Assembly: GCF_016862555.1 (NCBI RefSeq)
Contig: NZ_BONE01000035.1
Location: forward strand, 1-64,000
DNA from: Asanoa siamensis
Lineage (GTDB): Bacteria > Actinomycetota > Actinomycetes > Mycobacteriales > Micromonosporaceae
Direction: 5' to 3'
DNA length: 64,000 nt
A program made the translations under genes and the position numbers. Positions 1-64,000 of the stretch are shown in pieces; the first letter of the stretch is position 1; each line of letters begins with the position of its first letter. The notes beneath the pieces are model-generated. The model was not told the origin of the DNA. It saw only the letters and a list, made by a program, of their open reading frames with translations, and did not search any database.

Positions 1-602
1 CCGAGGCCGACGGGTCGATCACGGTGCTCGCCGAGCGCTACCGGGGCAAGCGCTTCAACAGCCCCAACGACGTCGTCGAGCGGGCCGACGGCTCGATCTG
101 GTTCACCGACCCGAGCTACGGCATCACCACCGACTACGAGGGCCACCAGGCCGAGCCCGAGCTCGACGGCTGCCACGTCTACCGCACCGACCCGCACAAC
201 GGTGAGGTGCGGATGGTGGCCGACGACTTCGAGCGCCCCAACGGGCTCGCGTTCAGCGCCGACGAGCAGACCATCTACATCGCCGACACGCGGCGCAAGC
301 ACATCCGCCGGTTCAGCGTCGCCGAGAGCACCAACCTGATGGGCGGCGAGGTCTTCGCCACCTGCGACAACGGGTCGTTCGACGGGCTGCGGGTCGACGC
401 CAAGGGCCGGGTCTGGGCCGCCGCGCACGACGGCCTGCACTGCTTCTCCCCCGAGGGCGACCTGCTCGGCAAGCTGCTGGTGCCCGAGATCGTCAGCAAC
501 CTGACCTTCGGTGGGCCGCGGCTCAACCACCTGTTCATCACGGCCACCACGTCGGTCTACACGCTGCGGGTCAACTTCAACGGGGCGCGCTACCCCAGAT
601 AG
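1..602 (+). CDS. SMP-30/gluconolactonase-family protein (5' end outside window)
   Basis: The C-terminal 199 residues of a six-bladed beta-propeller lactonase are visible; the open frame runs to the window edge, so the start lies upstream. Family members hydrolyse sugar lactones or related esters using a divalent metal. The visible metal-site and blade motifs are FNSPNDVV followed by IWFTDPSYG, then RPNGLAFS with YIADT, and FDGLRVDAKGRVW. These are typical of the SMP-30/LRE group (PF08450). The end overlaps the convergent membrane-hydrolase gene by 13 bases. The family is clear; the substrate cannot be told. Confidence 0.85.
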   Translation, partial: EADGSITVLAERYRGKRFNSPNDVVERADGSIWFTDPSYGITTDYEGHQAEPELDGCHVYRTDPHNGEVRMVADDFERPNGLAFSADEQTIYIADTRRKHIRRFSVAESTNLMGGEVFATCDNGSFDGLRVDAKGRVWAAAHDGLHCFSPEGDLLGKLLVPEIVSNLTFGGPRLNHLFITATTSVYTLRVNFNGARYPR

Positions 603-1423
603 CCGCGGGCCACCGGGGCCAGCAGCAGATAGGCCGCCGCCAGGCCGAACAGGCCCATCGCCGGCACCATCAGCCAGCGCTCGACCGGGCCGCCGGCGCG
701 GAACCGCATGAACCGCGGCGTGCCCACCGTGCGCCAGGTGCAGCCGCGCACCCTCGCGGGCCAGAGCAGCGGGCTGCCCCAGTGGGTGAGCGAGTCGCCC
801 AGCGAGTGGGCCAGCGTTCCCCACCCCGCCGCGAGGCCGACCCACCACCAGGTGGCGCCCGGCTCCGCGACCTCGCGCACGGCGAGCGCACACACGACGG
901 CGGCGATGACCGACCCGAGCGCCGCCGTGTACTTGCGCGCCCGCCGCCCGCGCACCTGGCCCGGGATCAGCGCGTCGACGATCTCCGAGCGCAGGTGCGG
1001 CCGCAGGGCGCTGTGCGTGGCCAGCCAGACCGCGAAGCCGACGATGACGATGCTGGTGGTCACGCCCCACAGCTCGCCGGCCAGCGCGGCAGCCGCGGCG
1101 ATCGCGAGCGCGAACGGCACGGTGTGCGTGACGAGCCGGTGTCCACCCTGGCCGCGCTGGCGTTCACAGTGGTCACAGGTGGCCTTGCCGAACGCGGCGG
1201 CGGCGTCCGAGACGCCCCGGGAGATCATCCGGGTGATCGGCCCGAGGGTGCGGGACACCGTGGAGCCCGGGTGGTCGATGTCGGGCAGCAGCGCGAACCC
1301 CGCTGAGACGGCGGCACCGGCCACGATCGACAGTGGCGCGACCGAGTGGCCGGCCGCGACCACCCCCGCGCATCCGCCCAACCAACCGACAGCTCCGGAG
1401 AGCGCGTGCGACTTGCCCATCAT
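590..1423 (-). CDS. Membrane-bound metal-dependent hydrolase, YdjM/DUF457-like
   Basis: A 277-residue integral membrane protein. The N-terminus MMGKSHALSGA, the motif LLPDIDHPGS near residue 50 and HRLVTHT near 100 match the LexA-regulated YdjM-type predicted metal-dependent hydrolases (PF04307), whose His and Asp residues are thought to bind metal. Several hydrophobic helices are visible, including one near the C-terminus. A CDHC pair near residue 84 is an extra feature. Two ATGs are adjacent at the start (1423 and 1420); the second is better spaced from an upstream GGG. The cellular substrate is unknown, even for the family. Confidence 0.75.
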   Translation of the reverse strand: MMGKSHALSGAVGWLGGCAGVVAAGHSVAPLSIVAGAAVSAGFALLPDIDHPGSTVSRTLGPITRMISRGVSDAAAAFGKATCDHCERQRGQGGHRLVTHTVPFALAIAAAAALAGELWGVTTSIVIVGFAVWLATHSALRPHLRSEIVDALIPGQVRGRRARKYTAALGSVIAAVVCALAVREVAEPGATWWWVGLAAGWGTLAHSLGDSLTHWGSPLLWPARVRGCTWRTVGTPRFMRFRAGGPVERWLMVPAMGLFGLAAAYLLLAPVARGYLG

Positions 1424-1505
1424 GGACCCAGTATCAGCGGGGCGCGCCAGCGATCATGGGCACGACACACGTGAGATCAACTCGCGACGGTCGGATGCCC
1501 GACCG

Positions 1506-2555
1506 TCAGGGCCGGATGAGCCGGATGCCGTTGACCGGGGCGCGCACCATCGACATCAGCGCGGCCGGCGCCTCGTCGAGGGTCAGGTGGTCGGTGACCA
1601 GCTCCGCGGGCCGCACGGCGCCGGCCTGGACGAGCCGGAGCAGCTCCGGGTACGCGTGTGCCGGCATCCCGTGGCTGCCGAGCAGCTCGAGCTCGTACGC
1701 GATGACCCTGTCCATCGGCAACGCCGGCCGGCCCGTCACCGCCGGCAGCAGGCCCACCTGGACGTGCCGGCCACGGCGCCGCAGGCACTCGATCGAGGTG
1801 ACACAGGTGACCGACGAGCCGAGGGCGTCCAGCGACACGTGGGCACCGCCGCCCGTGCGCTCGCGGATCGCGGCGGCCACGTCGGCCGGGCCGCCGGGGA
1901 CGGCCGAGGCGTCGAAGACCTCCGCGGCGCCGGCGCGGGCGGCCAGTTCCAGGGCGCGCGGCGAGATGTCGACGGCGAGCACCCGGGCACCGGCGGCCGC
2001 GGCGACCATCACGGCCGACAGGCCCACGCCGCCGCAGCCGTGCACGACGACCCACTCGCCCGGCGCGACCCGGCCCTGGTGGACGACCGCGCGGAAGGCG
2101 GTGCCGAACCGGCAGCCGAGACTGACCGCCGCGGCGTCGCTGACCTCGTCGGGCAACTGGACCACGTTGACGTCGGCGTGCTCGACGGCCACGTACTCGG
2201 CGAACGAGCCCCACCTTGTGAAGCCCGGCTGGCTCTGGTGCTCGCAGACCTGCTGGTCACCGGCCAGGCAGCTCGGGCAGCGGCCGCAGGCGCAGATGAA
2301 CGGCACCGTGACGCGATCGCCGGCCCGCCACCGGGTGACGCCCGCGCCGACCTCGGTGATCACGCCGACGAACTCGTGGCCCGGCACGTGCGGCGGCACG
2401 ATGTCGGGGTCGTGCCCGCGCCAGCCGTGCCAGTCGCTGCGGCACAGCCCGGTCACCGACACCCGCAGCACGGCCCCACCGGGCGGCGGGGTCGGGTCGG
2501 GCACCTCCCGGACCACCGGAGGAGAGCCGAAAGCCTCGTAGAGAACGGCGCGCAC
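1506..2555 (-). CDS. Zinc-dependent alcohol dehydrogenase (MDR family)
   Basis: A 349-residue medium-chain dehydrogenase. Visible are the catalytic-zinc ligands (Cys38 in GLCRSDWHGW and His60-Glu61 in VPGHEFVG), the structural-zinc cysteine cluster CACGRCPSC plus a following Cys, and the Rossmann motif GCGGVGLSAV. It should oxidise an alcohol or reduce an aldehyde with NAD(P). It begins four bases after the TIGR03086 gene and is probably the last gene of the operon running down from about 5280. The substrate is not readable. The overall fold assignment is very secure. Confidence 0.88.
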   Translation of the reverse strand: MRAVLYEAFGSPPVVREVPDPTPPPGGAVLRVSVTGLCRSDWHGWRGHDPDIVPPHVPGHEFVGVITEVGAGVTRWRAGDRVTVPFICACGRCPSCLAGDQQVCEHQSQPGFTRWGSFAEYVAVEHADVNVVQLPDEVSDAAAVSLGCRFGTAFRAVVHQGRVAPGEWVVVHGCGGVGLSAVMVAAAAGARVLAVDISPRALELAARAGAAEVFDASAVPGGPADVAAAIRERTGGGAHVSLDALGSSVTCVTSIECLRRRGRHVQVGLLPAVTGRPALPMDRVIAYELELLGSHGMPAHAYPELLRLVQAGAVRPAELVTDHLTLDEAPAALMSMVRAPVNGIRLIRP

Positions 2556-2559
2556 GCGG

Positions 2560-3147
2560 TCAGGCTACGCCGGTCGGACCCCAGCCCGGATTTCGCCCGA
2601 ACGCCGCGATCAGCCGGTCCTGCGGGCCGGCCGTCGCCGGCACGTCGACCGCCGCGGCGATCGCCCCGCTGTCGCGGTAACCGGCCTCGTTGGCGGGGAA
2701 CCAGTCGGCCACCTCGCGGACCAGGTCCGCGTCGAGGGCCCGGTCGGCGCCGAGGGCCGCGGCGAGGTCCCAGCCGTGTACGACGTGGTCGGCGAGCAGC
2801 TGCCGCACGTACTCGTCGGCCGGTGTCATCCCGAACGACAGCTCGACCGTGCGGGACAGCGCGCCCGGCGCGCTCACCGCGGCGATCGACTCGGCCGCCG
2901 CGTCGCGGGCAGCCGTGACCGGGTCGGCGCCGAGCAGGTCGCCCTCGAACCGGTCGCCGACCGAGCCGAGGCTGGCCCCGTTGACCAGCGGCACCGACCA
3001 GCGGTCCTCGTAGACCAGGTGGTTGACCAGGTCGCGGACCGTCCAGTCCCGGCACGGCGTCGGCGCGGACCACTGGTCGGGGCGGATCCGGGCCACCTGG
3101 TCTCCGAACCCGGCCACGGCACGACGGTAGGCGGCGGCGAGCTCCAT
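2560..3147 (-). CDS. TIGR03086-family DinB/mycothiol-type metal-binding protein
   Basis: A 195-residue protein starting MELAAAYRRAV, with the segments TPCRDWTVRDLVNHLVYE and DHVVHGWDLAAALG that mark the actinobacterial TIGR03086 group of the maleylpyruvate-isomerase/DinB fold. The spaced histidines should bind one metal ion. In this superfamily the metal usually activates mycothiol for isomerisation or detoxification; which reaction happens here is unknown. It sits 19 bases after the MFS transporter and 4 bases before the alcohol dehydrogenase, so a role in handling a reactive small molecule is a reasonable inference. Confidence 0.82.
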   Translation of the reverse strand: MELAAAYRRAVAGFGDQVARIRPDQWSAPTPCRDWTVRDLVNHLVYEDRWSVPLVNGASLGSVGDRFEGDLLGADPVTAARDAAAESIAAVSAPGALSRTVELSFGMTPADEYVRQLLADHVVHGWDLAAALGADRALDADLVREVADWFPANEAGYRDSGAIAAAVDVPATAGPQDRLIAAFGRNPGWGPTGVA

Positions 3148-3166
3148 ACCGCCGATTCTGCGCGTT

Positions 3167-4414
3167 TCACCCCGGCCGCCGGGCCTGATCGGCGAAGTCG
3201 TCGGCGACCCGGGGCCGCAGCGCGCCGCGGCCCGCCCAGGCGAGCAGGGCGCCGACCGCGACCACGCCGACCGCGCAGGCGCCCGCGACGGTCAGCCCGT
3301 GCGGGGTGCCGAGCACCGGCGACAGCGCCGTGCCGGCCAGCGCCGAGCCACCCGCGAAGCCCAGGTAGACCGACGTGTTCACCCAGGTGAACGCCTCCGC
3401 CCGGGCCTCCTCCGGCGCGAGCTGGGCGACCAGCGTGAACTCCAGCGTCGTGGTCGGCGCGACGAACAGCCCGGCGAAGACCAGCAGCACCGCGAGCGAC
3501 CAGAGGTTCTGCTGGAGCAGGAGCACGCCGAACCCGACGACGTTGAGGAGCATGAGGATCCCGTACTGGCGCCAGGGCGGGGTGCGGAACGTCCGGCTGA
3601 CGTACCAGAGGCCGCCGACGATCGAGCCGATGCTCCACACCGCGATCAGCAGCCCGGCCTCGTCGGCGTGGCCCTCGACCGCCGCGTGGGCCGGGATCGC
3701 GACCTCCAGCATCCCGTATGCGACCGAGCCGAGGCCCGCGACCGTGAGCACGACCAGCATCCCGGCCGACCGCACGGGGCTGGTCCGGCGCCGGCCCGGC
3801 GCGGGGGCGGGCCAGCCCTGGCGGACCGGCCGCGCCGTCGCGAGGCCGATCGAGCCGGCGGCGGTCACCGCGGCCGCGACGAGCGTCGCCGCGTACGCGT
3901 CGGCGAACGCGGTGATCAGCCCGACCACCGCCGGCCCGATCACGTAGGTCAGCTCGACGGCGATCGCGTCCAGCGCGTACGCGGTGCGCACCTGCTCGGG
4001 TTCCGGCGCGATGCGCGGCAGCACCGCCCGCGTGACGGGATCGATCGGCGGGTTGACCGCCCCGGCGAGCCCGGCCAGCACGATCGCCACCCAGGCCGGG
4101 GCGCCGCCGCGCAGCGCGACCACCAGCACGACCAGCAGCGCCGCCTGCGCCGGGCCGCACCAGGCCAGCACGGCGGCGGCCCGGCCCCGGTCGGCGAGCC
4201 GGCCGAGGAACGGGCCGACCAGCGCGGTCAGGGCCGAGTTGGCCGCGGTGGCCAGGCCGGCCGCGCCGTACGAGCCGGTGCCGGCCGCGACGACCAGCAC
4301 GAACAGCAGCGTGAGCATGCCGATCGGCAGGCGGCCGACGAGCGACGGCACCGCGATCCGGACGAACCCGGGCGTGCGGAACAGGTCGCGGTAGCGACGC
4401 AGACCCGGCCGCAC
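3167..4414 (-). CDS. MFS transporter
   Basis: A membrane protein of 415 residues if started at the GTG at 4414, two bases after the stop of the upstream gene. The frame stays open far upstream, but those residues are low-complexity shadow sequence. From FRTPGFVRIAVPSLVGRLPIG onward there is a regular succession of about 12 hydrophobic helices, with GRLADR (a MFS loop 2-3 motif) after helix 2. The arrangement and the early SLVGRLPIGM segment resemble drug-efflux type MFS proteins of actinomycetes. It is co-directional with the unknown upstream gene and the TIGR03086 gene. Substrate unknown. Confidence 0.8.
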   Translation of the reverse strand: MRPGLRRYRDLFRTPGFVRIAVPSLVGRLPIGMLTLLFVLVVAAGTGSYGAAGLATAANSALTALVGPFLGRLADRGRAAAVLAWCGPAQAALLVVLVVALRGGAPAWVAIVLAGLAGAVNPPIDPVTRAVLPRIAPEPEQVRTAYALDAIAVELTYVIGPAVVGLITAFADAYAATLVAAAVTAAGSIGLATARPVRQGWPAPAPGRRRTSPVRSAGMLVVLTVAGLGSVAYGMLEVAIPAHAAVEGHADEAGLLIAVWSIGSIVGGLWYVSRTFRTPPWRQYGILMLLNVVGFGVLLLQQNLWSLAVLLVFAGLFVAPTTTLEFTLVAQLAPEEARAEAFTWVNTSVYLGFAGGSALAGTALSPVLGTPHGLTVAGACAVGVVAVGALLAWAGRGALRPRVADDFADQARRPG

Positions 4415-4416
4415 CG

Positions 4417-5280
4417 TCAGCCGGCGAGGTCGCGCAGGCGGAGCAGCTCGTCGACCGCGCTGTCGGGCAGGTCGCCCGGGTGGTCGGCGAGGATTCGCGG
4501 GGTGGCCAGCAGCGTGTCGTGCCGGCCGGGCGGGCCGGCGAGCACCGGCCACAGGCCGACGTTGGCGCACGACTCGGCCGCCTCCGTCGCCCAGCCGGGC
4601 GGGTCCACCATGGACACGAACGCGCCGCCCTCGACGGACAGGATCAGGTGGCTGGCCACCAGCGCGGTGGTCAGCGCGACCTCGTCGCCGTCGGCGCCGG
4701 CCCGGGTGCGGTTCTCCACCCAAACCCGCAGCCGCAGCGCGGGTCGCGGCGCCGGCACCGGCTGGGCGCTGACGTTGAGCATCGCGCACAGCGGCCGGCG
4801 CTGCCGGACCATCTGGCCGACCAGCGCGCCGCGGGAGTCGTGCAACTCGGTGCGGTCGAAGCCGCCGGGGACCCGGACCGTGTGCCGGGCGCCGGCGCCG
4901 CGCAGCGTCACGTCGTCGACCTCGAAGCACATCTCGTGCTCGACCGGCTCGTCCCACGAGGCGATCGCGGTGCCGTCGACGTCGAGCGAGCCCACCGCCT
5001 TGAACCGGCCCTGTTCCGGGAGCCAGCGGTAGACGGTGCGGCGCCGTACCTGCAGGAACCGCAGCAGCACCCGGACCCGGACGTGACCCGCGGCCTCGAC
5101 CAGGCACTCGGTCTGCGCGACGGCGGACAGCGACTCGTCGTCGGCCGCGCGGTCGGCCGGCATCAGCACCCCGCACCGCCAGCGGCTGGGATCGCGGTGA
5201 CCGGCGGCCCGGTAGGGACGGAGCACCGGGCCCGCACCGAGGACGGTGTCGGCGATGGTCCGGGCCGCGTCGATATCCAT
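4417..5280 (-). CDS. Conserved hypothetical protein (VLRPYRAAG-type N-terminus)
   Basis: A soluble protein of 287 residues with the start set at ATG 5280 (MDIDAARTIADTVL); an in-frame ATG at 5316 adds an unlikely arginine-rich leader. The N-terminal segment VLRPYRAAGHRDPSRWRCGV resembles, from memory, actinobacterial proteins found beside group 5 [NiFe]-hydrogenase genes, which carry a similar LYPYR...RW.FGV block. No hydrogenase gene is in this window, so the link is only suggestive. No catalytic motif was recognised. It is the first gene of the operon with the MFS exporter, which starts two bases after it. Confidence 0.6.
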   Translation of the reverse strand: MDIDAARTIADTVLGAGPVLRPYRAAGHRDPSRWRCGVLMPADRAADDESLSAVAQTECLVEAAGHVRVRVLLRFLQVRRRTVYRWLPEQGRFKAVGSLDVDGTAIASWDEPVEHEMCFEVDDVTLRGAGARHTVRVPGGFDRTELHDSRGALVGQMVRQRRPLCAMLNVSAQPVPAPRPALRLRVWVENRTRAGADGDEVALTTALVASHLILSVEGGAFVSMVDPPGWATEAAESCANVGLWPVLAGPPGRHDTLLATPRILADHPGDLPDSAVDELLRLRDLAG

Positions 5281-5403
5281 GAGCGCTGCTGCACCTCGGT
5301 CTCTCTGGCGGGACATCCACGGGGCAGCGCGGTTGGTGGTCGGGGGGTCTCACCGGGCAAAAGCGATCATGTCGACCGTTTCGGCCAGCATAAGCCGGGC
5401 GCG

Positions 5404-5427
5404 GTGGATCGCTCAAGAGCGCTCCAC
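5404..5427. promoter_or_regulatory. Near-perfect palindrome, candidate operator
   Basis: Two 11-base arms, GTGGATCGCTC and GAGCGCTCCAC, are separated by AA and match at 10 of 11 pairs. The element lies between the divergent hypothetical/MFS operon (starting at 5280) and the XRE regulator gene (starting at 5548). A regulator binding site is the natural reading, and the adjacent XRE protein is a candidate binder. No clear -35/-10 pair was fixed nearby. Confidence 0.4.
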
Positions 5428-5547
5428 TGTGTCGTCCGGGCACCCGTTCACCCGCACGGATGACCAGCCCGGTCACCGCTTGCGGCACTCGCCGATGCCG
5501 CGAAAACTAGGGAGCCGCCAACCTCCGTCGTGGAAGGCGGCGATCGC

Positions 5548-5841
5548 GTGGACGCGCCGGACGACCTGTCGAGTGACCGCACCGCGGAGCGGGCCTGGAT
5601 CTGTGCCCGCCGCATCCGCGAGCGCCGGCGGCAACTCGACCTCACCCAGACCGACCTCGCCACCCTGCTGGCCAGGCGCGGGCTGCCGTTGACCAACCGC
5701 ACGGTCAGCGCCATGGAGAACGGCCGCCGGCTCGACCTGGGCAAGCTGCCCGACCTGGCGGAAGCGCTGACCTGCTCGGTCACCTACCTGCTCGGGCTGA
5801 CCCGCGACCCGACCCGCTGGGAACCCGACAAGACCAACTAG
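5548..5841 (+). CDS. XRE-family helix-turn-helix regulator
   Basis: A 97-residue DNA-binding protein. The HTH spans roughly residues 20-75: RRQLDLTQTDLATLL followed by LTNRTVSAMENGRRLDLGKL, the recognition-helix pattern of Cro/CI-type proteins, then a short tail without an effector domain. The GTG at 5548 is chosen because GGAAGG (5532-5537) sits ten bases before it; a second in-frame GTG at 5530 would overlap that motif. It is divergent from the operon at 4417-5280 across a palindrome and converges with the methyltransferase gene (4-base overlap). A local or autoregulatory repressor is likely. Confidence 0.8.
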   Translation: MDAPDDLSSDRTAERAWICARRIRERRRQLDLTQTDLATLLARRGLPLTNRTVSAMENGRRLDLGKLPDLAEALTCSVTYLLGLTRDPTRWEPDKTN

Positions 5842-6479
5842 GGCAGGCGCCAGACCGAGGTCCGCTTCGTCGTGACGCTCTCCAGGGCCATGGTGGTCGG
5901 CACCGCGTAGGACGCGACCTCGGTGCCCGCCGCGCCCGGCCGGAAGGCACGACCGGGATCGCCCGCGTACGCGTCGGCGCCGGCCTTGCGGGCCCGGCGG
6001 AGGAAGCCGAACATCCGGGTCGCGAACGCCTGGCTGTAGAAGACGTCGCCGGCCAGCACCACGTCGGCGTCGGCGGGCCCGTCGAGGATGTCGGCCCGTT
6101 CGGCCGTGACGTCGACGCCGTTGGCCGCCGCGTTGACACCGACGGCGGCGATCGCCAGCGGGTCGATGTCGACGGCCCGCACCGACGCCGCCCCGGCCTT
6201 CGCCGCCGCGATGCCGACCAGGCCCGAGCCGCACGCCACGTCGAGCACCCGGCGGCCGGCCACGACCTCCGGGTGGTCCAGCACGTAGCGGGCCAGCGCC
6301 TGGCCGCCGGCCCAGGCGAACGCCCAGAACGGCGGTGGCTGCTCGCTGCGGAACTGGCCCTCGGTCAGCTCCCACAGCCCGATCGGCTCGTCGGCCTGGT
6401 GCAGGACGATCTCCGGTGTCAGCGGCACCGGACCCAGGCGGGCGTGCAGCCGGACGAACGCGTCAACGAGATCGGTCAT
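5838..6479 (-). CDS. Class I SAM-dependent methyltransferase (nicotinamide N-methylase-like)
   Basis: A 213-residue protein starting at ATG 6479, which shares one base with the bioD stop (TGATG). The SAM-binding core is clear: VLDVACGSGLVGIAAAKAG (motif I), VRAVDIDPLAI (acidic loop) and ADVVLAGDVFYS (motif IV). The FWAFAWAGGQALARYVLDHP segment before motif I is typical of the COG3897/Nnt1-like and protein-lysine methyltransferase group. The substrate is uncertain: a small molecule or a protein lysine. Tight coupling to bioD suggests co-expression; no biotin-carrier function can be claimed from sequence. Confidence 0.75.
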   Translation of the reverse strand: MTDLVDAFVRLHARLGPVPLTPEIVLHQADEPIGLWELTEGQFRSEQPPPFWAFAWAGGQALARYVLDHPEVVAGRRVLDVACGSGLVGIAAAKAGAASVRAVDIDPLAIAAVGVNAAANGVDVTAERADILDGPADADVVLAGDVFYSQAFATRMFGFLRRARKAGADAYAGDPGRAFRPGAAGTEVASYAVPTTMALESVTTKRTSVWRLP

Positions 6480-7216
6480 CAGTCGATGTTCTCCGCCCAG
6501 GCGCGCCAGTCGTCGAGCACCCCGTGCAGGGTCGGCGTGAGCCAGCCGGGCGCGGAACGGCCGAACACGCCCGGCTCCATCGAGCCCGCGCCGTCGGGCA
6601 GCACGCCGACCAGGTTGTCGACGAGGTCCGAGAGGTTGGACCAGTGCGCGAGCTCCGGCTCGGCGGGCCACGCCCCGAGCACGACCCCGGCCGTCACGGC
6701 GCGCCGGTGCAGCGCCTCGAGCGTGAGCGCGATGTGGTTGAGCGTGCCGGACCCGGCGCGGGCCACGACGACGGCCGGCGCGTCCAGCGAGACGGCGAGG
6801 TCGGCGACGGTCCACGGCTCGCCGGACGGGCGCAGCCCCATCGGCACGAGCAACCCGCCGGCGCCGTCGACCAGCACCACGTCGTGCTTGCCGGCCTCCT
6901 CGCGCACGGCGTCGACCACCGCGTAGAGCTCCAGCGGCTCCACCTGGGCGATCCTGGCGGCGGCCAGCGGCGAGAGGGGCTCGGGATAGCTCGCGAGCAG
7001 GCGGGCGGTCGCCGGCGCCGCCAGCGCGCGCACCATGTCCACGTCGGACGGACGGCCGTCGGGCAGGCCCGTCTGCCCCGGCTTGACCACGGCGACGCGC
7101 AACCCGGCGGCCTGGGCCGCGACCGCCACCGCCGCGGTCGCGATGGTCTTCCCCACACCGTTGTCGGTGCCGGTGACCAGAACAGGGCCGGTCCACGCGT
7201 CGCTCACGCCGCGCAC
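6479..7216 (-). CDS. bioD: Dethiobiotin synthase BioD
   Basis: A 245-residue ATP-dependent carboxylase-type ligase that closes the ureido ring of dethiobiotin from 7,8-diaminopelargonate, the penultimate step of biotin synthesis, in the cytoplasm. Visible motifs are the P-loop GTDNGVGKT near residue 16, VVKPGQTG, and VVLVDGAGGLLVP, all standard for BioD. No bioA, bioB or bioF is nearby, so the gene stands apart from the usual biotin operon. Its stop overlaps the start of the downstream methyltransferase. The start (7216) is an N-terminal guess; GVSDAWTGPVLVTG follows. Confidence 0.9.
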   Translation of the reverse strand: MRGVSDAWTGPVLVTGTDNGVGKTIATAAVAVAAQAAGLRVAVVKPGQTGLPDGRPSDVDMVRALAAPATARLLASYPEPLSPLAAARIAQVEPLELYAVVDAVREEAGKHDVVLVDGAGGLLVPMGLRPSGEPWTVADLAVSLDAPAVVVARAGSGTLNHIALTLEALHRRAVTAGVVLGAWPAEPELAHWSNLSDLVDNLVGVLPDGAGSMEPGVFGRSAPGWLTPTLHGVLDDWRAWAENID

Positions 7217-7258
7217 TTCACCACAAGGTGCACTGCCTGGTCAAAACCACGCACGCGG

Positions 7259-7759
7259 TCAGTCGGCGAGGTCTTCGGCCAGGAGGTCGAGCAGCAGGCC
7301 GTCGTGGAAGGTGCCGTCGGGCCCGCGCTCGTAGGCGCGCAGCACGCCGACCTTGCGGAAACCCACCTTCTCGTACGCCCGGACGGCCGCCGTGTTGGCC
7401 GCGGCGGGGTCGATCACCAGCCGGTGGTGGCCCACGGTGCGGATGAGGTGCTTGGCCATCGTGCGGACGGCGTCGGTGCCGATGCCCTTGCCGTGCGCGG
7501 TCGGCTCGAGGTAGATGTCCATGCCCGCGTGCCGGTACATGGGGTCCTCCTCCTCGTAGGTCTGCACGGCGCCGATGATGCGCCCGTCGACCTCCACGAC
7601 GAAGGTGCGGTCGATGTCCTCGGCCACGGCCGCGGGATAGTCCTCCTCGGGACCCCACCAGAGGGTGACCTCGGGGGCCGACCGGATCACGGCGAGGGGC
7701 GCTATGTCGGCGTCGGTCGCCGGACGGAGAACCACGTACGCGCCGGTCAACGTCGTCAT
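7259..7759 (-). CDS. AAC(6')-like GNAT acetyltransferase
   Basis: A 166-residue GNAT enzyme starting MTTLTGAYVVLRPATDADI; an AAGG motif lies upstream of ATG 7759. The acetyl-CoA loop region reads MDIYLEPTAHGKGIGTDAVR, and YEKVGFRKVGVLRAYERGPDG is close to the C-terminal pattern of aminoglycoside 6'-N-acetyltransferases of the AacA4/AacA34 type and to related siderophore or lysine acetyltransferases. An aminoglycoside-modifying function is possible for this group but unproven here. It ends 42 bases before bioD, in the same direction, and may share transcription with it. Confidence 0.75.
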   Translation of the reverse strand: MTTLTGAYVVLRPATDADIAPLAVIRSAPEVTLWWGPEEDYPAAVAEDIDRTFVVEVDGRIIGAVQTYEEEDPMYRHAGMDIYLEPTAHGKGIGTDAVRTMAKHLIRTVGHHRLVIDPAAANTAAVRAYEKVGFRKVGVLRAYERGPDGTFHDGLLLDLLAEDLAD

Positions 7760-7903
7760 CCTTGGAAGGCTATCTCCGGCTGGAAGCTCGCCGCGCCCGG
7801 TTTTCCCATCGGCCTCACCGGCCTCCCGTTCCGCACTCCGGTACCAGCGCTTATGGCCTTTCGGCCGGGACGAGACGGTGTAATCGGGCACTAAACTCGT
7901 CGC

Positions 7904-7978
7904 TGTCCGTGGAGCCGCGCGCGACTACGCGCAGCGGAGGACACGAGGGGGCGGATGTGGGCGCATCCGCCCCCTTTT
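7904..7978 (+). ncRNA. Candidate intergenic small RNA
   Basis: A possible -10 box TAAACT (7892-7897) precedes about 75 bases that form two stem-loops: 7915-7937 (CCGCGCGC, loop GACTAC, GCGC-A-GCGG with one bulged A) and a terminator hairpin with a T-tract at 7947-7978. The linker carries a GGAGGA run (7936-7941) that would be single-stranded. No convincing -35 hexamer is visible and the next plus-strand gene is 2 kb away, so an independent RNA is likelier than a leader. The transcription start is inferred from the -10 alone. No Rfam family was recognised. Confidence 0.45.
7947..7978 (+). terminator. Rho-independent terminator
   Basis: Arms GGGGGCGGATG (7947-7957) and CATCCGCCCCC (7964-7974) pair perfectly over 11 bp around a six-base loop and are followed by TTTT on the plus strand only. 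The strand of the T-tract shows that plus-strand transcription ends here, although no plus-strand protein gene precedes it. Confidence 0.8.
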
Positions 7979-7995
7979 CATGCCCTGACACACCC

Positions 7996-8028
7996 GCGGG
8001 CGCGACGCCGAACCGGCATCGCGCCCGC
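7996..8028. repeat. Long GC-rich hairpin
   Basis: Arms GCGGGCGCGA (7996-8005) and TCGCGCCCGC (8019-8028) pair perfectly; inside them GCCG/CGGC extends the stem after one C-A mismatch, leaving a three-base loop. It could act as a bidirectional terminator for the minus-strand ACT-GNAT gene at 8135, but no T-tract is present on either side. Confidence 0.6.
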
Positions 8029-8033
8029 GAGGA

Positions 8034-8067
8034 GGGTCCCTTCCCGCCGTCCCACGGGAAGGGACCC
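8034..8067. terminator. 13-bp hairpin, candidate terminator of the 8135 gene
   Basis: Arms GGGTCCCTTCCCG (8034-8046) and CGGGAAGGGACCC (8055-8067) pair perfectly around an eight-base loop. It lies 68 bases after the stop of the minus-strand ACT-GNAT gene. GC-rich stems without a U-tract are common actinomycete terminators. It resembles the hairpin at 19652-19682 in sharing a GGAAGGG/CCCTTCC core. Confidence 0.55.
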
Positions 8068-8134
8068 GGACCCATCCCCTACCCCCGGCGGCCCGGCCCC
8101 TCGTCGGGACCGTCCGTCGGAGCCTGTGCCGGCG

Positions 8135-9169
8135 TCAGCCCGACGCCGTAGTCCGATCCCGCAGCGGCACGGTCACGCTCGCGACCGCCCCGTCGCGCCG
8201 CACCGGCACGGCGTGGCCGAGCCGCAGCAGCGTCCGCACCATGCCCGGGTTGTCGGCGGCCGTGTGGGCCAGCACAGCGGCGCAGCCGAGCCGCTCGGCG
8301 TGCGCGAAGGCCCGCCGCACCAGGGCGGTGCCGACGCCGCGCCGCTGCCAGCCGTCCTCGACGACCACCGACAGCTCCGCCAGCGAGCCCTCCACGACCA
8401 CAGTGGCCATTCCGACGACAGAGCCAGCTCCCGGCGCCACGGCGAGCAGCGTCCGCACCCGCGTCGGGTCGAGCAGCCGGGCGAGCTGCGCCGGCCCCGG
8501 CACGTCGGCCGCGGTCAGGTAGCGGCGCCGCCGCGTGTCCGGCGAGCAGCGCTCGTGCATCGCCGTCACGGCCGGCCCGTCGTCCGGGGCCGCCGGGCGC
8601 AGCACCAGTTCCGCGCCGTCGGGCAGCAGCAGCGTCGCGGTCTCGGAGGCCCGCTGTGCCGCCGCGGCCGCGACGTCGACCAGGGCCTGCGCCCGCGCGT
8701 ACTCGGCCGGGGTCAGGTCGGGCGCCGCGCGCCGCACGTCGTAATGGCCGCCGGTCGGGTCCGGCAGCGCCATCGCGTGTGCCCGCATGCCGGGCGCCGC
8801 CGGCCCGGCCGGCCGCCAGCTCACCGTGTCGGCGTCGAGCAGGGTCCGCAGCGCATCGCCGAGCGCGTCGGGATCGCGGACCAGCCGGGCGGCCAGGCCG
8901 AGCACCCGGGTCGGCTGGTCGGCCAGGCCCTGCGCCTCGGCCGGCGCGATCCAGGCCTCGCGGCCCCGGCCCCGCTCGACCGCGGCCCGCAGGTCGGCCT
9001 CGGTCATCGGGTGCGGCGCGTCGACCAGGAACTCGTCGACCGCGCCGGCCTCGGTGGTGTGCACCTGCACGGCGAGGATGTTGACCGCCTTGAGCGCGAG
9101 GCTCGCGGTCAGGACGGAGAGGAAACCCGGACGGTCGTCGACCGTCGCGCGGATCCGCCACAACGTCAT
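8135..9169 (-). CDS. ACT-domain/GNAT acetyltransferase fusion
   Basis: A 344-residue protein. The N-terminal about 75 residues (MTLWRIRATVDDRPGFLSVL ... ILAVQVHT ... DEFLVDAP) form an ACT-type fold that normally binds amino acids. The C-terminal half, from about residue 195, is a GNAT domain with ELSVVVEDGWQRRGVGTALV as acetyl-CoA motif. A ligand-controlled acetyltransferase, possibly acting on protein lysines, is the natural inference, as in amino-acid-regulated actinobacterial lysine acetyltransferases. A strong GGAGG precedes ATG 9169. It lies 19 bases after a second ACT protein in the same direction, so the two are probably co-expressed. Confidence 0.72.
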   Translation of the reverse strand: MTLWRIRATVDDRPGFLSVLTASLALKAVNILAVQVHTTEAGAVDEFLVDAPHPMTEADLRAAVERGRGREAWIAPAEAQGLADQPTRVLGLAARLVRDPDALGDALRTLLDADTVSWRPAGPAAPGMRAHAMALPDPTGGHYDVRRAAPDLTPAEYARAQALVDVAAAAAQRASETATLLLPDGAELVLRPAAPDDGPAVTAMHERCSPDTRRRRYLTAADVPGPAQLARLLDPTRVRTLLAVAPGAGSVVGMATVVVEGSLAELSVVVEDGWQRRGVGTALVRRAFAHAERLGCAAVLAHTAADNPGMVRTLLRLGHAVPVRRDGAVASVTVPLRDRTTASG

Positions 9170-9188
9170 GCCCGTCCTCCTTCGTGTC

Positions 9189-9884
9189 TCAGGCCGCCGC
9201 GACCGGCGGCGCGGTGACCAGGTCGAGCCGGTCGCCGAGGATCACGGCGGCGGCCCGGACGAGCTGGGCCACCCGGTCGACCTCGCTGACGTGGAACGCG
9301 GCGGCCGGCATGTCCTCGCCGGGGCCCCGGGCGACGACCAGCACCAGGCCGGCCCGACCGAACGGCGCCACCGCGTACCGGGTGCCGTCCGGGCCTTCCA
9401 TCGGTCGGGCCCGCAGCGGCGTGACCTCCGGCAGCCCCGGCGACTCCGGCGCCCGCCAGCTCGCGCAGGCGACCGCCGGGGCCGCACCGGACCGGGCGGC
9501 CCAGTCCGCGGGTACGACCGCGGCGGCCGCCCAGTCCGCGGCGAGCAACCCCGGCACGGCGTCGACCAGGGTGGCCAGGCCGTCCGCGGGGTTCGCGGCG
9601 AGCTGGGCGAGCAGCTCGGAGTCGTGACCGCCGCTGGTGGGCGCGCCGATCGCCCGCCAGATGCCGTCGATGTGCACGCCGGGGATCGCACCGAGCCCCG
9701 CGTGCAGCCGATCCAACCTGTTGCCGCCCGGCCACACGACGGTGAAGTCGTCGACGGCCCGGCCACCCAACCGTTCCAGCACGACGACCTGGACGATGTC
9801 GGCACCGGCGACGCCGAGCGTGCGCGCCACCTGGCCGAGCGCCCCGGGCCGGTCGGGAAGGGTCACCCGCACCCGCAACAACAT
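9189..9884 (-). CDS. ACT-domain amino-acid-binding protein
   Basis: A 231-residue protein started at ATG 9884 (MLLRVRVTLPDRPGALGQVA), preceded by a G-rich Shine-Dalgarno; upstream codons in the same frame look non-coding. The first about 75 residues form an ACT domain (LPDRPGALGQVARTLGVAGADIVQVVV). The rest carries no recognised enzyme motif but reads as a GAF-like sensor domain (VAPFGRAGLVLVVARG, HVSEVDRVAQLVRAAA). It is the first gene of the pair with the ACT-GNAT fusion and could sense an amino acid for it. The function is inferred only. Confidence 0.65.
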   Translation of the reverse strand: MLLRVRVTLPDRPGALGQVARTLGVAGADIVQVVVLERLGGRAVDDFTVVWPGGNRLDRLHAGLGAIPGVHIDGIWRAIGAPTSGGHDSELLAQLAANPADGLATLVDAVPGLLAADWAAAAVVPADWAARSGAAPAVACASWRAPESPGLPEVTPLRARPMEGPDGTRYAVAPFGRAGLVLVVARGPGEDMPAAAFHVSEVDRVAQLVRAAAVILGDRLDLVTAPPVAAA

Positions 9885-10010
9885 CCCGTCCCCCCTCGTT
9901 CGCGTTGGGTCAAGCCTGCGGGTTGACCATTTCGTCCCTGTTGCCGAGGCGTGTCCCCGCAGATACAAGCTCGGCTTGACACCGTGAACGGCGTGCCCTC
10001 AACTGTTCAG

Positions 10011-11039
10011 ATGACCGAGGAGGGGCCGGCTGGGCTCGATCTGCGTAGTCTGTCCGGCTACCTGGGCACCCCGGTGTCCGCGTCGCTGATCCCCGGCGGG
10101 CGCTCCAACCTCACCTACTACCTGACCGCCGGCGGCGAGGAGCTGGTGCTGCGCCGCCCACCGCTGGGCCACGTGCTGGCCACCGCGCACGACATGGGCC
10201 GCGAGTTCCGGGTGATCTCGGCGCTGGCGGCGACGCCGGTGCCCGTACCCGAGACGGTCCGGTTCTGTCCTGACGAGACGGTCATCGGCGCGCCGTTCTA
10301 TCTCATGCGCCGCGTCGACGGCGCTGTGTTCCGTGACAAGGCGCAGACCGACCCGCTGGGCGCGGAACGCCGCCGCGACCTCGCGTACGCCATGATGGAC
10401 ACTCTCGCCGCCCTGCACTCGGTCAAGCCCGACGACGTGGGGCTGGGCGACTTCGGCCGGCCCGACGGCTTCCTGGCCCGCCAGGTCAAGCGGTGGAGCG
10501 GCCAGCTCGACAGGTCCCGCAGCCGGCCACTGCCCGATGTGGACGCACTACGCGACAGGCTCGCCGCGACCATCCCGGTGACGGCGGGGCCGGGCGCGAT
10601 CGTGCACGGCGACTACCGGCTCGACAACCTCATCGTCGCGACCGACGGCAGCGCGATCCGGGCCGTGCTCGACTGGGAGATGGCCACGCTCGGCGACCCG
10701 CTCGCCGATCTGGGCCTGCTGCTGACCTACTGGGACGTGCTCGGCGGTCCCGCCGCCGCGGGTGCCGCCGGCGTCGTCTCCACCGGGCTCGGCCCGCGCG
10801 CCGGCTTCCCGAGCGGCGCCGACCTGATCGCCCGCTACGTGGCCGCGGGCGGCGTCGACGTCGGCCCGCTCGACTGGCACGTGGCGCTCGGCTGCTTCAA
10901 GCTCGCCGTGATCTCCGAGGGGATCTACTACCGATACACGCTCGGCCAGACCGTGGGCGAGGGCTTCGAGCGGTTCGCCGACATGGCCGCTCCGCTCACC
11001 GCGTACGGGCTTGCCGCACTCGCATCCGTGGAGGGCTGA
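10011..11039 (+). CDS. APH-like phosphotransferase, LvaA/ACAD10-11 kinase type
   Basis: A kinase-fold protein of 342 residues with the start taken at ATG 10011 ([14 protein letters not shown]); in-frame GTGs lie slightly upstream. The APH signature is intact: the N-lobe [21 protein letters not shown], the Brenner motif [13 protein letters not shown] with catalytic Asp, and [19 protein letters not shown]. Its stop overlaps the acyl-CoA dehydrogenase start (TGATG). In Pseudomonas LvaA and in the kinase domain of ACAD10/11, such proteins phosphorylate 4-hydroxyacyl-CoA before elimination by the dehydrogenase-fold partner. That role is an inference here. Confidence 0.82.
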
Positions 11040-12253
11040 TGGACTTCGGCTTCGATCAACGCACCGGGGAACTGCACGAGGCGGTCAACGACTTCCTGAC
11101 CGAGCACGTCTACCCGGCCGAGCCGGTCTTCGCGGCCCAGGTCGAGCGGGCCGAGAACCCGTGGACCCGGCCGCCCCTGATGGACGAGCTCAAGGCGGAG
11201 GCCCGCCGGCGCGGCCTGTGGAACCTGTTCCTGCCGGGCACGCACGGCGCGGGCCTGACCAACCTGCAGTACGCGCCGCTGGCCGAGCTGCTCGGTCGCA
11301 GTCCGCACATCGCGCCGGAGGCGCTCAACTGCGCCGCCCCCGACACCGGCAACATGGAGCTTCTCGGCGAGTTCGGCTCGCCCGAGCAGCAGGCACGCTG
11401 GCTCAGCCCGTTGCTGGAAGGCACGATCCGGTCGGCGTTCTGCATGACCGAGCCCGACGTGGCCTCCTCCGACGCGACCAACATCGCCACGACCATCCGC
11501 CGCGACGGCGACTCGTACGTGATCGACGGGCGCAAGTGGTGGTCCTCCGGTGCGATGGACCCGCGCTGCGAGATCTTCATCGTGATGGGCAAGACGGATC
11601 CGTCCGCCGAGCGGCACAAGCAGCAGAGCATGATCCTCGTGCCCCGCGACACGCCCGGCGTGACCGTGCACCGGGGGATGACGGTCTTCGGCTTCACCGA
11701 CGGCTCGCACGGTGGGCACGCCGAGATCAGCTTCGAAGGGGTACGCGTACCCGCGGAGAACCTGATCGCCGCGGAGGGTGACGGCTTCGGCATCGCCCAG
11801 GCCCGGCTCGGCCCCGGCCGGATCCACCACTGCATGCGCCTGATCGGCATGGCGGAGCGGGCGCTCGAGCTGCTCTGCGGCCGGGTCGCGGCGCGCGAGG
11901 CGTTCGGCAAGCCGCTGGCCGAGCAGGGCGTGGTGCGCGACTGGATCGCCGAGTCGCGGGTCCGGATCGAGCAGGCCCGGCTGCTGGTGCTCAAGACCGC
12001 GTGGTTGATGGACACCGTCGGCAACAAGGGCGCGCACACCGAGATCCAGGCGATCAAGATCGCGACTCCGGCGATGGCCGAGTGGGTGATCGACAAGGCG
12101 ATCCAGGCCCACGGAGCCGCGGGCGTCAGCCAGGACACGCCGCTGGCGGCGCTCTGGACGTCGGCCCGCACGCTGCGCCTGGCCGACGGGCCCGACGAGG
12201 TGCACCGCGCCTCGCTGGCCCGCCGCGAGTTGCGGAAGTGGTCGCTGGCCTAG
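11039..12253 (+). CDS. Acyl-CoA dehydrogenase-family protein (ACAD11/LvaC-like)
   Basis: A 404-residue flavoprotein. The start at ATG 11039 overlaps the kinase stop by one base. Visible signatures are [16 protein letters not shown] near residue 140, [11 protein letters not shown], a FAD-binding [18 protein letters not shown], and [17 protein letters not shown] near 360. This pattern is typical of the ACAD10/ACAD11-like branch rather than short-chain fatty-acyl dehydrogenases. With the coupled APH-like kinase it should handle phosphorylated 4-hydroxyacyl-CoA or a similar substrate. It ends four bases into the convergent VOC gene. Confidence 0.85.
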
Positions 12254-12960
12254 AGGTCGAGGAGCTCCGGGTCCGCGACGGACGCCCTGACCGCTCGGCG
12301 CTCGTCGTCGGTCAGGGTGAGCTCCCGCAGCCGTCGGGCCCACTCATCGGTAGGCCGGCCCAGGGCGGTGGCGAGCTCCACCAACTGGGCGAGCGCCAGG
12401 GCCCGGTCGCGCGCCGGCGCGGTCTCGCCGTGCCGGCGCAGGCCGGAGTTGAGCGCGCGGAAGGCGGCCAGGTCGTCCTCCTTGAACTCCCGCAGGATCC
12501 GGGCGTTGTCGAGGACCTTGGCGAGGCCGGTCAGCTCCGTCGAGCCGCCGTACTCCAACTCGGCCGGCTCGTCGCGCTGGATGAAGACGACCGAGTTGCC
12601 GGACGGATCCATGATCGTGAACCGCGAGGCCCCCGGCCGGTACCGGGTGATCCGGGGCAGGCCCTTGGCCAGCACCTTCCCGTACGCGCCGCGCATCTTC
12701 CCGACGAAGGCGGCGTGATAGGGCGCGACCTCGTCGACCATCACGAGGCAACCGCCGGTGGTCTCCTCGGCGGGGTCGACGCCCTTGGCCGCCCGCCCGT
12801 AGTGGATGTCGACCGACCGCCAGGCGAAGGCGAGATAGAGGTACGGCCGGCGCTGGTCCCAGGTCACCTCGAAGCCGAGCGCCCGCCAGAACGCGAGGGT
12901 CTCGTCGGGCGCCACGCACGGCAGCAGCGGCACCATGGTCTCGTTGGCGGGCACATGCAT
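12250..12960 (-). CDS. VOC/glyoxalase-fold protein
   Basis: A 236-residue protein beginning [31 protein letters not shown] lies eight bases before ATG 12960. The N-terminal about 125 residues form the vicinal-oxygen-chelate fold ([37 protein letters not shown]). The C-terminal third is charged and helical with no recognised domain. Proteins of this kind serve as bleomycin-type binding proteins, dioxygenases or lyases; the usual metal ligands are not fully readable here. Divergent from the GNAT gene at 13065. Confidence 0.7.
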
Positions 12961-13064
12961 CGGCGACACCCTTTCGACGACCGGCAGTCTGCCAAACCGC
13001 CGGCCGACTCGCACATGGCCGGCCACGATAATCGGGTGTGCGAGCCGCGCTCATGATTGGCACG

Positions 13065-13640
13065 ATGGGCGACGTGTTGGAACTGCACCCGACCTACCCC
13101 GTACGCACCGAGCGCCTGCTGCTGCGCCCGCTCACGACCGCCGACACCGACGCCCTGCTGGCCTACCGCAGCCGGCCCGACGTGTGCCGGTACGTGCCGT
13201 TCGAGCCGATGACCCCCGAGGTGATCGCCGACCGCCTGGCCGGGATGTGGGCGACGACGTCGCTGACCGACGAGGGCCAGGCGCTGACGCTGGGCATCGA
13301 GCTGGCGGCGACGGGCCAGCTCGTCGGCGACGTGGTGCTCTTCTTCCACAGCCGCCTGCACCGCGGCGGCGAGATCGGCTACGTGGTCAACCCCGACTTC
13401 GAGGGCAACGGGTACGCGACGGAAGCGTCCCGCGCCCTGCTCGGCCTGGCCTTCGACGACCTGGGCCTGCACCGCGTGATCGGCCGCATCGACGAACGCA
13501 ACGAGCCGTCGGCCAAGGTCCTGCGCCGCCTGGGCCTGCGCCAGGAGGCCCGGCTGGTGCACAACGAACTCGTCAAGGGCGAGTGGAGCACGGAGCTGGA
13601 CTTCGCGATCCTGGCCGACGAATGGCGCGCCCAGCGGTGA
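13065..13640 (+). CDS. RimJ/RimL-type GNAT acetyltransferase
   Basis: A protein of 191 residues with the start at ATG 13065 (MGDVLELHPTYPVRTERLLL). LRPLTTADTDALLAYRSRPDVCRYVPFEP, the acetyl-CoA loop EIGYVVNPDFEGNGYATEAS and HRVIGRIDERNEPSAKVLRRL identify the RimJ/RimL group that acetylates ribosomal-protein N-termini or small molecules. Its TGA overlaps the GTG of the arginase-family gene (GTGA), so the two are translationally coupled. Alternative ATGs lie 12 and 27 bases upstream. The substrate is unknown. Confidence 0.8.
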   Translation: MGDVLELHPTYPVRTERLLLRPLTTADTDALLAYRSRPDVCRYVPFEPMTPEVIADRLAGMWATTSLTDEGQALTLGIELAATGQLVGDVVLFFHSRLHRGGEIGYVVNPDFEGNGYATEASRALLGLAFDDLGLHRVIGRIDERNEPSAKVLRRLGLRQEARLVHNELVKGEWSTELDFAILADEWRAQR

Positions 13641-14470
13641 CCCACCCGGGCGCGCCCGCAGGCTTCCTGACGACGGCGCTCTGTGTGCCGCAGTGGCAGG
13701 GCTCGAGCGCGCCGTCGGCGCGGCGCCTGTCGGTGGGGGCGCACCGCACGGCGGCGCTCCTGCCGGCTGACCGGGTCGTCACCGTGCCGGTGCGGGACGA
13801 CCCGGGCGAGTTCGACCAGGGCGTGAAGGCGCTCGACGTGCTGGTGGCCAACCTGCGGGCGACCGAGGCGGCCCTGGCCACGATCGAGGGCCAGGTCTTC
13901 ACGGCCGGCGGCGAGTGCGGGGTGGACCTGGCCCCGATCACCGCGGCCCACGCCCGCTACGGGGACGACCTCACGGTGCTCTGGTTCGACGCGCATCCGG
14001 ACCTCTACACACCGCGTACGCTGCCGTCGGGCTCGTTCCACGGCATGGTGCTGCGCACGCTGCTCGGCGACGGCCCGGCGCCGCTGGTCCCGGCCGACCC
14101 GCTCCGCCCGCCACAGGTGATCCTCGCCGGCGTCCGGGCGGGCGACCGCACCGAGCACGAATACCTGGCCCACACGGGCATCCGCGCCCACGGCGTCGCC
14201 GACCTGGAGTCAGCGGTCGAGGGATTGTCGGGCCCGGTCTACGTACACATCGACCTGGACGTCCTCGACCCGGCGTCGTTCGCCTCGGTCGGCTACCCGG
14301 AACCCGCCGGCGTCACCCCTGACCGCCTGGCCACCCTGCTCGCGACCCTGGACACCGTGGTCGGCGCGGCGATCACCGAACACGCCCCGGCGGAAGGCCC
14401 GCCCGACACGACCGAGGCCGAGATCATCCGCGGCCTCGCCACCGCCCTCCGCTTTTCACGGGCGAGCTGA
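13637..14470 (+). CDS. Arginase/agmatinase-family ureohydrolase
   Basis: A 277-residue member of the arginase fold, which uses two manganese ions to hydrolyse guanidino or formimidoyl substrates. Metal-ligand motifs are visible: GGECGVDLAP near residue 87 (in place of GGDHS), WFDAHPDLYTP, GSFHGM, and VHIDLDVLDP near 200. The start GTG 13637 overlaps the preceding stop; an ATG at 13622 would give five more residues and a 19-base overlap. The short length and altered first motif point to an arginase-like protein of unknown substrate rather than classical RocF. Confidence 0.8.
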   Translation: MTHPGAPAGFLTTALCVPQWQGSSAPSARRLSVGAHRTAALLPADRVVTVPVRDDPGEFDQGVKALDVLVANLRATEAALATIEGQVFTAGGECGVDLAPITAAHARYGDDLTVLWFDAHPDLYTPRTLPSGSFHGMVLRTLLGDGPAPLVPADPLRPPQVILAGVRAGDRTEHEYLAHTGIRAHGVADLESAVEGLSGPVYVHIDLDVLDPASFASVGYPEPAGVTPDRLATLLATLDTVVGAAITEHAPAEGPPDTTEAEIIRGLATALRFSRAS

Positions 14471-14549
14471 GGTCGTCTGTGTCCCGTAGCGATCCGCGAC
14501 GCGTGCGAAAATAGGGCCGGGCGACGAGCAGGCGAGGAGGTGGTCAGCT

Positions 14550-15110
14550 GTGACGGCGGCATCCCTAGAACATGTCGGTCCGTGGACCGAGGACGAGTAC
14601 TTCGATCTAGGCAAGACCCTCCAGCGCATCGAGCTGTTCGACGGGAGTCTGCTCGTGAGTCCGGCCCCGAGCAAGCGCCACCAGCGCGTGAGCCGCAAGC
14701 TCGCCGCGATGCTGGACGTGACCGCGGAGCCCGCCGGCCTCACCGTGTACGAGGCGGTCAACCTACGCCTCAAGGCCAACCGCGTCGTGATCCCTGATCT
14801 CGTGGTCGCGGACACCGACGAGGACGGTTCGATCGTCGAGGCCGCCGAGGTGCGCCTCGTGGGCGAGATCGTCTCGCCGAGCAACGCGATCGCCGACCGG
14901 GTCCTCAAGATGCAGCTTTACGCGATGGCCGGGATTCCGGCCTACCTTCTCGTCGAGACCGAGACCGAGACCGAGGCCGACTCCCCCGTGCTCCGGCTGT
15001 TCGTGCTGCGCGGCGAGCACTACGTGCTCGCGGCCGAGGCCACACCGGGTGAGCGCCTCCAGGCCACCGAGCCGCTGGCGCTGGACATCCCGGTGGCCGG
15101 CCCCGTCTAG
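14550..15110 (+). CDS. Uma2-family PD-(D/E)XK nuclease-like protein (copy 1)
   Basis: A 186-residue protein starting at GTG 14550 with GAGGAGG upstream. The Uma2 (DUF820) core is visible: RIELFDGSLLVSPAPSKRHQ, VVIPDLVVADTDEDG (catalytic Asp region) and LVGEIVSPSNAIADR (E-x-V). Many Uma2 proteins occur as multiple copies in actinomycetes and cyanobacteria with no settled function. A second, clearly related copy lies at 30377-30970. A short GAGACC repeat inside the gene encodes an acidic ETETE run near residue 140. Confidence 0.8.
   Translation: MTAASLEHVGPWTEDEYFDLGKTLQRIELFDGSLLVSPAPSKRHQRVSRKLAAMLDVTAEPAGLTVYEAVNLRLKANRVVIPDLVVADTDEDGSIVEAAEVRLVGEIVSPSNAIADRVLKMQLYAMAGIPAYLLVETETETEADSPVLRLFVLRGEHYVLAAEATPGERLQATEPLALDIPVAGPV
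14955..14978 (+). repeat. GAGACC hexamer repeat inside Uma2 copy 1
   Basis: Three perfect GAGACC units are followed by one GAGGCC. They encode alternating Glu-Thr residues in a loop that is shorter in the second Uma2 copy. A slippage-prone microsatellite is the simple reading; unit changes would keep the reading frame. Confidence 0.6.
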
Positions 15111-15137
15111 CCCACGACCTGTTCCTACGATCGTCGC

Positions 15138-15371
15138 GTGACGGACGATCGGCGCACCGGGACCACGACGGGCAGCACGCGGGAGTGGCGGGTCGAGGAA
15201 GGGTGGGGTGTGGTCGACTCGCCGGATACGCCTGGTGGGTGTTGGGTGCATTTCAGCCAGATCGAGATGGCCGGCTACCGGGCCCTCGCGCCCGGGCAGG
15301 TGGTGCGGCTCGAGTGGGAAGCGCCCGGGCAGGACGGCTACGACTTCCGGGCCGTCACGGTCGTGCCCTAG
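15138..15371 (+). CDS. Cold-shock-domain-like small protein
   Basis: A 77-residue protein starting at GTG 15138. The segment REWRVEEGWGVVDSPDTPGG, then CWVHFSQIEMAGYRAL and PGQVVRLEWEAPGQDGYDFRA, follows the five-strand cold-shock fold (compare GFG, VFVHFS, V.F). It lacks the classical KGFGFI RNP1 aromatic set, so nucleic-acid binding may be altered. Similar divergent CSD proteins are common in actinomycetes. It overlaps the convergent cebR stop by four bases. Confidence 0.7.
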   Translation: MTDDRRTGTTTGSTREWRVEEGWGVVDSPDTPGGCWVHFSQIEMAGYRALAPGQVVRLEWEAPGQDGYDFRAVTVVP

Positions 15372-16414
15372 GCGCTCGCGCGCTCCACCAGCGACGTGTC
15401 CAGCAGGACGTAGGGCTGCGGGATGTCCGCGCGGCGGATGCGGGCCACCAGCAAGCGGGCCATTTCCCGGCCCATCTCCTCGATCGGCTGGTGCACCGTC
15501 GTCAGCGGCGGGTTCGACTGCCGGGCGATCGGGGCGTCGTCGAAACCCACCACCGCCACGTCGTCCGGGACCCGGCAGCCCGCCTCCTGCAGCGCGCGCA
15601 GCGCGCCGAAGGCCATCAGGTCCGACGCCGCGAAGACCGCGTCGAGGTCGGGTGTCTCCTCCAGCAGCCGGCGCATCGCCGCCGTGCCACTCGCCTCGCT
15701 GAAGTCGCCGTACGCGATCAGGTTCTCCGCCACCCGCGCGCCCGTCGCCTCGACCGCCTGGCGGTAGCCCGCCAGCCTCGTCACGCCGGCGCCCATGTCC
15801 TGGGGGCCCGCGATCGTCGCCACCGTGCGGCGGCCGCGGCCGAACAGGTACTCGACGGCCTGCCGGGCCCCGCCCGCGTTGTCGACGTCGACGTAGTAGG
15901 CCTGCTGCGCCCCCGGCTCCAGCATCCGCGCCGGCCGGCCGCCCAGCACCGTCGGCAGGCCGCGCTGCTCCAGCAGCGTCGGCAGCGGGTCGGCGTCGTG
16001 CAGCGAGAGCAGCAGCACGCCGTCGATGTGCTGGTTGGTCAGGTGGTGCTCGATCCGCTCCCGCTCGGCCGGCGACTGCGCCATCGCGAGCCACAGCTGC
16101 ATCGACGTGTCGAGCAGGCCCGAGCTGACGCCGCGCACTATCGCGGCGAAGAACGGCTCGCCGAAGACCCGCTCCTCCGACTCCGAGACGACCAGGGCGA
16201 CCGAGTCGGTGCGCTGGGTGACCAGGGCCCGGGCCGCGCGGTTGGGGACGTAGCCGAGCTCGGCGATCGCCGCCTGCACCGCCGCCCGGGCCTCCGGGCT
16301 GACCTGTGGTGAGCCGTTGACCACCCGGGAGACGGTGCCCCGGCCGACCCCGGCCCGCGCGGCGACCGCGTCGAGGGTGGGTCGGCCGAGGGACCGGGTG
16401 CGCTGGGTAGTCAT
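15368..16414 (-). CDS. cebR: LacI-family repressor, probable CebR
   Basis: A 348-residue repressor with an N-terminal LacI HTH (PTLDAVAARAGVGRGTVSRV, then NGSPQVSPEAR and the hinge LGYVPNRAARAL) and a periplasmic-binding-protein-like effector domain. It follows bglC in the same direction, 48 bases after its stop, at the end of the ceb operon. Known CebR proteins repress cellobiose uptake genes by binding TGGGAGCGCTCCCA and release on cello-oligosaccharide binding. Three copies of that sequence lie before cebE, strongly supporting the assignment. In Streptomyces the repressor gene is placed elsewhere in the cluster. Confidence 0.85.
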   Translation of the reverse strand: MTTQRTRSLGRPTLDAVAARAGVGRGTVSRVVNGSPQVSPEARAAVQAAIAELGYVPNRAARALVTQRTDSVALVVSESEERVFGEPFFAAIVRGVSSGLLDTSMQLWLAMAQSPAERERIEHHLTNQHIDGVLLLSLHDADPLPTLLEQRGLPTVLGGRPARMLEPGAQQAYYVDVDNAGGARQAVEYLFGRGRRTVATIAGPQDMGAGVTRLAGYRQAVEATGARVAENLIAYGDFSEASGTAAMRRLLEETPDLDAVFAASDLMAFGALRALQEAGCRVPDDVAVVGFDDAPIARQSNPPLTTVHQPIEEMGREMARLLVARIRRADIPQPYVLLDTSLVERASA

Positions 16415-16462
16415 CGTTTCGCTCCTCCGCCGGCGGCTGGCCGGCGTTTCGGTGCGCCGCGC

Positions 16463-17808
<1,346 letters not shown>

Positions 17809-17812
<4 letters not shown>

Positions 17813-18666
17813 GACTTGACGGCACCTTCCATGATGCCGCCGATGATCTGACGGCCGAAGAACACGAACACGAGCAGCAGGGGTACGGTCCCGACGGCGG
17901 TCGCCGCGAAGACCTGTGCGTAGTCGGTGTAGTAGGCGTAGGACAGGAACGCGAGCGAGACCTGCAACGTCGGGTTGTCGTTGGTCAGCACCGCGTACGG
18001 CCAGAGGAACTGGTTCCAGGTGTCCATGAAGGTGAGCAGCCCGAGCACCGCGGCGGCCGGGCGCAGCGCGGGCAGCACGACGTTCCAGTAGATGCGCAGC
18101 GTGCTGCAGCCGTCGACGCGGGCCGCCTCGATCAGCTCGTCGGACACCGCCTGCGTGGCGTACTGCCGCATCATGAACACGCCGAACGCGCTGACGAGGA
18201 ACGGCACCGTGACCGCGTAGAGGGTGTCGTACCAGTTCAGCTCCTGCATCATGCCCCAGAGCGGGATCAGGCCGAGCTGGGTCGGCACCATCATCGTCAC
18301 GATGGTCAGCAGCAGCAGCGCGCCGCGGCCACGGAACCGCAGCTTGGCGAACGCGAAGCCGGCCAGCGTGCCGGTCAGCACCACCGCGACGGTGACCACT
18401 GTGGACACGATGACCGAGTTGACGATGCCCTTGACGAAGTTGGCGGCGTCGTTGTCGAGCACCCGCTGGAAGTTGGCCCCGAAGGCGTCGCCGGGGGTGA
18501 TCGGCGGCGGCACGGAGTTGATGGCGTCCAGGCTGCGGGTGGCGATGACGAACATGTAGTAGAACGGGTAGATCGACGCGAGAACGCCGATGACCAGCGC
18601 GATGTAGGTCAGGGGGCTGGTCTTCCAGAGGCGGGCGGAGGCCGCGACCATCGTGCGCTCCCTCAT
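17809..18666 (-). CDS. cebG: ABC sugar transporter permease CebG
   Basis: A 285-residue MalG-type permease with six hydrophobic segments. The cytoplasmic EAA loop is visible as [24 protein letters not shown], which should dock the shared ATPase. The start at ATG 18666 overlaps the cebF stop (ATGA). A second Met five codons later is possible. No ATPase gene is in the operon; CebEFG systems in actinomycetes usually borrow MsiK, encoded elsewhere. Confidence 0.9.
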
Positions 18667-19628
18667 TTCACGGTACGGCGGACGACGGCCAGGTTGATGG
18701 CGGCGATGATGCCGATGAGCACGAACAGCGCCCAGGCGATCGCGGCGCCGTACCCGGCGGTGTTGAGGCTGTTGATGCCCTTCTCGTACATGTACATCGC
18801 GACCGTCTGGAACTCCCGTTGCGTCCCACCGCGCATGTTGCCGTTGCCGAACACCAGCGGTTCGGTGAACAGCTGCAGCCCGCCGAACGTGGAGAGCAGC
18901 ACGACGAACACGAACGTCGGCGTGAGCATCGGCAGGGTGATCCGCCAGAACTGGCGCCATTGGTTGGCGCCGTCGAGCGCGGCCGCCTCGTAGAGGTCGC
19001 GCGGGATCGCCTGCATGCCGGCCAGCAGGATCAGCGCGTTGTAGCCCGTCCACCGCCAGTCGACCATGAACGCGATCGCGATCCACGAGCTCCACCGTTG
19101 CGCGTCCCAGTCGATCGGATCGACGCCGACGAGGCTGAGCAACCAGTTGGCGACGCCGAAGTCGCGCTGGAAGATCATGGCGAAGACGATCGCGACCGCG
19201 GCCACCGAGGTGATGTTCGGGACGAAGATGGCCATCCGGAACAGCGTCTTGCCCCGGAGCTGGGTGCGGTTGAGCAGGTTCGCCAGGAACAGCGCCAGGG
19301 CCAACTGCGGCACCGTGGCGACCACGAAGATGCCGAGCGTGTTGACGACCGAGTTCCAGAAGTACTCGTCCTGGAGCAGGGCAGCGTAGTTGTCGAACCC
19401 GATGAAGGTGTGCTCACCGATCAGGTCCCAGTCGTGCAGTGACATCCAGGCCGTCCGCAGCATCGGATAGAACCCGAAGATGCCGAAGACCACGAAGAAC
19501 GGTGCGATGTAGAGGTACGGCGAGTACTTCATGTCCCAACGGGCGCGCTTGGCCCCGCGGGTCGAACGGTGCCGGTGTGGCTTCGCCGGTGGGGACGGCG
19601 CCGGGCGCGCGGGCGTGGCGAGTGCCAT
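18663..19628 (-). CDS. cebF: ABC sugar transporter permease CebF
   Basis: A 321-residue MalF-type permease of the inner membrane. A basic N-terminal tail ([14 protein letters not shown]) precedes six hydrophobic helices, and the EAA loop [20 protein letters not shown] is clear near residue 215. It pairs with CebG to import cello-oligosaccharides delivered by the lipoprotein CebE. A 14-bp hairpin separates it from cebE and may lower permease expression relative to the binding protein. Confidence 0.9.
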
Positions 19629-19651
19629 CTGGGTCCTTTCTCCGACCGTGC

Positions 19652-19682
19652 GGAAGGGCCCCTTGTCGCAAGGGGCCCTTCC
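19652..19682. repeat. 14-bp hairpin between cebE and cebF
   Basis: Arms GGAAGGGCCCCTTG (19652-19665) and CAAGGGGCCCTTCC (19669-19682) pair perfectly around a TCG triloop. It fills most of the cebE-cebF gap. It may act as a partial terminator or a 3' stabiliser of cebE mRNA, as hairpins do between binding-protein and permease genes in other sugar operons. Confidence 0.75.
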
Positions 19683-19694
19683 GGGGTCGTTCCG

Positions 19695-20987
19695 TCAGAA
19701 GGCGCCCTGCGTGGCGGCGTCCTTGATGAACTGGTCCCAGGCGGCGGCCGCGTTGGCCTCACCGTTCTCGTACGCCCGTAGCGCCGGCTCCATCGCCTGC
19801 TCCTTCACGGCCTGGTGCTTGGGGCCGAGGTGGACGGGCTGGATGCCCTCGACGCTGCCGCCGAAGATCTTGCCGGTCGGCGCGTCGGTGAAGTACGGGT
19901 TCGTGTAGGACTGGAACTCCGGGTTCTGCAGCGCCTCGAGGTTGGTCGGCAGTGGGCCTTTGAGCTTGAACGCCGACACCTGGCTCGTCGCGCTGGTCAG
20001 CCACTCGGCCAGCTTCGCGGCTTCGGTCTTGTGCTTCCCCCGTTCGGGCACGGCCAGCCACGAGCCACCCCAGTTGCCGGACTTGCCGGGCACACCGGCG
20101 ACGTCCCACTTGCCCTTGTTCTCGGGGCCCGAGTTGTCCTGCACGATGCCGAGCATCCACGAAGGACAGAACGTCGCGGCGAACGTGCCCTGCTTGAAGC
20201 CCGCGCTCCACTCCGGCGACCACGTGGCGGTCTTGGCGGTGATGTTGGCGTCGACCATCTTCAGCGAGGTGTCCCACGCCTGCTTCACGGCCGCGCTCTT
20301 GTCCGCGACGACGTTGTCTTCCTTGTCGTAGAAGATGTCGCCGCCGACCTGGAAGGTGATCGCGCTGGCCGCGGTGGTGACCGAGTCGAGCATGCCCTTG
20401 CCGGTCTTGTCGCGGTACTTCTTGCCGGTCTCGATGAACGCGTCCCAGTCGGGCCAGAGCGCGGTGACCTGGTCACGCTCGGTCGGCAGGCCGGCCGCCT
20501 TGAACAGGTCGCTGCGGTAGCAGACCGCGAGGCTGCCGACGTCGGTGGGCAGGCCGATCAGGCGCCCGTCGGCGGCCTTGCCGAGCTCCCACTTCCAGGG
20601 CAGGTATTCCTTGCTGTGGTCGGCCACCAGCGGCGTGAGGTCGGCCCAGTTCGTCGGGTTGATCTTGAACTCGTTGAGGATGCCCTCCTCGAGCGCGACG
20701 ACGTCGGCGATGCCCTTGCCGGTCGCCAGGCTCCGCACGATCTTGGGGCGGTATTCGTTGAGCTGCGCCGTCTTGCGCAGCTCGATCTTGATGCCGGTGT
20801 CCTTCTCGTACTGCTTGACCAGCTCGTCGTAGCCGAACTCGCCGAAGGTCTCGATGACCAGCTTGTCGGGCTTGCCGCCGGCGGTGTCGCCGGTGCCCTC
20901 GTCGCTGCCACAGGCAGCGACGCCGAGCACGACGGTGGATGCGGCGGCGAGTGCGACCAGCCTGGTGCGGCGCCGGATGACGCTCAT
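19695..20987 (-). CDS. cebE: Cello-oligosaccharide-binding lipoprotein CebE
   Basis: A 430-residue extracellular solute-binding protein. A basic, hydrophobic signal sequence (MSVIRRRTRLVALAAASTVV) ends in the lipobox GVAACGS, so Cys26 should be lipidated and the protein anchored outside the membrane. The mature part follows the cluster B sugar-binding fold (KLVIETFGEFGYDELVKQY, AALEEGI-like spacing, GSWLAVPERGKHK). It is the first gene of the cellobiose operon and lies about 90 bases after a promoter flanked by CebR boxes. Substrate assignment rests on the operators and on bglC. Confidence 0.88.
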   Translation of the reverse strand: MSVIRRRTRLVALAAASTVVLGVAACGSDEGTGDTAGGKPDKLVIETFGEFGYDELVKQYEKDTGIKIELRKTAQLNEYRPKIVRSLATGKGIADVVALEEGILNEFKINPTNWADLTPLVADHSKEYLPWKWELGKAADGRLIGLPTDVGSLAVCYRSDLFKAAGLPTERDQVTALWPDWDAFIETGKKYRDKTGKGMLDSVTTAASAITFQVGGDIFYDKEDNVVADKSAAVKQAWDTSLKMVDANITAKTATWSPEWSAGFKQGTFAATFCPSWMLGIVQDNSGPENKGKWDVAGVPGKSGNWGGSWLAVPERGKHKTEAAKLAEWLTSATSQVSAFKLKGPLPTNLEALQNPEFQSYTNPYFTDAPTGKIFGGSVEGIQPVHLGPKHQAVKEQAMEPALRAYENGEANAAAAWDQFIKDAATQGAF

Positions 20988-21065
20988 CCAGGACCCCTCT
21001 CAGGTCGGAGATGAAGGTGCGGTGGGTGGTCGGCGAAACCCGGGTACGTCGATTTCACGGTCCGC

Positions 21066-21079
21066 CGGGAGCGCTCCCA
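21066..21079. promoter_or_regulatory. CebR-type operator 1
   Basis: CGGGAGCGCTCCCA matches the 14-base CebR consensus TGGGAGCGCTCCCA at all but the first base. It covers the expected transcription start just after the -10 box, a position where a bound repressor blocks initiation. Confidence 0.8.
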
Positions 21080-21081
21080 CG

Positions 21082-21110
21082 AGATTGCCGAGCAGTTTCG
21101 TGTCCGTCAA
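21082..21110 (-). promoter_or_regulatory. Candidate promoter of the ceb operon
   Basis: On the minus strand TTGACG (21110-21105) and CAATCT (21087-21082) are separated by 17 bases, a good housekeeping-type spacing. The start would be near 21075, inside operator 1, giving a leader of about 90 bases before cebE. Operator 2 lies directly upstream of the -35 box. Confidence 0.6.
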
Positions 21111-21120
21111 TACCGGTCGC

Positions 21121-21134
21121 TGGGAGCGTTCCCA
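21121..21134. promoter_or_regulatory. CebR-type operator 2
   Basis: TGGGAGCGTTCCCA differs from the CebR consensus at one inner base. It lies ten bases upstream of the -35 element of the cebE promoter and 22 bases from operator 3, start to start. Confidence 0.8.
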
Positions 21135-21142
21135 AACCGTTA

Positions 21143-21156
21143 TGGGAGCGCTCTCA
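21143..21156. promoter_or_regulatory. CebR-type operator 3
   Basis: TGGGAGCGCTCTCA differs from the CebR consensus at one base. It is the copy nearest the divergent STAND gene (start 21252), so it could also affect that gene. Spacing to operator 2 is about two helical turns, fitting cooperative binding. Confidence 0.75.
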
Positions 21157-21251
21157 CGAAATGAACGTCGCAATCTGTGGGACCCGCCCTACGCAGCGCT
21201 GCGGCCGGCAGGTACCTTCGTTGGCCGTACGGGGGGATGTGATGGTTTTTC

Positions 21252-23837
21252 ATGGCAAGCTCTGGGGAGCCGGCCAGTGGGTCGCACAGTGTGATCCACA
21301 CGCCGGACCACCGGTTGCGCGTGTTTGTCTCGTCGACCCTGGAGGAGCTGGAGCCTGAGCGCCTGGCCGTCCGGGACGCGATAGCCCGGATGCGGCTGGT
21401 GCCCGTCATGTTCGAGCTGGGCGCGCGGCCGCACAATCCCCGCGACGTCTACCGGGCCTACATCGAGCAGAGCCAGCTCTTCGTCGGCGTCTACTGGGAG
21501 AGCTACGGCTGGGTCGGGCAGGGCGCCGAGGTCTCCGGCATAGCCGAGGAGTTCCAGGTCGCCGCGCACCTCCCCAAGCTCGTCTACGTCAAGACCCCCG
21601 CCCCCAACCGTGACCCCCGGCTCACCGCGATGCTCGACCGCGTCCGCGACGACGCCCGAGTCAGCTACCGGCAGTTCCGCACCGCCGACGAGCTGCGCCG
21701 GGTGGTCAGCGAGGACATCGCGCTGCTGCTCACCGAGCGGTTCAACCCGCGGCCCAGCGCGGACGTCGAGCCCGACGTGGGCCCCCGCGACGAGCTGCCC
21801 GTGCCGCCCAACCCGCTGCTCGGCCGGCGCATCGAGCAGCGCACCCTGCGCACGCTGCTGACCAGCGACGACGTCCGGCTCGTCACGCTGACCGGGCCCG
21901 GCGGTGTCGGCAAGACCCGCCTCGCCATGGAGCTGGGCTCGGAGCTGCGCGGCACGTTCGCCGACGGGGTGCGGTTCGCCGACCTGTCCGGCGTCACCGA
22001 CCCGGCGCTGGTGCCCGCCGCGCTGGCCCAGTCGCTCGGGCTGCGGACCATTCCCAACCGGCCGCCCCTCGACGACGTCGTCACGTACCTGCGCAACCGC
22101 TCTTTGCTGCTGGTCGTCGACAACATGGAGCACCTCGCGGACGCCTCGCCCGCGCTCGCCGCGGTGCTCGACGCCGCTCCCGGCGTCATGATCCTGGCCA
22201 CCAGCCGGGTTCCGCTGCGACTGACCGGCGAGCACGTGTTCGACGTGCCGCCGCTGCCGGTGCCCCGCCCCACGGAGGACCCGGTGGTCGCCGTCCGCCG
22301 CGACGGCGCCGCCCGGCTGTTCGTCGAGCGGGCCCGTGCCGCGAAGGCGGACTTCGCGGTCGGGGCCGGCGAGGCCGCCGCGATCGCCGAGATCGTCCGC
22401 CGGCTCGACGGGCTGCCGCTGGCGATCGAGCTCGCCGCCGCGAAGGTGCGCGTGCTGACCCCGCGGGCACTGCTGGACCGGCTGGCCAGCCGGCTCGGCA
22501 CGCTCACCGGCGGCGCCCGCGACCTGCCCGCCCGGCAGCGCACGCTGCGCGACGCGATCGCCTGGAGCTACCAGCTCCTCCCGCCCGGCGAGCAGGAGCT
22601 GTTCGCCCGGCTCGGTGTCTTCGCCGGCGGGTTCGACCTGGACGCCGCCCGCGCGGTGGCCGGCGTGCCGGAGCGCTACGAGGGGCTCGACGCGCTCTCG
22701 TCGCTGATCGAGAGCAGCCTGGTCACGCAGGAGCCCGGCGACCACGAGCCGCGCTTCACGATGCTCGGGATCATCCGCGAGTTCGCGCTGGAGCGGCTGC
22801 ACGACGTCGGCGACTGGCAGGACACCCACGACCGGCACGCCCACCACTACCTGGACTTCGCGGAGCGCACCTCCCCGCCGCTCGGCCGCACGTCGACCAA
22901 CCCGCAGGCGGCCGCCGAGCTCGAGCTCGAGCACGACAACATCCGCGCCGCGATCGCCTGGTTCATCGAGACCGGCCAGCTCGAGGAGGCGGTGCGGTTC
23001 GGCTGGATCATCTGGGTCCTGTGGTGGCTGCGCGGCCACACCGACGAGGGCGCGCGCAACATCAAGCAGGTCCTGGCCCGCGCCGACGAGCTCTCGCCCC
23101 GGGCGTACGCCCACGTGCTCTTCGGCGACGGCGCGATCTCGGTGATGACCGGGCAACCGGCGCACGGGCGGGCCCAGCTCGAACGGGCGCTGCCGCTGCT
23201 GCGCGAGCTGGGTGACGACGACGCGACCGCGCGGGCGGCCGGCATGCTGGGCCAGCTCGCCATCGCCCGCGGCGAGTACGACCTCGCCCGCGAGCTGCTC
23301 GAGGAGACCAAGGAGATCAGCGAGCGGCTGGGCGAGGAATGGATGATCTCGCTCTACTACGCCCGGCTGGGCCTGGTGCCGCTGGCGACGGGCGACTACG
23401 CGTCCGCCACCGCCCAGTTCAGCGACGGGCTGCGGGTCGCCCGCAAGACCAACGACTACCTGGGTGAGGTCGTGGCGCTCTACAGCCTGGCCGTCACGAC
23501 CCTGGCCAAGGGCGACCCGGAGAGCGCGACCGCCTGCCTGGAGTCCGGCCTGCGGGCCGCTGCCGCCAACCAGGACGAGGCGGGCGCGTCGCTCTTCCTG
23601 GAGGCGCTGTCCGACCTCGCCGCGCGGCACGGCGCGACCGAGCGGGCGGTCCGGCTGGCCGCGTCCGCGCGGAAGCTGCGCACGCTGGCGAGCGCGGCCT
23701 GGATGCGGTCGTACGTGCCGGCGTGGCCGGGCGGTGGCCTCGACCTGGACACCCGCGCGTACGCCCGGACCTGGGCCGAGGGCATGGCCGACAACCTCGG
23801 CTCGGCGGTGGCGTACGCACTGGACGGTTCGCGATGA
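21252..23837 (+). CDS. DUF4062-STAND NTPase-TPR protein
   Basis: An 861-residue multidomain protein. Residues about 20-150 form a DUF4062 domain (RLRVFVSSTLEELEPERLAV, QSQLFVGVYWESYGW). A STAND/NB-ARC-type ATPase follows from about 185: the P-loop GPGGVGKT at 215-222, Walker B SLLLVVDNMEHL with Asp290, and the sensor ATSRVPLR. A winged-helix part (GEQELFARLGVFAGGFDLD) leads to helical TPR-like repeats (about 555-800). Such proteins are molecular switches in signalling, regulation or phage defence. The repeats likely sense a ligand and DUF4062 may be the effector. The divergent neighbour is the ceb promoter. Confidence 0.82.
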   Translation: MASSGEPASGSHSVIHTPDHRLRVFVSSTLEELEPERLAVRDAIARMRLVPVMFELGARPHNPRDVYRAYIEQSQLFVGVYWESYGWVGQGAEVSGIAEEFQVAAHLPKLVYVKTPAPNRDPRLTAMLDRVRDDARVSYRQFRTADELRRVVSEDIALLLTERFNPRPSADVEPDVGPRDELPVPPNPLLGRRIEQRTLRTLLTSDDVRLVTLTGPGGVGKTRLAMELGSELRGTFADGVRFADLSGVTDPALVPAALAQSLGLRTIPNRPPLDDVVTYLRNRSLLLVVDNMEHLADASPALAAVLDAAPGVMILATSRVPLRLTGEHVFDVPPLPVPRPTEDPVVAVRRDGAARLFVERARAAKADFAVGAGEAAAIAEIVRRLDGLPLAIELAAAKVRVLTPRALLDRLASRLGTLTGGARDLPARQRTLRDAIAWSYQLLPPGEQELFARLGVFAGGFDLDAARAVAGVPERYEGLDALSSLIESSLVTQEPGDHEPRFTMLGIIREFALERLHDVGDWQDTHDRHAHHYLDFAERTSPPLGRTSTNPQAAAELELEHDNIRAAIAWFIETGQLEEAVRFGWIIWVLWWLRGHTDEGARNIKQVLARADELSPRAYAHVLFGDGAISVMTGQPAHGRAQLERALPLLRELGDDDATARAAGMLGQLAIARGEYDLARELLEETKEISERLGEEWMISLYYARLGLVPLATGDYASATAQFSDGLRVARKTNDYLGEVVALYSLAVTTLAKGDPESATACLESGLRAAAANQDEAGASLFLEALSDLAARHGATERAVRLAASARKLRTLASAAWMRSYVPAWPGGGLDLDTRAYARTWAEGMADNLGSAVAYALDGSR

Positions 23838-23844
23838 TGGGTCG

Positions 23845-24636
23845 GTGCCGCTGATCCATTCGGTGCCGCTGCGACCGTCCGCCGGGGCGTGCCGCGCGAC
23901 GCCCGGCCGGCCGGACCCCCGGCTGCGGGGCCTGGTGCTGGGCTACGGCGGGTTCTCCTCGCACACCGGCGCGCCCGTCGCGCACCGCCTCCTGCCGCTG
24001 CCCTCGACCACCCTCGTCCTCGCCTTCGACGGCCCGTTCGCCCTGTTCAGCGGGCCGCGGGCGCGGGCGACCGTGGACGGCCCGACCACCTGGGGCCGCG
24101 GCGTCTCCGTCGGGCTGACCCCGGCCGGCGTGTCCGTCCTGTTCGGACTGCCGATGAGCGCGCTCGCGGACCAGACCGTGGACTGGCACGACGTGCTCGG
24201 GCCGCGGGCCGACCCGCTGGCCGCCCGGCTGGCCGAGGCGCCGTCCTGGCGCGCCCGCTTCGCCCTGCTGGACGCCGCGCTGCTGGCCCGGTTGGGTGAG
24301 GGCGCGCCGTCGACCCTCGTCGCCGCCGCCTGGCAGCGCCTGTGCGGGCCGCCCGTCCCGGTGGGCCTACTCGCGTCCCGCCTGGGCGTGAGCCGACGCG
24401 CGCTGGAGGTCGGGTTCCGCCGGGAGGTCGGGCTCTCGCCGGGCGCGGTGTCGCGGGTGACGCGGTTCCAGACCGCGCTGACGCTGCTCGGCGACGGTCT
24501 CCGCCCGTCGCTCGCTGCCGCGGCGGCCGGTTACGCCGACCAGCCGCACTTCAGCCGCTCCGCGCGCGCGATGGCCGGGCTGACACCGGCACAGCTGTGC
24601 GCAATCGTTCAATACCGGCCGCTGCCCGGCGCGTAG
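23845..24636 (+). CDS. AraC-family transcriptional regulator
   Basis: A protein of 263 residues with the start at GTG 23845, seven bases after the STAND gene stop. The C-terminal about 90 residues hold the double HTH of AraC proteins: VGLLASRLGVSRRALEVGFR, then SLAAAAAGYADQPHFSRSAR and MAGLTPAQL. The N-terminal region is a cupin-like sensor with no recognisable ligand. It is followed ten bases later by an SDR gene in the same direction. Control of that dehydrogenase is a fair guess; no operator was found. Confidence 0.82.
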   Translation: MPLIHSVPLRPSAGACRATPGRPDPRLRGLVLGYGGFSSHTGAPVAHRLLPLPSTTLVLAFDGPFALFSGPRARATVDGPTTWGRGVSVGLTPAGVSVLFGLPMSALADQTVDWHDVLGPRADPLAARLAEAPSWRARFALLDAALLARLGEGAPSTLVAAAWQRLCGPPVPVGLLASRLGVSRRALEVGFRREVGLSPGAVSRVTRFQTALTLLGDGLRPSLAAAAAGYADQPHFSRSARAMAGLTPAQLCAIVQYRPLPGA

Positions 24637-24646
24637 CGTGCCCGGC

Positions 24647-25357
24647 ATGACCTCCACCGCACTCGTCACCGGCGGCTCCCGCGGCATCGGCCGGGCCGTC
24701 GTCGACCGGCTGGCCGCTGCCGGCCACCGGGTCGTGTTCACCTACGCACGGGACAAGGTGGCGGCCGACGAGGTGGTGGCCCGCTGGCCCGGCACCGTCG
24801 CCGTGCGCGCCGACCAGACCTCACTGTCCTGTTTGGACGCCATGTTCGGGCCGGTCCAGGATGGACTCGACATCCTCGTCAACAACGCGGCCGTCATCGT
24901 GCCGGCGGCCATCGCGGACGTCACGTCCGAGGAGTTCGACCGGGCGATGACCGCCAACACGAAGGTGCCGCTGCTGGCGATCGGCCGCGCCGCGGCGCTC
25001 ATGCGCGACGGCGGCCGGATCGTCAACATCTCGACCCTCAACACCGTGTCGCCCGCGCCCGGGAACGTCCTCTACTGCGCCAGCAAGGGCGCGCTGGAGC
25101 AGGTCACCGCGGTCGCGGCGCGCGAGCTCGGCCCGCGCGGGATCACGGTCAACACGGTGTCGCCGGGTGCCACCGACACCGACCTGCTGCGGGCCAACAA
25201 CAGCGCGGAGGAGCTGGAGCTGTCGGCGCGGTGGAGCGCGCTCGGGCGGCTCGGCCGGCCCGACGACGTGGCCGCGGTCGTGTCGTTCCTGACCACACCC
25301 GAGGCCGGGTGGCTCACGGGACAGAACATCCGCGCGACGGGCGGGCTGCTGTTCTGA
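24647..25357 (+). CDS. Short-chain dehydrogenase/reductase
   Basis: A 236-residue classical SDR. The cofactor motif TGGSRGIGRAV is near residue 10, NNAAV near 79, the catalytic Ser in VNISTLNTVS and the YxxxK motif YCASKGALEQV. It should oxidise or reduce an alcohol/ketone with NADP(H); the FTYARDK segment after strand 2 favours NADP. ATG 24647 is chosen; a GTG nine bases earlier is possible. It is co-directional with the AraC gene and the GNAT fusion. The substrate is not known. Confidence 0.85.
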   Translation: MTSTALVTGGSRGIGRAVVDRLAAAGHRVVFTYARDKVAADEVVARWPGTVAVRADQTSLSCLDAMFGPVQDGLDILVNNAAVIVPAAIADVTSEEFDRAMTANTKVPLLAIGRAAALMRDGGRIVNISTLNTVSPAPGNVLYCASKGALEQVTAVAARELGPRGITVNTVSPGATDTDLLRANNSAEELELSARWSALGRLGRPDDVAAVVSFLTTPEAGWLTGQNIRATGGLLF

Positions 25358-25371
25358 GAGGCTTGTGCCTC

Positions 25372-26109
25372 ATGGAGATCAGAACGGCCGGCCCGGGCGA
25401 CGTCGCCGGAATCGTGGCCATCGGGCACGAGACCTGGCCCTCGACGTACGCGTTCGCGGGCGCCGACTACGTCGCGTACGGCCTGGCGACGTGGTGGTCC
25501 GCCGAGGCGACCGAACGCGCCATCGCGAACACCACGGTCCTCGTCGCGGCCGACGGCGACGACCTGCTCGGCATCGGCAACCTCGACCTGTCCGGCGAGA
25601 TCCCGATCATCTGGCGGCTGTACGTGCGGCCGGCGGCGCAGGGCCACGGCGCGGGCTCGGCCCTGTTGACCGCCCTGGTCGAGGCCGCGGGCGGCCGTCC
25701 GGTGCGGCTGGCCTACCTGGCCGGCAACGACCCCGCGGCCCGCTTCTACGCCCGGCACGGCTTCGTCGAGTCGCACCGCCAGCCGGCCGACCAGCCCGGC
25801 TGGCCGGAGTCGGTCTGGCTGGAGCGCCCCGGTGACGGGCTGCTGCTGGCCGCGGTCGTCGAGATGGCTTCCGATGCCGAGGCGGGCCGGCGCTACGAGG
25901 ACGCGGTGCTGGCGCTGCTCGGCCGGCACGGCGGCGCGCTGGAACGCCGCACCCGGTCGACCGACGGGACGACCGAGGTGCACCTGATCCGCTTCACGTC
26001 CCGGGCCGGCCTCGAGTCCTTCATGACCGACCCGGACCGCCTCGCCCACCGGGAGCGGATCGGCGCGGCCGCACCGACCACCCGCGTCGTCGAGGTGGTC
26101 GACGTCTGA
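25372..26109 (+). CDS. GNAT acetyltransferase fused to a ferredoxin-like monooxygenase-type domain
   Basis: A 245-residue protein. Residues 1-150 form a GNAT domain (MEIRTAGPGDVAGIVAIG; IIWRLYVRPAAQGHGAGSALL; PAARFYARHGFVESHR). From about residue 160 a second domain begins, LLAAVVEMASDAEAGRRYED, with ALERRTRSTDGTTEVHLIRF and LESFMTDPDRLAHRERIG. This resembles the DUF1330/antibiotic-monooxygenase dimeric alpha-beta-barrel fold. The join has no stop codon or frame change. The start ATG 25372 follows GAGAGG. Biological role unknown. Confidence 0.65.
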   Translation: MEIRTAGPGDVAGIVAIGHETWPSTYAFAGADYVAYGLATWWSAEATERAIANTTVLVAADGDDLLGIGNLDLSGEIPIIWRLYVRPAAQGHGAGSALLTALVEAAGGRPVRLAYLAGNDPAARFYARHGFVESHRQPADQPGWPESVWLERPGDGLLLAAVVEMASDAEAGRRYEDAVLALLGRHGGALERRTRSTDGTTEVHLIRFTSRAGLESFMTDPDRLAHRERIGAAAPTTRVVEVVDV

Positions 26110-26125
26110 CGCCGGTCCCGCCGAT

Positions 26126-26743
26126 CTAGCTGCGGGGGATCGACTGCTCCACGGTCGCGATGACGCCGGTCGCGTGGGCCGGCGTCATCCGGAGCTGCTC
26201 GGCGATCCAGTGGATGGCGTCGCGCTCCGGCTGGCTGAGGGGGCCGTCGGCGAGGGCGATGCGGACCGCGTTGGCGAGTTGGCGCTCGCACGCGTCCTGG
26301 GTGAAGTTGGCGGCCAGGGCGCGCAACGGCTCCACCGCGAACTCGGCCGGCTGGGCCGCGTCGGTCGGCACGTGGGCCAGGTCGTAGTCGGTGGCGCCGG
26401 CCTCGCGGACCGCGTCGACCGCCGCCCGGGCCGAGGCCTCGGAGACACCGCCGGCGCGCAGCACGACCGCCGCCGCGGCGCGCATGCCCGCCGGGAGCGC
26501 GTGGGTGAGCTGCGCCGTCGTCGCGCGGGTCAGCACGATCGGGTCGAACTTGGTGCGGCACGTCTTGCAGCGCACCACCTCGCCGACCTTGTCGAGCGGG
26601 ATCACCGGCAGGAAGAAGAGCGTGAAGAAGCGCCGCGCGGTGCGGTGCTCGTATTCGCGGTCGCCGCCGCAGTGCGGACAGTGGAACTGCCCGGTGCCGA
26701 TCAGGCCGAAGATGTAGAAGACCGAGACACCGAAAATGATCAT
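26126..26743 (-). CDS. Zinc-ribbon protein with TerB-like C-terminal domain
   Basis: A 205-residue protein. After a hydrophobic N-terminus (MIIFGVSVFYIFGLIG) come two CxxC pairs, FHCPHCGG and VRCKTCRTKFD, forming a zinc ribbon, with the hydrophobic FFTLFFLPVIPL between them. The C-terminal about 110 residues are helical and acidic (ALADGPLSQPERDAIHWIAEQL) in the manner of tellurite-resistance TerB/YjdB-like domains. ATG 26743 is the start. Homologous zinc-ribbon proteins are widespread in actinomycetes without assigned function. Confidence 0.65.
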   Translation of the reverse strand: MIIFGVSVFYIFGLIGTGQFHCPHCGGDREYEHRTARRFFTLFFLPVIPLDKVGEVVRCKTCRTKFDPIVLTRATTAQLTHALPAGMRAAAAVVLRAGGVSEASARAAVDAVREAGATDYDLAHVPTDAAQPAEFAVEPLRALAANFTQDACERQLANAVRIALADGPLSQPERDAIHWIAEQLRMTPAHATGVIATVEQSIPRS

Positions 26744-26865
26744 TGGAACTCCGCGTGGGGGGACGGCGAGATCTCGGAACAGTACCAACGGTGGGCCAGG
26801 CGTGCCGGCCTGTGGCACCATGTACGGATGATCACCAACCGAAAGGGCGGCGACGCCCTGGCGCG

Positions 26866-27672
26866 ATGACCGCGCCCGCGCGGCGGCGTGACGCCGTGCC
26901 AGTTTGGCAGTCAGCGGTGGACATCCGGCGGGAGTGGCTCGATCACGGGCTCTCGACCCGACCCGCCGACCGGGAAGCAGCGGAACGCTCGATGGCCGCG
27001 ATCTACGCCCGGATCTCCCGACCGCGACCCCGGTTCGAGTGGGTCTCCTCCCCCGCCAAGGCACTCGCCCTGGTCCGGGACTGGCCCACCCTGGACGACC
27101 TCTACCGCTGGATCCGCGACCCGGTGGGCCCACCGGCCCTCGCCGGCGACGTGGCCACCGAAGCGTCCCGGTTGCGGGCGGCGCTCAGCGCCGGCGTCAG
27201 CCACGCCGACCCGGAACTGTCGCCGGCCCGCCAGCCGGGCAAGAAGAAGGATCCCTGGCCCGAACTGCCACCGCTGGACGCGCTGGCCCGCGGCGTGCCG
27301 CTGGCCGTCGTGCTGCACCGGGGCGTACGCGGAGCCCTGCATCGCAGTCTGGGCAAGGGTTTCCGGCAACCGGTCCGGTCGGCGCTGGGCCCGGACGTGC
27401 CGGTCTCCTGGTACGGCCAGCAGGACGCGTGCTGGATCGGCTACTACGACACCCTGCACCGCCTCGGCCTCGCCACCTGGAGCAGCGAGACGACCGACCA
27501 GTTCGCCGCGTGGTCCACACTCACCCGCTCGTGCGGCTGGTGGTGGCCGGCCACGGACGTCTGCGTGCTGGTCGACCGGCCGGCGCGGGTCGAGGTCGGC
27601 CGGGTCGACGGCGGCCTGCACGACGAGGTCGCGCTCACCGCCGTCACCTACCGGGACGGCTGGCGGGCCTAA
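26866..27672 (+). CDS. Conserved hypothetical protein (possible DUF6745)
   Basis: A soluble 268-residue protein starting at ATG 26866. Tryptophan-rich C-terminal segments such as VSWYGQQDACWIGYYDTL and CGWWWPATDVCVLVDRPARV recall the DUF6745 group, where a similar YGQ...W..YYD and WWP...C...RP pattern occurs; this is from memory and not certain. A G-rich motif precedes the start by about 15 bases. No catalytic residues were recognised. It converges on the PucR gene with a four-base overlap. Confidence 0.6.
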   Translation: MTAPARRRDAVPVWQSAVDIRREWLDHGLSTRPADREAAERSMAAIYARISRPRPRFEWVSSPAKALALVRDWPTLDDLYRWIRDPVGPPALAGDVATEASRLRAALSAGVSHADPELSPARQPGKKKDPWPELPPLDALARGVPLAVVLHRGVRGALHRSLGKGFRQPVRSALGPDVPVSWYGQQDACWIGYYDTLHRLGLATWSSETTDQFAAWSTLTRSCGWWWPATDVCVLVDRPARVEVGRVDGGLHDEVALTAVTYRDGWRA

Positions 27673-28862
27673 CCGCGCCAGTGCAGGATCTCGAGGGCCG
27701 CGCCGACGTCCACGGCGCGGCCCGCGAGCGGCGCCGGCAGCAGGCGGTCGGCCCGGGCCAGCCGGCGCAGCAACGTGTTGCGGTGGGTGAAGAGGCGCGC
27801 CGCGGCGCGCGACGCGTTGCACTGCTCGGCGATGAACGTCCGCACGGCGTCCCGGATCTCCGCCGGCGCGGTCTCCAGGTCGCCGAGCGTACGCGTGACG
27901 AACCGGTCGGCGCCGGCCGCGTCCTGCGTGACCAGCGCGACCAGTTCCACCTCGGCGAACCCGGCCAGCCGGCGCGTCGAGCCCAGCCGCACCAGCAAGC
28001 GCTGGGTCGTCAGGGCGTCCTGGTGACTGCGCCGGAAACCGTCCACACCGGACGCCGGCGCGCCGAGGGCCACCCGCACCGCCGGCAGCCGGTCCAGGGC
28101 GACCGACGCCGGCCGGCCGTGCACCCAGACCCACCGGGTCGCGGCGCTGGCGATGACGCTCAGCGGGCGGTCCGGGCCGGCCGCGGCGGCCAGCGCGTCC
28201 GCGGCCCGGTCGAGTTGCCGAGGGTCGGCGTCCGGGTCGTCGGTCCAGACGACCGCCGCGGTGTGGGTGCGGTCCAGGGCGTACCCGAGGCGGCTCTCCG
28301 CCCCCAGCACCGGCGCCCCGTCCAGCAGCAGGCTCACGGTCTCGCGCCGTTCCGCGTGCGTACCGCTGGTCAATGCCGCCCGTTCCGCCCGCATCCGCAA
28401 CGAGATCGCGGTGACCGTCGCGTCGACGAACGCGGCGATCGAGCGCAGCGAGACGTCGAGGACCTCCCGCAACTCCGCCGTGTCGGTGGTCAGCGAGCAG
28501 GCGATCCGCACCCAGAGCCGGGCCGCGACCGCCTCGCCGACCCGGTAGGCGTCCAGCGCCGACTCGTCGAGCCCGCGGCGCACGAGGTCGCGGGCGATCG
28601 CCAGCGGCGCCGCCTCGTCGTTGGCGGGCACGGGCTGGCCGGGCGCCCGGACGTTGGCGGCCGCCCAGAACAGCAGGTTGGACCGGTTGGTGCGGCGGGT
28701 CGCGGCGGCGAGCACCGGGTCGCTCGCGATCGGCCGCCGGGCCTCGCCGGCCAGCGTCGCCGCGTCGATCTCGGCGAGCCACTCGGGGCGCGGGTTCAGC
28801 GCGACCTCGGCGCCCTGGCGGATCAACTCCCGTACGCGGGGTGATGGGGGTTCCCAGGACAT
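27669..28862 (-). CDS. PucR/CdaR-family transcriptional regulator
   Basis: A 397-residue regulator. The C-terminal PucR-type HTH is clear: VRTFIAEQCNASRAAARLFT followed by HRNTLLRRLARADRLL. The middle contains a GGDEF-like or sensor region (DGVDGFRRSHQDALTTQRLL), and the N-terminus is helical. It is divergent from the flavin monooxygenase gene, with starts 98 bases apart, so control of that gene is likely. A GTGC-N5-GCAC element near 28880 lies between them and might be its site. Confidence 0.82.
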   Translation of the reverse strand: MSWEPPSPRVRELIRQGAEVALNPRPEWLAEIDAATLAGEARRPIASDPVLAAATRRTNRSNLLFWAAANVRAPGQPVPANDEAAPLAIARDLVRRGLDESALDAYRVGEAVAARLWVRIACSLTTDTAELREVLDVSLRSIAAFVDATVTAISLRMRAERAALTSGTHAERRETVSLLLDGAPVLGAESRLGYALDRTHTAAVVWTDDPDADPRQLDRAADALAAAAGPDRPLSVIASAATRWVWVHGRPASVALDRLPAVRVALGAPASGVDGFRRSHQDALTTQRLLVRLGSTRRLAGFAEVELVALVTQDAAGADRFVTRTLGDLETAPAEIRDAVRTFIAEQCNASRAAARLFTHRNTLLRRLARADRLLPAPLAGRAVDVGAALEILHWRG

Positions 28863-28959
28863 GGCCTGACGCTAGCGGGTGCAGTTCGCACCACACCAGA
28901 GCCGACAACGGTGCAGATCGTCCTCGCTCCGGGTGCGACCCACGGCAGAACATGAACAA

Positions 28960-30498
28960 ATGGCGGTGGAGCATGTCGATGTCCTGATCGTCGGCGCCGG
29001 GATCTCCGGCATCGGGGCCGGTCGGTACCTCAAGACGGAGGTGCCCGGCAAGACGTTCGTGATCCTCGAGGGGCGCGGCGCGTCCGGCGGCACCTGGGAC
29101 CTGTTCCGCTATCCCGGGACGCGCTCCGACTCCGACCTGCACACGTTCGGCTACGCGTTCAAGCCGTGGCTCGACCAGGAGGCGATCGCGTCGGCGCCGC
29201 GGATCCTGGCCTACCTGCGGGAGACCGCGACCGAGAACGGCCTGGACCCGCACATCCGCTACCACCATCGGGTACGCGGGGCGTCGTTCGACTCATCGAC
29301 AGCATTGTGGTCGGTCGACGTGGACGGTCCCGCCGGTGCGACGGCGTTCACGGCGCGCTGGCTGTTCTGCGCCGGCGGCTACTACCGCTACGACGCGGGC
29401 TTCGCGCCACGGTTCGAAGGGCAGGACAGCTTCGAGGGTACGATCGTCCACCCGCAACACTGGCCGGAAGACCTTGACTGGCAGGGCAAGCGGGTCGTGG
29501 TGATCGGCAGCGGCGCGACCGCCGTGACGATCGTGCCCGCGATGGCCGGCACCGCCGCGCACGTGACGATGCTGCAGCGCACGCCGACCTACATCATGTC
29601 GATGCCCACGAAGGACGCGATCGGCAACGCACTGAAGAAATACCTCGGCCCGAAGCGCGGGTACGCCTGGACGCGGCGCAAGAACATCACGATGCAGCGC
29701 TGGATCTGGCGCTTCTGCCAGCGGCACCCCGACCGGGCCCGCCGGTTGATCCGCCGGCTCAACGCCCGCAGCCTGCCGCCGGGCTACCCGGTCGACGAGC
29801 ATTTCCGGCCGCCGTACAACCCGTGGGACCAACGCCTCTGCCTGGTGCCCGACGGCGACCTGTTCGCGGCGATCCGCGCCGGCACGGCGGAGATGGTCAC
29901 GGACCACATCGACCGCTTCACGGCGGACGGCATCCTGCTGGCCTCCGGGCGCCACCTGCCCGCCGACGTGATCGTCACCGCCACGGGCCTCAACGTGCAG
30001 GCGCTGGGCGGCATCACCCTGACCGTCGACGGCGTGCCGGTCCGCGTCAACGACACGATCGCCTACAAGGGCATGATGCTGTCGGGGGTGCCGAACTTCG
30101 CGTTCATCGTGGGCTACACGAACTCGTCGTGGACGCTCAAGGTGGGCCTGCTCTGCGAGCACTTCTGCCTGCTGCTGGCCCACATGGACAAGCACGGCTA
30201 CGAGATCTGCCGCCCGGAGCCGGCGGACCCGACGATGCCGACGCGCCCGTTCCTGGACTTCGACGCGGGTTACATCCGCCGGGTCATCGACCACCTCCCC
30301 CGCCAGGGCGACCGCCTACCGTGGCTGACCTCGATGCACTACCACACGGACGTCAAACTCCTCCGCGCCGACCGCGTCACGGACCCGGAACTCCACTTCG
30401 GCCGCGCGGCGAACGTCGCTGAAGACGATCAACATCAAGATCTACGGAGACCGGATCGTCCAGGTGCAACACCTGACCGCTCCGGGCTTCCGCGCTGA
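28960..30498 (+). CDS. Flavin-containing/Baeyer-Villiger-type monooxygenase
   Basis: A 512-residue FAD/NADPH monooxygenase. Visible motifs are the FAD fold VGAGISGIGAG near residue 12, GGTWDLFRYPG, the FxGxxxHxxxWP fingerprint FEGTIVHPQHWP at 158-169, and the NADPH fold VVVIGSGATA near 182. The family oxidises ketones to esters or hydroxylates lipophilic substrates. Homologues end soon after TDPELHF; here about 30 extra residues (from about 30405) run antisense into the Uma2 gene. Start ATG 28960 is chosen from family length. Divergent from pucR. Confidence 0.87.
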   Translation: MAVEHVDVLIVGAGISGIGAGRYLKTEVPGKTFVILEGRGASGGTWDLFRYPGTRSDSDLHTFGYAFKPWLDQEAIASAPRILAYLRETATENGLDPHIRYHHRVRGASFDSSTALWSVDVDGPAGATAFTARWLFCAGGYYRYDAGFAPRFEGQDSFEGTIVHPQHWPEDLDWQGKRVVVIGSGATAVTIVPAMAGTAAHVTMLQRTPTYIMSMPTKDAIGNALKKYLGPKRGYAWTRRKNITMQRWIWRFCQRHPDRARRLIRRLNARSLPPGYPVDEHFRPPYNPWDQRLCLVPDGDLFAAIRAGTAEMVTDHIDRFTADGILLASGRHLPADVIVTATGLNVQALGGITLTVDGVPVRVNDTIAYKGMMLSGVPNFAFIVGYTNSSWTLKVGLLCEHFCLLLAHMDKHGYEICRPEPADPTMPTRPFLDFDAGYIRRVIDHLPRQGDRLPWLTSMHYHTDVKLLRADRVTDPELHFGRAANVAEDDQHQDLRRPDRPGATPDRSGLPR

Positions 30499-30970
30499 GC
30501 ACGTAGTGCTCACCCTCGAGCCGGAAGACTCGCAGCAACAGCTCGGAGGTGTCGCCCTCGACGAGTAGGTAGGTGGGAATGCCGGCCTCGGCATAGAGAT
30601 TCATCTTGGTCACTCGGTCGGCGACCGCGTTGCTGGGCGAGACGATCTCACACACCAGCCGCACCTCACGGGCTTCGACCACCGTGCCGTCGAGGTCTGT
30701 GTCGGCCACGACAAGATCCGGTATCACGATCCGGTCGGTCTTGAGACGAAGGTTGATCGTTTCGTACAGGACCAGCCCACCGGCCTCCACCGCGGCGTTG
30801 AAGGCCACCACGAGCTGGACGCTCAGGTGTTGGTGGCGTTTTGAAGGCGCGGGGCTCACCAGAAGACTCCCGTCGATGAGTTCAATGCGGGCAGGGGTCT
30901 CGCCGAGCTGGAAGAAGTCCTCCTCGCTCAGCGGCCCTAGGCTGACCCAGTCGAGAGTTGCCACCGTCAT
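30377..30970 (-). CDS. Uma2-family PD-(D/E)XK nuclease-like protein (copy 2)
   Basis: A 197-residue Uma2 protein, paralogous to the 14550 gene: IELIDGSLLVSPAPSKRHQ, IVIPDLVVADTDLDG and LVCEIVSPSNAVADR align closely. The natural end is expected near residue 184 (DLDVDRLQ, about 30419), as in copy 1. A further 13 arginine- and proline-rich residues run on antisense to the monooxygenase tail, so both convergent genes appear to lack their original stops. The catalytic Asp and Glu remain, so the protein may still fold. Confidence 0.78.
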   Translation of the reverse strand: MTVATLDWVSLGPLSEEDFFQLGETPARIELIDGSLLVSPAPSKRHQHLSVQLVVAFNAAVEAGGLVLYETINLRLKTDRIVIPDLVVADTDLDGTVVEAREVRLVCEIVSPSNAVADRVTKMNLYAEAGIPTYLLVEGDTSELLLRVFRLEGEHYVLSAEARSGQVLHLDDPVSVDLDVDRLQRRSPRGRSGVPGP

Positions 30971-30999
30971 TGCTCACCTCCACGTCCAGTTTCGCACGG

Positions 31000-31968
31000 T
31001 TACGCCCCCACCGGTACCGCGCTGCGGGCGGCGGCGAGGGTGAGGGCGCGGTGCAGCAGGCGGGAGTCGCCGAGTAGGGCGCGGAGGCGGCGTTCCAGAC
31101 CCGCGATCGGGATCAGGTTCTGGGGTGCGCGCGGGTCCTTGTAGGGCGTCGAGGCGAATCTCGGCAGCGTGACCAGCGACAGGTCCGCCAGCTCGATCGC
31201 CTCCTGCGACGGCAGCTCCGTCGAGCACTCCACGCGCACGATGCCCGCCCACGGTGCGCCGGTCGGGCCGGGCAGGCGCAGGTACCAGGTGTAGCCGCCC
31301 CAGGCCGTGCCCATCAGGAACACCGGTGAGCGTTCGCCCGGGCGCAGCGCCGTGACCACCGCGGTCAGGGTCGCGTCCAGATACTGGCTCTGCTGCGTCT
31401 TGACGTAGCCGATCGTGCGGGTGAGCTGCCGGCGGTTGCGCAGCGGGCCGTCGACCACCAGCAGCTCCTGCGACTCGCCGCGGACCTGGGTGGAGACCGC
31501 CACCTCCAGCGCCGTCAGCGGGCCCTGCACCGCCGGGATCAGCCGGGCCGGGTCGGGGGCGCCGGAGATCTGGCGTACGCCGTAGCGGACCGAGCCCGCC
31601 GTGATGTCCTGCGCCGTCGGTGACGTCGTGAACAGGCCGCGCTCGACCAGGGCACCGGCCAGCGACGCCGCTCCCGCGCGCAGGTCACAACGGACCACAC
31701 CCGCCGCGTACGAGGCCGCCAGGCCCGGATGCGACGTGCCGTCCTCCTCCCGCGTCCACAGGCTCGCGTCGATCCGGCGCACACCGTCGACCAGCAGCAC
31801 CACGTCGGGTGCGCGGACCGTCGGCGGCGCCGTCAGCGGTCGCCAGGCGGCGGCCGGCAGCTCGACGTCGGTGTTGACCTGCGCGCTGCTCTGGGTGGCC
31901 GGCGCACTGGAGGCCTCGAACGAGGCACCGTACGACGGATCCCAGTTGTCGACGAAATAGCTGGTCAT
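31000..31968 (-). CDS. NurA-domain-like nuclease
   Basis: A 322-residue protein that I read as a NurA-type nuclease. Acidic motifs typical of the NurA fold are present: VVLLVDGVRRIDASL with Asp61, LLVVDGPLRNR with Asp173 followed by GYVKT, and VRVECSTE near 260; the C-terminal segment LIPIAGLERRLRALLGD also fits. NurA works with HerA to resect DNA ends. The start ATG overlaps the sbcC stop by four bases (ATGA), and a HerA-like gene is upstream in the same operon. The assignment is from motif and context; a profile search would settle it. Confidence 0.72.
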   Translation of the reverse strand: MTSYFVDNWDPSYGASFEASSAPATQSSAQVNTDVELPAAAWRPLTAPPTVRAPDVVLLVDGVRRIDASLWTREEDGTSHPGLAASYAAGVVRCDLRAGAASLAGALVERGLFTTSPTAQDITAGSVRYGVRQISGAPDPARLIPAVQGPLTALEVAVSTQVRGESQELLVVDGPLRNRRQLTRTIGYVKTQQSQYLDATLTAVVTALRPGERSPVFLMGTAWGGYTWYLRLPGPTGAPWAGIVRVECSTELPSQEAIELADLSLVTLPRFASTPYKDPRAPQNLIPIAGLERRLRALLGDSRLLHRALTLAAARSAVPVGA

Positions 31969-34439
31969 ATCCCGCTCCGGGTGATGTGCGCCGTGCGGGC
32001 GTCCTTGGTCACGTCGAACCGCACCGGCACCCGCTCGGCCAGCGCACCCACGTGGGTGACCACCCCGACCATCCGGTCGCCGCGGGCCGCCAGGCCCTCC
32101 AGCGTCGCCGCCACGGTGTCCAGCGTCGCCGCGTCCAGCGTCCCGAAGCCCTCGTCCAGCAGGATCGACTCCAGGCTGGCCGCCGACGTCGACATCCCGG
32201 CCAGCTGCTCGGCCAGCGCCAGCGCGAGTGCCAGCGACGCCTGGAACGTCTCCCCGCCCGAGAGCGTCCGGACACCGCGCCGCAGCCCGGCGTCGTGGTG
32301 GTCGACGACCGAGAACTCGCCCTTCTCGTGCACCAGGTCGTACTGCCCGCCCGACAGCTCCCGCAGGATCCGCGACGCGCCCTCGACCAGCAGGTCGAGC
32401 GCCTCCTCCAGCAGCCAGCGCTCGAAGTTGTTGGCCCGCAGGTGACCGGCCAGCGACTTGGCCACCTGGCCGTCGCGCTCGTGCGCGGACCGCTTGTCGA
32501 GCAGACCCTGCGCCTGCGCGCGGCGCTCCTCGACCCGGTCGTGCGCCGCCGTCGCGCGCTCGACCGCCACCGTGGCCGCCCGGACGTGGTCGTCGGGTGC
32601 CGGCAGGCCGGCCTCGACGAACGCCGCGTCGAGCCGCTCCCGCGCCGCGGCGACCGTAGCCGCGGCCTCGGCGGCGCCGGCCGCCAGCGCGGACCGGGCC
32701 GACCGTCGGTTGTCCACTTCGGACGACGACCAGCCGGACAGTGCCGACCAGGACGCGGCCAGGTCCTCACGGGCCGCGGCCGGCGGGCCGAACCGGGCCA
32801 CCGCGTCGCGGGTCGCGTCGAACTCCGTCCACCCGCGGGTCAGCCGCTGCTCCGCCGCGGCGCGGCCGGCGTTGGCCGTGCGCGCCTGCTCGCGGGCCGA
32901 CTTCAGCGCGGCGACCGCGCCGTCGAGCGTCTTCTGCAGCGACGCCAGCGTCGCCAGCTCACGGCGCAGCGCGGCGACACCCGGCGAGGTGGCGAGCTGC
33001 TCGTCGAGGGCCGCCAGCCGGACCACGAGCTGCTCGTGCTGGGCGCGGGCCCGGTCGAGGGTACGTTCCAGTGCGCGCGCCGCCTTCTCCCGCTCGGCGA
33101 CCTGGGCCTGCGCCTTCTCGTCGGCGGCCTTGGCGGCGTGGCCGGCCTTCTCCGCCGCCGGCACCGCGGACGACGACGGCACGGCGGGCACGGTCGACAC
33201 GGGCTGTTCGCAGACCGGGCAGGGCGCGCCGGCGTGCAGGTGCACCCGCAGCGCGCCGGCCCGGTCGGCCGCCTGCGCGTCCTGGTAGGCCCGCCGGGCC
33301 GCCTCCAGCTCGGCGGCCGTTCGCAGGGCCTGGGCGCGGGCCTTCTCCAGCGCCGCCGCCGCGGACCGGTGCTCGGCGACCGCGCTCGACAGTCCGTCCT
33401 GGAGCGACGCCGCCTCGGCGGTCACCGCGTCGTGCTCCTCGTGCGCGCGCAGCAGCAGGCGCAGCGCCGCCGGGTCGCCGGCCGCGGCCAACTCGCCGCG
33501 CAGCTTCTCCTCGCGGTCCTCGGCGGCTGTGACCGCCTCGGCGGCCGTGGTGGCCGCCTCCCGGGCGGTCGTCGCCGCCTCGGCCAGCTCCGTGACGCCG
33601 CGCGGCGGGCGGACCCGGTCGAGCAGCGCGATCTCGTCGTCGAGGGCGGCGAGCCCCGCGGTGACCTCGGCCGCCAGCCGCTGCGCCTCGGCGAGCGCGG
33701 GCATCCCCTCGGTGACCCGGGTCGCCAGGGCCAGCATCGCGTCGACCCGCTCGGCGGCCGCCGCGAGCGCCTCGTCGGAGGTGTCGTCGAGGCCGGCCAG
33801 GAGCTGGTCGACCGCGCGCAGGTCGGCGTCGGCCTGCTGCGCGCGGGCGGTGGCGCGGCGCTGGATGTCCTCGTAGACGTGCAGCCCGAGCAGGTTGACC
33901 AGGATCTGCTGGCGGGTGGCCGGCTTGGCGTGCAGGAAGTCGGCGAACTGGCCCTGCGGGAGGATCACGCAGCTCGTGAACTGCTCGTACGGCAGCCCGA
34001 CCGCGTGCAGCACCGCCTCGTCCATCTCGGCGGGCGTGCCGGCCAGCACGTCACCCAGGTCCTCGGGCGTCATCCCGGTGTCGAGTTTGGACACGTCGAA
34101 GTTGTCGGGCATCTGCTGCAGCCCGGCGCCGCCGGTCTTCACGTTGCCGCGGCTGTCCCGGCGGACGACCCGCGTGGCCACGTAGCGGGCGCCGCCGGAC
34201 TCGAAGACCAGCCGGACCCGGGCCTCGGTCGCCGACGGCGACAGCGCGTTCGCGATGCCCCGGCTGCTTCCCCACCGCGGCACCTGACCGTAGAGCGCGA
34301 AACAGATCGCGTCGAGCACAGTGGACTTGCCGGCACCGGTCGGCCCGACGAGCGCGAAGAAGTCGGCATCGGTGAAGTCGACGGTCGTCTCGTCCCGGAA
34401 GACGGTGAACCCCGCCATGTCCAACCGAAGGGGTCTCAT
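31965..34439 (-). CDS. sbcC: SbcC, Rad50-like SMC exonuclease subunit
   Basis: An 824-residue ATPase of the SbcCD complex, which cuts hairpins and trims DNA ends. It has the P-loop GPTGAGKST at residues 32-40, long charged coiled coils, the zinc hook CPVC at 407-410, the ABC signature LSGGETFQASLAL and Walker B ILLDEGFGTLDA near the C-terminus. It is somewhat shorter than E. coli SbcC, as in other actinomycetes. Its Shine-Dalgarno GAGG lies in a hairpin after sbcD, and its stop overlaps the nurA-like start. Confidence 0.92.
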   Translation of the reverse strand: MRPLRLDMAGFTVFRDETTVDFTDADFFALVGPTGAGKSTVLDAICFALYGQVPRWGSSRGIANALSPSATEARVRLVFESGGARYVATRVVRRDSRGNVKTGGAGLQQMPDNFDVSKLDTGMTPEDLGDVLAGTPAEMDEAVLHAVGLPYEQFTSCVILPQGQFADFLHAKPATRQQILVNLLGLHVYEDIQRRATARAQQADADLRAVDQLLAGLDDTSDEALAAAAERVDAMLALATRVTEGMPALAEAQRLAAEVTAGLAALDDEIALLDRVRPPRGVTELAEAATTAREAATTAAEAVTAAEDREEKLRGELAAAGDPAALRLLLRAHEEHDAVTAEAASLQDGLSSAVAEHRSAAAALEKARAQALRTAAELEAARRAYQDAQAADRAGALRVHLHAGAPCPVCEQPVSTVPAVPSSSAVPAAEKAGHAAKAADEKAQAQVAEREKAARALERTLDRARAQHEQLVVRLAALDEQLATSPGVAALRRELATLASLQKTLDGAVAALKSAREQARTANAGRAAAEQRLTRGWTEFDATRDAVARFGPPAAAREDLAASWSALSGWSSSEVDNRRSARSALAAGAAEAAATVAAARERLDAAFVEAGLPAPDDHVRAATVAVERATAAHDRVEERRAQAQGLLDKRSAHERDGQVAKSLAGHLRANNFERWLLEEALDLLVEGASRILRELSGGQYDLVHEKGEFSVVDHHDAGLRRGVRTLSGGETFQASLALALALAEQLAGMSTSAASLESILLDEGFGTLDAATLDTVAATLEGLAARGDRMVGVVTHVGALAERVPVRFDVTKDARTAHITRSGI

Positions 34440-34441
34440 GC

Positions 34442-34466
34442 CTCGACCTCACTTCGTGAGATCGAG
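34442..34466 (-). promoter_or_regulatory. Hairpin covering the sbcC Shine-Dalgarno
   Basis: CTCGACCTCAC (34442-34452) and GTGAGATCGAG (34456-34466) pair at 10 of 11 positions around a three-base loop. On the minus-strand mRNA the right arm contains GAGG seven bases before the sbcC ATG. The stem could hold back sbcC translation until ribosomes or a factor open it. Confidence 0.5.
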
Positions 34467-34512
34467 CAGGAGCCCTGGGTCGCTGAGCCACCTGGTTCGG
34501 TCGCAAGCTCCC

Positions 34513-35658
34513 TCACGCCGACGCCTCCTCGTAAAGCTCGTCGAACAGGTCCCGTACGCCGTCGTCCTCGACGCCCCGGGATTCGAGGTAGTCGGCGAAC
34601 AGCTCGCGTGGTGAGCGGCCGGCCCGTTCCTCGGCCCGTGGCCCCGGCGCAGACGCGACCAGGTCCGGGTCGATCCGCACCTCCAGCGCCCGCGGCAGCA
34701 GTTCCTGCACCTCCTCGCGCAGCCCCGCCCGCGGCGTCTCGCGCACGTAGACCCGCAGCCACGCCTCGCCGGGATCGACCGTGGCGAGCTGCTCCAGCGT
34801 GCCGCGCAGCGTGCGCAGGGGCACTGCGGCCGTCACCGGCACCTCGCGGACCTTGGCCGCCGCCTTCGCACCGACGTCGACGATCGACACGGCGGGCACG
34901 TTCTCGGCCTCGCCGAAGTCGATCGCCAGCGGGCTGCCGCTGTAGCGCACCGGGCAGGGGCCGAGCACCGTCTGCGCCCTGTGCAGGTGGCCGAGCGCGA
35001 CGTAGTGGGTGGTGGTCGGGAACACGGTGGCCGGCACGGCGTAGCCCAGCACGGTCTGCGCCTCGCGCTCCCCGCCGCCCTGGCTCGCGCCGACGACCGT
35101 CACGTGCGCGGTCACCAGGTTGACCACGCCCGGCTCCCCGAAGCCTTCCGTGAGCTTGCCGAGCAGCCGCGACAGGTGGTCGGCGTACGTCTGGGTCGCC
35201 TCGGCGGCGGTCAGGTCGTACATCTCGACCGCGCGGACCGCGTACCGCTGGGACAGGAACGGCAGGGCGACCAGCCGCCACCGCTCGCCGCCGGCGGTCG
35301 TGCCCTCGATGACGTGCTCGGCGGGATTTTCCCGGACGCTGCCGCGCAGCGTGATGCCGGCCGCGTCGGCCCACGGCCGCAGCGCGTCGAGCGCCGCGCC
35401 GTTGTCGTGGTTGCCGCCGATCGCCACCACGTCGGCGCCGGTGCGGCGCAGGGCCGACAGCGCGCGGGTGACCAGCCTGGTCGAGTCGGGCGTCGGGGTC
35501 GCGGTGTCGTACAGGTCACCGGCCACGATCACCAGGTCGGGTTTCTCCGCGCGGGCGATCTCGACCACCTGCGCGAGCACCGCGACGTGCTCCTCGGCCC
35601 TCGACTGTCCCTTGAGGACCTTGCCGACGTGCCAGTCGGAGGTGTGCAGGACGCGCAC
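34513..35658 (-). CDS. sbcD: SbcD, Mre11-like nuclease subunit
   Basis: A 381-residue manganese-dependent calcineurin-fold nuclease, partner of SbcC. Phosphoesterase motifs are complete: TSDWHVGK (Asp8, His10), AGDLYD (47-51), GGNHDN (81-86), and later VTAHVTV and LGHLHRAQ. The GTG at 35658 is preceded by a strong AGGAGG nine bases away. The gene begins 12 bases after the herA-like gene and ends 73 bases before sbcC, so this is one operon. No frame damage is seen. Confidence 0.92.
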   Translation of the reverse strand: MRVLHTSDWHVGKVLKGQSRAEEHVAVLAQVVEIARAEKPDLVIVAGDLYDTATPTPDSTRLVTRALSALRRTGADVVAIGGNHDNGAALDALRPWADAAGITLRGSVRENPAEHVIEGTTAGGERWRLVALPFLSQRYAVRAVEMYDLTAAEATQTYADHLSRLLGKLTEGFGEPGVVNLVTAHVTVVGASQGGGEREAQTVLGYAVPATVFPTTTHYVALGHLHRAQTVLGPCPVRYSGSPLAIDFGEAENVPAVSIVDVGAKAAAKVREVPVTAAVPLRTLRGTLEQLATVDPGEAWLRVYVRETPRAGLREEVQELLPRALEVRIDPDLVASAPGPRAEERAGRSPRELFADYLESRGVEDDGVRDLFDELYEEASA

Positions 35659-35670
35659 GGGATGGACCTC

Positions 35671-37410
35671 CTAGAACGGGATGTCGTCGTCGGACAGCGC
35701 GCCCGACCGCGAGCCGACCACCGCGAACGGGTCGGCCGACTGGGTGACCGAGCGCAGCGAGCCGGTCGGCGCCGCGCCCGCCTCGGAGTGCCGGGTCGCC
35801 CACGACGGGAACGGGAACTCTAGACAGAGCGGCACCGGGATGTCGGGCTGGTTGACGAACATGGTGCCGGGCTTGGCGAGCAGCACCCGCTGCCGCTGGG
35901 CGGGCGGCAGGAAGCCGTACTCCGGGCGCGACGCCTCGGCGGGGTCGAGCCGGCCGACCACCCGTACGGCCGAGTTCGTGACGATCCGGCGCTCGACCTC
36001 GCTCGCCGTCTGCTGCGCGCCGACCAGGATCACGCCGAGCGAGCGGCCGCGCTCGGCGATGTCGAGCAGCACCTCCTTGATGGGCGACGAGCCCTCGCGC
36101 GGCGCGTATTTGTTGAGCTCGTCGAGGACCACGAAGAGCAGCGGCTTGGCGGTGCCCTTCTTCTCCTTGCGCTCGAACTCCTTCTTGAGCGTCACGCCGA
36201 CCACGAACCGCTGCGCGCGGTCGGGCAGGTTGTGCAGGTCGACGACGGTGACCTGGGCGCTCTCGTCGGTGTTGATCTGGTGCGGCCGCCGGGTGGCCAG
36301 GTCGCCGCGGATCAACCGGCCGAGGTCGCGCTTGCTGGCGATCAGCCGGCGGGCGAACGCGTTGATGGTGCCGAGCCCGACCGCGCTGCCCGTCCAGCCG
36401 TGCCGGGTCTCGTCGTCGGAGAGTTGCGCGACGACGAAGTCGACCAGGTCGGCGTAGGAGCTGAGCCGGGTGCCGTCGATCGCGACCCCACCGTCGGCCG
36501 GCACCGCGTGCCGGGCCAGATGGGCGGTCACCGCGTGCACCACCATGGTGTATTGCTGCCGCTCGTCGTCGGCGTCGGCGAAGACGTAGGGCAGCAGACC
36601 GCCGCCGCAGAACTCCTCGAGCGTCCAGTAGAAGCTGTCGACGCCGGAGAGCCGACTGCTCACGTCGGGCGTGCCGGACGCGTCGCCCAGCCGCGGCGGC
36701 GCGTAGACCCGCACGTCGTCGAACGGCTTGGCCGGCAGGCCGAGCCCGGCGTAGGCGGCCGTCGTCCGGTCGTCGAGCTTGACGTTGGGGTGGTCGAGGA
36801 AGAGCAGGTCCTCGCCCTTGACGTTGAAGATGAGCGCCTTGGCGTTGACGGCGTCGCCACCGAGCGCACCCGAGTTGAACACCGAGTAGAGCAGGAACGT
36901 CGCGAAGCTGGTCTTCGTGGCGACGCCGGAGATGCCGGAGATCGACACGTGCGCGCCGCGGGTGCCGTCGAGGAAGTCGGCGTTGAGGTAGACCGGGATG
37001 CCGTCGCGTCCCGTACCCATCGGGATCTGCCGTTCCATCCGGTCGAAGTGCAGCGCCGCGGCCCGCAGGTCGCCGGTGGCCCGGTGCACCATCGCGCCCG
37101 GCGCGGGCGGGACGTAGAGCTCGGGGTCGACCCGGGTGACGGTGATCTCGGCCGCCTCCTGCACCTGGGCGGGCAGCGTGCCGTCGGCGATCGAGAAGAC
37201 GTCGGAGTCGAAGACCGCGCCCTCGTGCCGGGCGCGCACCTGGGTCACCACGCCGGCGATCCGCACGGGCGGGCGATCGGGCAGCTCACGGGTCGTCACC
37301 ACGACGTCGTCGAGCTGCAGGTAGCTGCCCGGCGAGACCGCCGTCCAGAACTGCAGCGGAGTGGCGTCGGAGGTGCCGAGCACCCGACCGACCGCACTCT
37401 GCTCACCCAT
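35671..37410 (-). CDS. herA: HerA-like bipolar DNA helicase/ATPase
   Basis: A protein of 579 residues if started at ATG 37410 (MGEQSAVGRVLGTSDATPLQF), which fits the family N-terminus; ATG 37434 in the same frame adds eight residues and neither has a convincing Shine-Dalgarno. The HAS-barrel-like N-terminal region is followed by a HerA/FtsK-type ATPase: P-loop-like GISGVATKTSF, Walker B FVVLDELNKYAP, ERGRSLGVILVGAQQ and an arginine-rich end. HerA pairs with NurA to drive end resection. It heads the sbcD-sbcC-nurA operon. Confidence 0.82.
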   Translation of the reverse strand: MGEQSAVGRVLGTSDATPLQFWTAVSPGSYLQLDDVVVTTRELPDRPPVRIAGVVTQVRARHEGAVFDSDVFSIADGTLPAQVQEAAEITVTRVDPELYVPPAPGAMVHRATGDLRAAALHFDRMERQIPMGTGRDGIPVYLNADFLDGTRGAHVSISGISGVATKTSFATFLLYSVFNSGALGGDAVNAKALIFNVKGEDLLFLDHPNVKLDDRTTAAYAGLGLPAKPFDDVRVYAPPRLGDASGTPDVSSRLSGVDSFYWTLEEFCGGGLLPYVFADADDERQQYTMVVHAVTAHLARHAVPADGGVAIDGTRLSSYADLVDFVVAQLSDDETRHGWTGSAVGLGTINAFARRLIASKRDLGRLIRGDLATRRPHQINTDESAQVTVVDLHNLPDRAQRFVVGVTLKKEFERKEKKGTAKPLLFVVLDELNKYAPREGSSPIKEVLLDIAERGRSLGVILVGAQQTASEVERRIVTNSAVRVVGRLDPAEASRPEYGFLPPAQRQRVLLAKPGTMFVNQPDIPVPLCLEFPFPSWATRHSEAGAAPTGSLRSVTQSADPFAVVGSRSGALSDDDIPF

Positions 37411-37541
37411 CGCTCCCACTACCACGACTCGCATCTTGCAACATCAGTACGACCAGCTCCCAGCCGACTCGCGGGAGGGTGACAGATGAGATGAAAGAGA
37501 GTTTCACCCTTTTGGGGCGGGTACGCGGCGATGCTCGGCGA

Positions 37542-38221
37542 TCACCTCGTCACCAACGGACGCAGCGCGGCCGCCCGCGCGCGCCGCCAGCCGGCGATGC
37601 CCGGCATCGTCGCGTCCTGGATCGTCGCGGCGCGGATGCTCCACATCCCCGCGAGGCCCACGACGAACCTGGACGCCTCCGGCGGCAGCGCCCGCAACAG
37701 CCGGTGAGCCCGCTCCGTCGACGCTTCCGGGCCGAGGACCTGACCGGTGGCGACGACGTCCGCGGCCTGCTGCGCGAGGTCGATCCACGGGGCGCCGGCC
37801 GCCGCGTACGCCCAGTCGAGCAGCACCGCGGATCCCGCGTCGACGGCCGTGTTGTCGAGGCGGACGTCGCGTCGGTCCACTGCCGTTCCGTGACGCCGGG
37901 CGCCCAGGTGGTGGCCATCGCGACCCACGGCCCGTGCGTGACGGTGGCGAGCCGGCGGGGCGCCGGCACCGTGGGCGGCAGGGCGTCCAGGACCTCGGAC
38001 TCCTGCAGGATCATCCGGTGGTTGTGGGCACGTACGTCGGCGGACACGGCCTTGACGAAGACCTGCCGTCCGTCGGCGAGGCGCAGGGCCACGGCGGGGC
38101 CGGGTGACATGCCGCCGTGCAGGTCCGTGTGGCCGACGATCGCGGCGCCGAGCGCCCCGGCGACGGCCTCCCGCACCGGTGCCGGCGTGTCGGCCCAGGC
38201 GGCCCGCGCGGTGAACGTCAC
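37542..38221 (-). pseudogene. Broken aminoglycoside-phosphotransferase-like gene
   Basis: The N-lobe reads in one frame from GTG/ATG near 38221 (MTFTARAAWADTPAPV ... RQVFVKAVSAD ... HGPWVAMATTWAPGVTERQW) to about 37880. The C-lobe continues in the -1-shifted frame as RRDVRLDNTAVDAG, VLLDWAYAAAGAPWIDLAQ and onward to 37542. Intact APH proteins have about 80 residues between these parts and an HGD motif; here the middle is missing and the His-Gly is gone. An internal deletion with frameshift is the simplest reading, so the protein should be inactive. Confidence 0.75.
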
Positions 38222-38335
38222 GCGCGCATCCTAGGCCTCCCCCGGGCGAGGGAGGCGGATTCCCGCCGGCGGGGGAAGGCGTACGCGGCGCGGCTTGTGA
38301 CGGTTGCGCTGCCGCTATCTCTGGGGGGATCCGCG

Positions 38336-38500
38336 ATGACCACCGGCCGCCGGCGCAACCTGCTCGACCTGGCGTCACAGGAGTGGGGCCGGCCCCCACG
38401 GCCCTGGCTGATCGCCGCTGTCGGCGGCCTCGCGCTCACCGCCCTCGGCTGCACGCTCGTCGAAGTCGCCCGCAAGCGGGCATTGACGCCCGGGCCGTGA
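38336..38500 (+). CDS. Small single-pass membrane protein, unknown
   Basis: A 54-residue protein starting at ATG 38336 with GGGGGGAT seven bases upstream. A basic N-terminus (MTTGRRRNLLDL) precedes one hydrophobic segment, roughly residues 24-44 (PWLIAAVGGLALTALGCTLV), and a short basic tail. No family was recognised. The good ribosome site and codon pattern support it as a real gene. It sits between the broken phosphotransferase and the enoyl-CoA hydratase, 60 bases before the latter's likely GTG. Confidence 0.5.
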   Translation: MTTGRRRNLLDLASQEWGRPPRPWLIAAVGGLALTALGCTLVEVARKRALTPGP

Positions 38501-38560
38501 GCCGCATCGGTTACGGTCGGGGTTCCGGGCCCGTACCCGATGCCGTGGAAGGTGATCCAC

Positions 38561-39397
38561 GTGGGGCAACTGACCATCACCAGGGAGTCGCCGGCGTTCT
38601 GGCGCGCCTCGTTCGACAATCCGCCGGTCAACGTCTTCGGCGCGCAGATGATCATCGAGATGCGCGCCCTGCTCGACGCGGCGGAGCGCGACCCCGATCT
38701 CGTCGTCATCGTGTTCGAGAGCGCCAACTCCGACTACTTCATCGCGCACTGGGATCTGGCCGACGACCTGGCCGCCCTGGCCGACCAGCCGCCGCCGGTC
38801 ACCGGTCAGCAGCCCTTCGTCGACGTCATGGTGCGCCTGAGCAGGCTGCCCGTCCTGACGATCAGCAAGATCCGCGGTCGGGCGCGCGGGGCCGGCAGCG
38901 AGTTCCTGCTGGCCACCGACATCCGGTTCGCGAGCCGGGAGCGCACCCTGATCGGCCAGTTCGAGATGGGCGCGGGCAGCGTCCCGCCGGGTGGCGGGGC
39001 TCCGGCCCGGCTGCCGCGTCTCGTCGGTCGCGGGCGGGCCCTGGAGATCCTGATGGGCGCGCAGGACTTCGACGGCGACCTCGCCGAGCGGTACGGCTAC
39101 GTCAACCGCGCCGTCCCGGATGCCGACCTCGACGAGTTCGTCACCGCGTTCGCCGCCCGGGTGTCGACGTTCGACCGTGGCGCGGTGGCCGAGATGAAGG
39201 GCTGGGTCGACGCCATCACCCTTCCCGACGACGGCGAGTTCCCGCCGCAGTCGGCCGCCTTCGCTGCCCGGCTGGGCGGCGAGCGCTACCGCCGGTGGGC
39301 GGAAGGCGCGTTCGCGGCCGGCCTCCAGCAGCCGGGCGACGTCGAGGAGCGCCTCGGCACCCGCTCCGTCGACTTCTCCTCGCACCGTCTGAACTGA
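38561..39397 (+). CDS. Enoyl-CoA hydratase/isomerase-family protein
   Basis: A crotonase-fold protein of 278 residues. GTG 38561 is favoured because GGAAGG lies eight bases before it; ATG 38540 is the alternative. Typical segments are FWRASFDNPPVNVFGAQMI, KIRGRARGAGSEFLLATDIR (oxyanion-hole region) and GQFEMGAGSVPPGGGAPARL. It probably hydrates or isomerises an enoyl-CoA, but the catalytic Glu pair is not firmly placed, so the substrate is open. Converges with the GH3 gene, three bases apart. Confidence 0.82.
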   Translation: MGQLTITRESPAFWRASFDNPPVNVFGAQMIIEMRALLDAAERDPDLVVIVFESANSDYFIAHWDLADDLAALADQPPPVTGQQPFVDVMVRLSRLPVLTISKIRGRARGAGSEFLLATDIRFASRERTLIGQFEMGAGSVPPGGGAPARLPRLVGRGRALEILMGAQDFDGDLAERYGYVNRAVPDADLDEFVTAFAARVSTFDRGAVAEMKGWVDAITLPDDGEFPPQSAAFAARLGGERYRRWAEGAFAAGLQQPGDVEERLGTRSVDFSSHRLN

Positions 39398-39400
39398 GGA

Positions 39401-40567
39401 TCACGGGCGCAGGGTGTCGACGCGGGCCACCGCCTGGTCGATCTGGGCCTGCGTGACGCGGCCGTCGCGGACGAGGTTGACGACGTTGTCGAGGGTCTCC
39501 TCGACGATGTTCGGGTTGTAGACCTGCTGGTTCGCGAACACGAGCAGGTCGAGGCCCGCCTGCAGGCCCAGGGTGACCGCCTCGTTCTGGCCGTACCGGT
39601 TGAGGATCGCGGCGGCCTGCATGTCGTCGCTGACGGTCGGGCCCTGGAAGCCGAGTTGGCCGCGGAGCAGGTCCGTGACCACCGCCCGCGACAGCGAGGT
39701 CGGCAGGCGCGGGTCGAGTTGCGTGTTGATCAGGTGCGCCACGAGTACGGAGTCCGCCATGCCGTTGCGGATCAGCTGCTGGAATGGCAAGAGCTCAGTG
39801 CGCCGCCAGGTGCGGCTGACGTCGACCACGTCGAAATCGGTGTTGCCCGTCGCCGTGCCGAAGCCCGGGAAGTGCTTGATCGACGTCTTCACGGCGCCGG
39901 CGCGGTGGACCTGGATCTCCTCGGTCGCGTTGGTCACGACCACGCCGACATCGGCGGAGAAGCTGCGGCCGAGCTGGCCGATCGCCGGGTTGTTCGGGTT
40001 CAGGTCCAGGTCGACGACCGGTGCGTAGTTCAGGTTGGCGCCGATCGACCGCAGGCTGTCGACGATCTGCTGTGCCCAGGCCCGGGTCGCGGGCGGCGAG
40101 TTCTGTGCCCCGATCTCGGCCTCGGACTTGGTCGCGGGGAAGCCGTTGCCCGGGTTGAGGCGGGCGACCCGGCCGCCCTCCTGGTCGATCGAGACGATGA
40201 GCCGACCCGGTGAGGCCTGCTTCAGGCTGCGGACCAGCGCGGTCACCTGGGCGGGCGAGGTGATGTTGCGCGGGCCGTCCGTCGCCAGGTCCCGGTCGAA
40301 CAGGATGACCCCGCCGAGGCCGTTCCGGACCGCCCGCACGATCCAGTCGTTGTCGTCGACCGCCTCGCCCCGGAAGCCGACCACGAGCAGGCTGGAGATC
40401 TTGCGGCGCAGCGCGGCCTCGTCGAAGGTGGGTGTCGGGCTCGCCGGCTGTCGCGGGGCCGTCTCGGCCGTGCTGGCACCGCAGCCCGCGAGACCCGCGA
40501 CCACGGCCGAGCCGACGCCGGCCAGCAGCCGCCGGCGGGTCACGGACGCATCGTTCACCGCACCCAC
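39401..40567 (-). CDS. GH3 beta-N-acetylhexosaminidase-like lipoprotein
   Basis: A 388-residue family 3 glycoside hydrolase. The N-terminus TRRRLLAGVGSAVVAGLAGCG carries a lipobox and a Tat-like twin-arginine stretch, so surface anchoring is likely. Catalytic-domain signatures are KHFPGFG with TSIKHFPGFG, a SxDQEGGRV-like SIDQEGGRVAR and VSDDMQAAA. These resemble NagZ-type enzymes that trim GlcNAc from peptidoglycan fragments. The start GTG 40567 is uncertain; a second GTG lies nine bases downstream. Confidence 0.83.
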   Translation of the reverse strand: MGAVNDASVTRRRLLAGVGSAVVAGLAGCGASTAETAPRQPASPTPTFDEAALRRKISSLLVVGFRGEAVDDNDWIVRAVRNGLGGVILFDRDLATDGPRNITSPAQVTALVRSLKQASPGRLIVSIDQEGGRVARLNPGNGFPATKSEAEIGAQNSPPATRAWAQQIVDSLRSIGANLNYAPVVDLDLNPNNPAIGQLGRSFSADVGVVVTNATEEIQVHRAGAVKTSIKHFPGFGTATGNTDFDVVDVSRTWRRTELLPFQQLIRNGMADSVLVAHLINTQLDPRLPTSLSRAVVTDLLRGQLGFQGPTVSDDMQAAAILNRYGQNEAVTLGLQAGLDLLVFANQQVYNPNIVEETLDNVVNLVRDGRVTQAQIDQAVARVDTLRP

Positions 40568-40618
40568 GCTACGGGCGATCTTCGGACCTGACGCCCATAT
40601 CGACGGGCTCCACCGGAG

Positions 40619-41164
40619 TCAGGCGAGGCGGCGGAGCAGCGTCGTCGCCCGGCCCGGGTCGAACGCCTCGGGGTCGAAGCCGCGGATCACCAGGCTGCGC
40701 AGCTCCGCGTGCTGCGGGTGCTGGGTGTCCCGGAGGGCGACCAGCAGGTCGGCGTAGCCGAACGCGCCGCCGACGTCCTCCGGCGGGCACGCCCGTTCGC
40801 CCGCCACACACCGCGGGTAGCGCTCGTCCGGCTCGGCCGCGAAGACGTCCTCGACCACCAGGTCGTGCTCCCACCAGTCGCCGAAGTCGTAGGTGTAGAG
40901 CAGCCGCGTGCCCTTGTGCGCCACCGCGTCCAGCCGCACGTCCAGCTCGTCGCGCAGGGCCAGCTCGCCGTCGGGGTCCGGGTCGCCGTACTGCACGCCG
41001 TCGACCTCGAACGAGTGCAGGTGGTAGTCCTGCCAGCCCATCGCGTGCTGGATCACCCGGTGCACCCTGTCCAGCGTGTACGCGGCCGGCAGCTCGACCC
41101 GCCGCCACACCGTGGGCAGCACGTCGGCCAGCGTCACCTTGAGCTGGTAGATCTGCCGGGGCAT
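40619..41164 (-). CDS. Plasmid pRiA4b ORF-3-family protein
   Basis: A 181-residue protein starting MPRQIYQLKVTLADVLPTVW. The pRiA4b ORF-3 (PF07929) signature is clear: WRRVELPAAYTLDRVHRVI, MGWQDYHLHSFEV, YTYDFGDWWEHDLVVE and CVAGERACPPEDVGG. The family is widespread; some members are linked to plasmids or mobile elements, and function is unknown. Here it is a single chromosomal gene with no mobile-element neighbours. Divergent from the RibD-like gene (starts 93 bases apart). Confidence 0.85.
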   Translation of the reverse strand: MPRQIYQLKVTLADVLPTVWRRVELPAAYTLDRVHRVIQHAMGWQDYHLHSFEVDGVQYGDPDPDGELALRDELDVRLDAVAHKGTRLLYTYDFGDWWEHDLVVEDVFAAEPDERYPRCVAGERACPPEDVGGAFGYADLLVALRDTQHPQHAELRSLVIRGFDPEAFDPGRATTLLRRLA

Positions 41165-41256
41165 CAGTGGCGTCCTCGATAGGGTTGCCGGATGAGCTGC
41201 GACTGTCAGCACCGTACCCCCGCGCACCGTCCCGCAATCCGCACCGCGATCGCCGG

Positions 41257-42018
41257 ATGAGCCCGCCGCCGATCCGGGCCCTGTGGAGTGTCGACGCAGC
41301 TCAGCAGGCGGGTGCGGAGCTTGACGACGACGAGCTGACCCGCTGGTACGGGCGCTCCGAAGGCCCCACGCTTCGTGTCAATTTCGTGACCAGCGTCGAT
41401 GGCGCCGTCGAGGTCGAGGGCTACTCCGCCGGGCTGTCCGGGCCGGCCGACAAGCGCGTCTTCGGCATCCTGCGCAAGGTCTGCGACGGCCTGCTGGTCG
41501 GCGCGGGCACGCTGCGGCACGAGGGCTACGGCGCGGTCACGCTGGACGAGCCGCGCCGGGCCTGGCGCCGCGCGCACGGGCTGCCGGAGGCGCCGACGCT
41601 CGCCGTGGTCAGTGCCAGCCTGGCCGTCGATCCCGCGTCGCCCGTCTTCGCGCAGGCGCCGGTGCGGCCCGTGGTGCTCACCACGCAGGCGGCGACCGCG
41701 CCGCCGGGCCTGCAGGACGTGGCCGACGTCGTCCGCGTCGGCGAGCGCGAGGTCGACATCACCGCCGGGTTGGCGGCGCTGCGCGCGCGCGGCCTCGACC
41801 AGATCCTCTGCGAGGGCGGCCCGCACCTGTTCGGCACGCTCACCGCCGCCGACCTCGTCGACGAGCTGTGCCTGACCGTCTCGCCGCTGCTGACCGGCCC
41901 GAAGGCCGGCCGGATCACCGCCGGCCCGCACCGCGAGGGCGGCCCGGTGGCGCTGCGGCTGCACCACACGCTGCTCGCCGACGACCTGCTGCTGCTCCGC
42001 TACACCCGGGCCCGCTGA
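41257..42018 (+). CDS. RibD C-terminal-type pyrimidine reductase-family protein
   Basis: A 253-residue reductase fold protein starting MSPPPIRALWSVDA. Segments RVNFVTSVDGAVEVEGYSAG, VFGILRKVCDGLLVGAGTL and QILCEGGPHLFGTL are characteristic of the RibD reductase domain, which reduces the ribosyl group of a riboflavin intermediate with NADPH. It lacks the deaminase half. Stand-alone forms in actinomycetes are common and may act on other pteridine-like substrates. Its 3' end overlaps the convergent anti-sigma-like gene by 19 bases. Confidence 0.82.
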   Translation: MSPPPIRALWSVDAAQQAGAELDDDELTRWYGRSEGPTLRVNFVTSVDGAVEVEGYSAGLSGPADKRVFGILRKVCDGLLVGAGTLRHEGYGAVTLDEPRRAWRRAHGLPEAPTLAVVSASLAVDPASPVFAQAPVRPVVLTTQAATAPPGLQDVADVVRVGEREVDITAGLAALRARGLDQILCEGGPHLFGTLTAADLVDELCLTVSPLLTGPKAGRITAGPHREGGPVALRLHHTLLADDLLLLRYTRAR

Positions 42019-43319
42019 CGGCGCCGGCGGACGATCGCGAGCACCAGCAGGACCGGCGCCAGGGCGATCGCGTACGCCCAGGCGGGCGCCGCCCAGATCG
42101 ACGGCTCGGCGGGCGGCCCGCCGAAGGCGCCGGAGCGCAGCAGGCCGTCCGGAACCTCCAGGTCGGAGACGCCCGGCGGGGTGTCGACCAGCGTGTCGAT
42201 CTCCCCGTTCGGCCGCAGGGCCGCCAGCGTCCACCGGCGCGGGTCGTCCCGGTCGGGCGCGTAGGTGAGCACCGCGTCGCGCCCGTCCCGCCAGCCGACG
42301 ACCTCGCCCGGCGCACCGTCGATCGGCACCGGCAGGGTGACGATGCTGCCGCTGGTGGGATCGGCCAGTTCCAGCCGCCACCGCCGCGCGTTCTCGGCGG
42401 CCAGGTCGCAGCGCTCGGTGCAGCCCTCGAAGGCGAGCAGCGCGATGAGCCCGCCGTCCGGGGTCCACGCCGCGCGCCCGGCCAGCCGGCGGTCGGGCGC
42501 GAAGTTGTCGGTCGTCGAGATCGGCTCACCGGTACGGGCGTCCATCACGGACAGCCGGCGCCCGACGTCGCCGCGCCCGACCGGCCCCTCCACCGCGATC
42601 CTGGTGCCGTCCGGCGACCAGGCCGCGGTCGTGTAGCTGTTCATCCGGCCGACCGCGACGTAGCGCTGTGCGCCGGTCCGCATGTCCACCGCGATCAGGT
42701 CGTCCGGCTTCTCGGGGTCGCTGTCGGGAATCGCGTCGTCGCCGTAGACGATCCCCTCGTCGTCGTTGACGATGCCGACCAGCAGCTCCGAGCCGTCGGG
42801 CGAGAAGGCGAGCGGCCGGGACCGGTCGGCCACGTCGGCCAGCCGCCGCTGCGCCCCGGTGGTCAGGTCGAGCATCCGCAGGCCCGGACGCACGTAGTAG
42901 CGCCCGTCGGGCGTGAGCAGGCCGTTCTCCTCGCCGATGTCCTGGTAGATCAGCCGGTAGCTGCCGTTGCGGCCGACCGTCACCCCGGTGCTCTCGAAGT
43001 AGCGGGTTCGCGCGGTGAAGAACACCAGGGCCGCGGGCCCGCCCGCGCCGGCCGGCCACTGCCCGACCGCGGCCTGCCAGAGGTGGGGTTGCTCGACCCG
43101 GGACGGCACCGCACCGGGCCGGTCCGCCGGCTCGACCGCGGCCCGTCGGTGCCCCGCCACCGTCGGCACGGCCAGCGCGAGCACCAGCACGACGACGGCC
43201 GCCACCGCGTAGCCGAACCGGCGCCGCTGCCGCAGCCGGCGCCCGGCCCGCCACAGGTCGTCCGGCAGCCGGGCCGGCGGCATCTCGTCGGCGATCTCCT
43301 GGAGCATCCGCCCGTTCAT
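42000..43319 (-). CDS. Membrane-anchored beta-propeller protein, probable partner of SigE-type sigma factor
   Basis: A 439-residue protein whose ATG overlaps the sigma-factor stop (ATGA). A short cytoplasmic N-terminus (MNGRMLQEIADEMPPARLPD) is followed by one membrane segment (YAVAAVVVLVLALAVPTVAG, about 36-55). Most of the rest is a TolB/WD40-like propeller (LAFSPDGSELLVGI, AAWSPDGTRIAVEGP). A second hydrophobic segment and a basic tail close the protein. Position and layout fit an anti-sigma or sensor role, but no zinc anti-sigma motif is visible. Confidence 0.7.
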   Translation of the reverse strand: MNGRMLQEIADEMPPARLPDDLWRAGRRLRQRRRFGYAVAAVVVLVLALAVPTVAGHRRAAVEPADRPGAVPSRVEQPHLWQAAVGQWPAGAGGPAALVFFTARTRYFESTGVTVGRNGSYRLIYQDIGEENGLLTPDGRYYVRPGLRMLDLTTGAQRRLADVADRSRPLAFSPDGSELLVGIVNDDEGIVYGDDAIPDSDPEKPDDLIAVDMRTGAQRYVAVGRMNSYTTAAWSPDGTRIAVEGPVGRGDVGRRLSVMDARTGEPISTTDNFAPDRRLAGRAAWTPDGGLIALLAFEGCTERCDLAAENARRWRLELADPTSGSIVTLPVPIDGAPGEVVGWRDGRDAVLTYAPDRDDPRRWTLAALRPNGEIDTLVDTPPGVSDLEVPDGLLRSGAFGGPPAEPSIWAAPAWAYAIALAPVLLVLAIVRRRRQRARV

Positions 43320-43819
43320 CGCGCCCCCCGGAGGTATTCCAGCTCGGGAGCGGTGGCCCGGAGCCTGGCCAGCGCGTCCCGGGTGTTGCTCTTGACGGTC
43401 CCGACCGAGCAGCCGAGCACCTCGGCCGTCTGCACCTCGGTCAGGTCCTCGAAGTAGCGCAGCACCAGCACGGCCCGCTGGCGCGGGGTCAGCCGGCGCA
43501 GCGCCTGTCGTACGGTCAGCTCGGTGTCCTTGTCCGGGACCCGGTCGGCGACGACGACGTCGGGCGGGTCCGCGTGCGGCCGGTCCACCAGCCGGCGCCG
43601 CCGCCACCAGGAGACGTGCTGGTGGTAGAGGACCCGGCGGACGTACGGGTCCGGGTCGCCGCCGGCGGAGATCCGCTCCCACCGGCTGGCGACCTGGACG
43701 AGCGCCTGCTGCACCAGATCTTCCGCGAGATGCCGGTCCCCCGTCAGCAGGTAGGCGGCACGGGACAACCCCGCCAGCCGCGCCGCGACGTAGTCGCGGA
43801 ACGAGTCTTCTGCCGCCAT
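43316..43819 (-). CDS. SigE-family ECF RNA polymerase sigma factor
   Basis: A 167-residue group 4 sigma factor. Region 2 (FRDYVAARLAGLSRAAYLLTG, DLVQQALVQVASRWERI) and region 4 (LRRLTPRQRAVLVLRYFEDL, AEVLGCSVGTVKSNTRDAL) are complete. It is the SigE-family type of Micromonosporaceae and Streptomyces. It is co-transcribed with the propeller membrane protein and is divergent from the spermidine-synthase-like gene (starts 64 bases apart). Its promoter specificity cannot be read here. Confidence 0.88.
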   Translation of the reverse strand: MAAEDSFRDYVAARLAGLSRAAYLLTGDRHLAEDLVQQALVQVASRWERISAGGDPDPYVRRVLYHQHVSWWRRRRLVDRPHADPPDVVVADRVPDKDTELTVRQALRRLTPRQRAVLVLRYFEDLTEVQTAEVLGCSVGTVKSNTRDALARLRATAPELEYLRGAR

Positions 43820-43882
43820 GTCTGGTTACACGCTCCCCGCGCCCCGTTCGGAGGGGTCGTCCCGCAGATTAGGTTGGACGGC

Positions 43883-44755
43883 ATGGGTCGGCAGCGGGGA
43901 CAGCAGCGACGGGTGGTCGCGCGGATCGGCTCGGGGGTGGCCGAGCTCGTGCCCGACCACGACCGGCCGAACGCGTACACGTTGCTGGTCGACGGTGCCC
44001 CGCAGTCGCACGTGGATCTCGACGACCCGACCTATCTCGAGTTCGAGTACGTGCGCCGGATCGCCACGTCGCTCGACCTGACCGCGCCGCCGCGGATGCC
44101 GCTGCGGGTGCTGCACCTCGGCGGCGGGGCGCTGACGATCGCCCGGTACGTGGCCGCCACCCGGCCCGGCAGCCGGCAGCGGGTGGTCGACGCCGACGCC
44201 AAGCTGATCGACTTCGTCCGCGAGCGGCTGCCCTGGCGGCCCGACCCCAAGCTCAAGGTCCGGATCGGCGACGCCCGCACCGAGCTGCGGAAGGCCCACG
44301 ACGACGAGTTCGACGTGGTGATCGTCGACGTGTTCGCGGGCGCGCGTACCCCCGCGAGTGTCCGTTCCGTCGAGTTCGTCCGGGAGGCGGCCCGGGTGCT
44401 GCACCCCGACGGGCGCTACCTGGTCAACATGACCGACGGCCCGCCGCTGGAGCTGGCCAAGGCCCAGGTCGCGACGGTGGCCGAGGTGTTCGCCGAGGTC
44501 GCGCTGGTGGCCGACGGGTCGGTGCTGCGCGGCCGGCGGTTCGGCAACCTGGTGCTGACGGCGGCCAACACACCGCTGCCGACCGCGGACATCGCCCGGC
44601 GGGTGGCCGGCGACTGGTTTCCGGGCCGGTTGCTCACCGGCGACGACCTCACCCGGTTCAAGGGCGGTGAGACGGTCGTCACCGACGCGGACGCGACGCC
44701 GTCCGCCCCGCCACCGGTCGGCATGTTCGGGCCCCGCCCGGACCCAGGCGACTGA
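43883..44755 (+). CDS. Spermidine-synthase-like SAM-binding protein
   Basis: A 290-residue protein started at ATG 43883 (MGRQRGQQRRVVARIGSG). The Rossmann fold follows the SpeE pattern: LRVLHLGGGALTIARYVAAT, RQRVVDADAKLIDFVRER, and DEFDVVIVDVFAGARTP. Polyamine synthases keep a catalytic Asp in the later loop; here VDVFAGART suggests an aminopropyltransferase-like or methyltransferase relative rather than a proven spermidine synthase. The following glycosylase gene is 15 bases downstream in the same direction. Confidence 0.75.
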   Translation: MGRQRGQQRRVVARIGSGVAELVPDHDRPNAYTLLVDGAPQSHVDLDDPTYLEFEYVRRIATSLDLTAPPRMPLRVLHLGGGALTIARYVAATRPGSRQRVVDADAKLIDFVRERLPWRPDPKLKVRIGDARTELRKAHDDEFDVVIVDVFAGARTPASVRSVEFVREAARVLHPDGRYLVNMTDGPPLELAKAQVATVAEVFAEVALVADGSVLRGRRFGNLVLTAANTPLPTADIARRVAGDWFPGRLLTGDDLTRFKGGETVVTDADATPSAPPPVGMFGPRPDPGD

Positions 44756-44769
44756 GCTAGGTTGACCAC

Positions 44770-45669
44770 GTGCGGCGGGTGATGAGCGTTCCGGAGGGCT
44801 ACCACTTCGGTGGCTCGGTCGGTCCGATCCCGATGAGCCGCTGGGACCCGTGCGCCCGGTTCGACGGCGACACGTTCTGGTGGGCGACGCACACGCCGGC
44901 CGGCCCGGCCACGCTCTCCCTCCGTCGACAGGGCCGGGAGCTGACCGCCACCGGGTACGGGCCGGGTCAGGCGTGGGTCGTGGAGCAGGCCGACGCGGTC
45001 GCGGGGCTGCGCGACGACCTGGCCGGGTTCGCCGAACTCGCCGCCGCCCACCCGGTGGTCCGCGAGCTCGCCCGGGTGCACCGGGGCCGGCGGATCCCGG
45101 CGACCGGCATCGTCTTCCCCCGGCTGATGCGGGCGATCTTCGAGCAGAAGGTGACCGGCAAGGAGGCGTACCGCGGCTACGCGGCGACGGTCCGGAAGTT
45201 CGGCACCCCGGCGCCGGGTCCGGTCGACGGGCTGACGCTGCCGCCGCTGCCGGAGGTGATCGCGGCCCAGCCCTACTGGGTCTTCCACCCGTTCGGCGTG
45301 GAGCAGAAGCGGGCCGACACGCTGCGCCGGGCCGCCGCCGCGGCCGCCGCGATCGAGCGCTGCACGACCGCCGCCGAGGCCACGACCCGGATGCGGTCGA
45401 TCACCGGGATCGGCGTCTGGACGGCGGCCGAGGTGGTCCGGATCGCGTACGGCGACGCGGACGCGGTCAGCGTCGGCGACTTCCACATCCCCAACACGGT
45501 CGCCTGGAGCCTCGCGGGTGAGGCCCGCGGCACCGACGCCCGGATGCTCGAGCTGCTCGAACCGTTCCGCGGCCACCGCGGCCGGGTCTGCATGCTGATG
45601 GAGGCCAGCGGGCTGATGGCCCCCAAGTTCGGCCCGAGGATGCCGATCCGCTCGTTCGCCAGGTTCTAG
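44770..45669 (+). CDS. DNA-3-methyladenine glycosylase-type (AlkA-like) protein
   Basis: A 299-residue HhH-GPD base-excision glycosylase. Visible are FPRLMRAIFEQKVTGKEA before the lyase-type fold, the helix-hairpin-helix ITGIGVWTAAEVVR and the catalytic-Asp loop VSVGDFHIPN. It should remove alkylated bases from DNA. The start is GTG 44770; an ATG 12 bases later is possible. It ends in a four-base overlap with the DUF1990 gene. Repair role fits the family, not direct evidence here. Confidence 0.85.
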   Translation: MRRVMSVPEGYHFGGSVGPIPMSRWDPCARFDGDTFWWATHTPAGPATLSLRRQGRELTATGYGPGQAWVVEQADAVAGLRDDLAGFAELAAAHPVVRELARVHRGRRIPATGIVFPRLMRAIFEQKVTGKEAYRGYAATVRKFGTPAPGPVDGLTLPPLPEVIAAQPYWVFHPFGVEQKRADTLRRAAAAAAAIERCTTAAEATTRMRSITGIGVWTAAEVVRIAYGDADAVSVGDFHIPNTVAWSLAGEARGTDARMLELLEPFRGHRGRVCMLMEASGLMAPKFGPRMPIRSFARF

Positions 45670-46151
45670 CGGACCAGGCGTTTCAGCGCCCGCGCGCACC
45701 AGACCGCGTACGCCCGCTGGAAGAGCTTCGCTCCTGGCCCCGCCGCCTTCATCAGCCGGCCGGCCGGCACGCTGAACGCGGTCACCTCGAACCAGGTGGT
45801 GCCGTCGGCGTCCTGGGTGACCACGAACGCCTCCTCGCCGCGGGCGGGATGCCCCGGCAGCGTGCCGTAGGCCCAGCCGGCGCGGCCCGGCTCGTCGGCG
45901 ACCCAGACGATCCGGCAGGGCGCGCGCAGCGGCCCGATGTGCATCGTCACGTCGACGCCCGGCGCGGCCCGCTCCGAAGCCGTCTCGACCCGGATCCCGG
46001 CGGCCCGGTGCATCCGCCAGGTCAGCACCGCCCGCGCGGCGACCGCGAACACGTCGTGCCCGATCGCGGTGCGGTAGCGCAGGTGCCCGTACCCGGCGGG
46101 CAGGGGTCCGGTCTCGGTCGCGCCCACTTCGGCGTACGTGTAAGCGGTCAT
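45666..46151 (-). CDS. DUF1990-family protein
   Basis: A 161-residue protein starting MTAYTYAEVGATETGPLPAG. LRYRTAIGHDVFAVAARAVL, ASERAAPGVDVTMHIGPLRA and GHPARGEEAFVVTQDADGTTWFE match DUF1990. Related domains are fused to, or encoded next to, YndJ-type membrane proteins; that holds here, because its ATG overlaps the YndJ-like stop (ATGA). Function is unknown. It converges on the AlkA gene with a four-base overlap. Confidence 0.8.
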   Translation of the reverse strand: MTAYTYAEVGATETGPLPAGYGHLRYRTAIGHDVFAVAARAVLTWRMHRAAGIRVETASERAAPGVDVTMHIGPLRAPCRIVWVADEPGRAGWAYGTLPGHPARGEEAFVVTQDADGTTWFEVTAFSVPAGRLMKAAGPGAKLFQRAYAVWCARALKRLVR

Positions 46152-46948
46152 CGCGGAATCTCCGTCCGTCGCCAGGCGAGCAGCGCGCACAACGCGAAAC
46201 CGACCGCGTTGAGCAGCCCGTGCGTCGCCACCATCCAGGGGATCGACAGGTGCGGCACCGGGAACACGTGCCCGGCCGCCCAGTCGAGGGCCAGCAGCAT
46301 GGTGACCACCAGCATGCCGGACGAGATCGTGAACAGCACGCGGACCCGGCGCGGTGCGGTCGTCCGGATCCGGGTGACGGTCAGCCCGGCGACGAGCCAC
46401 ATGCCGAGGGTCAGCAGGCCGGCGCCGACGAGTTCGACCTCGTCGCTGAGGAAGTAGCCGACCAGCACGGTGCCGGTGCCGGCGGGGACGCACCAGGCGG
46501 CCGCGCGGCCGAGCATCGAGTCGCCGGTCGCGCGGCAGACGAGGGCGGCGACCACGGCCGCGACGAGGCCGGCGTAGTGCAGGTGCGGCACGGTGAGCGC
46601 GAGCGTCTCCAGCGGAAAGCCGAGGAGCCGGTGCCCGGCCCGCTCCGCGACGAGGGCGGACGCGGCGACGACGGGCGCGGCCAGCCCGGTCGCCACGGCG
46701 ACGTCGGCGGCGGCGAACCGGCGCAGCCCGCGCACGGCGCCGGCGGCGAGGACGACCGTCAGGGCGAGGTAGGGGACGGCGAGCAGGGCGGCGCCGGTGC
46801 CGCGCGGCAGCCAGAGGGCGACGGCGGCGGGCAGGGCGACCCACGGCCAGACCCGCCGGACGGCGACGGGCGCGCCGACCAGACGCAACGCCAGCGGCAC
46901 CAGCACGAGCATGGCGAGCGCGTCGACGAGGTTCAGCAGCACGACCAC
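46148..46948 (-). CDS. YndJ-like polytopic membrane protein
   Basis: A 266-residue protein with about eight hydrophobic helices, a YndJ-type layout (MVVLLNLVDALAMLVLVPLA, TVPHLHYAGLVAAVV, SIPWMVATHGLLNAVGFAL). HLHYAG and the late HGLLN motif are characteristic. The start GTG 46948 lies only a few bases from a TetR-type palindrome, so transcription may begin at or just after it. It forms an overlapping pair with DUF1990. Function unknown; a sensor or transport role is possible. Confidence 0.75.
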   Translation of the reverse strand: MVVLLNLVDALAMLVLVPLALRLVGAPVAVRRVWPWVALPAAVALWLPRGTGAALLAVPYLALTVVLAAGAVRGLRRFAAADVAVATGLAAPVVAASALVAERAGHRLLGFPLETLALTVPHLHYAGLVAAVVAALVCRATGDSMLGRAAAWCVPAGTGTVLVGYFLSDEVELVGAGLLTLGMWLVAGLTVTRIRTTAPRRVRVLFTISSGMLVVTMLLALDWAAGHVFPVPHLSIPWMVATHGLLNAVGFALCALLAWRRTEIPR

Positions 46949-46955
46949 GAGATCA

Positions 46956-46971
46956 TTTGAACACGTTCAAA
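46956..46971. promoter_or_regulatory. TetR-type palindromic operator
   Basis: TTTGAAC-AC-GTTCAAA is a perfect 7+7 palindrome around a 2-base centre, seven bases before the YndJ-like start. Such spacing and sequence match many TetR-family boxes. No TetR gene is in the window, so the repressor would be encoded elsewhere. Confidence 0.55.
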
Positions 46972-47017
46972 GTGCCGTGGTCGATGTGACGTGCCCCATG
47001 CGCCCGCCGGCCGGGCG

Positions 47018-47046
47018 CGGGTCGGCCCCTGATCGGGACCGACCCG
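47018..47046 (-). terminator. Hairpin terminator after the peptidoglycan-binding gene
   Basis: CGGGTCGGCCCC (47018-47029) and GGGACCGACCCG (47035-47046) pair at 11 of 12 positions around TGATC. It lies nine bases after the stop of the minus-strand gene at 47055. There is no U-tract, as is usual for GC-rich actinomycete terminators. Confidence 0.65.
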
Positions 47047-47054
47047 GCCGGCGA

Positions 47055-47522
47055 TCAGTAGAAGCTGCGGCAGGGAGTGGTGACGAAGTCTCCGGACAAC
47101 ACCGGGAACGCCAGGTGGTCAGCGGTCTGCGGCCCGTAGATCCCGTCGGCGGAGATGCCCTCGCGCCGCTGAGCCCGGATGAGGGCGGCCTTGGTGAGTG
47201 CGCCGAAGTCCCGGTCCTGGGTCAGCTTCTCGCCGTAGCACATGTTCAGGGCCTGCTGGAGCCCCCAGATCGCGCTGCCGGTGCCGGCCGGGGTGGGCCC
47301 GTCACCCTGCCGCAACTGGCAGCCCCGGACCCAGACGCCGCTCGAGTTGCGGTAGACCGGCACGGACAGGTCCTTGTTCCACTTGGAGGACCACCAGTAG
47401 CCGTGCAGGTTGCACGTGGCCGGCGCGGCCGACGCGGGCCCGGCGACACCGAGCACCCCACCCGCGGCGAGCGCCACGACGGCACTGACAACGGCCAACC
47501 CCCTGCGAATTCTGCTGTTCAC
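47055..47522 (-). CDS. Secreted peptidoglycan-binding-domain protein
   Basis: A 155-residue exported protein. GTG 47522 is preceded by GGAGGGGG. The signal peptide is MNSRIRRGLAVVSAVVALAA through GPASA, cleaved near APATC. The mature part has a variable middle with cysteines (ATCNLHGYWW ... GCQLRQGDG) and a C-terminal peptidoglycan-binding repeat (LTQDRDFGALTKAALIRAQR, GISADGIYGPQTADHL). No catalytic domain is present, so it may act as a wall-binding adaptor. A hairpin terminator follows. Confidence 0.8.
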   Translation of the reverse strand: MNSRIRRGLAVVSAVVALAAGGVLGVAGPASAAPATCNLHGYWWSSKWNKDLSVPVYRNSSGVWVRGCQLRQGDGPTPAGTGSAIWGLQQALNMCYGEKLTQDRDFGALTKAALIRAQRREGISADGIYGPQTADHLAFPVLSGDFVTTPCRSFY

Positions 47523-47708
47523 GCTTGTTCCCCCTCCACCGGCACCCCGTCCAGGACCCACCGGCAGTAGACAGCGGTAAATATTCGCAGAGGTTAGCGA
47601 ACGGTCCACAGTGCCCACTCCCGAGGTCACCGAGTCCCGCGCTCCCGCATGTCGGGACGGCGGCACGGTGTGGACGGCCCGCATGGTGGGCGCCGCTGCA
47701 CTGGCCCG

Positions 47709-48182
47709 ATGAAGATCGATATCCGACCGGCCCGCGACGGCGATGCCGGCGAGGCGTGGACCGTGCAGCGGGCCGCGTTTCTCTCCGAAGCCCAGCGCTA
47801 CGACGACCCGCATCTGCCCGTGCTCACCGAGACCCTGGCCGAGTTGGCGGCGGTCATCGGCGGGCCCACGACCGTCCTGGTCGGGCGCGACCCGAACGGG
47901 CGCATGGTCGTCGTCGGGCGGGGGCGGGTCGACGAGGACGACACCTGCCACATCGGCCGCCTAGCCGTCGTGCCGGATCTTCGCGGGCGCGGGCTCGGCC
48001 GGCTGATGCTCGGGGCCGTCGAGGCCGCCCACCCGCGGGCCGAACGGTTCGAGTTGTTCACCGGCGCCGAGAGTCACGACAACATCCGGCTCTACGAGCG
48101 CAACGGCTACGCGATCATCGCCAGGCGGCGGCTCGCGCGTGGGCCCGGCCTCGTTTACCTCGCCAAAGCCGGCGTGCGCTAG
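47709..48182 (+). CDS. GNAT-family acetyltransferase
   Basis: A 157-residue single-domain GNAT starting MKIDIRPARDGDAGEAW. The acetyl-CoA loop is LAVVPDLRGRGLGRLMLG, followed by FELFTGAESHDNIRLYERNG and YAIIARRRL. The substrate is not known. It is divergent from the peptidoglycan-binding gene across 186 bases that include the AT-rich TAAATATT near 47578, a possible -10 on either strand. The dNTPase gene starts nine bases after its stop. Confidence 0.82.
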   Translation: MKIDIRPARDGDAGEAWTVQRAAFLSEAQRYDDPHLPVLTETLAELAAVIGGPTTVLVGRDPNGRMVVVGRGRVDEDDTCHIGRLAVVPDLRGRGLGRLMLGAVEAAHPRAERFELFTGAESHDNIRLYERNGYAIIARRRLARGPGLVYLAKAGVR

Positions 48183-48191
48183 CGTCGGATC

Positions 48192-49703
48192 ATGTCGGAG
48201 CCGGTCGACCCTCGTGCCCGGCGGCTGTTCGATACCGGGCCCACCGGGCCCGGGGATCTGGCCGCCAGCCCCTTTCGCGCCGATCGCGACCGGATCGTCA
48301 CCTCGCCCTTCTTCGCCCGGCTCGGTGGGGTCACCCAGGTGATCAGCCCGGGCGGCTCCGGGCTGCTCGTGCACAACCGGCTCACCCACAGCCTCAAGGT
48401 CGCCCAGGTCGCCCGGGCCATCGCCGAGCGACTCACCGCCGACCCCGCCAACCGGAACCTGCTCGACAAGCTCGGTGGCTGCGATCCCGACGTCGTCGAG
48501 GCCGCCGCGCTCGCCCACGACCTGGGCCACCCGCCGTTCGGGCACCTCGGCGAGGCCGTGCTCGACCGGCTGGCCCGGGAGCGGCTCGGGCTCCCCGACG
48601 GGTTCGAGGGCAACGCCCAGTCGTACCGCATCGTGACCAGCACCGAGATCCGTGGCGCCGCGACCATCGGGCTCAACCTGACCGCCGCGGTCCGTGCGGC
48701 GATCGTCAAGTACCCGTGGACCCGGCTCGGCTACCCCGACCCGCACCCGCGGCGCATGTCGCCTCCCCCGCGCGGTGCGTCCGCGCCGAGTTGGGCGCCC
48801 GAGAGCGGTTCGGCCAAGTTCGGGGCCTACACCACCGAGGTCGACGACCTGCGGCAGGCCCGCGCACCGTTCGCCGGGAAGATCCCCGACTGGCAGCAGA
48901 CCGTCGAGGCGTCCATCATGGACACCGCCGACGACATCGCGTACGCCATCCACGACGTCGAGGACTTCCACCGCGTCGGCGTGCTCCAGCAGGGCACCGT
49001 CGCGGCCGAGCTGATCGGCTGGCAGCGCGAGGCCAAGCGGCTCGGTGGGCTCTCCGACGCCGCGCTGGACGGGAGCAGCCGGCAGGCCGGTGCCGCGATC
49101 GAGAAGCTGCGCCGCCGGCTGCACCGCCGCGACCGCTGGGTCACCGACGACGAGGCGTTCGCGGAGGCCGTCGAGCAGGTCCGGCACGACCTCGTCGACG
49201 GGCTGCTGGCCGACCAGTTCGACGGCTCCGTCGCGGCGGAGCAATATGTCGCCCGGTTCTCCGGGCGGTGGACCCGCCGCCTCGTCGACGCGATCCGGCT
49301 CACCGACAGCCCGGCGGTCCGCTCCGGCCACGTGTTGCTCGACCGGCCGCAGTGGCACGAGGTGCAGGTGCTCAAGCTGATCCACCACCGCTTCGTGCTG
49401 GACCGGCCCGACCTGGCCCTGCACCAGCGCGGCCAGGCTCGGCTGCTGGGCACCCTGGTCGAGGCCCTGCTGGCCTGGATCGTCGACCCGGCCGAGGAGG
49501 CCCGGCTGCCGCAGCGCCTGCACGACCTGGTCGAGCTCGCCGAGGCCGAGTTGCCGCCCGGCACGCCGGACCGTGCGGCCCGGGCGCGCGGGCGGGCGAT
49601 CGTCGACTTCGTCGCCGCGCTGACCGACCAGCAGGCGGTCGCGCTCCTCGACGCGCTGTCGGGTCGGTCGGGTCAGCTCTGGACCGATGCGTTCGTACTC
49701 TGA
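48192..49703 (+). CDS. dgt: dGTP triphosphohydrolase-like HD dNTPase
   Basis: A 503-residue HD-domain protein. The metal-site residues are visible in NRLTHSLKVAQVARAI and ALAHDLGHPPFGHLGE, then NAQSYRI and the later TADDIAYAIHDVEDF. It belongs to the dGTPase-type family that cleaves dNTPs to deoxynucleosides and triphosphate, balancing nucleotide pools and sometimes limiting phage. The middle insert (HPRRMSPPPRGASAPSWAPE) is typical for actinomycete forms. ATG 48192 has no clear Shine-Dalgarno, and the preceding GNAT is close. Confidence 0.85.
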   Translation: MSEPVDPRARRLFDTGPTGPGDLAASPFRADRDRIVTSPFFARLGGVTQVISPGGSGLLVHNRLTHSLKVAQVARAIAERLTADPANRNLLDKLGGCDPDVVEAAALAHDLGHPPFGHLGEAVLDRLARERLGLPDGFEGNAQSYRIVTSTEIRGAATIGLNLTAAVRAAIVKYPWTRLGYPDPHPRRMSPPPRGASAPSWAPESGSAKFGAYTTEVDDLRQARAPFAGKIPDWQQTVEASIMDTADDIAYAIHDVEDFHRVGVLQQGTVAAELIGWQREAKRLGGLSDAALDGSSRQAGAAIEKLRRRLHRRDRWVTDDEAFAEAVEQVRHDLVDGLLADQFDGSVAAEQYVARFSGRWTRRLVDAIRLTDSPAVRSGHVLLDRPQWHEVQVLKLIHHRFVLDRPDLALHQRGQARLLGTLVEALLAWIVDPAEEARLPQRLHDLVELAEAELPPGTPDRAARARGRAIVDFVAALTDQQAVALLDALSGRSGQLWTDAFVL

Positions 49704-49715
49704 GACAGTGCCCGA

Positions 49716-50216
49716 ATGGATCTGACCGATACGCCGACGAACGTCACGATCCTGTGCGCCGTGGCCATGGTGGTCGGCGTGTTCGGCGTGGTCATCCCGT
49801 TCCTGCCCGGGCTGCTGCTGTGCTGGACGTCCGCCGTCGCCTGGGCGATCTTCGCGGGTGAGGGCGCGACCCGCTGGGGCCTGCTCGCGCTCGTCACCCT
49901 CATCGCGGCGGTCGGCATCTTCGTCAAGTACGCCTGGCCGGGCCGCAACCTGAAACGCAGCGGCGTACCCAACCGGACCCTGCTCCTCGGCGGCGTCCTC
50001 GCGATCGTCGGCTTCTTCCTGATCCCCGTCGTCGGCCTCGTCATCGGTTTCGTCGCCGGCGTCTGGCTCGCGGAGATCGCCCGCCTCGGCGACAGCAAGC
50101 TGGCCTGGCCGTCGACGAAGCACGCGATCAAGGCGGCCGGCCTGGCGATGCTCGTCGAGTTGGGGGCGGCGCTGTTCATCGCGATCACCTGGGTGGCGGC
50201 CGTCGTGGTGAGCTGA
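49716..50216 (+). CDS. DUF456-family membrane protein
   Basis: A 166-residue membrane protein with four to five hydrophobic helices. The start MDLTDTPTNVTILCAVAMVV, then GVVIPFLPGLLLCWTSAVAW and GFFLIPVVGLVIGFVAGVWL fit DUF456, which has a glycine-rich repeated helix pair. It follows the dNTPase by 12 bases in the same direction. No function has been settled for the family. Confidence 0.82.
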   Translation: MDLTDTPTNVTILCAVAMVVGVFGVVIPFLPGLLLCWTSAVAWAIFAGEGATRWGLLALVTLIAAVGIFVKYAWPGRNLKRSGVPNRTLLLGGVLAIVGFFLIPVVGLVIGFVAGVWLAEIARLGDSKLAWPSTKHAIKAAGLAMLVELGAALFIAITWVAAVVVS

Positions 50217-50267
50217 AAGCGGCGGCTGGGACTTCTTTCGATACGCGCGTCTGGAAGACTCTGTGAG

Positions 50268-51386
50268 ATGGACCTGCCGATCAACCCGCCGGTCGAGCCG
50301 ATGCTCGCCAAGAGCGTGCCGGCGATCCCCGAGGCCGAGGGCATGAGCTACGAGCCCAAATGGGACGGGTTCCGGTGCATCGTGTTCCGCGACGGCGACG
50401 AGGTCGAGCTGGCCAGCCGGGGCGGCAAGACCCTGACCCGCTACTTCCCCGAGGTCGTCGAGCAGGCGAAGGCGCAGCTACCCGAGCGGTGCGCGGTCGA
50501 CGGCGAGATCGTGGTCATCCACCGGGCGCAGGGGCAGCAGCCCAAGCTCGAGTGGGACTGGCTGACGCAGCGCATCCACCCGGCCGCGTCGCGGGTCAAG
50601 CTGCTGGCACAGGAGACGCCGGCCGACTTCGTGGCCTTCGACCTGCTGGCGCTCGGTGACGAGGCGCTGGTCGACCAGCCCTACGCGACCCGCCGGGCCA
50701 GGCTCGAGCAGGCGCTGGCCGGGGTCAAGTCGCCGGTGCACGTCACGCCGACCACGCACGACATCGAGACCGCGCGGCGCTGGTTCGAGATCTTCGAGGG
50801 CGCCGGGCTCGACGGGCTGATCGCCAAGCCGGCCGACATCGCGTACGAGCCCAACAAGCGGTTGATGTTCAAGATCAAGCACGCGCGTACGGCCGACGCC
50901 GTGGTCGCCGGTTTCCGCTGGCACAAATCGGGCCCCGTGGTCGGCTCGCTGCTACTCGGCCTCTACGACGAGGAGGGCGTGCTGCACCACGTCGGCGTCT
51001 CGTCGTCCTTCAGCATGGCCCGCCGTGCGGAGCTCCTCGACGAGCTCGCCGACCACCGCGAGCCGGCCGAGCACCCGTGGATCGACGCCGACAGCGACGA
51101 GCAGCAGGTCGGCCCGACGAGCGCGACCGGCCAGCGCCGCCCCGGCGGGGTGAGCCGGTGGACGGGCGGGAAAAACCTGGCATGGGAGCCGCTGCGCCCC
51201 GACCTGGTGGTCGAGGTCGGCTACGACGCGATGGAGGGCGACCGCTTCCGGCACACCGCCCAGTTCGTCCGCTGGCGCCCCGACCGCGACCCGCGCTCGT
51301 GCGGCTACGACCAGCTCGACCGTCCTGTCCGCTTCGACGTCGACCAGGTGCTGGGTGGCGACCCGGCCGCCGGCACGGGAGTTTAA
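50268..51386 (+). CDS. ligC: ATP-dependent DNA ligase, LigC type
   Basis: A 372-residue ligase. The adenylated lysine is Lys31 in YEPKWDGFRC; downstream motifs include LASRGGKTLTRYFPEV, VDGEIVVI, EGLIAKP-like LDGLIAKP, FKIKHARTADAVVAGFR and the OB-fold end VRWRPDRDPRSCGYDQLDRP. This is the size and pattern of mycobacterial LigC, which can act in repair. No Ku gene is in the window. A separate LigD-type polymerase gene lies 2.5 kb away on the other strand. Confidence 0.88.
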   Translation: MDLPINPPVEPMLAKSVPAIPEAEGMSYEPKWDGFRCIVFRDGDEVELASRGGKTLTRYFPEVVEQAKAQLPERCAVDGEIVVIHRAQGQQPKLEWDWLTQRIHPAASRVKLLAQETPADFVAFDLLALGDEALVDQPYATRRARLEQALAGVKSPVHVTPTTHDIETARRWFEIFEGAGLDGLIAKPADIAYEPNKRLMFKIKHARTADAVVAGFRWHKSGPVVGSLLLGLYDEEGVLHHVGVSSSFSMARRAELLDELADHREPAEHPWIDADSDEQQVGPTSATGQRRPGGVSRWTGGKNLAWEPLRPDLVVEVGYDAMEGDRFRHTAQFVRWRPDRDPRSCGYDQLDRPVRFDVDQVLGGDPAAGTGV

Positions 51387-51390
51387 CGAA

Positions 51391-52944
51391 GTGCGCCTCC
51401 GTCTGATCGCCCTCGGCCTCCTCGCCGGCCTGCTCGTGCTGGCCGGCTGCACCGTGCCGGTCGTCGCGCCCAACTCGGGCAACAACGTGCCGCCCGCCGG
51501 CCAGCCCGCGCCGGCCGCGTCCGGCCAGCCCGACTGGCGCAACTGCGACAGCATCCCCAACCAGCTGATCGGCCGCGGCGCGCGCGGGATGAGCTACGAC
51601 TGCGCCACGATCAAGGTGCCGCAGGACTGGGCCGATGCCGGCAACGGGCAGACGTTCGACATCGCGCTGATCCGGGTGCGCTCCGACAAGCAGCACGACC
51701 GGATCGGCTCGCTGCTGGTCAACCCCGGCGGCCCTGGCGCCTCCGGCGTCAACCTGGCCGTCTACCTCTCGTTCGGCTCGGCGTTCCAGGGCATCCCGGA
51801 AGAGGTGACCGACCGGTTCGACATCGTGGGCTTCGACCCGCGTGGTGTCGCCCGGTCCAGCCCGGTCGAGTGCATCAGCGACGCGCGACTCGACGAGAGC
51901 TTCGGCTACGTGCCCGACCCGGAGACGCAAGCACAGTTCGACGGCCTGGTCGACCTCAACAAGAGCATCGGCCGCGACTGCGGCGCGAAATACGGCGACA
52001 AGCTCAAGCTCTTCTCGACCGTGCAGACCGCCCGCGACATGGACGCGATCCGCGCCGCGGTGGGCGACCAGAAGATGACCTACCTGGGTTACTCCTACGG
52101 CACGCTGCTCGGCGCGACGTACGCCCAGCTCTATCCGCAGAACGTGCGGGCGCTCGTGCTCGACGGCGCGGTCGACCCGAAGCAGAACTTCGTCGCCGGC
52201 TCGGAGAGCCAGGCGAAAGGCTTCGCGCTGGCCTTCGACAACTTCGCGAAGTGGTGCACGGCGACACCCGACAAGTGCCCGATCGCGCCCGACGCGAAGG
52301 CGGCGGTGAACGCGGCCATCGACAAGGCCGAGGTCTCCCCCGTCACCGGCGCGGGCGGCCGCGAGGCGACCTCGGGCTGGGTGTTCTACGCGGTGATCTC
52401 GTCGCTCTACACCCAATCGGGCTGGCAGGCGCTGGCCAGCGCGATCAAGTCGCTGGAGGGCGGCAACCCGGCCCAGGTGTTCCAGCTCGCCGACAGCTAC
52501 GCGGAGCGCGAGCCCGACGGCACCTACTCCAACCTGTTCGACGCCAACATCGCCGTCAACTGCGCCGACCAGGCGACGCTGCCCGACGCCGCGCAGATCC
52601 GCGCGCTGCAGGGCCAGTGGCGCACGCAGATCCCGCTGTTCGGGGCGCCGCTAGCCGTCGGCATGCTGCCGTGCGCCGAGTGGCCGGGCGGGCACGACCC
52701 CTACCCGACCGGTCCGGCGACCGGCTCGGCGCCGATCCTGGTGGTGGGCACGACCGGTGACCCGGCGACGCCGTACGCGCAGGCACCCGCCCTGGCCACC
52801 ATGCTCGGCGTCGGACGGCTGTTGACCTGGGAGGGTGAGGGCCACACCGCCTACCCGCAGACCGGGTGCATCACCGAGGCGGTCGACGCCTACATCCTCA
52901 ATCAGACGCTTCCGCCCGAGGGGAAGCGCTGCCCGGCGCAATAG
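51391..52944 (+). CDS. Secreted alpha/beta hydrolase, tripeptidyl-aminopeptidase-like lipoprotein
   Basis: A 517-residue exported hydrolase. GTG 51391 lies four bases after the ligase stop. Signal MRLRLIALGLLAGLLVLAGC ends in a lipobox, giving a lipid anchor. The fold is that of SlpD/Tap-type peptidases: SLLVNPGGPGASGVNLA, FDIVGFDPRGVARS, the nucleophile Ser235 in YLGYSYGTLLG, and VVGTTGDPATPY plus GEGHTAYPQTGC at the end. It should clip short peptides outside the cell. Its 3' end overlaps the K+ channel gene by 47 bases. Confidence 0.88.
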   Translation: MRLRLIALGLLAGLLVLAGCTVPVVAPNSGNNVPPAGQPAPAASGQPDWRNCDSIPNQLIGRGARGMSYDCATIKVPQDWADAGNGQTFDIALIRVRSDKQHDRIGSLLVNPGGPGASGVNLAVYLSFGSAFQGIPEEVTDRFDIVGFDPRGVARSSPVECISDARLDESFGYVPDPETQAQFDGLVDLNKSIGRDCGAKYGDKLKLFSTVQTARDMDAIRAAVGDQKMTYLGYSYGTLLGATYAQLYPQNVRALVLDGAVDPKQNFVAGSESQAKGFALAFDNFAKWCTATPDKCPIAPDAKAAVNAAIDKAEVSPVTGAGGREATSGWVFYAVISSLYTQSGWQALASAIKSLEGGNPAQVFQLADSYAEREPDGTYSNLFDANIAVNCADQATLPDAAQIRALQGQWRTQIPLFGAPLAVGMLPCAEWPGGHDPYPTGPATGSAPILVVGTTGDPATPYAQAPALATMLGVGRLLTWEGEGHTAYPQTGCITEAVDAYILNQTLPPEGKRCPAQ

Positions 52945-53350
52945 GGGCGTCCCGGGCGGCCATCTCCTCCAGCATCCGGCGCACGGCGCGCAGGTTGTGC
53001 TTGAGCTCCTCCTGCTCGTCGTGCCGGAACGCGTCGGTGTCGACGATCAGCCTGCTGGCGAAGTGCGCCGTGATCAGCGGGATCACCAGCAGCACCATCG
53101 TGGAGATGAGCACGACCGCGATGGCGCGGGCCTGCCAGGTGTCCGGCGAGATGTCGCCGTACCCCACGGTCGACGCGGTGACCACCGCCCACCAGAGCGA
53201 GTCGCCGACGTCGACCTTCTCGAAGATGCTGTAGAGCGCCGCGGCGATCACGATCATCAGGGCGTACGACAGCATCAGCGTCCGCGGCGAGTTGGCGAAG
53301 TAGACCAGTCCGCGGTAGATCGCCTTGAACGGCAGCAGCAAGGCCTTCAT
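52898..53350 (-). CDS. Two-helix potassium channel
   Basis: A 150-residue ion channel of the KcsA type. Two membrane helices surround a pore loop with the selectivity filter TVGYGD at residues 61-66 (SLWWAVVTASTVGYGDISPD). A short basic C-terminal tail rich in charged residues (RHDEQEELKHNLRAVRRML) follows. No RCK or cyclic-nucleotide domain is attached. The stop lies inside the 3' end of the hydrolase gene; 47-base overlaps of convergent genes are not rare in such compact genomes. Confidence 0.88.
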   Translation of the reverse strand: MKALLLPFKAIYRGLVYFANSPRTLMLSYALMIVIAAALYSIFEKVDVGDSLWWAVVTASTVGYGDISPDTWQARAIAVVLISTMVLLVIPLITAHFASRLIVDTDAFRHDEQEELKHNLRAVRRMLEEMAARDAPIAPGSASPRAEASD

Positions 53351-53396
53351 GAGGGGTCATCATGCACCCGCCGCGCCATGTGCGAGGCTGCTCCGC

Positions 53397-53855
53397 GTGA
53401 CTGACGTGATCTTTCGTTCCGCTTTGCGGGCCGATGTCCCGGCGATTGTCGCTCTTCTGGCAGACGATCCGATCGGTGCCGGACGCGAGACGGTCGCCGA
53501 GGAGGTCGACGCGGCCTACTGGCAGGCGTTCGACGCCCTCGACGGCGACCCGCGCAACACGGTCGTCGTCGCCGAGAGCGCCGGAGAGATCGTGGGCACG
53601 ATGCAGCTCATCCTGATCCCGTCCCTCACCCGCCGCGGCGCGCAGCGCCTGGAGATCGAGGGCGTCCGCGTCGCCGCCGCGCACCGCGGGGCCGGCCTGG
53701 GCCGCCGCATGATCGAGTGGGCGGTCGCCGAGGCCCGCGCGGCCGGCTGCACGCTGGTGCAGCTCACCACCGACAAGCGCCGCACCGACGCACGCCGGTT
53801 CTACGAGTCGCTCGGCTTCGCCGCGACCCACGAGGGCATGAAGCTGACCCTCTAA
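53397..53855 (+). CDS. GNAT-family acetyltransferase
   Basis: A 152-residue GNAT starting at GTG 53397 (TDVIFRSALRADVPAIVALL). The middle GTMQLILIPSLTRRGAQRLEIEG and the CoA loop VAAAHRGAGLGRRMIEWAV are followed by LVQLTTDKRRTDARRFYESL, a common small-molecule acetyltransferase pattern. Substrate unknown. It is divergent from the K+ channel gene, starts 46 bases apart, and ends in a four-base convergent overlap with the LigD-type polymerase. Confidence 0.82.
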   Translation: MTDVIFRSALRADVPAIVALLADDPIGAGRETVAEEVDAAYWQAFDALDGDPRNTVVVAESAGEIVGTMQLILIPSLTRRGAQRLEIEGVRVAAAHRGAGLGRRMIEWAVAEARAAGCTLVQLTTDKRRTDARRFYESLGFAATHEGMKLTL

Positions 53856-54889
53856 TCGGTCGTCCAGTTGGCCGGGTTCTTCTTGCTCGGCTGCACGCGC
53901 GGCGGCTCGCCCGGCATCTTCGGGTGGTCGGGCGGATAGGGCATGTCGCCGCCGCGGCCCTCGCGCTCGTCGGCCGCCGACCACTCCAACAGCGGCGTGA
54001 TGTCGAACGGGTGGTCGTCGATCCCCGCGTGCGGGTCGCCGATCTCCGCGAACCGCTTGGGCAGCGTACGCAGGTCGAAGTCGTCGGGCTCGACGTCGGG
54101 CAGCTCGGCCCAGGTCAGCGGGGTCGAGGCGGTGGCCCGGGCGTTGGCCCGCAGCGAGTACGCGCAGGCGATCGTGCGGTCCCGGGCCATCTGGTTGAAG
54201 TCGACGAACACCCGCTCGCCCCGCTCCTCCTTCCACCAGCTCGTGGTGACGAGGTCGGGCCGGCGCCGCTCCAGCGCCCGGGCCAGCGCGATCGTCGCCC
54301 GGCGCACCTCGACGAACGTCCACCGTGGCTGGATCCGCAGGTAGACGTGCACGCCGCGGCCGCCGGAGGTCTTGGGCCAGCCGGTCGCGCCGATCTCCTC
54401 GAGGACCGCCCGCAGCTCGCCGGCCGCCTCGGCCGCGTCACCGAAGTCGGTGCCGGGCTGCGGGTCGAGGTCGATCCGCAGCTCGTCGGGGTGGTCGGCG
54501 TCGGCGTCCCGCACGGGCCAGGCGTGGAAGACGACCGTGTTCATCTGCGCGGCCCAGGCGACGTGGGCGAGGTCGATCGGGCAGAGCTCGGTCGCCTTGC
54601 GCCCGCTCGGGAAGGTGATCTCGGCGCCGTTGAGCCAGTCGGGCGTGCCGCGGGCCGGCAGCCGCTTCTGGTAGAACGCCTCGCCGTCGATCCCGTCCGG
54701 GAACCGCTGGAGCGTGGTGGGCCGGTGGTCGAGCGCCCGCATGATGCCGTCACCGACGGCCAGGTAGTAGTCGAACACGTCCTGCTTGGTGTAGCCGGCC
54801 CGCGGAAAGATCACGCGGTCCGGGCTGCTGAGTCGCACGGCGCGCCCAGCGACCTCGACCTCGAGCGCGGCGGCCTTCTTCGACGGCAT
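53852..54889 (-). CDS. ligD: LigD-type polymerase (NHEJ primase/polymerase domain)
   Basis: A protein of 345 residues from ATG 54889 (MPSKKAAALEVEVAGR). It contains only the polymerase domain of LigD: FYQKRLPARGTPDWL, the catalytic LRIDLDPQPGTDFG, the TSGGRGVHVYLRI nucleotide site and FVDFNQMARDRTIACAYSL. Such stand-alone primase/polymerases fill gaps at broken ends. Ligase and nuclease domains are absent; LigC (50268) is nearby but separate. An upstream in-frame extension to 54967 crosses the inverted repeat and is rejected. Confidence 0.88.
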   Translation of the reverse strand: MPSKKAAALEVEVAGRAVRLSSPDRVIFPRAGYTKQDVFDYYLAVGDGIMRALDHRPTTLQRFPDGIDGEAFYQKRLPARGTPDWLNGAEITFPSGRKATELCPIDLAHVAWAAQMNTVVFHAWPVRDADADHPDELRIDLDPQPGTDFGDAAEAAGELRAVLEEIGATGWPKTSGGRGVHVYLRIQPRWTFVEVRRATIALARALERRRPDLVTTSWWKEERGERVFVDFNQMARDRTIACAYSLRANARATASTPLTWAELPDVEPDDFDLRTLPKRFAEIGDPHAGIDDHPFDITPLLEWSAADEREGRGGDMPYPPDHPKMPGEPPRVQPSKKNPANWTTD

Positions 54890-54941
54890 GCCGTCGACCC
54901 TATGCCGTCCGACCGGACCGCACCGGCCCCCGCACCCGGAC

Positions 54942-55011
54942 GCTTTGCTCTGCACCCAGATACGCACCGCAGGTCAGCGGGGGTGGTGCGGATATGGGTG
55001 CAGAGCAAAGC
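54942..55011. repeat. Long inverted repeat
   Basis: GCTTTGCTCTGCACCCA (54942-54958) and TGGGTGCAGAGCAAAGC (54995-55011) are perfect 17-base inverted copies; continuing inward the pairing goes on for another ten bases with two mismatches (GATACGCACC against TATCCGCACC). The 16-base loop is G-rich. It lies between two minus-strand genes, after a separate terminator of the chaplin-like gene and upstream of ligD. It could be a stable RNA hairpin or a dispersed palindromic repeat; the rest of the genome decides. Confidence 0.7.
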
Positions 55012-55024
55012 ACTGGAAACAGCG

Positions 55025-55063
55025 AGGCCCCCTCGCTCGCGCGTCGACGGAGCGAGGGGGCCT
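55025..55063 (-). terminator. 14-bp hairpin terminator of the chaplin-like gene
   Basis: AGGCCCCCTCGCTC (55025-55038) and GAGCGAGGGGGCCT (55050-55063) pair perfectly around 11 bases. It begins eight bases after the stop of the minus-strand surface-protein gene, followed on that strand by CGCTGTTTCC with a few T residues. Confidence 0.75.
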
Positions 55064-55071
55064 GATCGCGG

Positions 55072-55785
55072 TCAGGACGGGCGCGGCCCGCGGCGGTGAC
55101 GGCCGACGTAGCGGCCCGAGCGGACGCCGACGAGTTGCATCGCGGCGCCGCCCGCGGTGAGCACGCCGCCGATGCCGGCGATCGAGCCGACCGGCAGGCC
55201 GGTCTTCGGGAGCTCGGGCTGCGCGGCCGGCGGCACGGCCGGCCGCGGCTTCGGCGCCGGCTTGTCCGGGTCGGTCGGCGGTGGCGGTTCCTCGTCCCGC
55301 GGTGGGGGCGGCTGCTCCTCGTCGTCGTCGCCGCAGGAGGCCGCCGCGCCGCCGAGCACGGCGAGGCTGTTGCCGCAGACGTTCACGGGCACCTGGATCG
55401 GCACGACCACCTGGGTGCCGTTGAGGATCCCGGCGTTGCCGCCGCTGGCGATGTGCGAGACGCCGCTGCCGAACTTCGCCGCCGCCGGCAGGTCCGACGG
55501 GCCCTTCGATCGGGCGCCCTCGTCCTCGGCCGGCGCCGCACCGTCGGCGGCCGGTCCGTCGGCGACCGCGGCGAGCACCCGGTCGGCGGCGTCGCCCGCC
55601 TGGTCGGCGGCCTGCTGCGCCCGGCCGGTGGCGGCCGCGGCCGCGTCGCCCGTGTCGCCGGGTCCTGCGCCGCCGCCCAGGGCCGCGGCACTGGCCGCCT
55701 GGCCGCTGAGAGCGAGCGCGCCGGCCACGACCGCGAGGCCGGCGGCCGGCAGGGCAGCGCTGGCCAACCGTCGTTTGATGGTCAT
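55072..55785 (-). CDS. Chaplin-like surface protein with LPXTG sortase signal
   Basis: A 237-residue exported protein. The signal is MTIKRRLASAALPAAGLAVV to ASA near residue 33. An Ala-rich linker precedes one chaplin-like domain, about 107-151 (GSGVSHIASGGNAGILNGTQ then QVPVNVCGNSLAVLGGAAASC; Cys137 and Cys151). A Pro-rich spacer and LPKTG at 192-196, then a hydrophobic segment (about 198-220) and an Arg-rich tail form a sortase anchor. Chaplins assemble on aerial hyphae in Streptomyces; in this lineage the role may be cell-surface coating. Class is secure, function inferred. Confidence 0.83.
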   Translation of the reverse strand: MTIKRRLASAALPAAGLAVVAGALALSGQAASAAALGGGAGPGDTGDAAAAATGRAQQAADQAGDAADRVLAAVADGPAADGAAPAEDEGARSKGPSDLPAAAKFGSGVSHIASGGNAGILNGTQVVVPIQVPVNVCGNSLAVLGGAAASCGDDDEEQPPPPRDEEPPPPTDPDKPAPKPRPAVPPAAQPELPKTGLPVGSIAGIGGVLTAGGAAMQLVGVRSGRYVGRHRRGPRPS

Positions 55786-55896
55786 CGTCCTGTTCCTGTC
55801 GTCCGGGGAATTCGTGCCGAAAGGAGCATTTGGGGGAGCGTACGGCGCAATGTCCGAAAACGCCCAAGCGGCCGGGTGCGGATCACCCGGCCAGGG

Positions 55897-56436
55897 TCAG
55901 CCGTACCGGTGGGTCTCCCAGAGCAACCGGATCCGGAACTGCTTGCGCTCGAACTCCGGGTCGCGCCCGAGCAGGTGCCCGTCGTACGGCGCCCGGAGCC
56001 GGACGATCGAGCCGTCCACCAGCGGCAGCGCGACCACCGTGCGGCGGCCGCGGCGCTCCATCCGCACCTCGACCACCCGGTGCCACGGCGCCGAGGCGTT
56101 CAGCGAGCCGGGCACCGCCCACACCCCGACGGCGTCGAGGTCGACGCCGACCCGGTGGCGCAGCAGCACCGCGAGCAGGCCGCCGGCGGGCACGGGCAGC
56201 ACCAGCACCCACCAGATCTCCGCCGGCACCGTGCGGTGCGGCTCGACCCCGGTCAGCCAGTGCGCCACCACCGGTGCGAGCAGCGCCGACAGGCCGGTCA
56301 GCGCGAGCGCGCCGGTGACCAGCAGGCCCACCCACATGCCCCGCCCCAGCGCCTGCCGCCAGGTCGGCCGGAAGCACAGCGGGTCGCCGGGGAGGTGCTC
56401 CGTCTGACCGCTGGCCGCTCGGGCCGGGGTACGCAT
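55897..56436 (-). CDS. Membrane protein with PH-like C-terminal region
   Basis: A 179-residue protein from ATG 56436 (MRTPARAASGQTEHLPGD), preceded by GAGGAG. Two hydrophobic helices are visible (GMWVGLLVTGALALTGLSAL; WWVLVLPVPAGGLLAVLL), followed by a beta-rich tail (AVGVWAVPGSLNASAPWHRV, VVALPLVDGSIVRLRAPYDG) reminiscent of bacterial PH-like domains. No family was assigned. It is divergent from msrB, starts 69 bases apart. Confidence 0.6.
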   Translation of the reverse strand: MRTPARAASGQTEHLPGDPLCFRPTWRQALGRGMWVGLLVTGALALTGLSALLAPVVAHWLTGVEPHRTVPAEIWWVLVLPVPAGGLLAVLLRHRVGVDLDAVGVWAVPGSLNASAPWHRVVEVRMERRGRRTVVALPLVDGSIVRLRAPYDGHLLGRDPEFERKQFRIRLLWETHRYG

Positions 56437-56505
56437 GCACTCCTCAACGACGAGGTCACACCTTGGTAATCGGCTCTTTCGGGAGAGGGGTCGTACGGTT
56501 GACGC

Positions 56506-56940
56506 ATGGCACCCGACAAGCCCTCCCCCGTGGCCGAAATCCCCACTGACGAGCTGCCCAGGACCGAGGAGGAGTGGCGCGTCCGGCTCAACCCGGAGGA
56601 GTTCCGCGTGCTGCGCCAGCACGGCACCGAGCGGGCGTTCACCGGTGAATACACCGACACGAAGACGCCGGGCACCTACGTGTGCCGGGCCTGCGGCGCG
56701 GCGCTGTTCGAGAGCGGCACGAAGTTCGACTCGCACTGCGGGTGGCCGTCGTTCGACGAGGCGATCCCCGGCGCGATCCGCTACATCGAGGACCGGTCGC
56801 TCGGCATGGTCCGCGTCGAGGTGCGGTGCGCGCACTGCGACTCCCACCTCGGCCACCGCTTCGACGGCGAGGGGTTCACCCCCAAGGACGCCCGCTACTG
56901 CATCAACTCGGTGAGCATGCGGCTCATCCCCGCCGCGTAA
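56506..56940 (+). CDS. msrB: Peptide-methionine (R)-S-oxide reductase MsrB
   Basis: A 144-residue repair enzyme that reduces the R-sulfoxide of methionine. Two CxxC pairs bind zinc (Cys60/Cys63 in CRAC, Cys108/Cys111 in CAHC); the catalytic Cys132 is in RYCINS; HCGWPSFDEA is typical. It uses thioredoxin as electron donor. No signal peptide is seen. It is complete and of normal size and overlaps the APH-family gene by 17 bases at the 3' end. Confidence 0.93.
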   Translation: MAPDKPSPVAEIPTDELPRTEEEWRVRLNPEEFRVLRQHGTERAFTGEYTDTKTPGTYVCRACGAALFESGTKFDSHCGWPSFDEAIPGAIRYIEDRSLGMVRVEVRCAHCDSHLGHRFDGEGFTPKDARYCINSVSMRLIPAA

Positions 56941-57835
56941 CGACCGCGGCGATCGTCAGCTCGACGGGGTCGAGGGCGCGTTCGCCGTCCTCGATCGACC
57001 AGAGCGCGTTCTGCAGCGTACGGCCGACCGTCCAGGCGGCGGCCCGCTGCCGGTCGAGGCCCATCACCTCGGTCATGAGGTCGAACCGGCGCCGGACCCT
57101 GCGTTCCGGCGCCGCGGTGTCCCACCGGTTCCACAGCGCGGGCCACAGCTCGAAGCCGGGGTCACCGGCCAGCGGCTTGGGGTCGATCGCCAGCCACGGC
57201 TCGCGGTCCGCGGCGAGCACGTTCTCGTAGTGCAGGTCCCAGTGCAGCAGCCGGTCGCCGGCGTCGCCCGCCACCTCGGCGAGCATCGCCGCCCACCGGC
57301 GCAGCACCGCGCCCTCGGCCGGATCGGCGAGCCGCGCCGCCGCGCCGGGGGTGTCCTCGATCATCAGGGCGGCCTTGTCGGCCAGCCGCGGGATCTCCGG
57401 CGGCGCGGTGTGCGCGTTCAGGCGGTTGAGCAGCAGGGCGATCACCCGTACGGCCGCCTCGTCGTCGTCGACGGAGCGCAGGTCGCGGTCGGGGTCGAGG
57501 CGCTCGATCAGCAGCGTCCAGGTCTCCGGGTCCTCGCGGAGCAGCCGCGCGGCCCCGTCACCGTGCCAGGTGCGCAGCGCGAGACCCTCGCCGGGATGGT
57601 CGGGGTCGGTGTCCTGGAGCTTGAGCACCGCGCGGGTGCCGTCGGCGGTGATAACCGGGAGCACGAGGCCTGCCACACCGCTGCGGGTCGGGCCGTCGCG
57701 CCGCAACCGCCAGCGGTCGAGGAACTCCGCCGCCGTGCGGGCGACGCCGTCCACCCAGGCCCGGCCCGCGTCGCCGCGGAACCGGACCTGGGCGGCTACG
57801 AGAGCCGGGGGTACGACGATCTCATCGGCGGTCAT
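56924..57835 (-). CDS. APH(6)-like phosphotransferase
   Basis: A 303-residue kinase-fold protein starting MTADEIVVPPALVAAQV. It resembles streptomycin 6-phosphotransferase/hydroxyurea phosphotransferase: AVLKLQDTDPDHPGEGLALR, LLHWDLHYENVLAADREPWL and AIDPKPLAGDPGFELWPALW. In producers such enzymes give resistance to streptomycin-like drugs; in other actinomycetes they are ordinary kinases. The catalytic DLHYEN motif is intact, unlike the broken gene at 37542. Substrate not known. Confidence 0.82.
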   Translation of the reverse strand: MTADEIVVPPALVAAQVRFRGDAGRAWVDGVARTAAEFLDRWRLRRDGPTRSGVAGLVLPVITADGTRAVLKLQDTDPDHPGEGLALRTWHGDGAARLLREDPETWTLLIERLDPDRDLRSVDDDEAAVRVIALLLNRLNAHTAPPEIPRLADKAALMIEDTPGAAARLADPAEGAVLRRWAAMLAEVAGDAGDRLLHWDLHYENVLAADREPWLAIDPKPLAGDPGFELWPALWNRWDTAAPERRVRRRFDLMTEVMGLDRQRAAAWTVGRTLQNALWSIEDGERALDPVELTIAAVVTRRG

Positions 57836-57869
57836 CCGAAGAGGTTAATGCCGGGGTGACCGATGTGGT

Positions 57870-58154
57870 TCAGCGCCGGTCGAGCACGATCCGGCCGCCC
57901 TGCCCGTCGATCCGGTCGGCCTGCTCGTCGTCGAGCCAGACGCCACCGGTGGCGAGGTAACGGAACGTGTACTCGCCCGGGTCGAGCGTGAGCGTCACCG
58001 TGCGGGTGCCGTCCCGCCGCGGCTGGAGCTCGTGCCGGCCGGGCTCCCAGTCGTTGAAGCACCCCACGACGCTGACCTGCCCGACCGGGGCGTCTTTGGG
58101 CAGGGAGAACGTCACGCGGGTCTTGCTGCCGAACAACTTGCTTCTCTTGATCAT
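57870..58154 (-). CDS. Isoamylase N-terminal (CBM48/AMPK-type) early-set domain protein
   Basis: A 94-residue protein whose whole length is one immunoglobulin-like glycogen-binding E-set domain: FSLPKDAPVGQVSVVGCFND, WEPGRHELQPRRDG, TLTLDPGEYTFRYLATGGVW and DEQADRIDGQ. ATG 58154 has GGGAGGAG five bases upstream. Single-domain versions are common in actinomycetes and may bind alpha-glucans. No enzyme is fused. Divergent from the Cys-rich gene at 58341. Confidence 0.83.
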   Translation of the reverse strand: MIKRSKLFGSKTRVTFSLPKDAPVGQVSVVGCFNDWEPGRHELQPRRDGTRTVTLTLDPGEYTFRYLATGGVWLDDEQADRIDGQGGRIVLDRR

Positions 58155-58340
58155 GTCGGCTCCTCCCGGTAAGGACACAACCTCATGGAGCTTCCCTGGC
58201 GGAACCGTGACATGGCCGGACGACACACCGGGCGTAACGGGCTGTTCATGAGACGCGAATTCCGCTCAGATCGGGCGTTCCGGTTGCAGGCCCCCATATC
58301 TCCGGGTAAGGCTGCGGGTAAGCGATTGGGGGCGGACACC

Positions 58341-58601
58341 ATGGCGGTGTGTGAGACCTGCGGCAACGACTACTGGCTTTCCTTCGAGATCAGCACGGTC
58401 AGCGGCGACCGGCACGTCTTCGACTCGTTCGAATGCGCCATCCAGCGGCTCGCGCCGATCTGCGAGCACTGCGGCGTCAAGATCGTCGGGCACGGCGTCG
58501 AGGTGGGTGGCCGATTCTTCTGCTGCGCCCACTGCTCCCGCGTGTCCGCGGGCGCCGACGGCGCGAAGATCACCGACACGGTGGGCGCGCACCCGGGCTA
58601 A
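58341..58601 (+). CDS. Small Cys-rich zinc-finger-like protein
   Basis: An 86-residue protein started at ATG 58341 with GGGGGCGG upstream; a longer in-frame extension reads like non-coding leader. It holds three CxxC-type pairs: CETCGN, CEHCGV and CAHCSR with a further FECA and CC, suggesting a zinc-binding or metallothionein-like fold. VFDSFECAIQRLAPICEHCG and GVEVGGRFFCCAHC recall a conserved actinobacterial protein family of unknown function. It precedes the ElaA-like GNAT by 15 bases. Confidence 0.65.
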   Translation: MAVCETCGNDYWLSFEISTVSGDRHVFDSFECAIQRLAPICEHCGVKIVGHGVEVGGRFFCCAHCSRVSAGADGAKITDTVGAHPG

Positions 58602-58616
58602 CTATGCTCGGGAGCC

Positions 58617-59063
58617 ATGCGGCCGGAGACTGACGAGCTACGGGTGGCGTCCTTCGCCGATCTCGACACGACCACGCTGTACCGCCTGCTCGAACTGCGG
58701 TGCGCCGTGTTCGTCGTCGAGCAGGAGTCGCCGTACCTCGACGTGGACGGGCGTGACCTCGAACCGGCGACCCGGCACGTCTGGGTCGCCCGCGCCGGCC
58801 TGCCCGTCGGCTACCTGCGGGTGCTCGCCGAGCCGGACGGCGTGATGCGGGTCGGCCGGGTGGTGGTCGGCAAGGAGGCCCGCGGCGCCGGCGTGGCGGG
58901 GCGGCTGATGGACACGGCTCTGGAGATCGTCGGCGCCCGGCCGTCGGTGCTCGACGCCCAGAGCCACCTGGCGGGCTTCTACGGCCGCTACGGCTACGCG
59001 ATCAGCGGCGCGGGGTTCGTCGAGGACGGCATCCCGCACGTGCCGATGGCGCGGGCGGCATAA
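58617..59063 (+). CDS. ElaA-like GNAT acetyltransferase
   Basis: A 148-residue GNAT. YRLLELRCAVFVVEQESPYL with DVDGRDLEPATRHVW and the CoA loop RVVVGKEARGAGVAGRLMD identify the ElaA group of predicted N-acetyltransferases. In ElaA-type proteins the substrate is not settled. It forms a close same-strand chain with the Cys-rich protein and the truncated haemoglobin (ten bases after its stop). Confidence 0.85.
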   Translation: MRPETDELRVASFADLDTTTLYRLLELRCAVFVVEQESPYLDVDGRDLEPATRHVWVARAGLPVGYLRVLAEPDGVMRVGRVVVGKEARGAGVAGRLMDTALEIVGARPSVLDAQSHLAGFYGRYGYAISGAGFVEDGIPHVPMARAA

Positions 59064-59073
59064 CGTTGCGATC

Positions 59074-59535
59074 ATGACCACCCCGACGTTGTACGAGTGG
59101 GCCGGTGGCCGACCCGCGATCGCTGCGATGATCAACGCGTTCTACGACCGGGTCGAGCGGGACGACCTGCTCAGCCCGTTCTTCCCGGGCGGCGTGACGC
59201 GGGCGCACCGCGAGCACGTGACCACCTGGTGGTCGGAGGTCTTCGGCGGGCCGTCCGACTACACCGAGCAGCTCGGCGGCTACGAGAACATGCTCGCGCA
59301 CCACCGGAACCTGGGCATCACACCCGAGCACCGCTACCGGTTCGCGTCGCTGATGAGCCTCGCCGCCGACGACGCCGCGCTGCCGGCCGACCCGGAGTTC
59401 CGGGCGGCGCTGGTCGGCTATCTCGAGTGGGGCACCCGGATCGCGATGGCCAACTCGCAACCGGGCGCGACCCCCGTCGAGCACGCCCCGGTGCCGCACT
59501 GGGGCTGGGGCGTCGCGCCTCCCTATCAGCCCTGA
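59074..59535 (+). CDS. Group II truncated haemoglobin
   Basis: A 153-residue globin. LYEWAGGRPAIAAMINAFYD, RDDLLSPFFPGGVTRAH and the haem-ligand region MLAHHRNLGITPEHRYRF (His76/His77) with WGTRIAMANSQPG define a TrHbO-like (group II) protein. Such globins bind oxygen or nitric oxide and protect respiration. It converges on the haem gene hemQ, six bases apart; the shared cofactor is noted but the genes are on opposite strands. Confidence 0.88.
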   Translation: MTTPTLYEWAGGRPAIAAMINAFYDRVERDDLLSPFFPGGVTRAHREHVTTWWSEVFGGPSDYTEQLGGYENMLAHHRNLGITPEHRYRFASLMSLAADDAALPADPEFRAALVGYLEWGTRIAMANSQPGATPVEHAPVPHWGWGVAPPYQP

Positions 59536-59541
59536 CAGGCC

Positions 59542-60243
59542 TTACGGCAGGGCCTCGACCAGCTCCGCCACGCTGCGCCGGCGGCCCGTGTAGAACGGGA
59601 CCTCCTCGCGGACGTGCCGGCGCGCCCGCGACGCCCGCAGCTCGCGCATCAGGTCGACGATCCGGTGCAGCTCGTCGGCCTCGAAGGCGAGGATCCACTC
59701 GTAGTCGCCGAGCGCGAACGACGCGACAGTGTTGGCCCGCACGTCCGGGAAGCCGCGCGCCTGCCGGCCGTGCTCGGCGAGCATGTCGCGGCGCTCCTCG
59801 TCGGGCAGCAGGTACCACTCGTAGGAGCGCACGAACGGATAAACGCAGACGTACGCGCGGGCGTCCTCGCCCGCCAGGAACGCCGGCAGGTGGCTCTTGT
59901 TGAACTCGGCGGGCCGGTGCAGCGCCATCTGCGACCAGACCGGCGTCAGGTGCCGGCCGAGGCCGGTGCGCCGGAACCGGGCGTACGCCTCCTGCAACGC
60001 GTCGCTTCCCGCGGCGTGCCACCAGATCAGCACGTCGGCGTCGGCGCGCAGGCCCGAGACGTCGTAGGTGCCGCGGACGATCACGTCCTTGGCCAGCAGC
60101 TCGGCGAACAGGCCGTCGACCTCGGCCGCCAGCTCGGTGCGGGCCGCTCGCAGCGGCTCGGAGACCCGGAACACCGACCACATGGTGTAGCGGATGGTGT
60201 CGTTGAGCTCCCGGATCCGGGCGGCGTTGGTCTGGTCCGTCAT
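59542..60243 (-). CDS. hemQ: Coproheme decarboxylase HemQ
   Basis: A 233-residue chlorite-dismutase-fold enzyme that makes protohaem from coprohaem by two oxidative decarboxylations, the last step of the coproporphyrin route. The key segments are [34 protein letters not shown] and [20 protein letters not shown] with the conserved Tyr, plus [16 protein letters not shown] 60243 is chosen. It begins 13 bases after hemY in the same direction. Complete and of normal length. Confidence 0.92.
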
Positions 60244-60256
60244 GCGAACAATCCTC

Positions 60257-61672
60257 TCAGGCGGTCTGTGCGCGATCCCGCAGGGCGGCGAGCACGGCGT
60301 CGGCGGCGGCCTCACCCGAGCGTACGCAGATCGGGATGCCGACCCCGTCGTAGCCGGCGCCCGCCAGCGCGACCGTCGGCGCTCCCCGGCGCAGCGCGGC
60401 CCGGGCCGTGGCGACCCGGTCGAGGTGGCCGGGCGCGTACTGCGGCAGCGCCCCGCCCCAGCGCTGCACCCTGGTCTCCACCGGCCTGGGCAGGCTGTGG
60501 TCGACCAGGTTGGACAGTTCCCTGTGGACGATGCCGACCAGCTCGGCGTCGTCGCGCTGCAGCACGTGCTCGTCGCCGTAGCGCCCGACCGACGCGCGCA
60601 CCAGCGCGACGCCGTCCGCCCGCGCCTGGTGGGCCCACTTGGTGGAGAAGAAGGTGGCGGCCTTGATCGCAGTGCCGTTCTCGGCCGGCACCAGGAAGCC
60701 CGACAGCGCCGGCAGCTCGGGCCGGGGCAGGGCGAGCGTCACCAGCGCCACGCTGGCGTAGTCGAGCGCGCCGACACCGGTCGCGGCGGTCGGGTCGACG
60801 CCGGCGAGCAGGCGCGCCGCCGGGCGGGCGGGCACGGCCAGCACCACGGCGTCGACGGTCAGGTGCTCGGGGTCGCGGGTCGGCCCGACCGTCAGCCGCC
60901 AGCCCGCGGGCGCGGGGGCCAGCGCGCGGACCGTGGCGCCCAGCCGGATCTCGGCGCCGCCGGCGGCGGCCGTGGCCGCGACGAGCCGGCTCACGCCGCC
61001 GCGCACGGTGGCGAAGACGGCGCCGCCCGGCACCCGGGGGAACGCGGCCTGGGCCGCCTTCACGGCGCCTGTGAGCGTGCCCTCGACCCGCGCCTGCCGC
61101 GCCAGCGCCGGCATGGTGGCGGCCAGGGAGAGCGTGTCCGCGCGCCCCGCGTAGACGCCGCCGAGCATCGGGTCGACCAGCCGGTCGACGACCTGGTCGC
61201 CGAGCCGGCGGCGGACCAGCTCGCCGACGGCGACGTCCTCGCCCTCGGCGAGCAGCGGGTGGCCCGCGTCCAGGTCGTGGTCGGGCTCGACGCGGGCGAC
61301 CCCGGCGAGCGCGTCGACGTCGCCGGGCACGCCGGTCAGCGTGCCGCGCGGCATCGGCACCAGCTTGCCGTCGACCGCGAGCGCGGCCGCGCCGACCGCG
61401 GGGTTGACCAGGTCGTCGCCGAGCCCGACGCGGCGGGCCAGCGTGACCGCGGGCGAGTCCGCGCCGGTGGCGGCGTCGCGCACCAGGAACGCCTCGGCAC
61501 CCAGCTCGACCGGCGACCCGGCCAGCTCGCCGGTGCGCAGCTTGCCGCCGAGCGCGGGGCCCTGCTCGAAGACGGTGACGTGGACGTCCGGCGCCGCGTC
61601 GTGGATCCGGAGCGCGGCGGACAGCCCCGCGATCCCGCCGCCGATCACCGCGACCCGCCACCCGTGCGCCAT
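60257..61672 (-). CDS. hemY: HemY-type coproporphyrinogen/protoporphyrinogen oxidase
   Basis: A 471-residue FAD enzyme starting [16 protein letters not shown] (FAD motif at residues 10-16). [47 protein letters not shown] and [20 protein letters not shown] are typical of HemY/CgoX. In actinomycetes it oxidises coproporphyrinogen III for HemQ. The start ATG 61672 is clear because upstream codons look non-coding. Its stop is 13 bases before hemQ, forming one expression unit. Confidence 0.92.
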
Positions 61673-61707
61673 GGCGTCCACCCTATGGCGGACCGTTCGG
61701 CGCTCGG

Positions 61708-62271
61708 TCAGGCGGTGCGGCGGGCAGGGAGCGCCGTCACTCCCGGCGGGGGCAGGCCCGCGGTCGAGGCCAGCAGCGTCGACCAGGCCAGCAGGTGGGC
61801 GCCCAGATCCTCGTCGGTCGGGGTCCAGCTCGCCCGGATCTCGATGTCGGCGGCCGTGGGCGGGCCGGCGAGGTCGCCGAACCGGGTCGACATGGTCTGG
61901 GTGACCGTGCCGCCGATCGCCCGGTAGTGCGCGTCCTGCGCGTCCAGCGCGTCGGTGAGCCAGGTCCAGCCGACCGTCGGCAGCAGCGGGTCGGCGGCCA
62001 TGTCGACGTCGACCTCGGCGGTCACATAGGTGACCAGCCGCATCGTGCCCTCCCAGGCCTCGTGGCCGGCCGGGTCGTGCAGCAGGATCAGCCGGCCGGT
62101 GGCCATCTCGTCGTCGTCGGGCCTGGTCACCGAGGCGCTCAGGGCGAACGTGAAGGGCGCGAGCCGCTGGGGTGCGCCGACCTCCTCGAGCACGATCTCG
62201 GCGCGGGGGGTCGCGGCGCGAAGGCTGGCGACGGCGTTCGCGAAGACGTCGGGAACCGCTGTCGGAGCCAT
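61708..62271 (-). CDS. DUF3000-family protein
   Basis: A 187-residue protein of a family restricted to actinomycetes. Typical segments are APTAVPDVFANAVASLRAA, RLAPFTFALSASVTRP, ILLHDPAGHEAWEGTMRLVT, VTAEVDVDMAADPLLPTVGW and DIEIRASWTPTDEDLGAHL. It is next to haem genes in this lineage, 36 bases before hemY and 104 bases after hemE, but no haem-binding motif is visible. Function unknown. Confidence 0.87.
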   Translation of the reverse strand: MAPTAVPDVFANAVASLRAATPRAEIVLEEVGAPQRLAPFTFALSASVTRPDDDEMATGRLILLHDPAGHEAWEGTMRLVTYVTAEVDVDMAADPLLPTVGWTWLTDALDAQDAHYRAIGGTVTQTMSTRFGDLAGPPTAADIEIRASWTPTDEDLGAHLLAWSTLLASTAGLPPPGVTALPARRTA

Positions 62272-62375
62272 GACCGCAGCCTATGCATTCCGTGGGGCGC
62301 GATGGGGGTAGGGCACGCCGGGCGCCCGGCCATGATCGGCTCGCCTGAACCGACATTGCCCCCGAAATGCGACAG

Positions 62376-63416
62376 TTAGCTCGCGGTGAGCTCGTGGACC
62401 AACGCGGTGACCCGGGTCAGCACCGTCGGGTCGGTCTCCGGAGGCACCCCGTGGCCAAGGTTGAAGATGTGCCCCGGCGCGGCCCGGCCCTGCTCGAGCA
62501 CCCGGCGCACCTCGGCTTCGACGACCTCCCACGGCGCGAACAGCGTGGCCGGGTCGAGGTTGCCCTGCACGGCCTTGTCGGGGCCGATCCGGCCGGTGGC
62601 GACGTCGAGCGGGGTCCGCCAGTCGACCCCGACCACGTCGGCGCCCGCCTCGCCGATGGCGCCGAGCAGCTCACCGGTGCCGACGCCGAAGTGGATCCGG
62701 GGCACGCCCGCGTCGTCCAGGCCCCGCAGCACCTTCGCGGAGTGCGGGAGCACGAAGCGGCGGTAGTCGGCCTCGGACAGCGCGCCGATCCACGAGTCGA
62801 AGAGCTGGACCGCCGCGGCGCCGGCGCCGACCTGGACGCGCAGGAACGTCAGCGCGTTGTCGGCCAGCCGGTCGAGCAGGGCGTGCCACGTGTCCGGGTC
62901 GCCGTACATCAGCGCCTTGGTCTTGAGGTGGTTCCGCGACGGGCCGCCTTCGACGAGGTAGCTGGCCAGCGTGAACGGCGCGCCCGCGAAGCCGATCAGC
63001 GGGGTGTCGCCGAGCTCCGCGGTGGTCAGCCGGACAGCCTCGGCGACGTGGTCCACGTCGGTGGGCTCGAGGCGGCGCAGCCGGGCCACGTCCGCGGTGG
63101 TGCGGATCGGCTCCGCGACGACCGGGCCGGTGCCGGCCACGATGTCGACGTCGACCCCGGCGGCCGCGATGGGCACCACGATGTCGCTGAACAGGACCGC
63201 GGCGTCGACACCGTGCCGGCGTACCGGCTGCAGGGTGATCTCCGTGACCAGGTCCGGCCGGCGGATGGTGTCCAGCATGCCGATGCCCGCGCGCAGCTCC
63301 CGGTATTCGGGGAGCGAACGGCCGGCCTGCCGCATGAACCAGACGGGCGTGTGCGGCACGGCCTCGCCCCGGGCGGCGCGGACGAGGGCGGAGTCGGTGT
63401 GGGTCGTCGTCGTCAT
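62376..63416 (-). CDS. hemE: Uroporphyrinogen decarboxylase HemE
   Basis: A 346-residue decarboxylase that turns uroporphyrinogen III into coproporphyrinogen III, the branch before HemY/HemQ. The active-site segments are [47 protein letters not shown] and [13 protein letters not shown] 63416 is favoured over 63425. It stands upstream of DUF3000, hemY and hemQ on the same strand with no strong terminator between, so cotranscription is possible. Confidence 0.93.
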
Positions 63417-63468
63417 CGCCCCCATCGTGTCACGAGGCGATCTCCGCTCTCGCCGTGCCCGACGCCGT

Positions 63469-64000
63469 TCAGCAGATCTTGAAGTTGTCGCAGGCGACCT
63501 TGATCGGAACGGCCAGGCCGATGCCCTCCGCGTTCTCGGCCTTGGCCGTCGCGATGCCGACCACCTGCTTGGCCGAGTTGATCACCGGGCCGCCGGAGTT
63601 GCCCGGGTTGATGGGCGCGTCGAACTGGATCAGCGGGCCGTTGCTGTCCGGCAGCTCGCGGACCGCGCTCACGACGCCGGTGGTCACCGAGTCGCTCAGG
63701 CCCAGCGGGGCGCCGACGACCACGATCTGCTGGCCCGATTTGACGTCGCCCTTGGCGGTCACCAGGCCGTTGAGCTTGGTGTTCGACCGCAGGTGGGCCA
63801 CGTCCCGGTCGCGGTTCACGGCGATGATCTGGGCCGCGTACCGCTTGCCGGACCGCTCCAGGAACACCTGCCGGCCACCGCCGTCGTAGACGTCCTCGAC
63901 CACGTGGAAGTTGGTGATCAGGTTTGTCTTCCCCCCGCCGGCCGGCTTGCCGACCGCGAACGCGGTGCCGCTGACGTTGCCGGCGTCGACCCGCAGGACG
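63469..64000 (-). CDS. Trypsin-like serine protease (N-terminus outside window)
   Basis: The visible part is the C-terminal about 177 residues of an S1/HtrA-like protease. The triad is present: His in TNFHVVED near 63905, Asp in NRDRDVAHL near 63810 and Ser in [11 protein letters not shown] near 63600. A cysteine pair CDNFKIC closes the chain, and no PDZ domain follows. The reading frame stays open to the window edge, so start and any signal peptide are unseen. Likely exported; target not known. Confidence 0.85.

Follow-up and report, generated by a model that had tools for sequence, protein, structure and literature searches.

Clusters of mre11, rad50, herA, and nurA are known from Sulfolobus and other thermophilic archaea, and joint end resection by the four products has been proposed there. 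A described bacterial system is the NurA-HerA complex of Deinococcus radiodurans (PDB 7f6d, 7wrw, 7wrx), for which translocation-coupled 5' resection was reported in vitro. The bacterial and archaeal HerA-NurA proteins are said to be less than 20% identical. The role of HerA-NurA in repair in vivo is disputed, since a nurA herA double deletion made D. radiodurans survive UV and mitomycin C about 10-fold better. According to a paper of 2015, it was still to be found out for D. radiodurans whether SbcCD has a connection to HerA-NurA. Published statements used in this text come mainly from PMC9960219, PMC4663267, PMC2288612, PMC8223512, PMC6789036, and PMC5087735.

The DNA analyzed here (the window) is a stretch of 64,000 nucleotides from the soil actinomycete Asanoa siamensis, positions 1 to 64,000 of contig NZ_BONE01000035.1. 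It contains an operon with the same four functions as the archaeal cluster, with SbcD and SbcC in place of Mre11 and Rad50 and in the order herA-sbcD-sbcC-nurA. Here sbcCD shares the operon with herA-nurA, whereas for Deinococcus a link of this kind was described as unresolved; also, the genome has an AdnAB-type gene pair, whereas the Deinococcus-Thermus phylum was described as lacking RecBCD and AddAB. We argue below that the operon most probably encodes a chromosomal DNA-end processing module, which would be to bacteria what the mre11-rad50-herA-nurA cluster is to archaea.

The archaeal clusters and the Deinococcus HerA-NurA pair are already known; the value of our observations is in the spread of the SbcCD-linked version. 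None of the titles and abstract openings surveyed reports a bacterial SbcCD/HerA-NurA linkage; it may have been published earlier, possibly by Iyer et al. (2004) or Cheng et al. (2015). The operon and its spread make a possible SbcCD/HerA-NurA connection testable in culturable bacteria such as Micromonospora and Actinoplanes. Should the four proteins cooperate, AdnAB-bearing bacteria would hold a second, archaeal-style resection route.

Operon structure and gene starts

A first-pass annotation, made from the sequence alone, had proposed a four-gene operon at 31000-37434. The open reading frames were found at these places, all on the minus strand (Table 1), and the reported spacings were exact: 12 bases between herA and sbcD, 73 bases between sbcD and sbcC, and an ATGA overlap of sbcC and nurA. 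In a comparison of the fetched loci, the 73-base gap was common to the congeners G002 and G003; sbcD and sbcC overlapped (-4 or -1) in the congeners G001, G004, and G005 as well as in most other loci.

Table 1. Positions of the four genes and of the upstream motif in the window.
Feature	Position	Strand	Assignment (basis)
herA	35671..37434	minus	Deinococcus-type HerA/FtsK-like hexameric DNA translocase, putative function (phmmer to 7f6d_B)
sbcD	34513..35658	minus	Mre11-type phosphoesterase nuclease (TIGR00619)
sbcC	31965..34439	minus	Rad50-type ATPase (PF13476, PF13558, motifs)
nurA	31000..31968	minus	NurA nuclease, RNase H-like fold (phmmer, predicted structure, Foldseek)
promoter-like motif GTCGTAC-N8-CAAGATG	37432..37453	minus	candidate RecA-NDp/PafBC-type damage-inducible promoter

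The annotated start of herA (ATG at 37434, 587 aa) falls within the promoter-like motif. The ATG at 37410, which makes a HerA of 579 aa, is preceded by GGGAG, and the congeners G001 and G004 have a TTG codon at the matching position. Judging from these sequence features, the downstream ATG is more likely to be the true start.

Protein identities

The first-pass annotation had named the four proteins as HerA, SbcD, SbcC, and NurA, and all four identities were supported. For HerA, a phmmer comparison with D. radiodurans HerA (7f6d_B) gave 498 bits and an E-value of 2.1e-148, with an alignment of two segments, residues 11-291 and residues 319-552, that covers nearly the full length. The drHerA residues assigned in the literature to the Walker A and Walker B motifs, to ASCE catalysis, or to the pore (K175, T176, D487, E488, D220, R495, and R552) correspond to K174, T175, D438, E439, D209, R446, and R503, respectively, all of which were invariant across 16 alignment rows. 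The P-loop GISGVATKT could be read as a mark of a dead ATPase. We dropped this reading because the identical P-loop is present in drHerA, which binds ADP via K175 and T176.

For NurA, the phmmer match to drNurA (7f6d_H) had an E-value of 4.6e-19. An AlphaFold2 model (pLDDT 92, pTM 0.90) had drNurA as its best PDB match in Foldseek (7f6d_G, 1.1e-17). The model also matched Thermotoga maritima NurA (TM1739, PDB 1zup) with 1.1e-13 and a TM-score of 0.65/0.71; the RNase H-like NurA fold is shared, while the sequence match is weak (0.031). D53, K201, and R309 of drNurA, mutation of which was reported to destroy nuclease activity, are D61, K190, and R280 here, and were invariant in alignments of 29 and 41 rows. 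Thus, sequence and predicted structure support the identification of the protein as NurA with an RNase H-like fold.

The surfaces by which the two Deinococcus proteins bind each other are kept only in part. Three acidic HerA residues (D78, E80, and D81) were reported as required for NurA binding in D. radiodurans and, according to the same paper, align poorly outside Deinococcus; D78 alone is kept here, the other two positions being F80 and S81. In motif-3 of NurA, two of the four residues are basic (R270 and K277). Because of this partial conservation, the HerA-NurA interface in A. siamensis should be regarded as putative.

Profile libraries performed poorly on this pair. Searches of Pfam, NCBIfam, and PADLOC gave zero matches for NurA, and PF09376 had no match across the whole genome; the same model does match in the control genomes of Deinobacterium and T. 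maritima. For HerA, Pfam PF01935 had no match at E-values up to 1, and the NCBIfam scores were far below the cut-offs (15.8 bits versus 850 for NF042944, 14.6 bits versus 970 for NF040819). It seems that these three models do not cover the bacterial-type HerA. The profile check proposed in the first-pass annotation, PF09376 for NurA and PF01935 for HerA, failed: neither model matches, although both proteins are true homologs. In view of the sequence and fold matches to drNurA, we discounted the blank searches as negative evidence for NurA. With the tried libraries blank for NurA and only weak for HerA, the pair is probably under-annotated.

The SbcD protein matched TIGR00619 with 2.8e-51, over the cut-off of the model, and it was the only SbcD match found in the genome. 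Residues D8, H10, D48, N83, H84, H185, H224, and H226, which we take to be the phosphoesterase motif residues, were invariant in nine alignment rows. The SbcC protein matched PF13476 (4.3e-20), PF13558 (8.5e-11), and TIGR00618 (5.3e-76; 256.4 bits, under the curated cut-off of 478.5). It carries a Walker A motif GPTGAGKST, a CPVC zinc hook, an LSGGE signature, and a Walker B motif LLDEGFGTLD.

Conservation of the gene cluster

We fetched 80 named HerA loci, of which 55 had 6 kb or more of downstream sequence and the other 25 were shorter. All four genes were present in 53 of the 55 loci (the exceptions were L090 and L144), in 52 cases in the order herA-sbcD-sbcC-nurA. SbcD was not seen in L096 and L122, each of which had some 3 kb of sequence after HerA. 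The hosts were mostly Actinomycetota, the remainder being metagenome-assembled genomes (MAGs) of other phyla. An alternative order, nurA-herA-sbcD-sbcC, was observed in other Actinomycetota and in one Chloroflexota MAG. In a survey of HerA-positive Actinomycetota genomes, herA, sbcD, and nurA were located within 6 kb on one strand in 29 out of 42 (G103, with a one-base overlap, was counted as nurA-herA-sbcD). The synteny raised as a question in the first-pass annotation is therefore strongly conserved. Its statement that the four functions are collected in an actinomycete is too narrow: the operon is general in Micromonosporaceae, other Actinomycetota often carry it, and it also occurs in MAGs of further phyla. 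The joint occurrence of the four genes in many bacteria suggests one joint repair pathway there too.

NurA was found in 36 of the 37 Micromonosporaceae genomes surveyed and in just three of the 24 genomes from other families of the order; given the latter number, HerA-NurA is dispensable for actinomycete repair in general. In G237, the NurA match was a fragment of 37 positions. In the HerA tree, on which the family assignment is based, the window falls within Micromonosporaceae. The pairwise distances of the four proteins, computed for 54 loci and the window and not corrected for kinship, correlated at 0.96-0.98.

Linkage could also arise if SbcCD and HerA-NurA were two independent machines that share a promoter and damage regulation, with neither a joint substrate nor a contact. 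The operon is indeed looser in some lineages: in G130 and G108, herA lies at a distance of 10-14 kb, and in L042 and L044 the retrieved sequence shows no herA. In addition, the 2015 statement on D. radiodurans left the connection of the two complexes unresolved. On the other hand, the linkage persists across the nurA-first and herA-first orders and in several phyla, which is more than co-regulation usually requires, and Sulfolobus Mre11 was reported to interact with HerA. We consider the existence of two separate machines doubtful.

A promoter-like motif shared with recA

Of the 35 named Micromonosporaceae loci, 23 have the GTCGTAC element in the 300 bases before herA and 12 lack it there; none of the 18 loci from outside the family has it. 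The fixed motif pattern was missing from 26 of the 37 upstream regions. A genome-wide scan produced 11 matches, versus none for the reversed control, while a relaxed pattern produced 21 matches versus one. One of the relaxed matches was situated upstream of recA; the motif also occurs in the vicinity of two DNA ligase genes and of a NUDIX gene.

The 21 relaxed matches were sorted post hoc, after the matches were known: eight read as promoter-like (L158, L163, L165, L171, L174, L175, L177, and L178), nine were located under a minus-strand frame, and four were ambiguous. For L158, L165, L171, and L174, the frame of the downstream gene is open through the motif, which makes a position of the motif ahead of the start codon conjectural. 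The likeness of the motif to the RecA-NDp consensus is putative and based on the recA upstream region of the same genome. The motif before herA, shared with recA, hints at damage induction in a part of Micromonosporaceae. As for SOS control, a GAACACCTGTTC box is present upstream of recA, and a box of the GAACACCTGTTC type was not found upstream of herA with the pattern tried.

Neighboring genes and the possibility of phage defense

The first-pass annotation had offered a second reading, in which the genes make up a defense module against foreign DNA. Here HerA-NurA, with or without SbcCD, would degrade invading DNA like other HerA-nuclease systems, and an anti-phage ATPase-nuclease complex has indeed been published. 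PADLOC gave weak or partial matches for HerA (HerA 'Type III coevolved' 9.1e-7, mad8 2.7e-7), SbcC (mad3 5.8e-26, LmuB 4.8e-20), and SbcD. Yet for both HerA and NurA, the Deinococcus proteins are far better matches than the PADLOC models.

TdpAB, which we take to be a defense complex of a HerA-like ATPase and a NurA-like nuclease, has a nuclease distantly similar in structure: TdpB was a weaker structural neighbor of NurA (8wfd_G, 3.5e-5), twelve orders of magnitude behind drNurA. To our knowledge, SbcCD is not part of TdpAB, whereas it is linked to the pair here.

Directly downstream of the operon is a Uma2 gene (PF05685, 7.3e-26) that matches the PADLOC candidate family PDC-S03 (3.9e-21); it was found next to the operon in just four of the 35 relatives' loci. 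Nine further hand-picked neighboring ORFs had no PADLOC match at 1e-5. A Pfam match of any kind was seen for four out of ten neighboring ORFs. With the Uma2 gene as the exception, a defense island is unsupported. The operon also holds the genome's sole SbcD, is inherited with the family, as the NurA counts and the HerA tree indicate, and shares a motif with recA. The defense reading thus received little support, and we regard it as quite unlikely.

Proposed role and host repair context

The identities of the proteins, the conserved catalytic residues, and the conserved synteny all favor the resection module that the first-pass annotation had put forward. In such an end-processing module, from what is known of the family, SbcCD would open or clean blocked, hairpin, or protein-bound ends. 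The HerA hexamer would then pump the duplex into the NurA dimer, which would degrade the 5' strand and leave a 3' tail for RecA. The module would act alongside the AdnAB-type helicase-nuclease and would probably be induced by DNA damage. These activities, their order, the induction, and any physical contact between SbcCD and HerA are inferred.

A broader proposal is that in many bacteria SbcCD and HerA-NurA form a single damage-inducible end-processing machine, an ancient counterpart of the archaeal Mre11-Rad50-HerA-NurA, which runs parallel to AdnAB and, in a part of Micromonosporaceae, is switched on together with recA by a PafBC/RecA-NDp-type promoter. We put it forward tentatively, as its probability falls somewhat short of even.

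A role in chromosome segregation or DNA pumping, in which HerA would be an FtsK-like pump while NurA and SbcCD would resolve DNA that is trapped, could be argued from the membership of HerA in the FtsK-HerA superfamily and from the segregation function proposed for it in archaea, which lack FtsK. However, actinomycetes possess their own FtsK, NurA is scarce in the other families of the order, and the motif is common to herA and recA; we regard this role as highly unlikely.

We also considered HerA-NurA as a replacement of AdnAB. For A. siamensis this was rejected because the genome has an AdnAB-like pair, two adjacent genes each with UvrD-helicase and PD-(D/E)XK nuclease domains. The genome has two Ku genes as well.

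Organization of the operon

The genes herA, sbcD, sbcC and nurA form an operon that is real and conserved, and it is built from known kinds of protein. The spacing described in the first-pass annotation, gaps of 12 and 73 bases followed by an ATGA overlap, was borne out at all three junctions. The 73-base gap was common to the congeners G002 and G003, while in G001, G004, G005 and most other fetched loci sbcD and sbcC overlapped (-4 or -1). Therefore, the two genes apparently came apart within the genus.

Judging by the sequence, the ATG at 37410, which has GGGAG before it, is a likelier start of herA than the ATG at 37434, which falls within a promoter-like motif; congeners G001 and G004 had TTG at the place of ATG 37410. 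The region upstream of herA looks like a phosphotransferase-type gene whose likely coding frame shifts midway. Neither of its two overlapping minus-strand ORFs matched Pfam, and the gene may be disrupted or the sequence in error.

Coordinates of the operon and adjacent features in the window
Feature	Position	Strand	Remark
herA-sbcD-sbcC-nurA	37434 down to 31000	minus	four genes
sbcD/sbcC gap	34440-34512		73 bases
GTCGTAC-N8-CAAGATG motif	37432-37453	minus	before herA
Phosphotransferase-type region	37542-38399		upstream of herA
Uma2-family putative restriction endonuclease	30377-30970		PF05685, 7.3e-26; directly downstream of nurA

Identity of the encoded proteins

The 322-residue NurA protein had no match in Pfam, NCBIfam or PADLOC, and the Pfam family PF09376, named in the first-pass annotation as a check, matched neither this protein nor anything else in the genome. 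The NurA identity itself was supported by a phmmer match to Deinococcus radiodurans drNurA (7f6d_H; 4.6e-19, 71.7 bits) and by the ranking of structural matches; the phmmer match to Thermotoga NurA (1zup) was weak (0.031). An AlphaFold2 model made from 41 sequences (mean pLDDT 92.2, pTM 0.90) had 7f6d_G (1.1e-17) and 1zup (1.1e-13) as its top Foldseek matches in the PDB, followed by TdpB (3.5e-5) and endonuclease V chains. Mutation of D53, K201 and R309 of drNurA abolishes nuclease activity, according to the Deinococcus paper. With the 7f6d_H chain numbering presumed to be the paper's plus 20, whereupon all three residues land on the right letters, these correspond to D61, K190 and R280, which were invariant in 29 rows as well as in a 41-row set with other phyla.

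The HerA protein (P0001) matched drHerA at 2.1e-148 (phmmer). Residues K175, T176, D220, D487, E488, R495 and R552 of drHerA correspond to K174, T175, D209, D438, E439, R446 and R503, every one of which was invariant across 16 rows. The NurA-binding residues D78, E80 and D81 of drHerA correspond to D78, F80 and S81 (one of three kept), while K299, K303, H305 and K306 of NurA motif 3 correspond to R270, T274, Y276 and K277, of which only two are basic. Thus, the interface residues of the Deinococcus pair are only partly kept, and a conserved interface is at best putative; the Deinococcus paper itself notes that these residues align poorly outside Deinococcus.

SbcD passed TIGR00619 and was the sole match in the genome, which makes the pair probably the housekeeping SbcCD. 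The SbcC protein matched TIGR00618 at 5.3e-76, yet under the model's cut-off; Walker A and Walker B, the signature motif and a CPVC hook are all present in it.

Conservation of the module

A search of 61 genomes found NurA in 39. Within the family it was present in 36 of 37, counting the window's genome, and the sole miss was a genome of 80% completeness; elsewhere in the order it was present in 3 of 24. From 35 of the 38 other genomes with a NurA match we fetched the loci, where NurA and SbcC were found in 35 (some partial), SbcD in 34 and HerA in 32. SbcD and HerA were not found in L041, where the contig ends, nor HerA within the stretches fetched for L042 and L044. Gene order was constant wherever the genes were present, and neighboring genes mostly overlapped (-4 or -1) or lay a short gap apart; the largest interruptions were about 1-3 kb (L037, L039, L045), and frame splits occurred in NurA of L031 and HerA of L027.

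Among 246 evenly drawn Actinomycetota genomes, 44 had HerA at E <= 1e-60. In the follow-up set of 42 (without the window's genome and G008), SbcD was found in 41 and NurA in 40, one being a fragment. HerA and SbcD lay within 500 bases in 31/42, and herA, sbcD and nurA shared one strand within 6 kb in 29/42. The order was herA-sbcD-nurA in 13 and nurA-herA-sbcD in 22, with G103 counted among the latter; in the other seven, mostly fragmented assemblies, the three genes were not all on the herA contig. In G130 and G108 (family f30), herA shared a strand with sbcD and nurA but was 10-14 kb away from them; this looser layout could be of use in dating the linkage. The nurA-herA-sbcD cluster L076 (G168) had a divergent, long-branched HerA, at 38% to the first row of the alignment, which may represent a separate subfamily.

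A HerA-alignment scan of named genomes gave at least 571 loci, of which the best 80 were taken. By title, 66 of these were Actinomycetota and 14 were MAGs, labeled Gemmatimonadota or Gemmatimonas, BD2-11 clade, Acidobacteriota, Gammaproteobacteria, Cyclobacteriaceae, Thermoflexus or plain bacterium; such labels are fallible, since L085 and L087, filed as Pseudomonadota, were placed with Gemmatimonadota in the HerA tree. SbcD followed HerA at a distance of no more than 500 bases in 70/80 and farther off in six. It was not found in L084, which runs to a contig end, in L096 and L122, where HerA is followed by about 3 kb of sequence, or in L144 (Pseudonocardia thermophila), where SbcCD and NurA were not found within about 9 kb either side of HerA. 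The synteny survey that the first-pass annotation called for found the arrangement conserved: 55 of these best 80 loci had 6 kb or more of downstream sequence, and the full set of four genes was present in 53 of them. The order was herA-sbcD-sbcC-nurA in 52 and nurA-herA-sbcD-sbcC in the remaining one, a Thermoflexus MAG (L118). The two exceptions among the 55 were L090, with no NurA in its stretch, and L144, with none of the three partners. The module has a much broader bacterial range than that given in the 2023 paper.

A HerA tree of 41 rows placed the window among Micromonospora and Actinoplanes. The gene-order label required 2 changes on this tree versus a mean of 9.8 in shuffles (0/500 as low). 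Pairwise distances of the four proteins correlated at 0.964-0.982 (54 loci plus the window), which, as kinship was left in, reads as co-inheritance and not as interaction.

Possible role

The module parallels the archaeal cluster. From Deinococcus work and family knowledge, SbcCD would process blocked ends, HerA would pump duplex DNA into NurA, and NurA would remove the 5' strand. The window's genome also has two Ku genes, one recA and, side by side, an AdnAB-like pair of genes that both encode UvrD-helicase and PDDEXK_1 domains; HerA-NurA is therefore an addition there, not a substitute. PDDEXK_1 matched in 38/39 genomes tested (a domain match, the adjacent pair being read in the window's genome), with no match in the HerA-NurA bearer G212. 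Counting against a simple repair role, deletion of nurA and herA in Deinococcus is reported to give roughly 10-fold better survival of UV and mitomycin C.

An anti-phage defence module is a very improbable reading. The HerA and SbcC (P0003) proteins had weak or partial PADLOC matches, of a kind that relatives of HerA or Rad50 may give, and nine further neighboring ORFs had no PADLOC match at 1e-5. The Uma2 gene matched the PADLOC candidate family PDC-S03 (3.9e-21), but it was found to adjoin the operon in only 4/35 relatives. Of ten neighboring ORFs scanned, four had a Pfam match, with an oxidoreductase and a glycosyl hydrolase of family 3 among them.

As for the resection steps, Mre11 is reported to interact with HerA in Sulfolobus, and a 2015 paper poses SbcCD contact with HerA in bacteria as a question. 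The operon makes this question testable, but no new kind of system emerges from it.

Promoter-like motif

In 23/35 named Micromonosporaceae loci, the 300 bases upstream of herA contained GTCGTAC, always followed by N8-CANNATG; none of 18 loci outside this family had it there. A fixed relaxed pattern matched in 11 of 37 upstream regions, against 0.0 expected by shuffling; the other 26 included part of the family and every more distant row. Genome-wide, GTCRKAC-N8-YANRWTG had 21 matches versus one for the reversed pattern. Eight were judged promoter-like, upstream of herA, recA, NAD-dependent and ATP-dependent DNA ligase, NUDIX, GyrI-like, HEAT-repeat and glyoxalase-like genes; in four of the eight the downstream frame is open through the motif, so its placing there is a guess. 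Taken with the window motif at 37432-37453, matches L158, L171, L177 and L178 put it upstream of herA and recA and at or near the start of the two DNA ligase genes and the NUDIX gene. RecA-NDp is described as a damage promoter of Actinobacteria activated by PafBC. From its likeness to the RecA-NDp consensus we propose, as a lead, that the motif may be a local form of RecA-NDp and a candidate element of the RecA-NDp/PafBC regulon.
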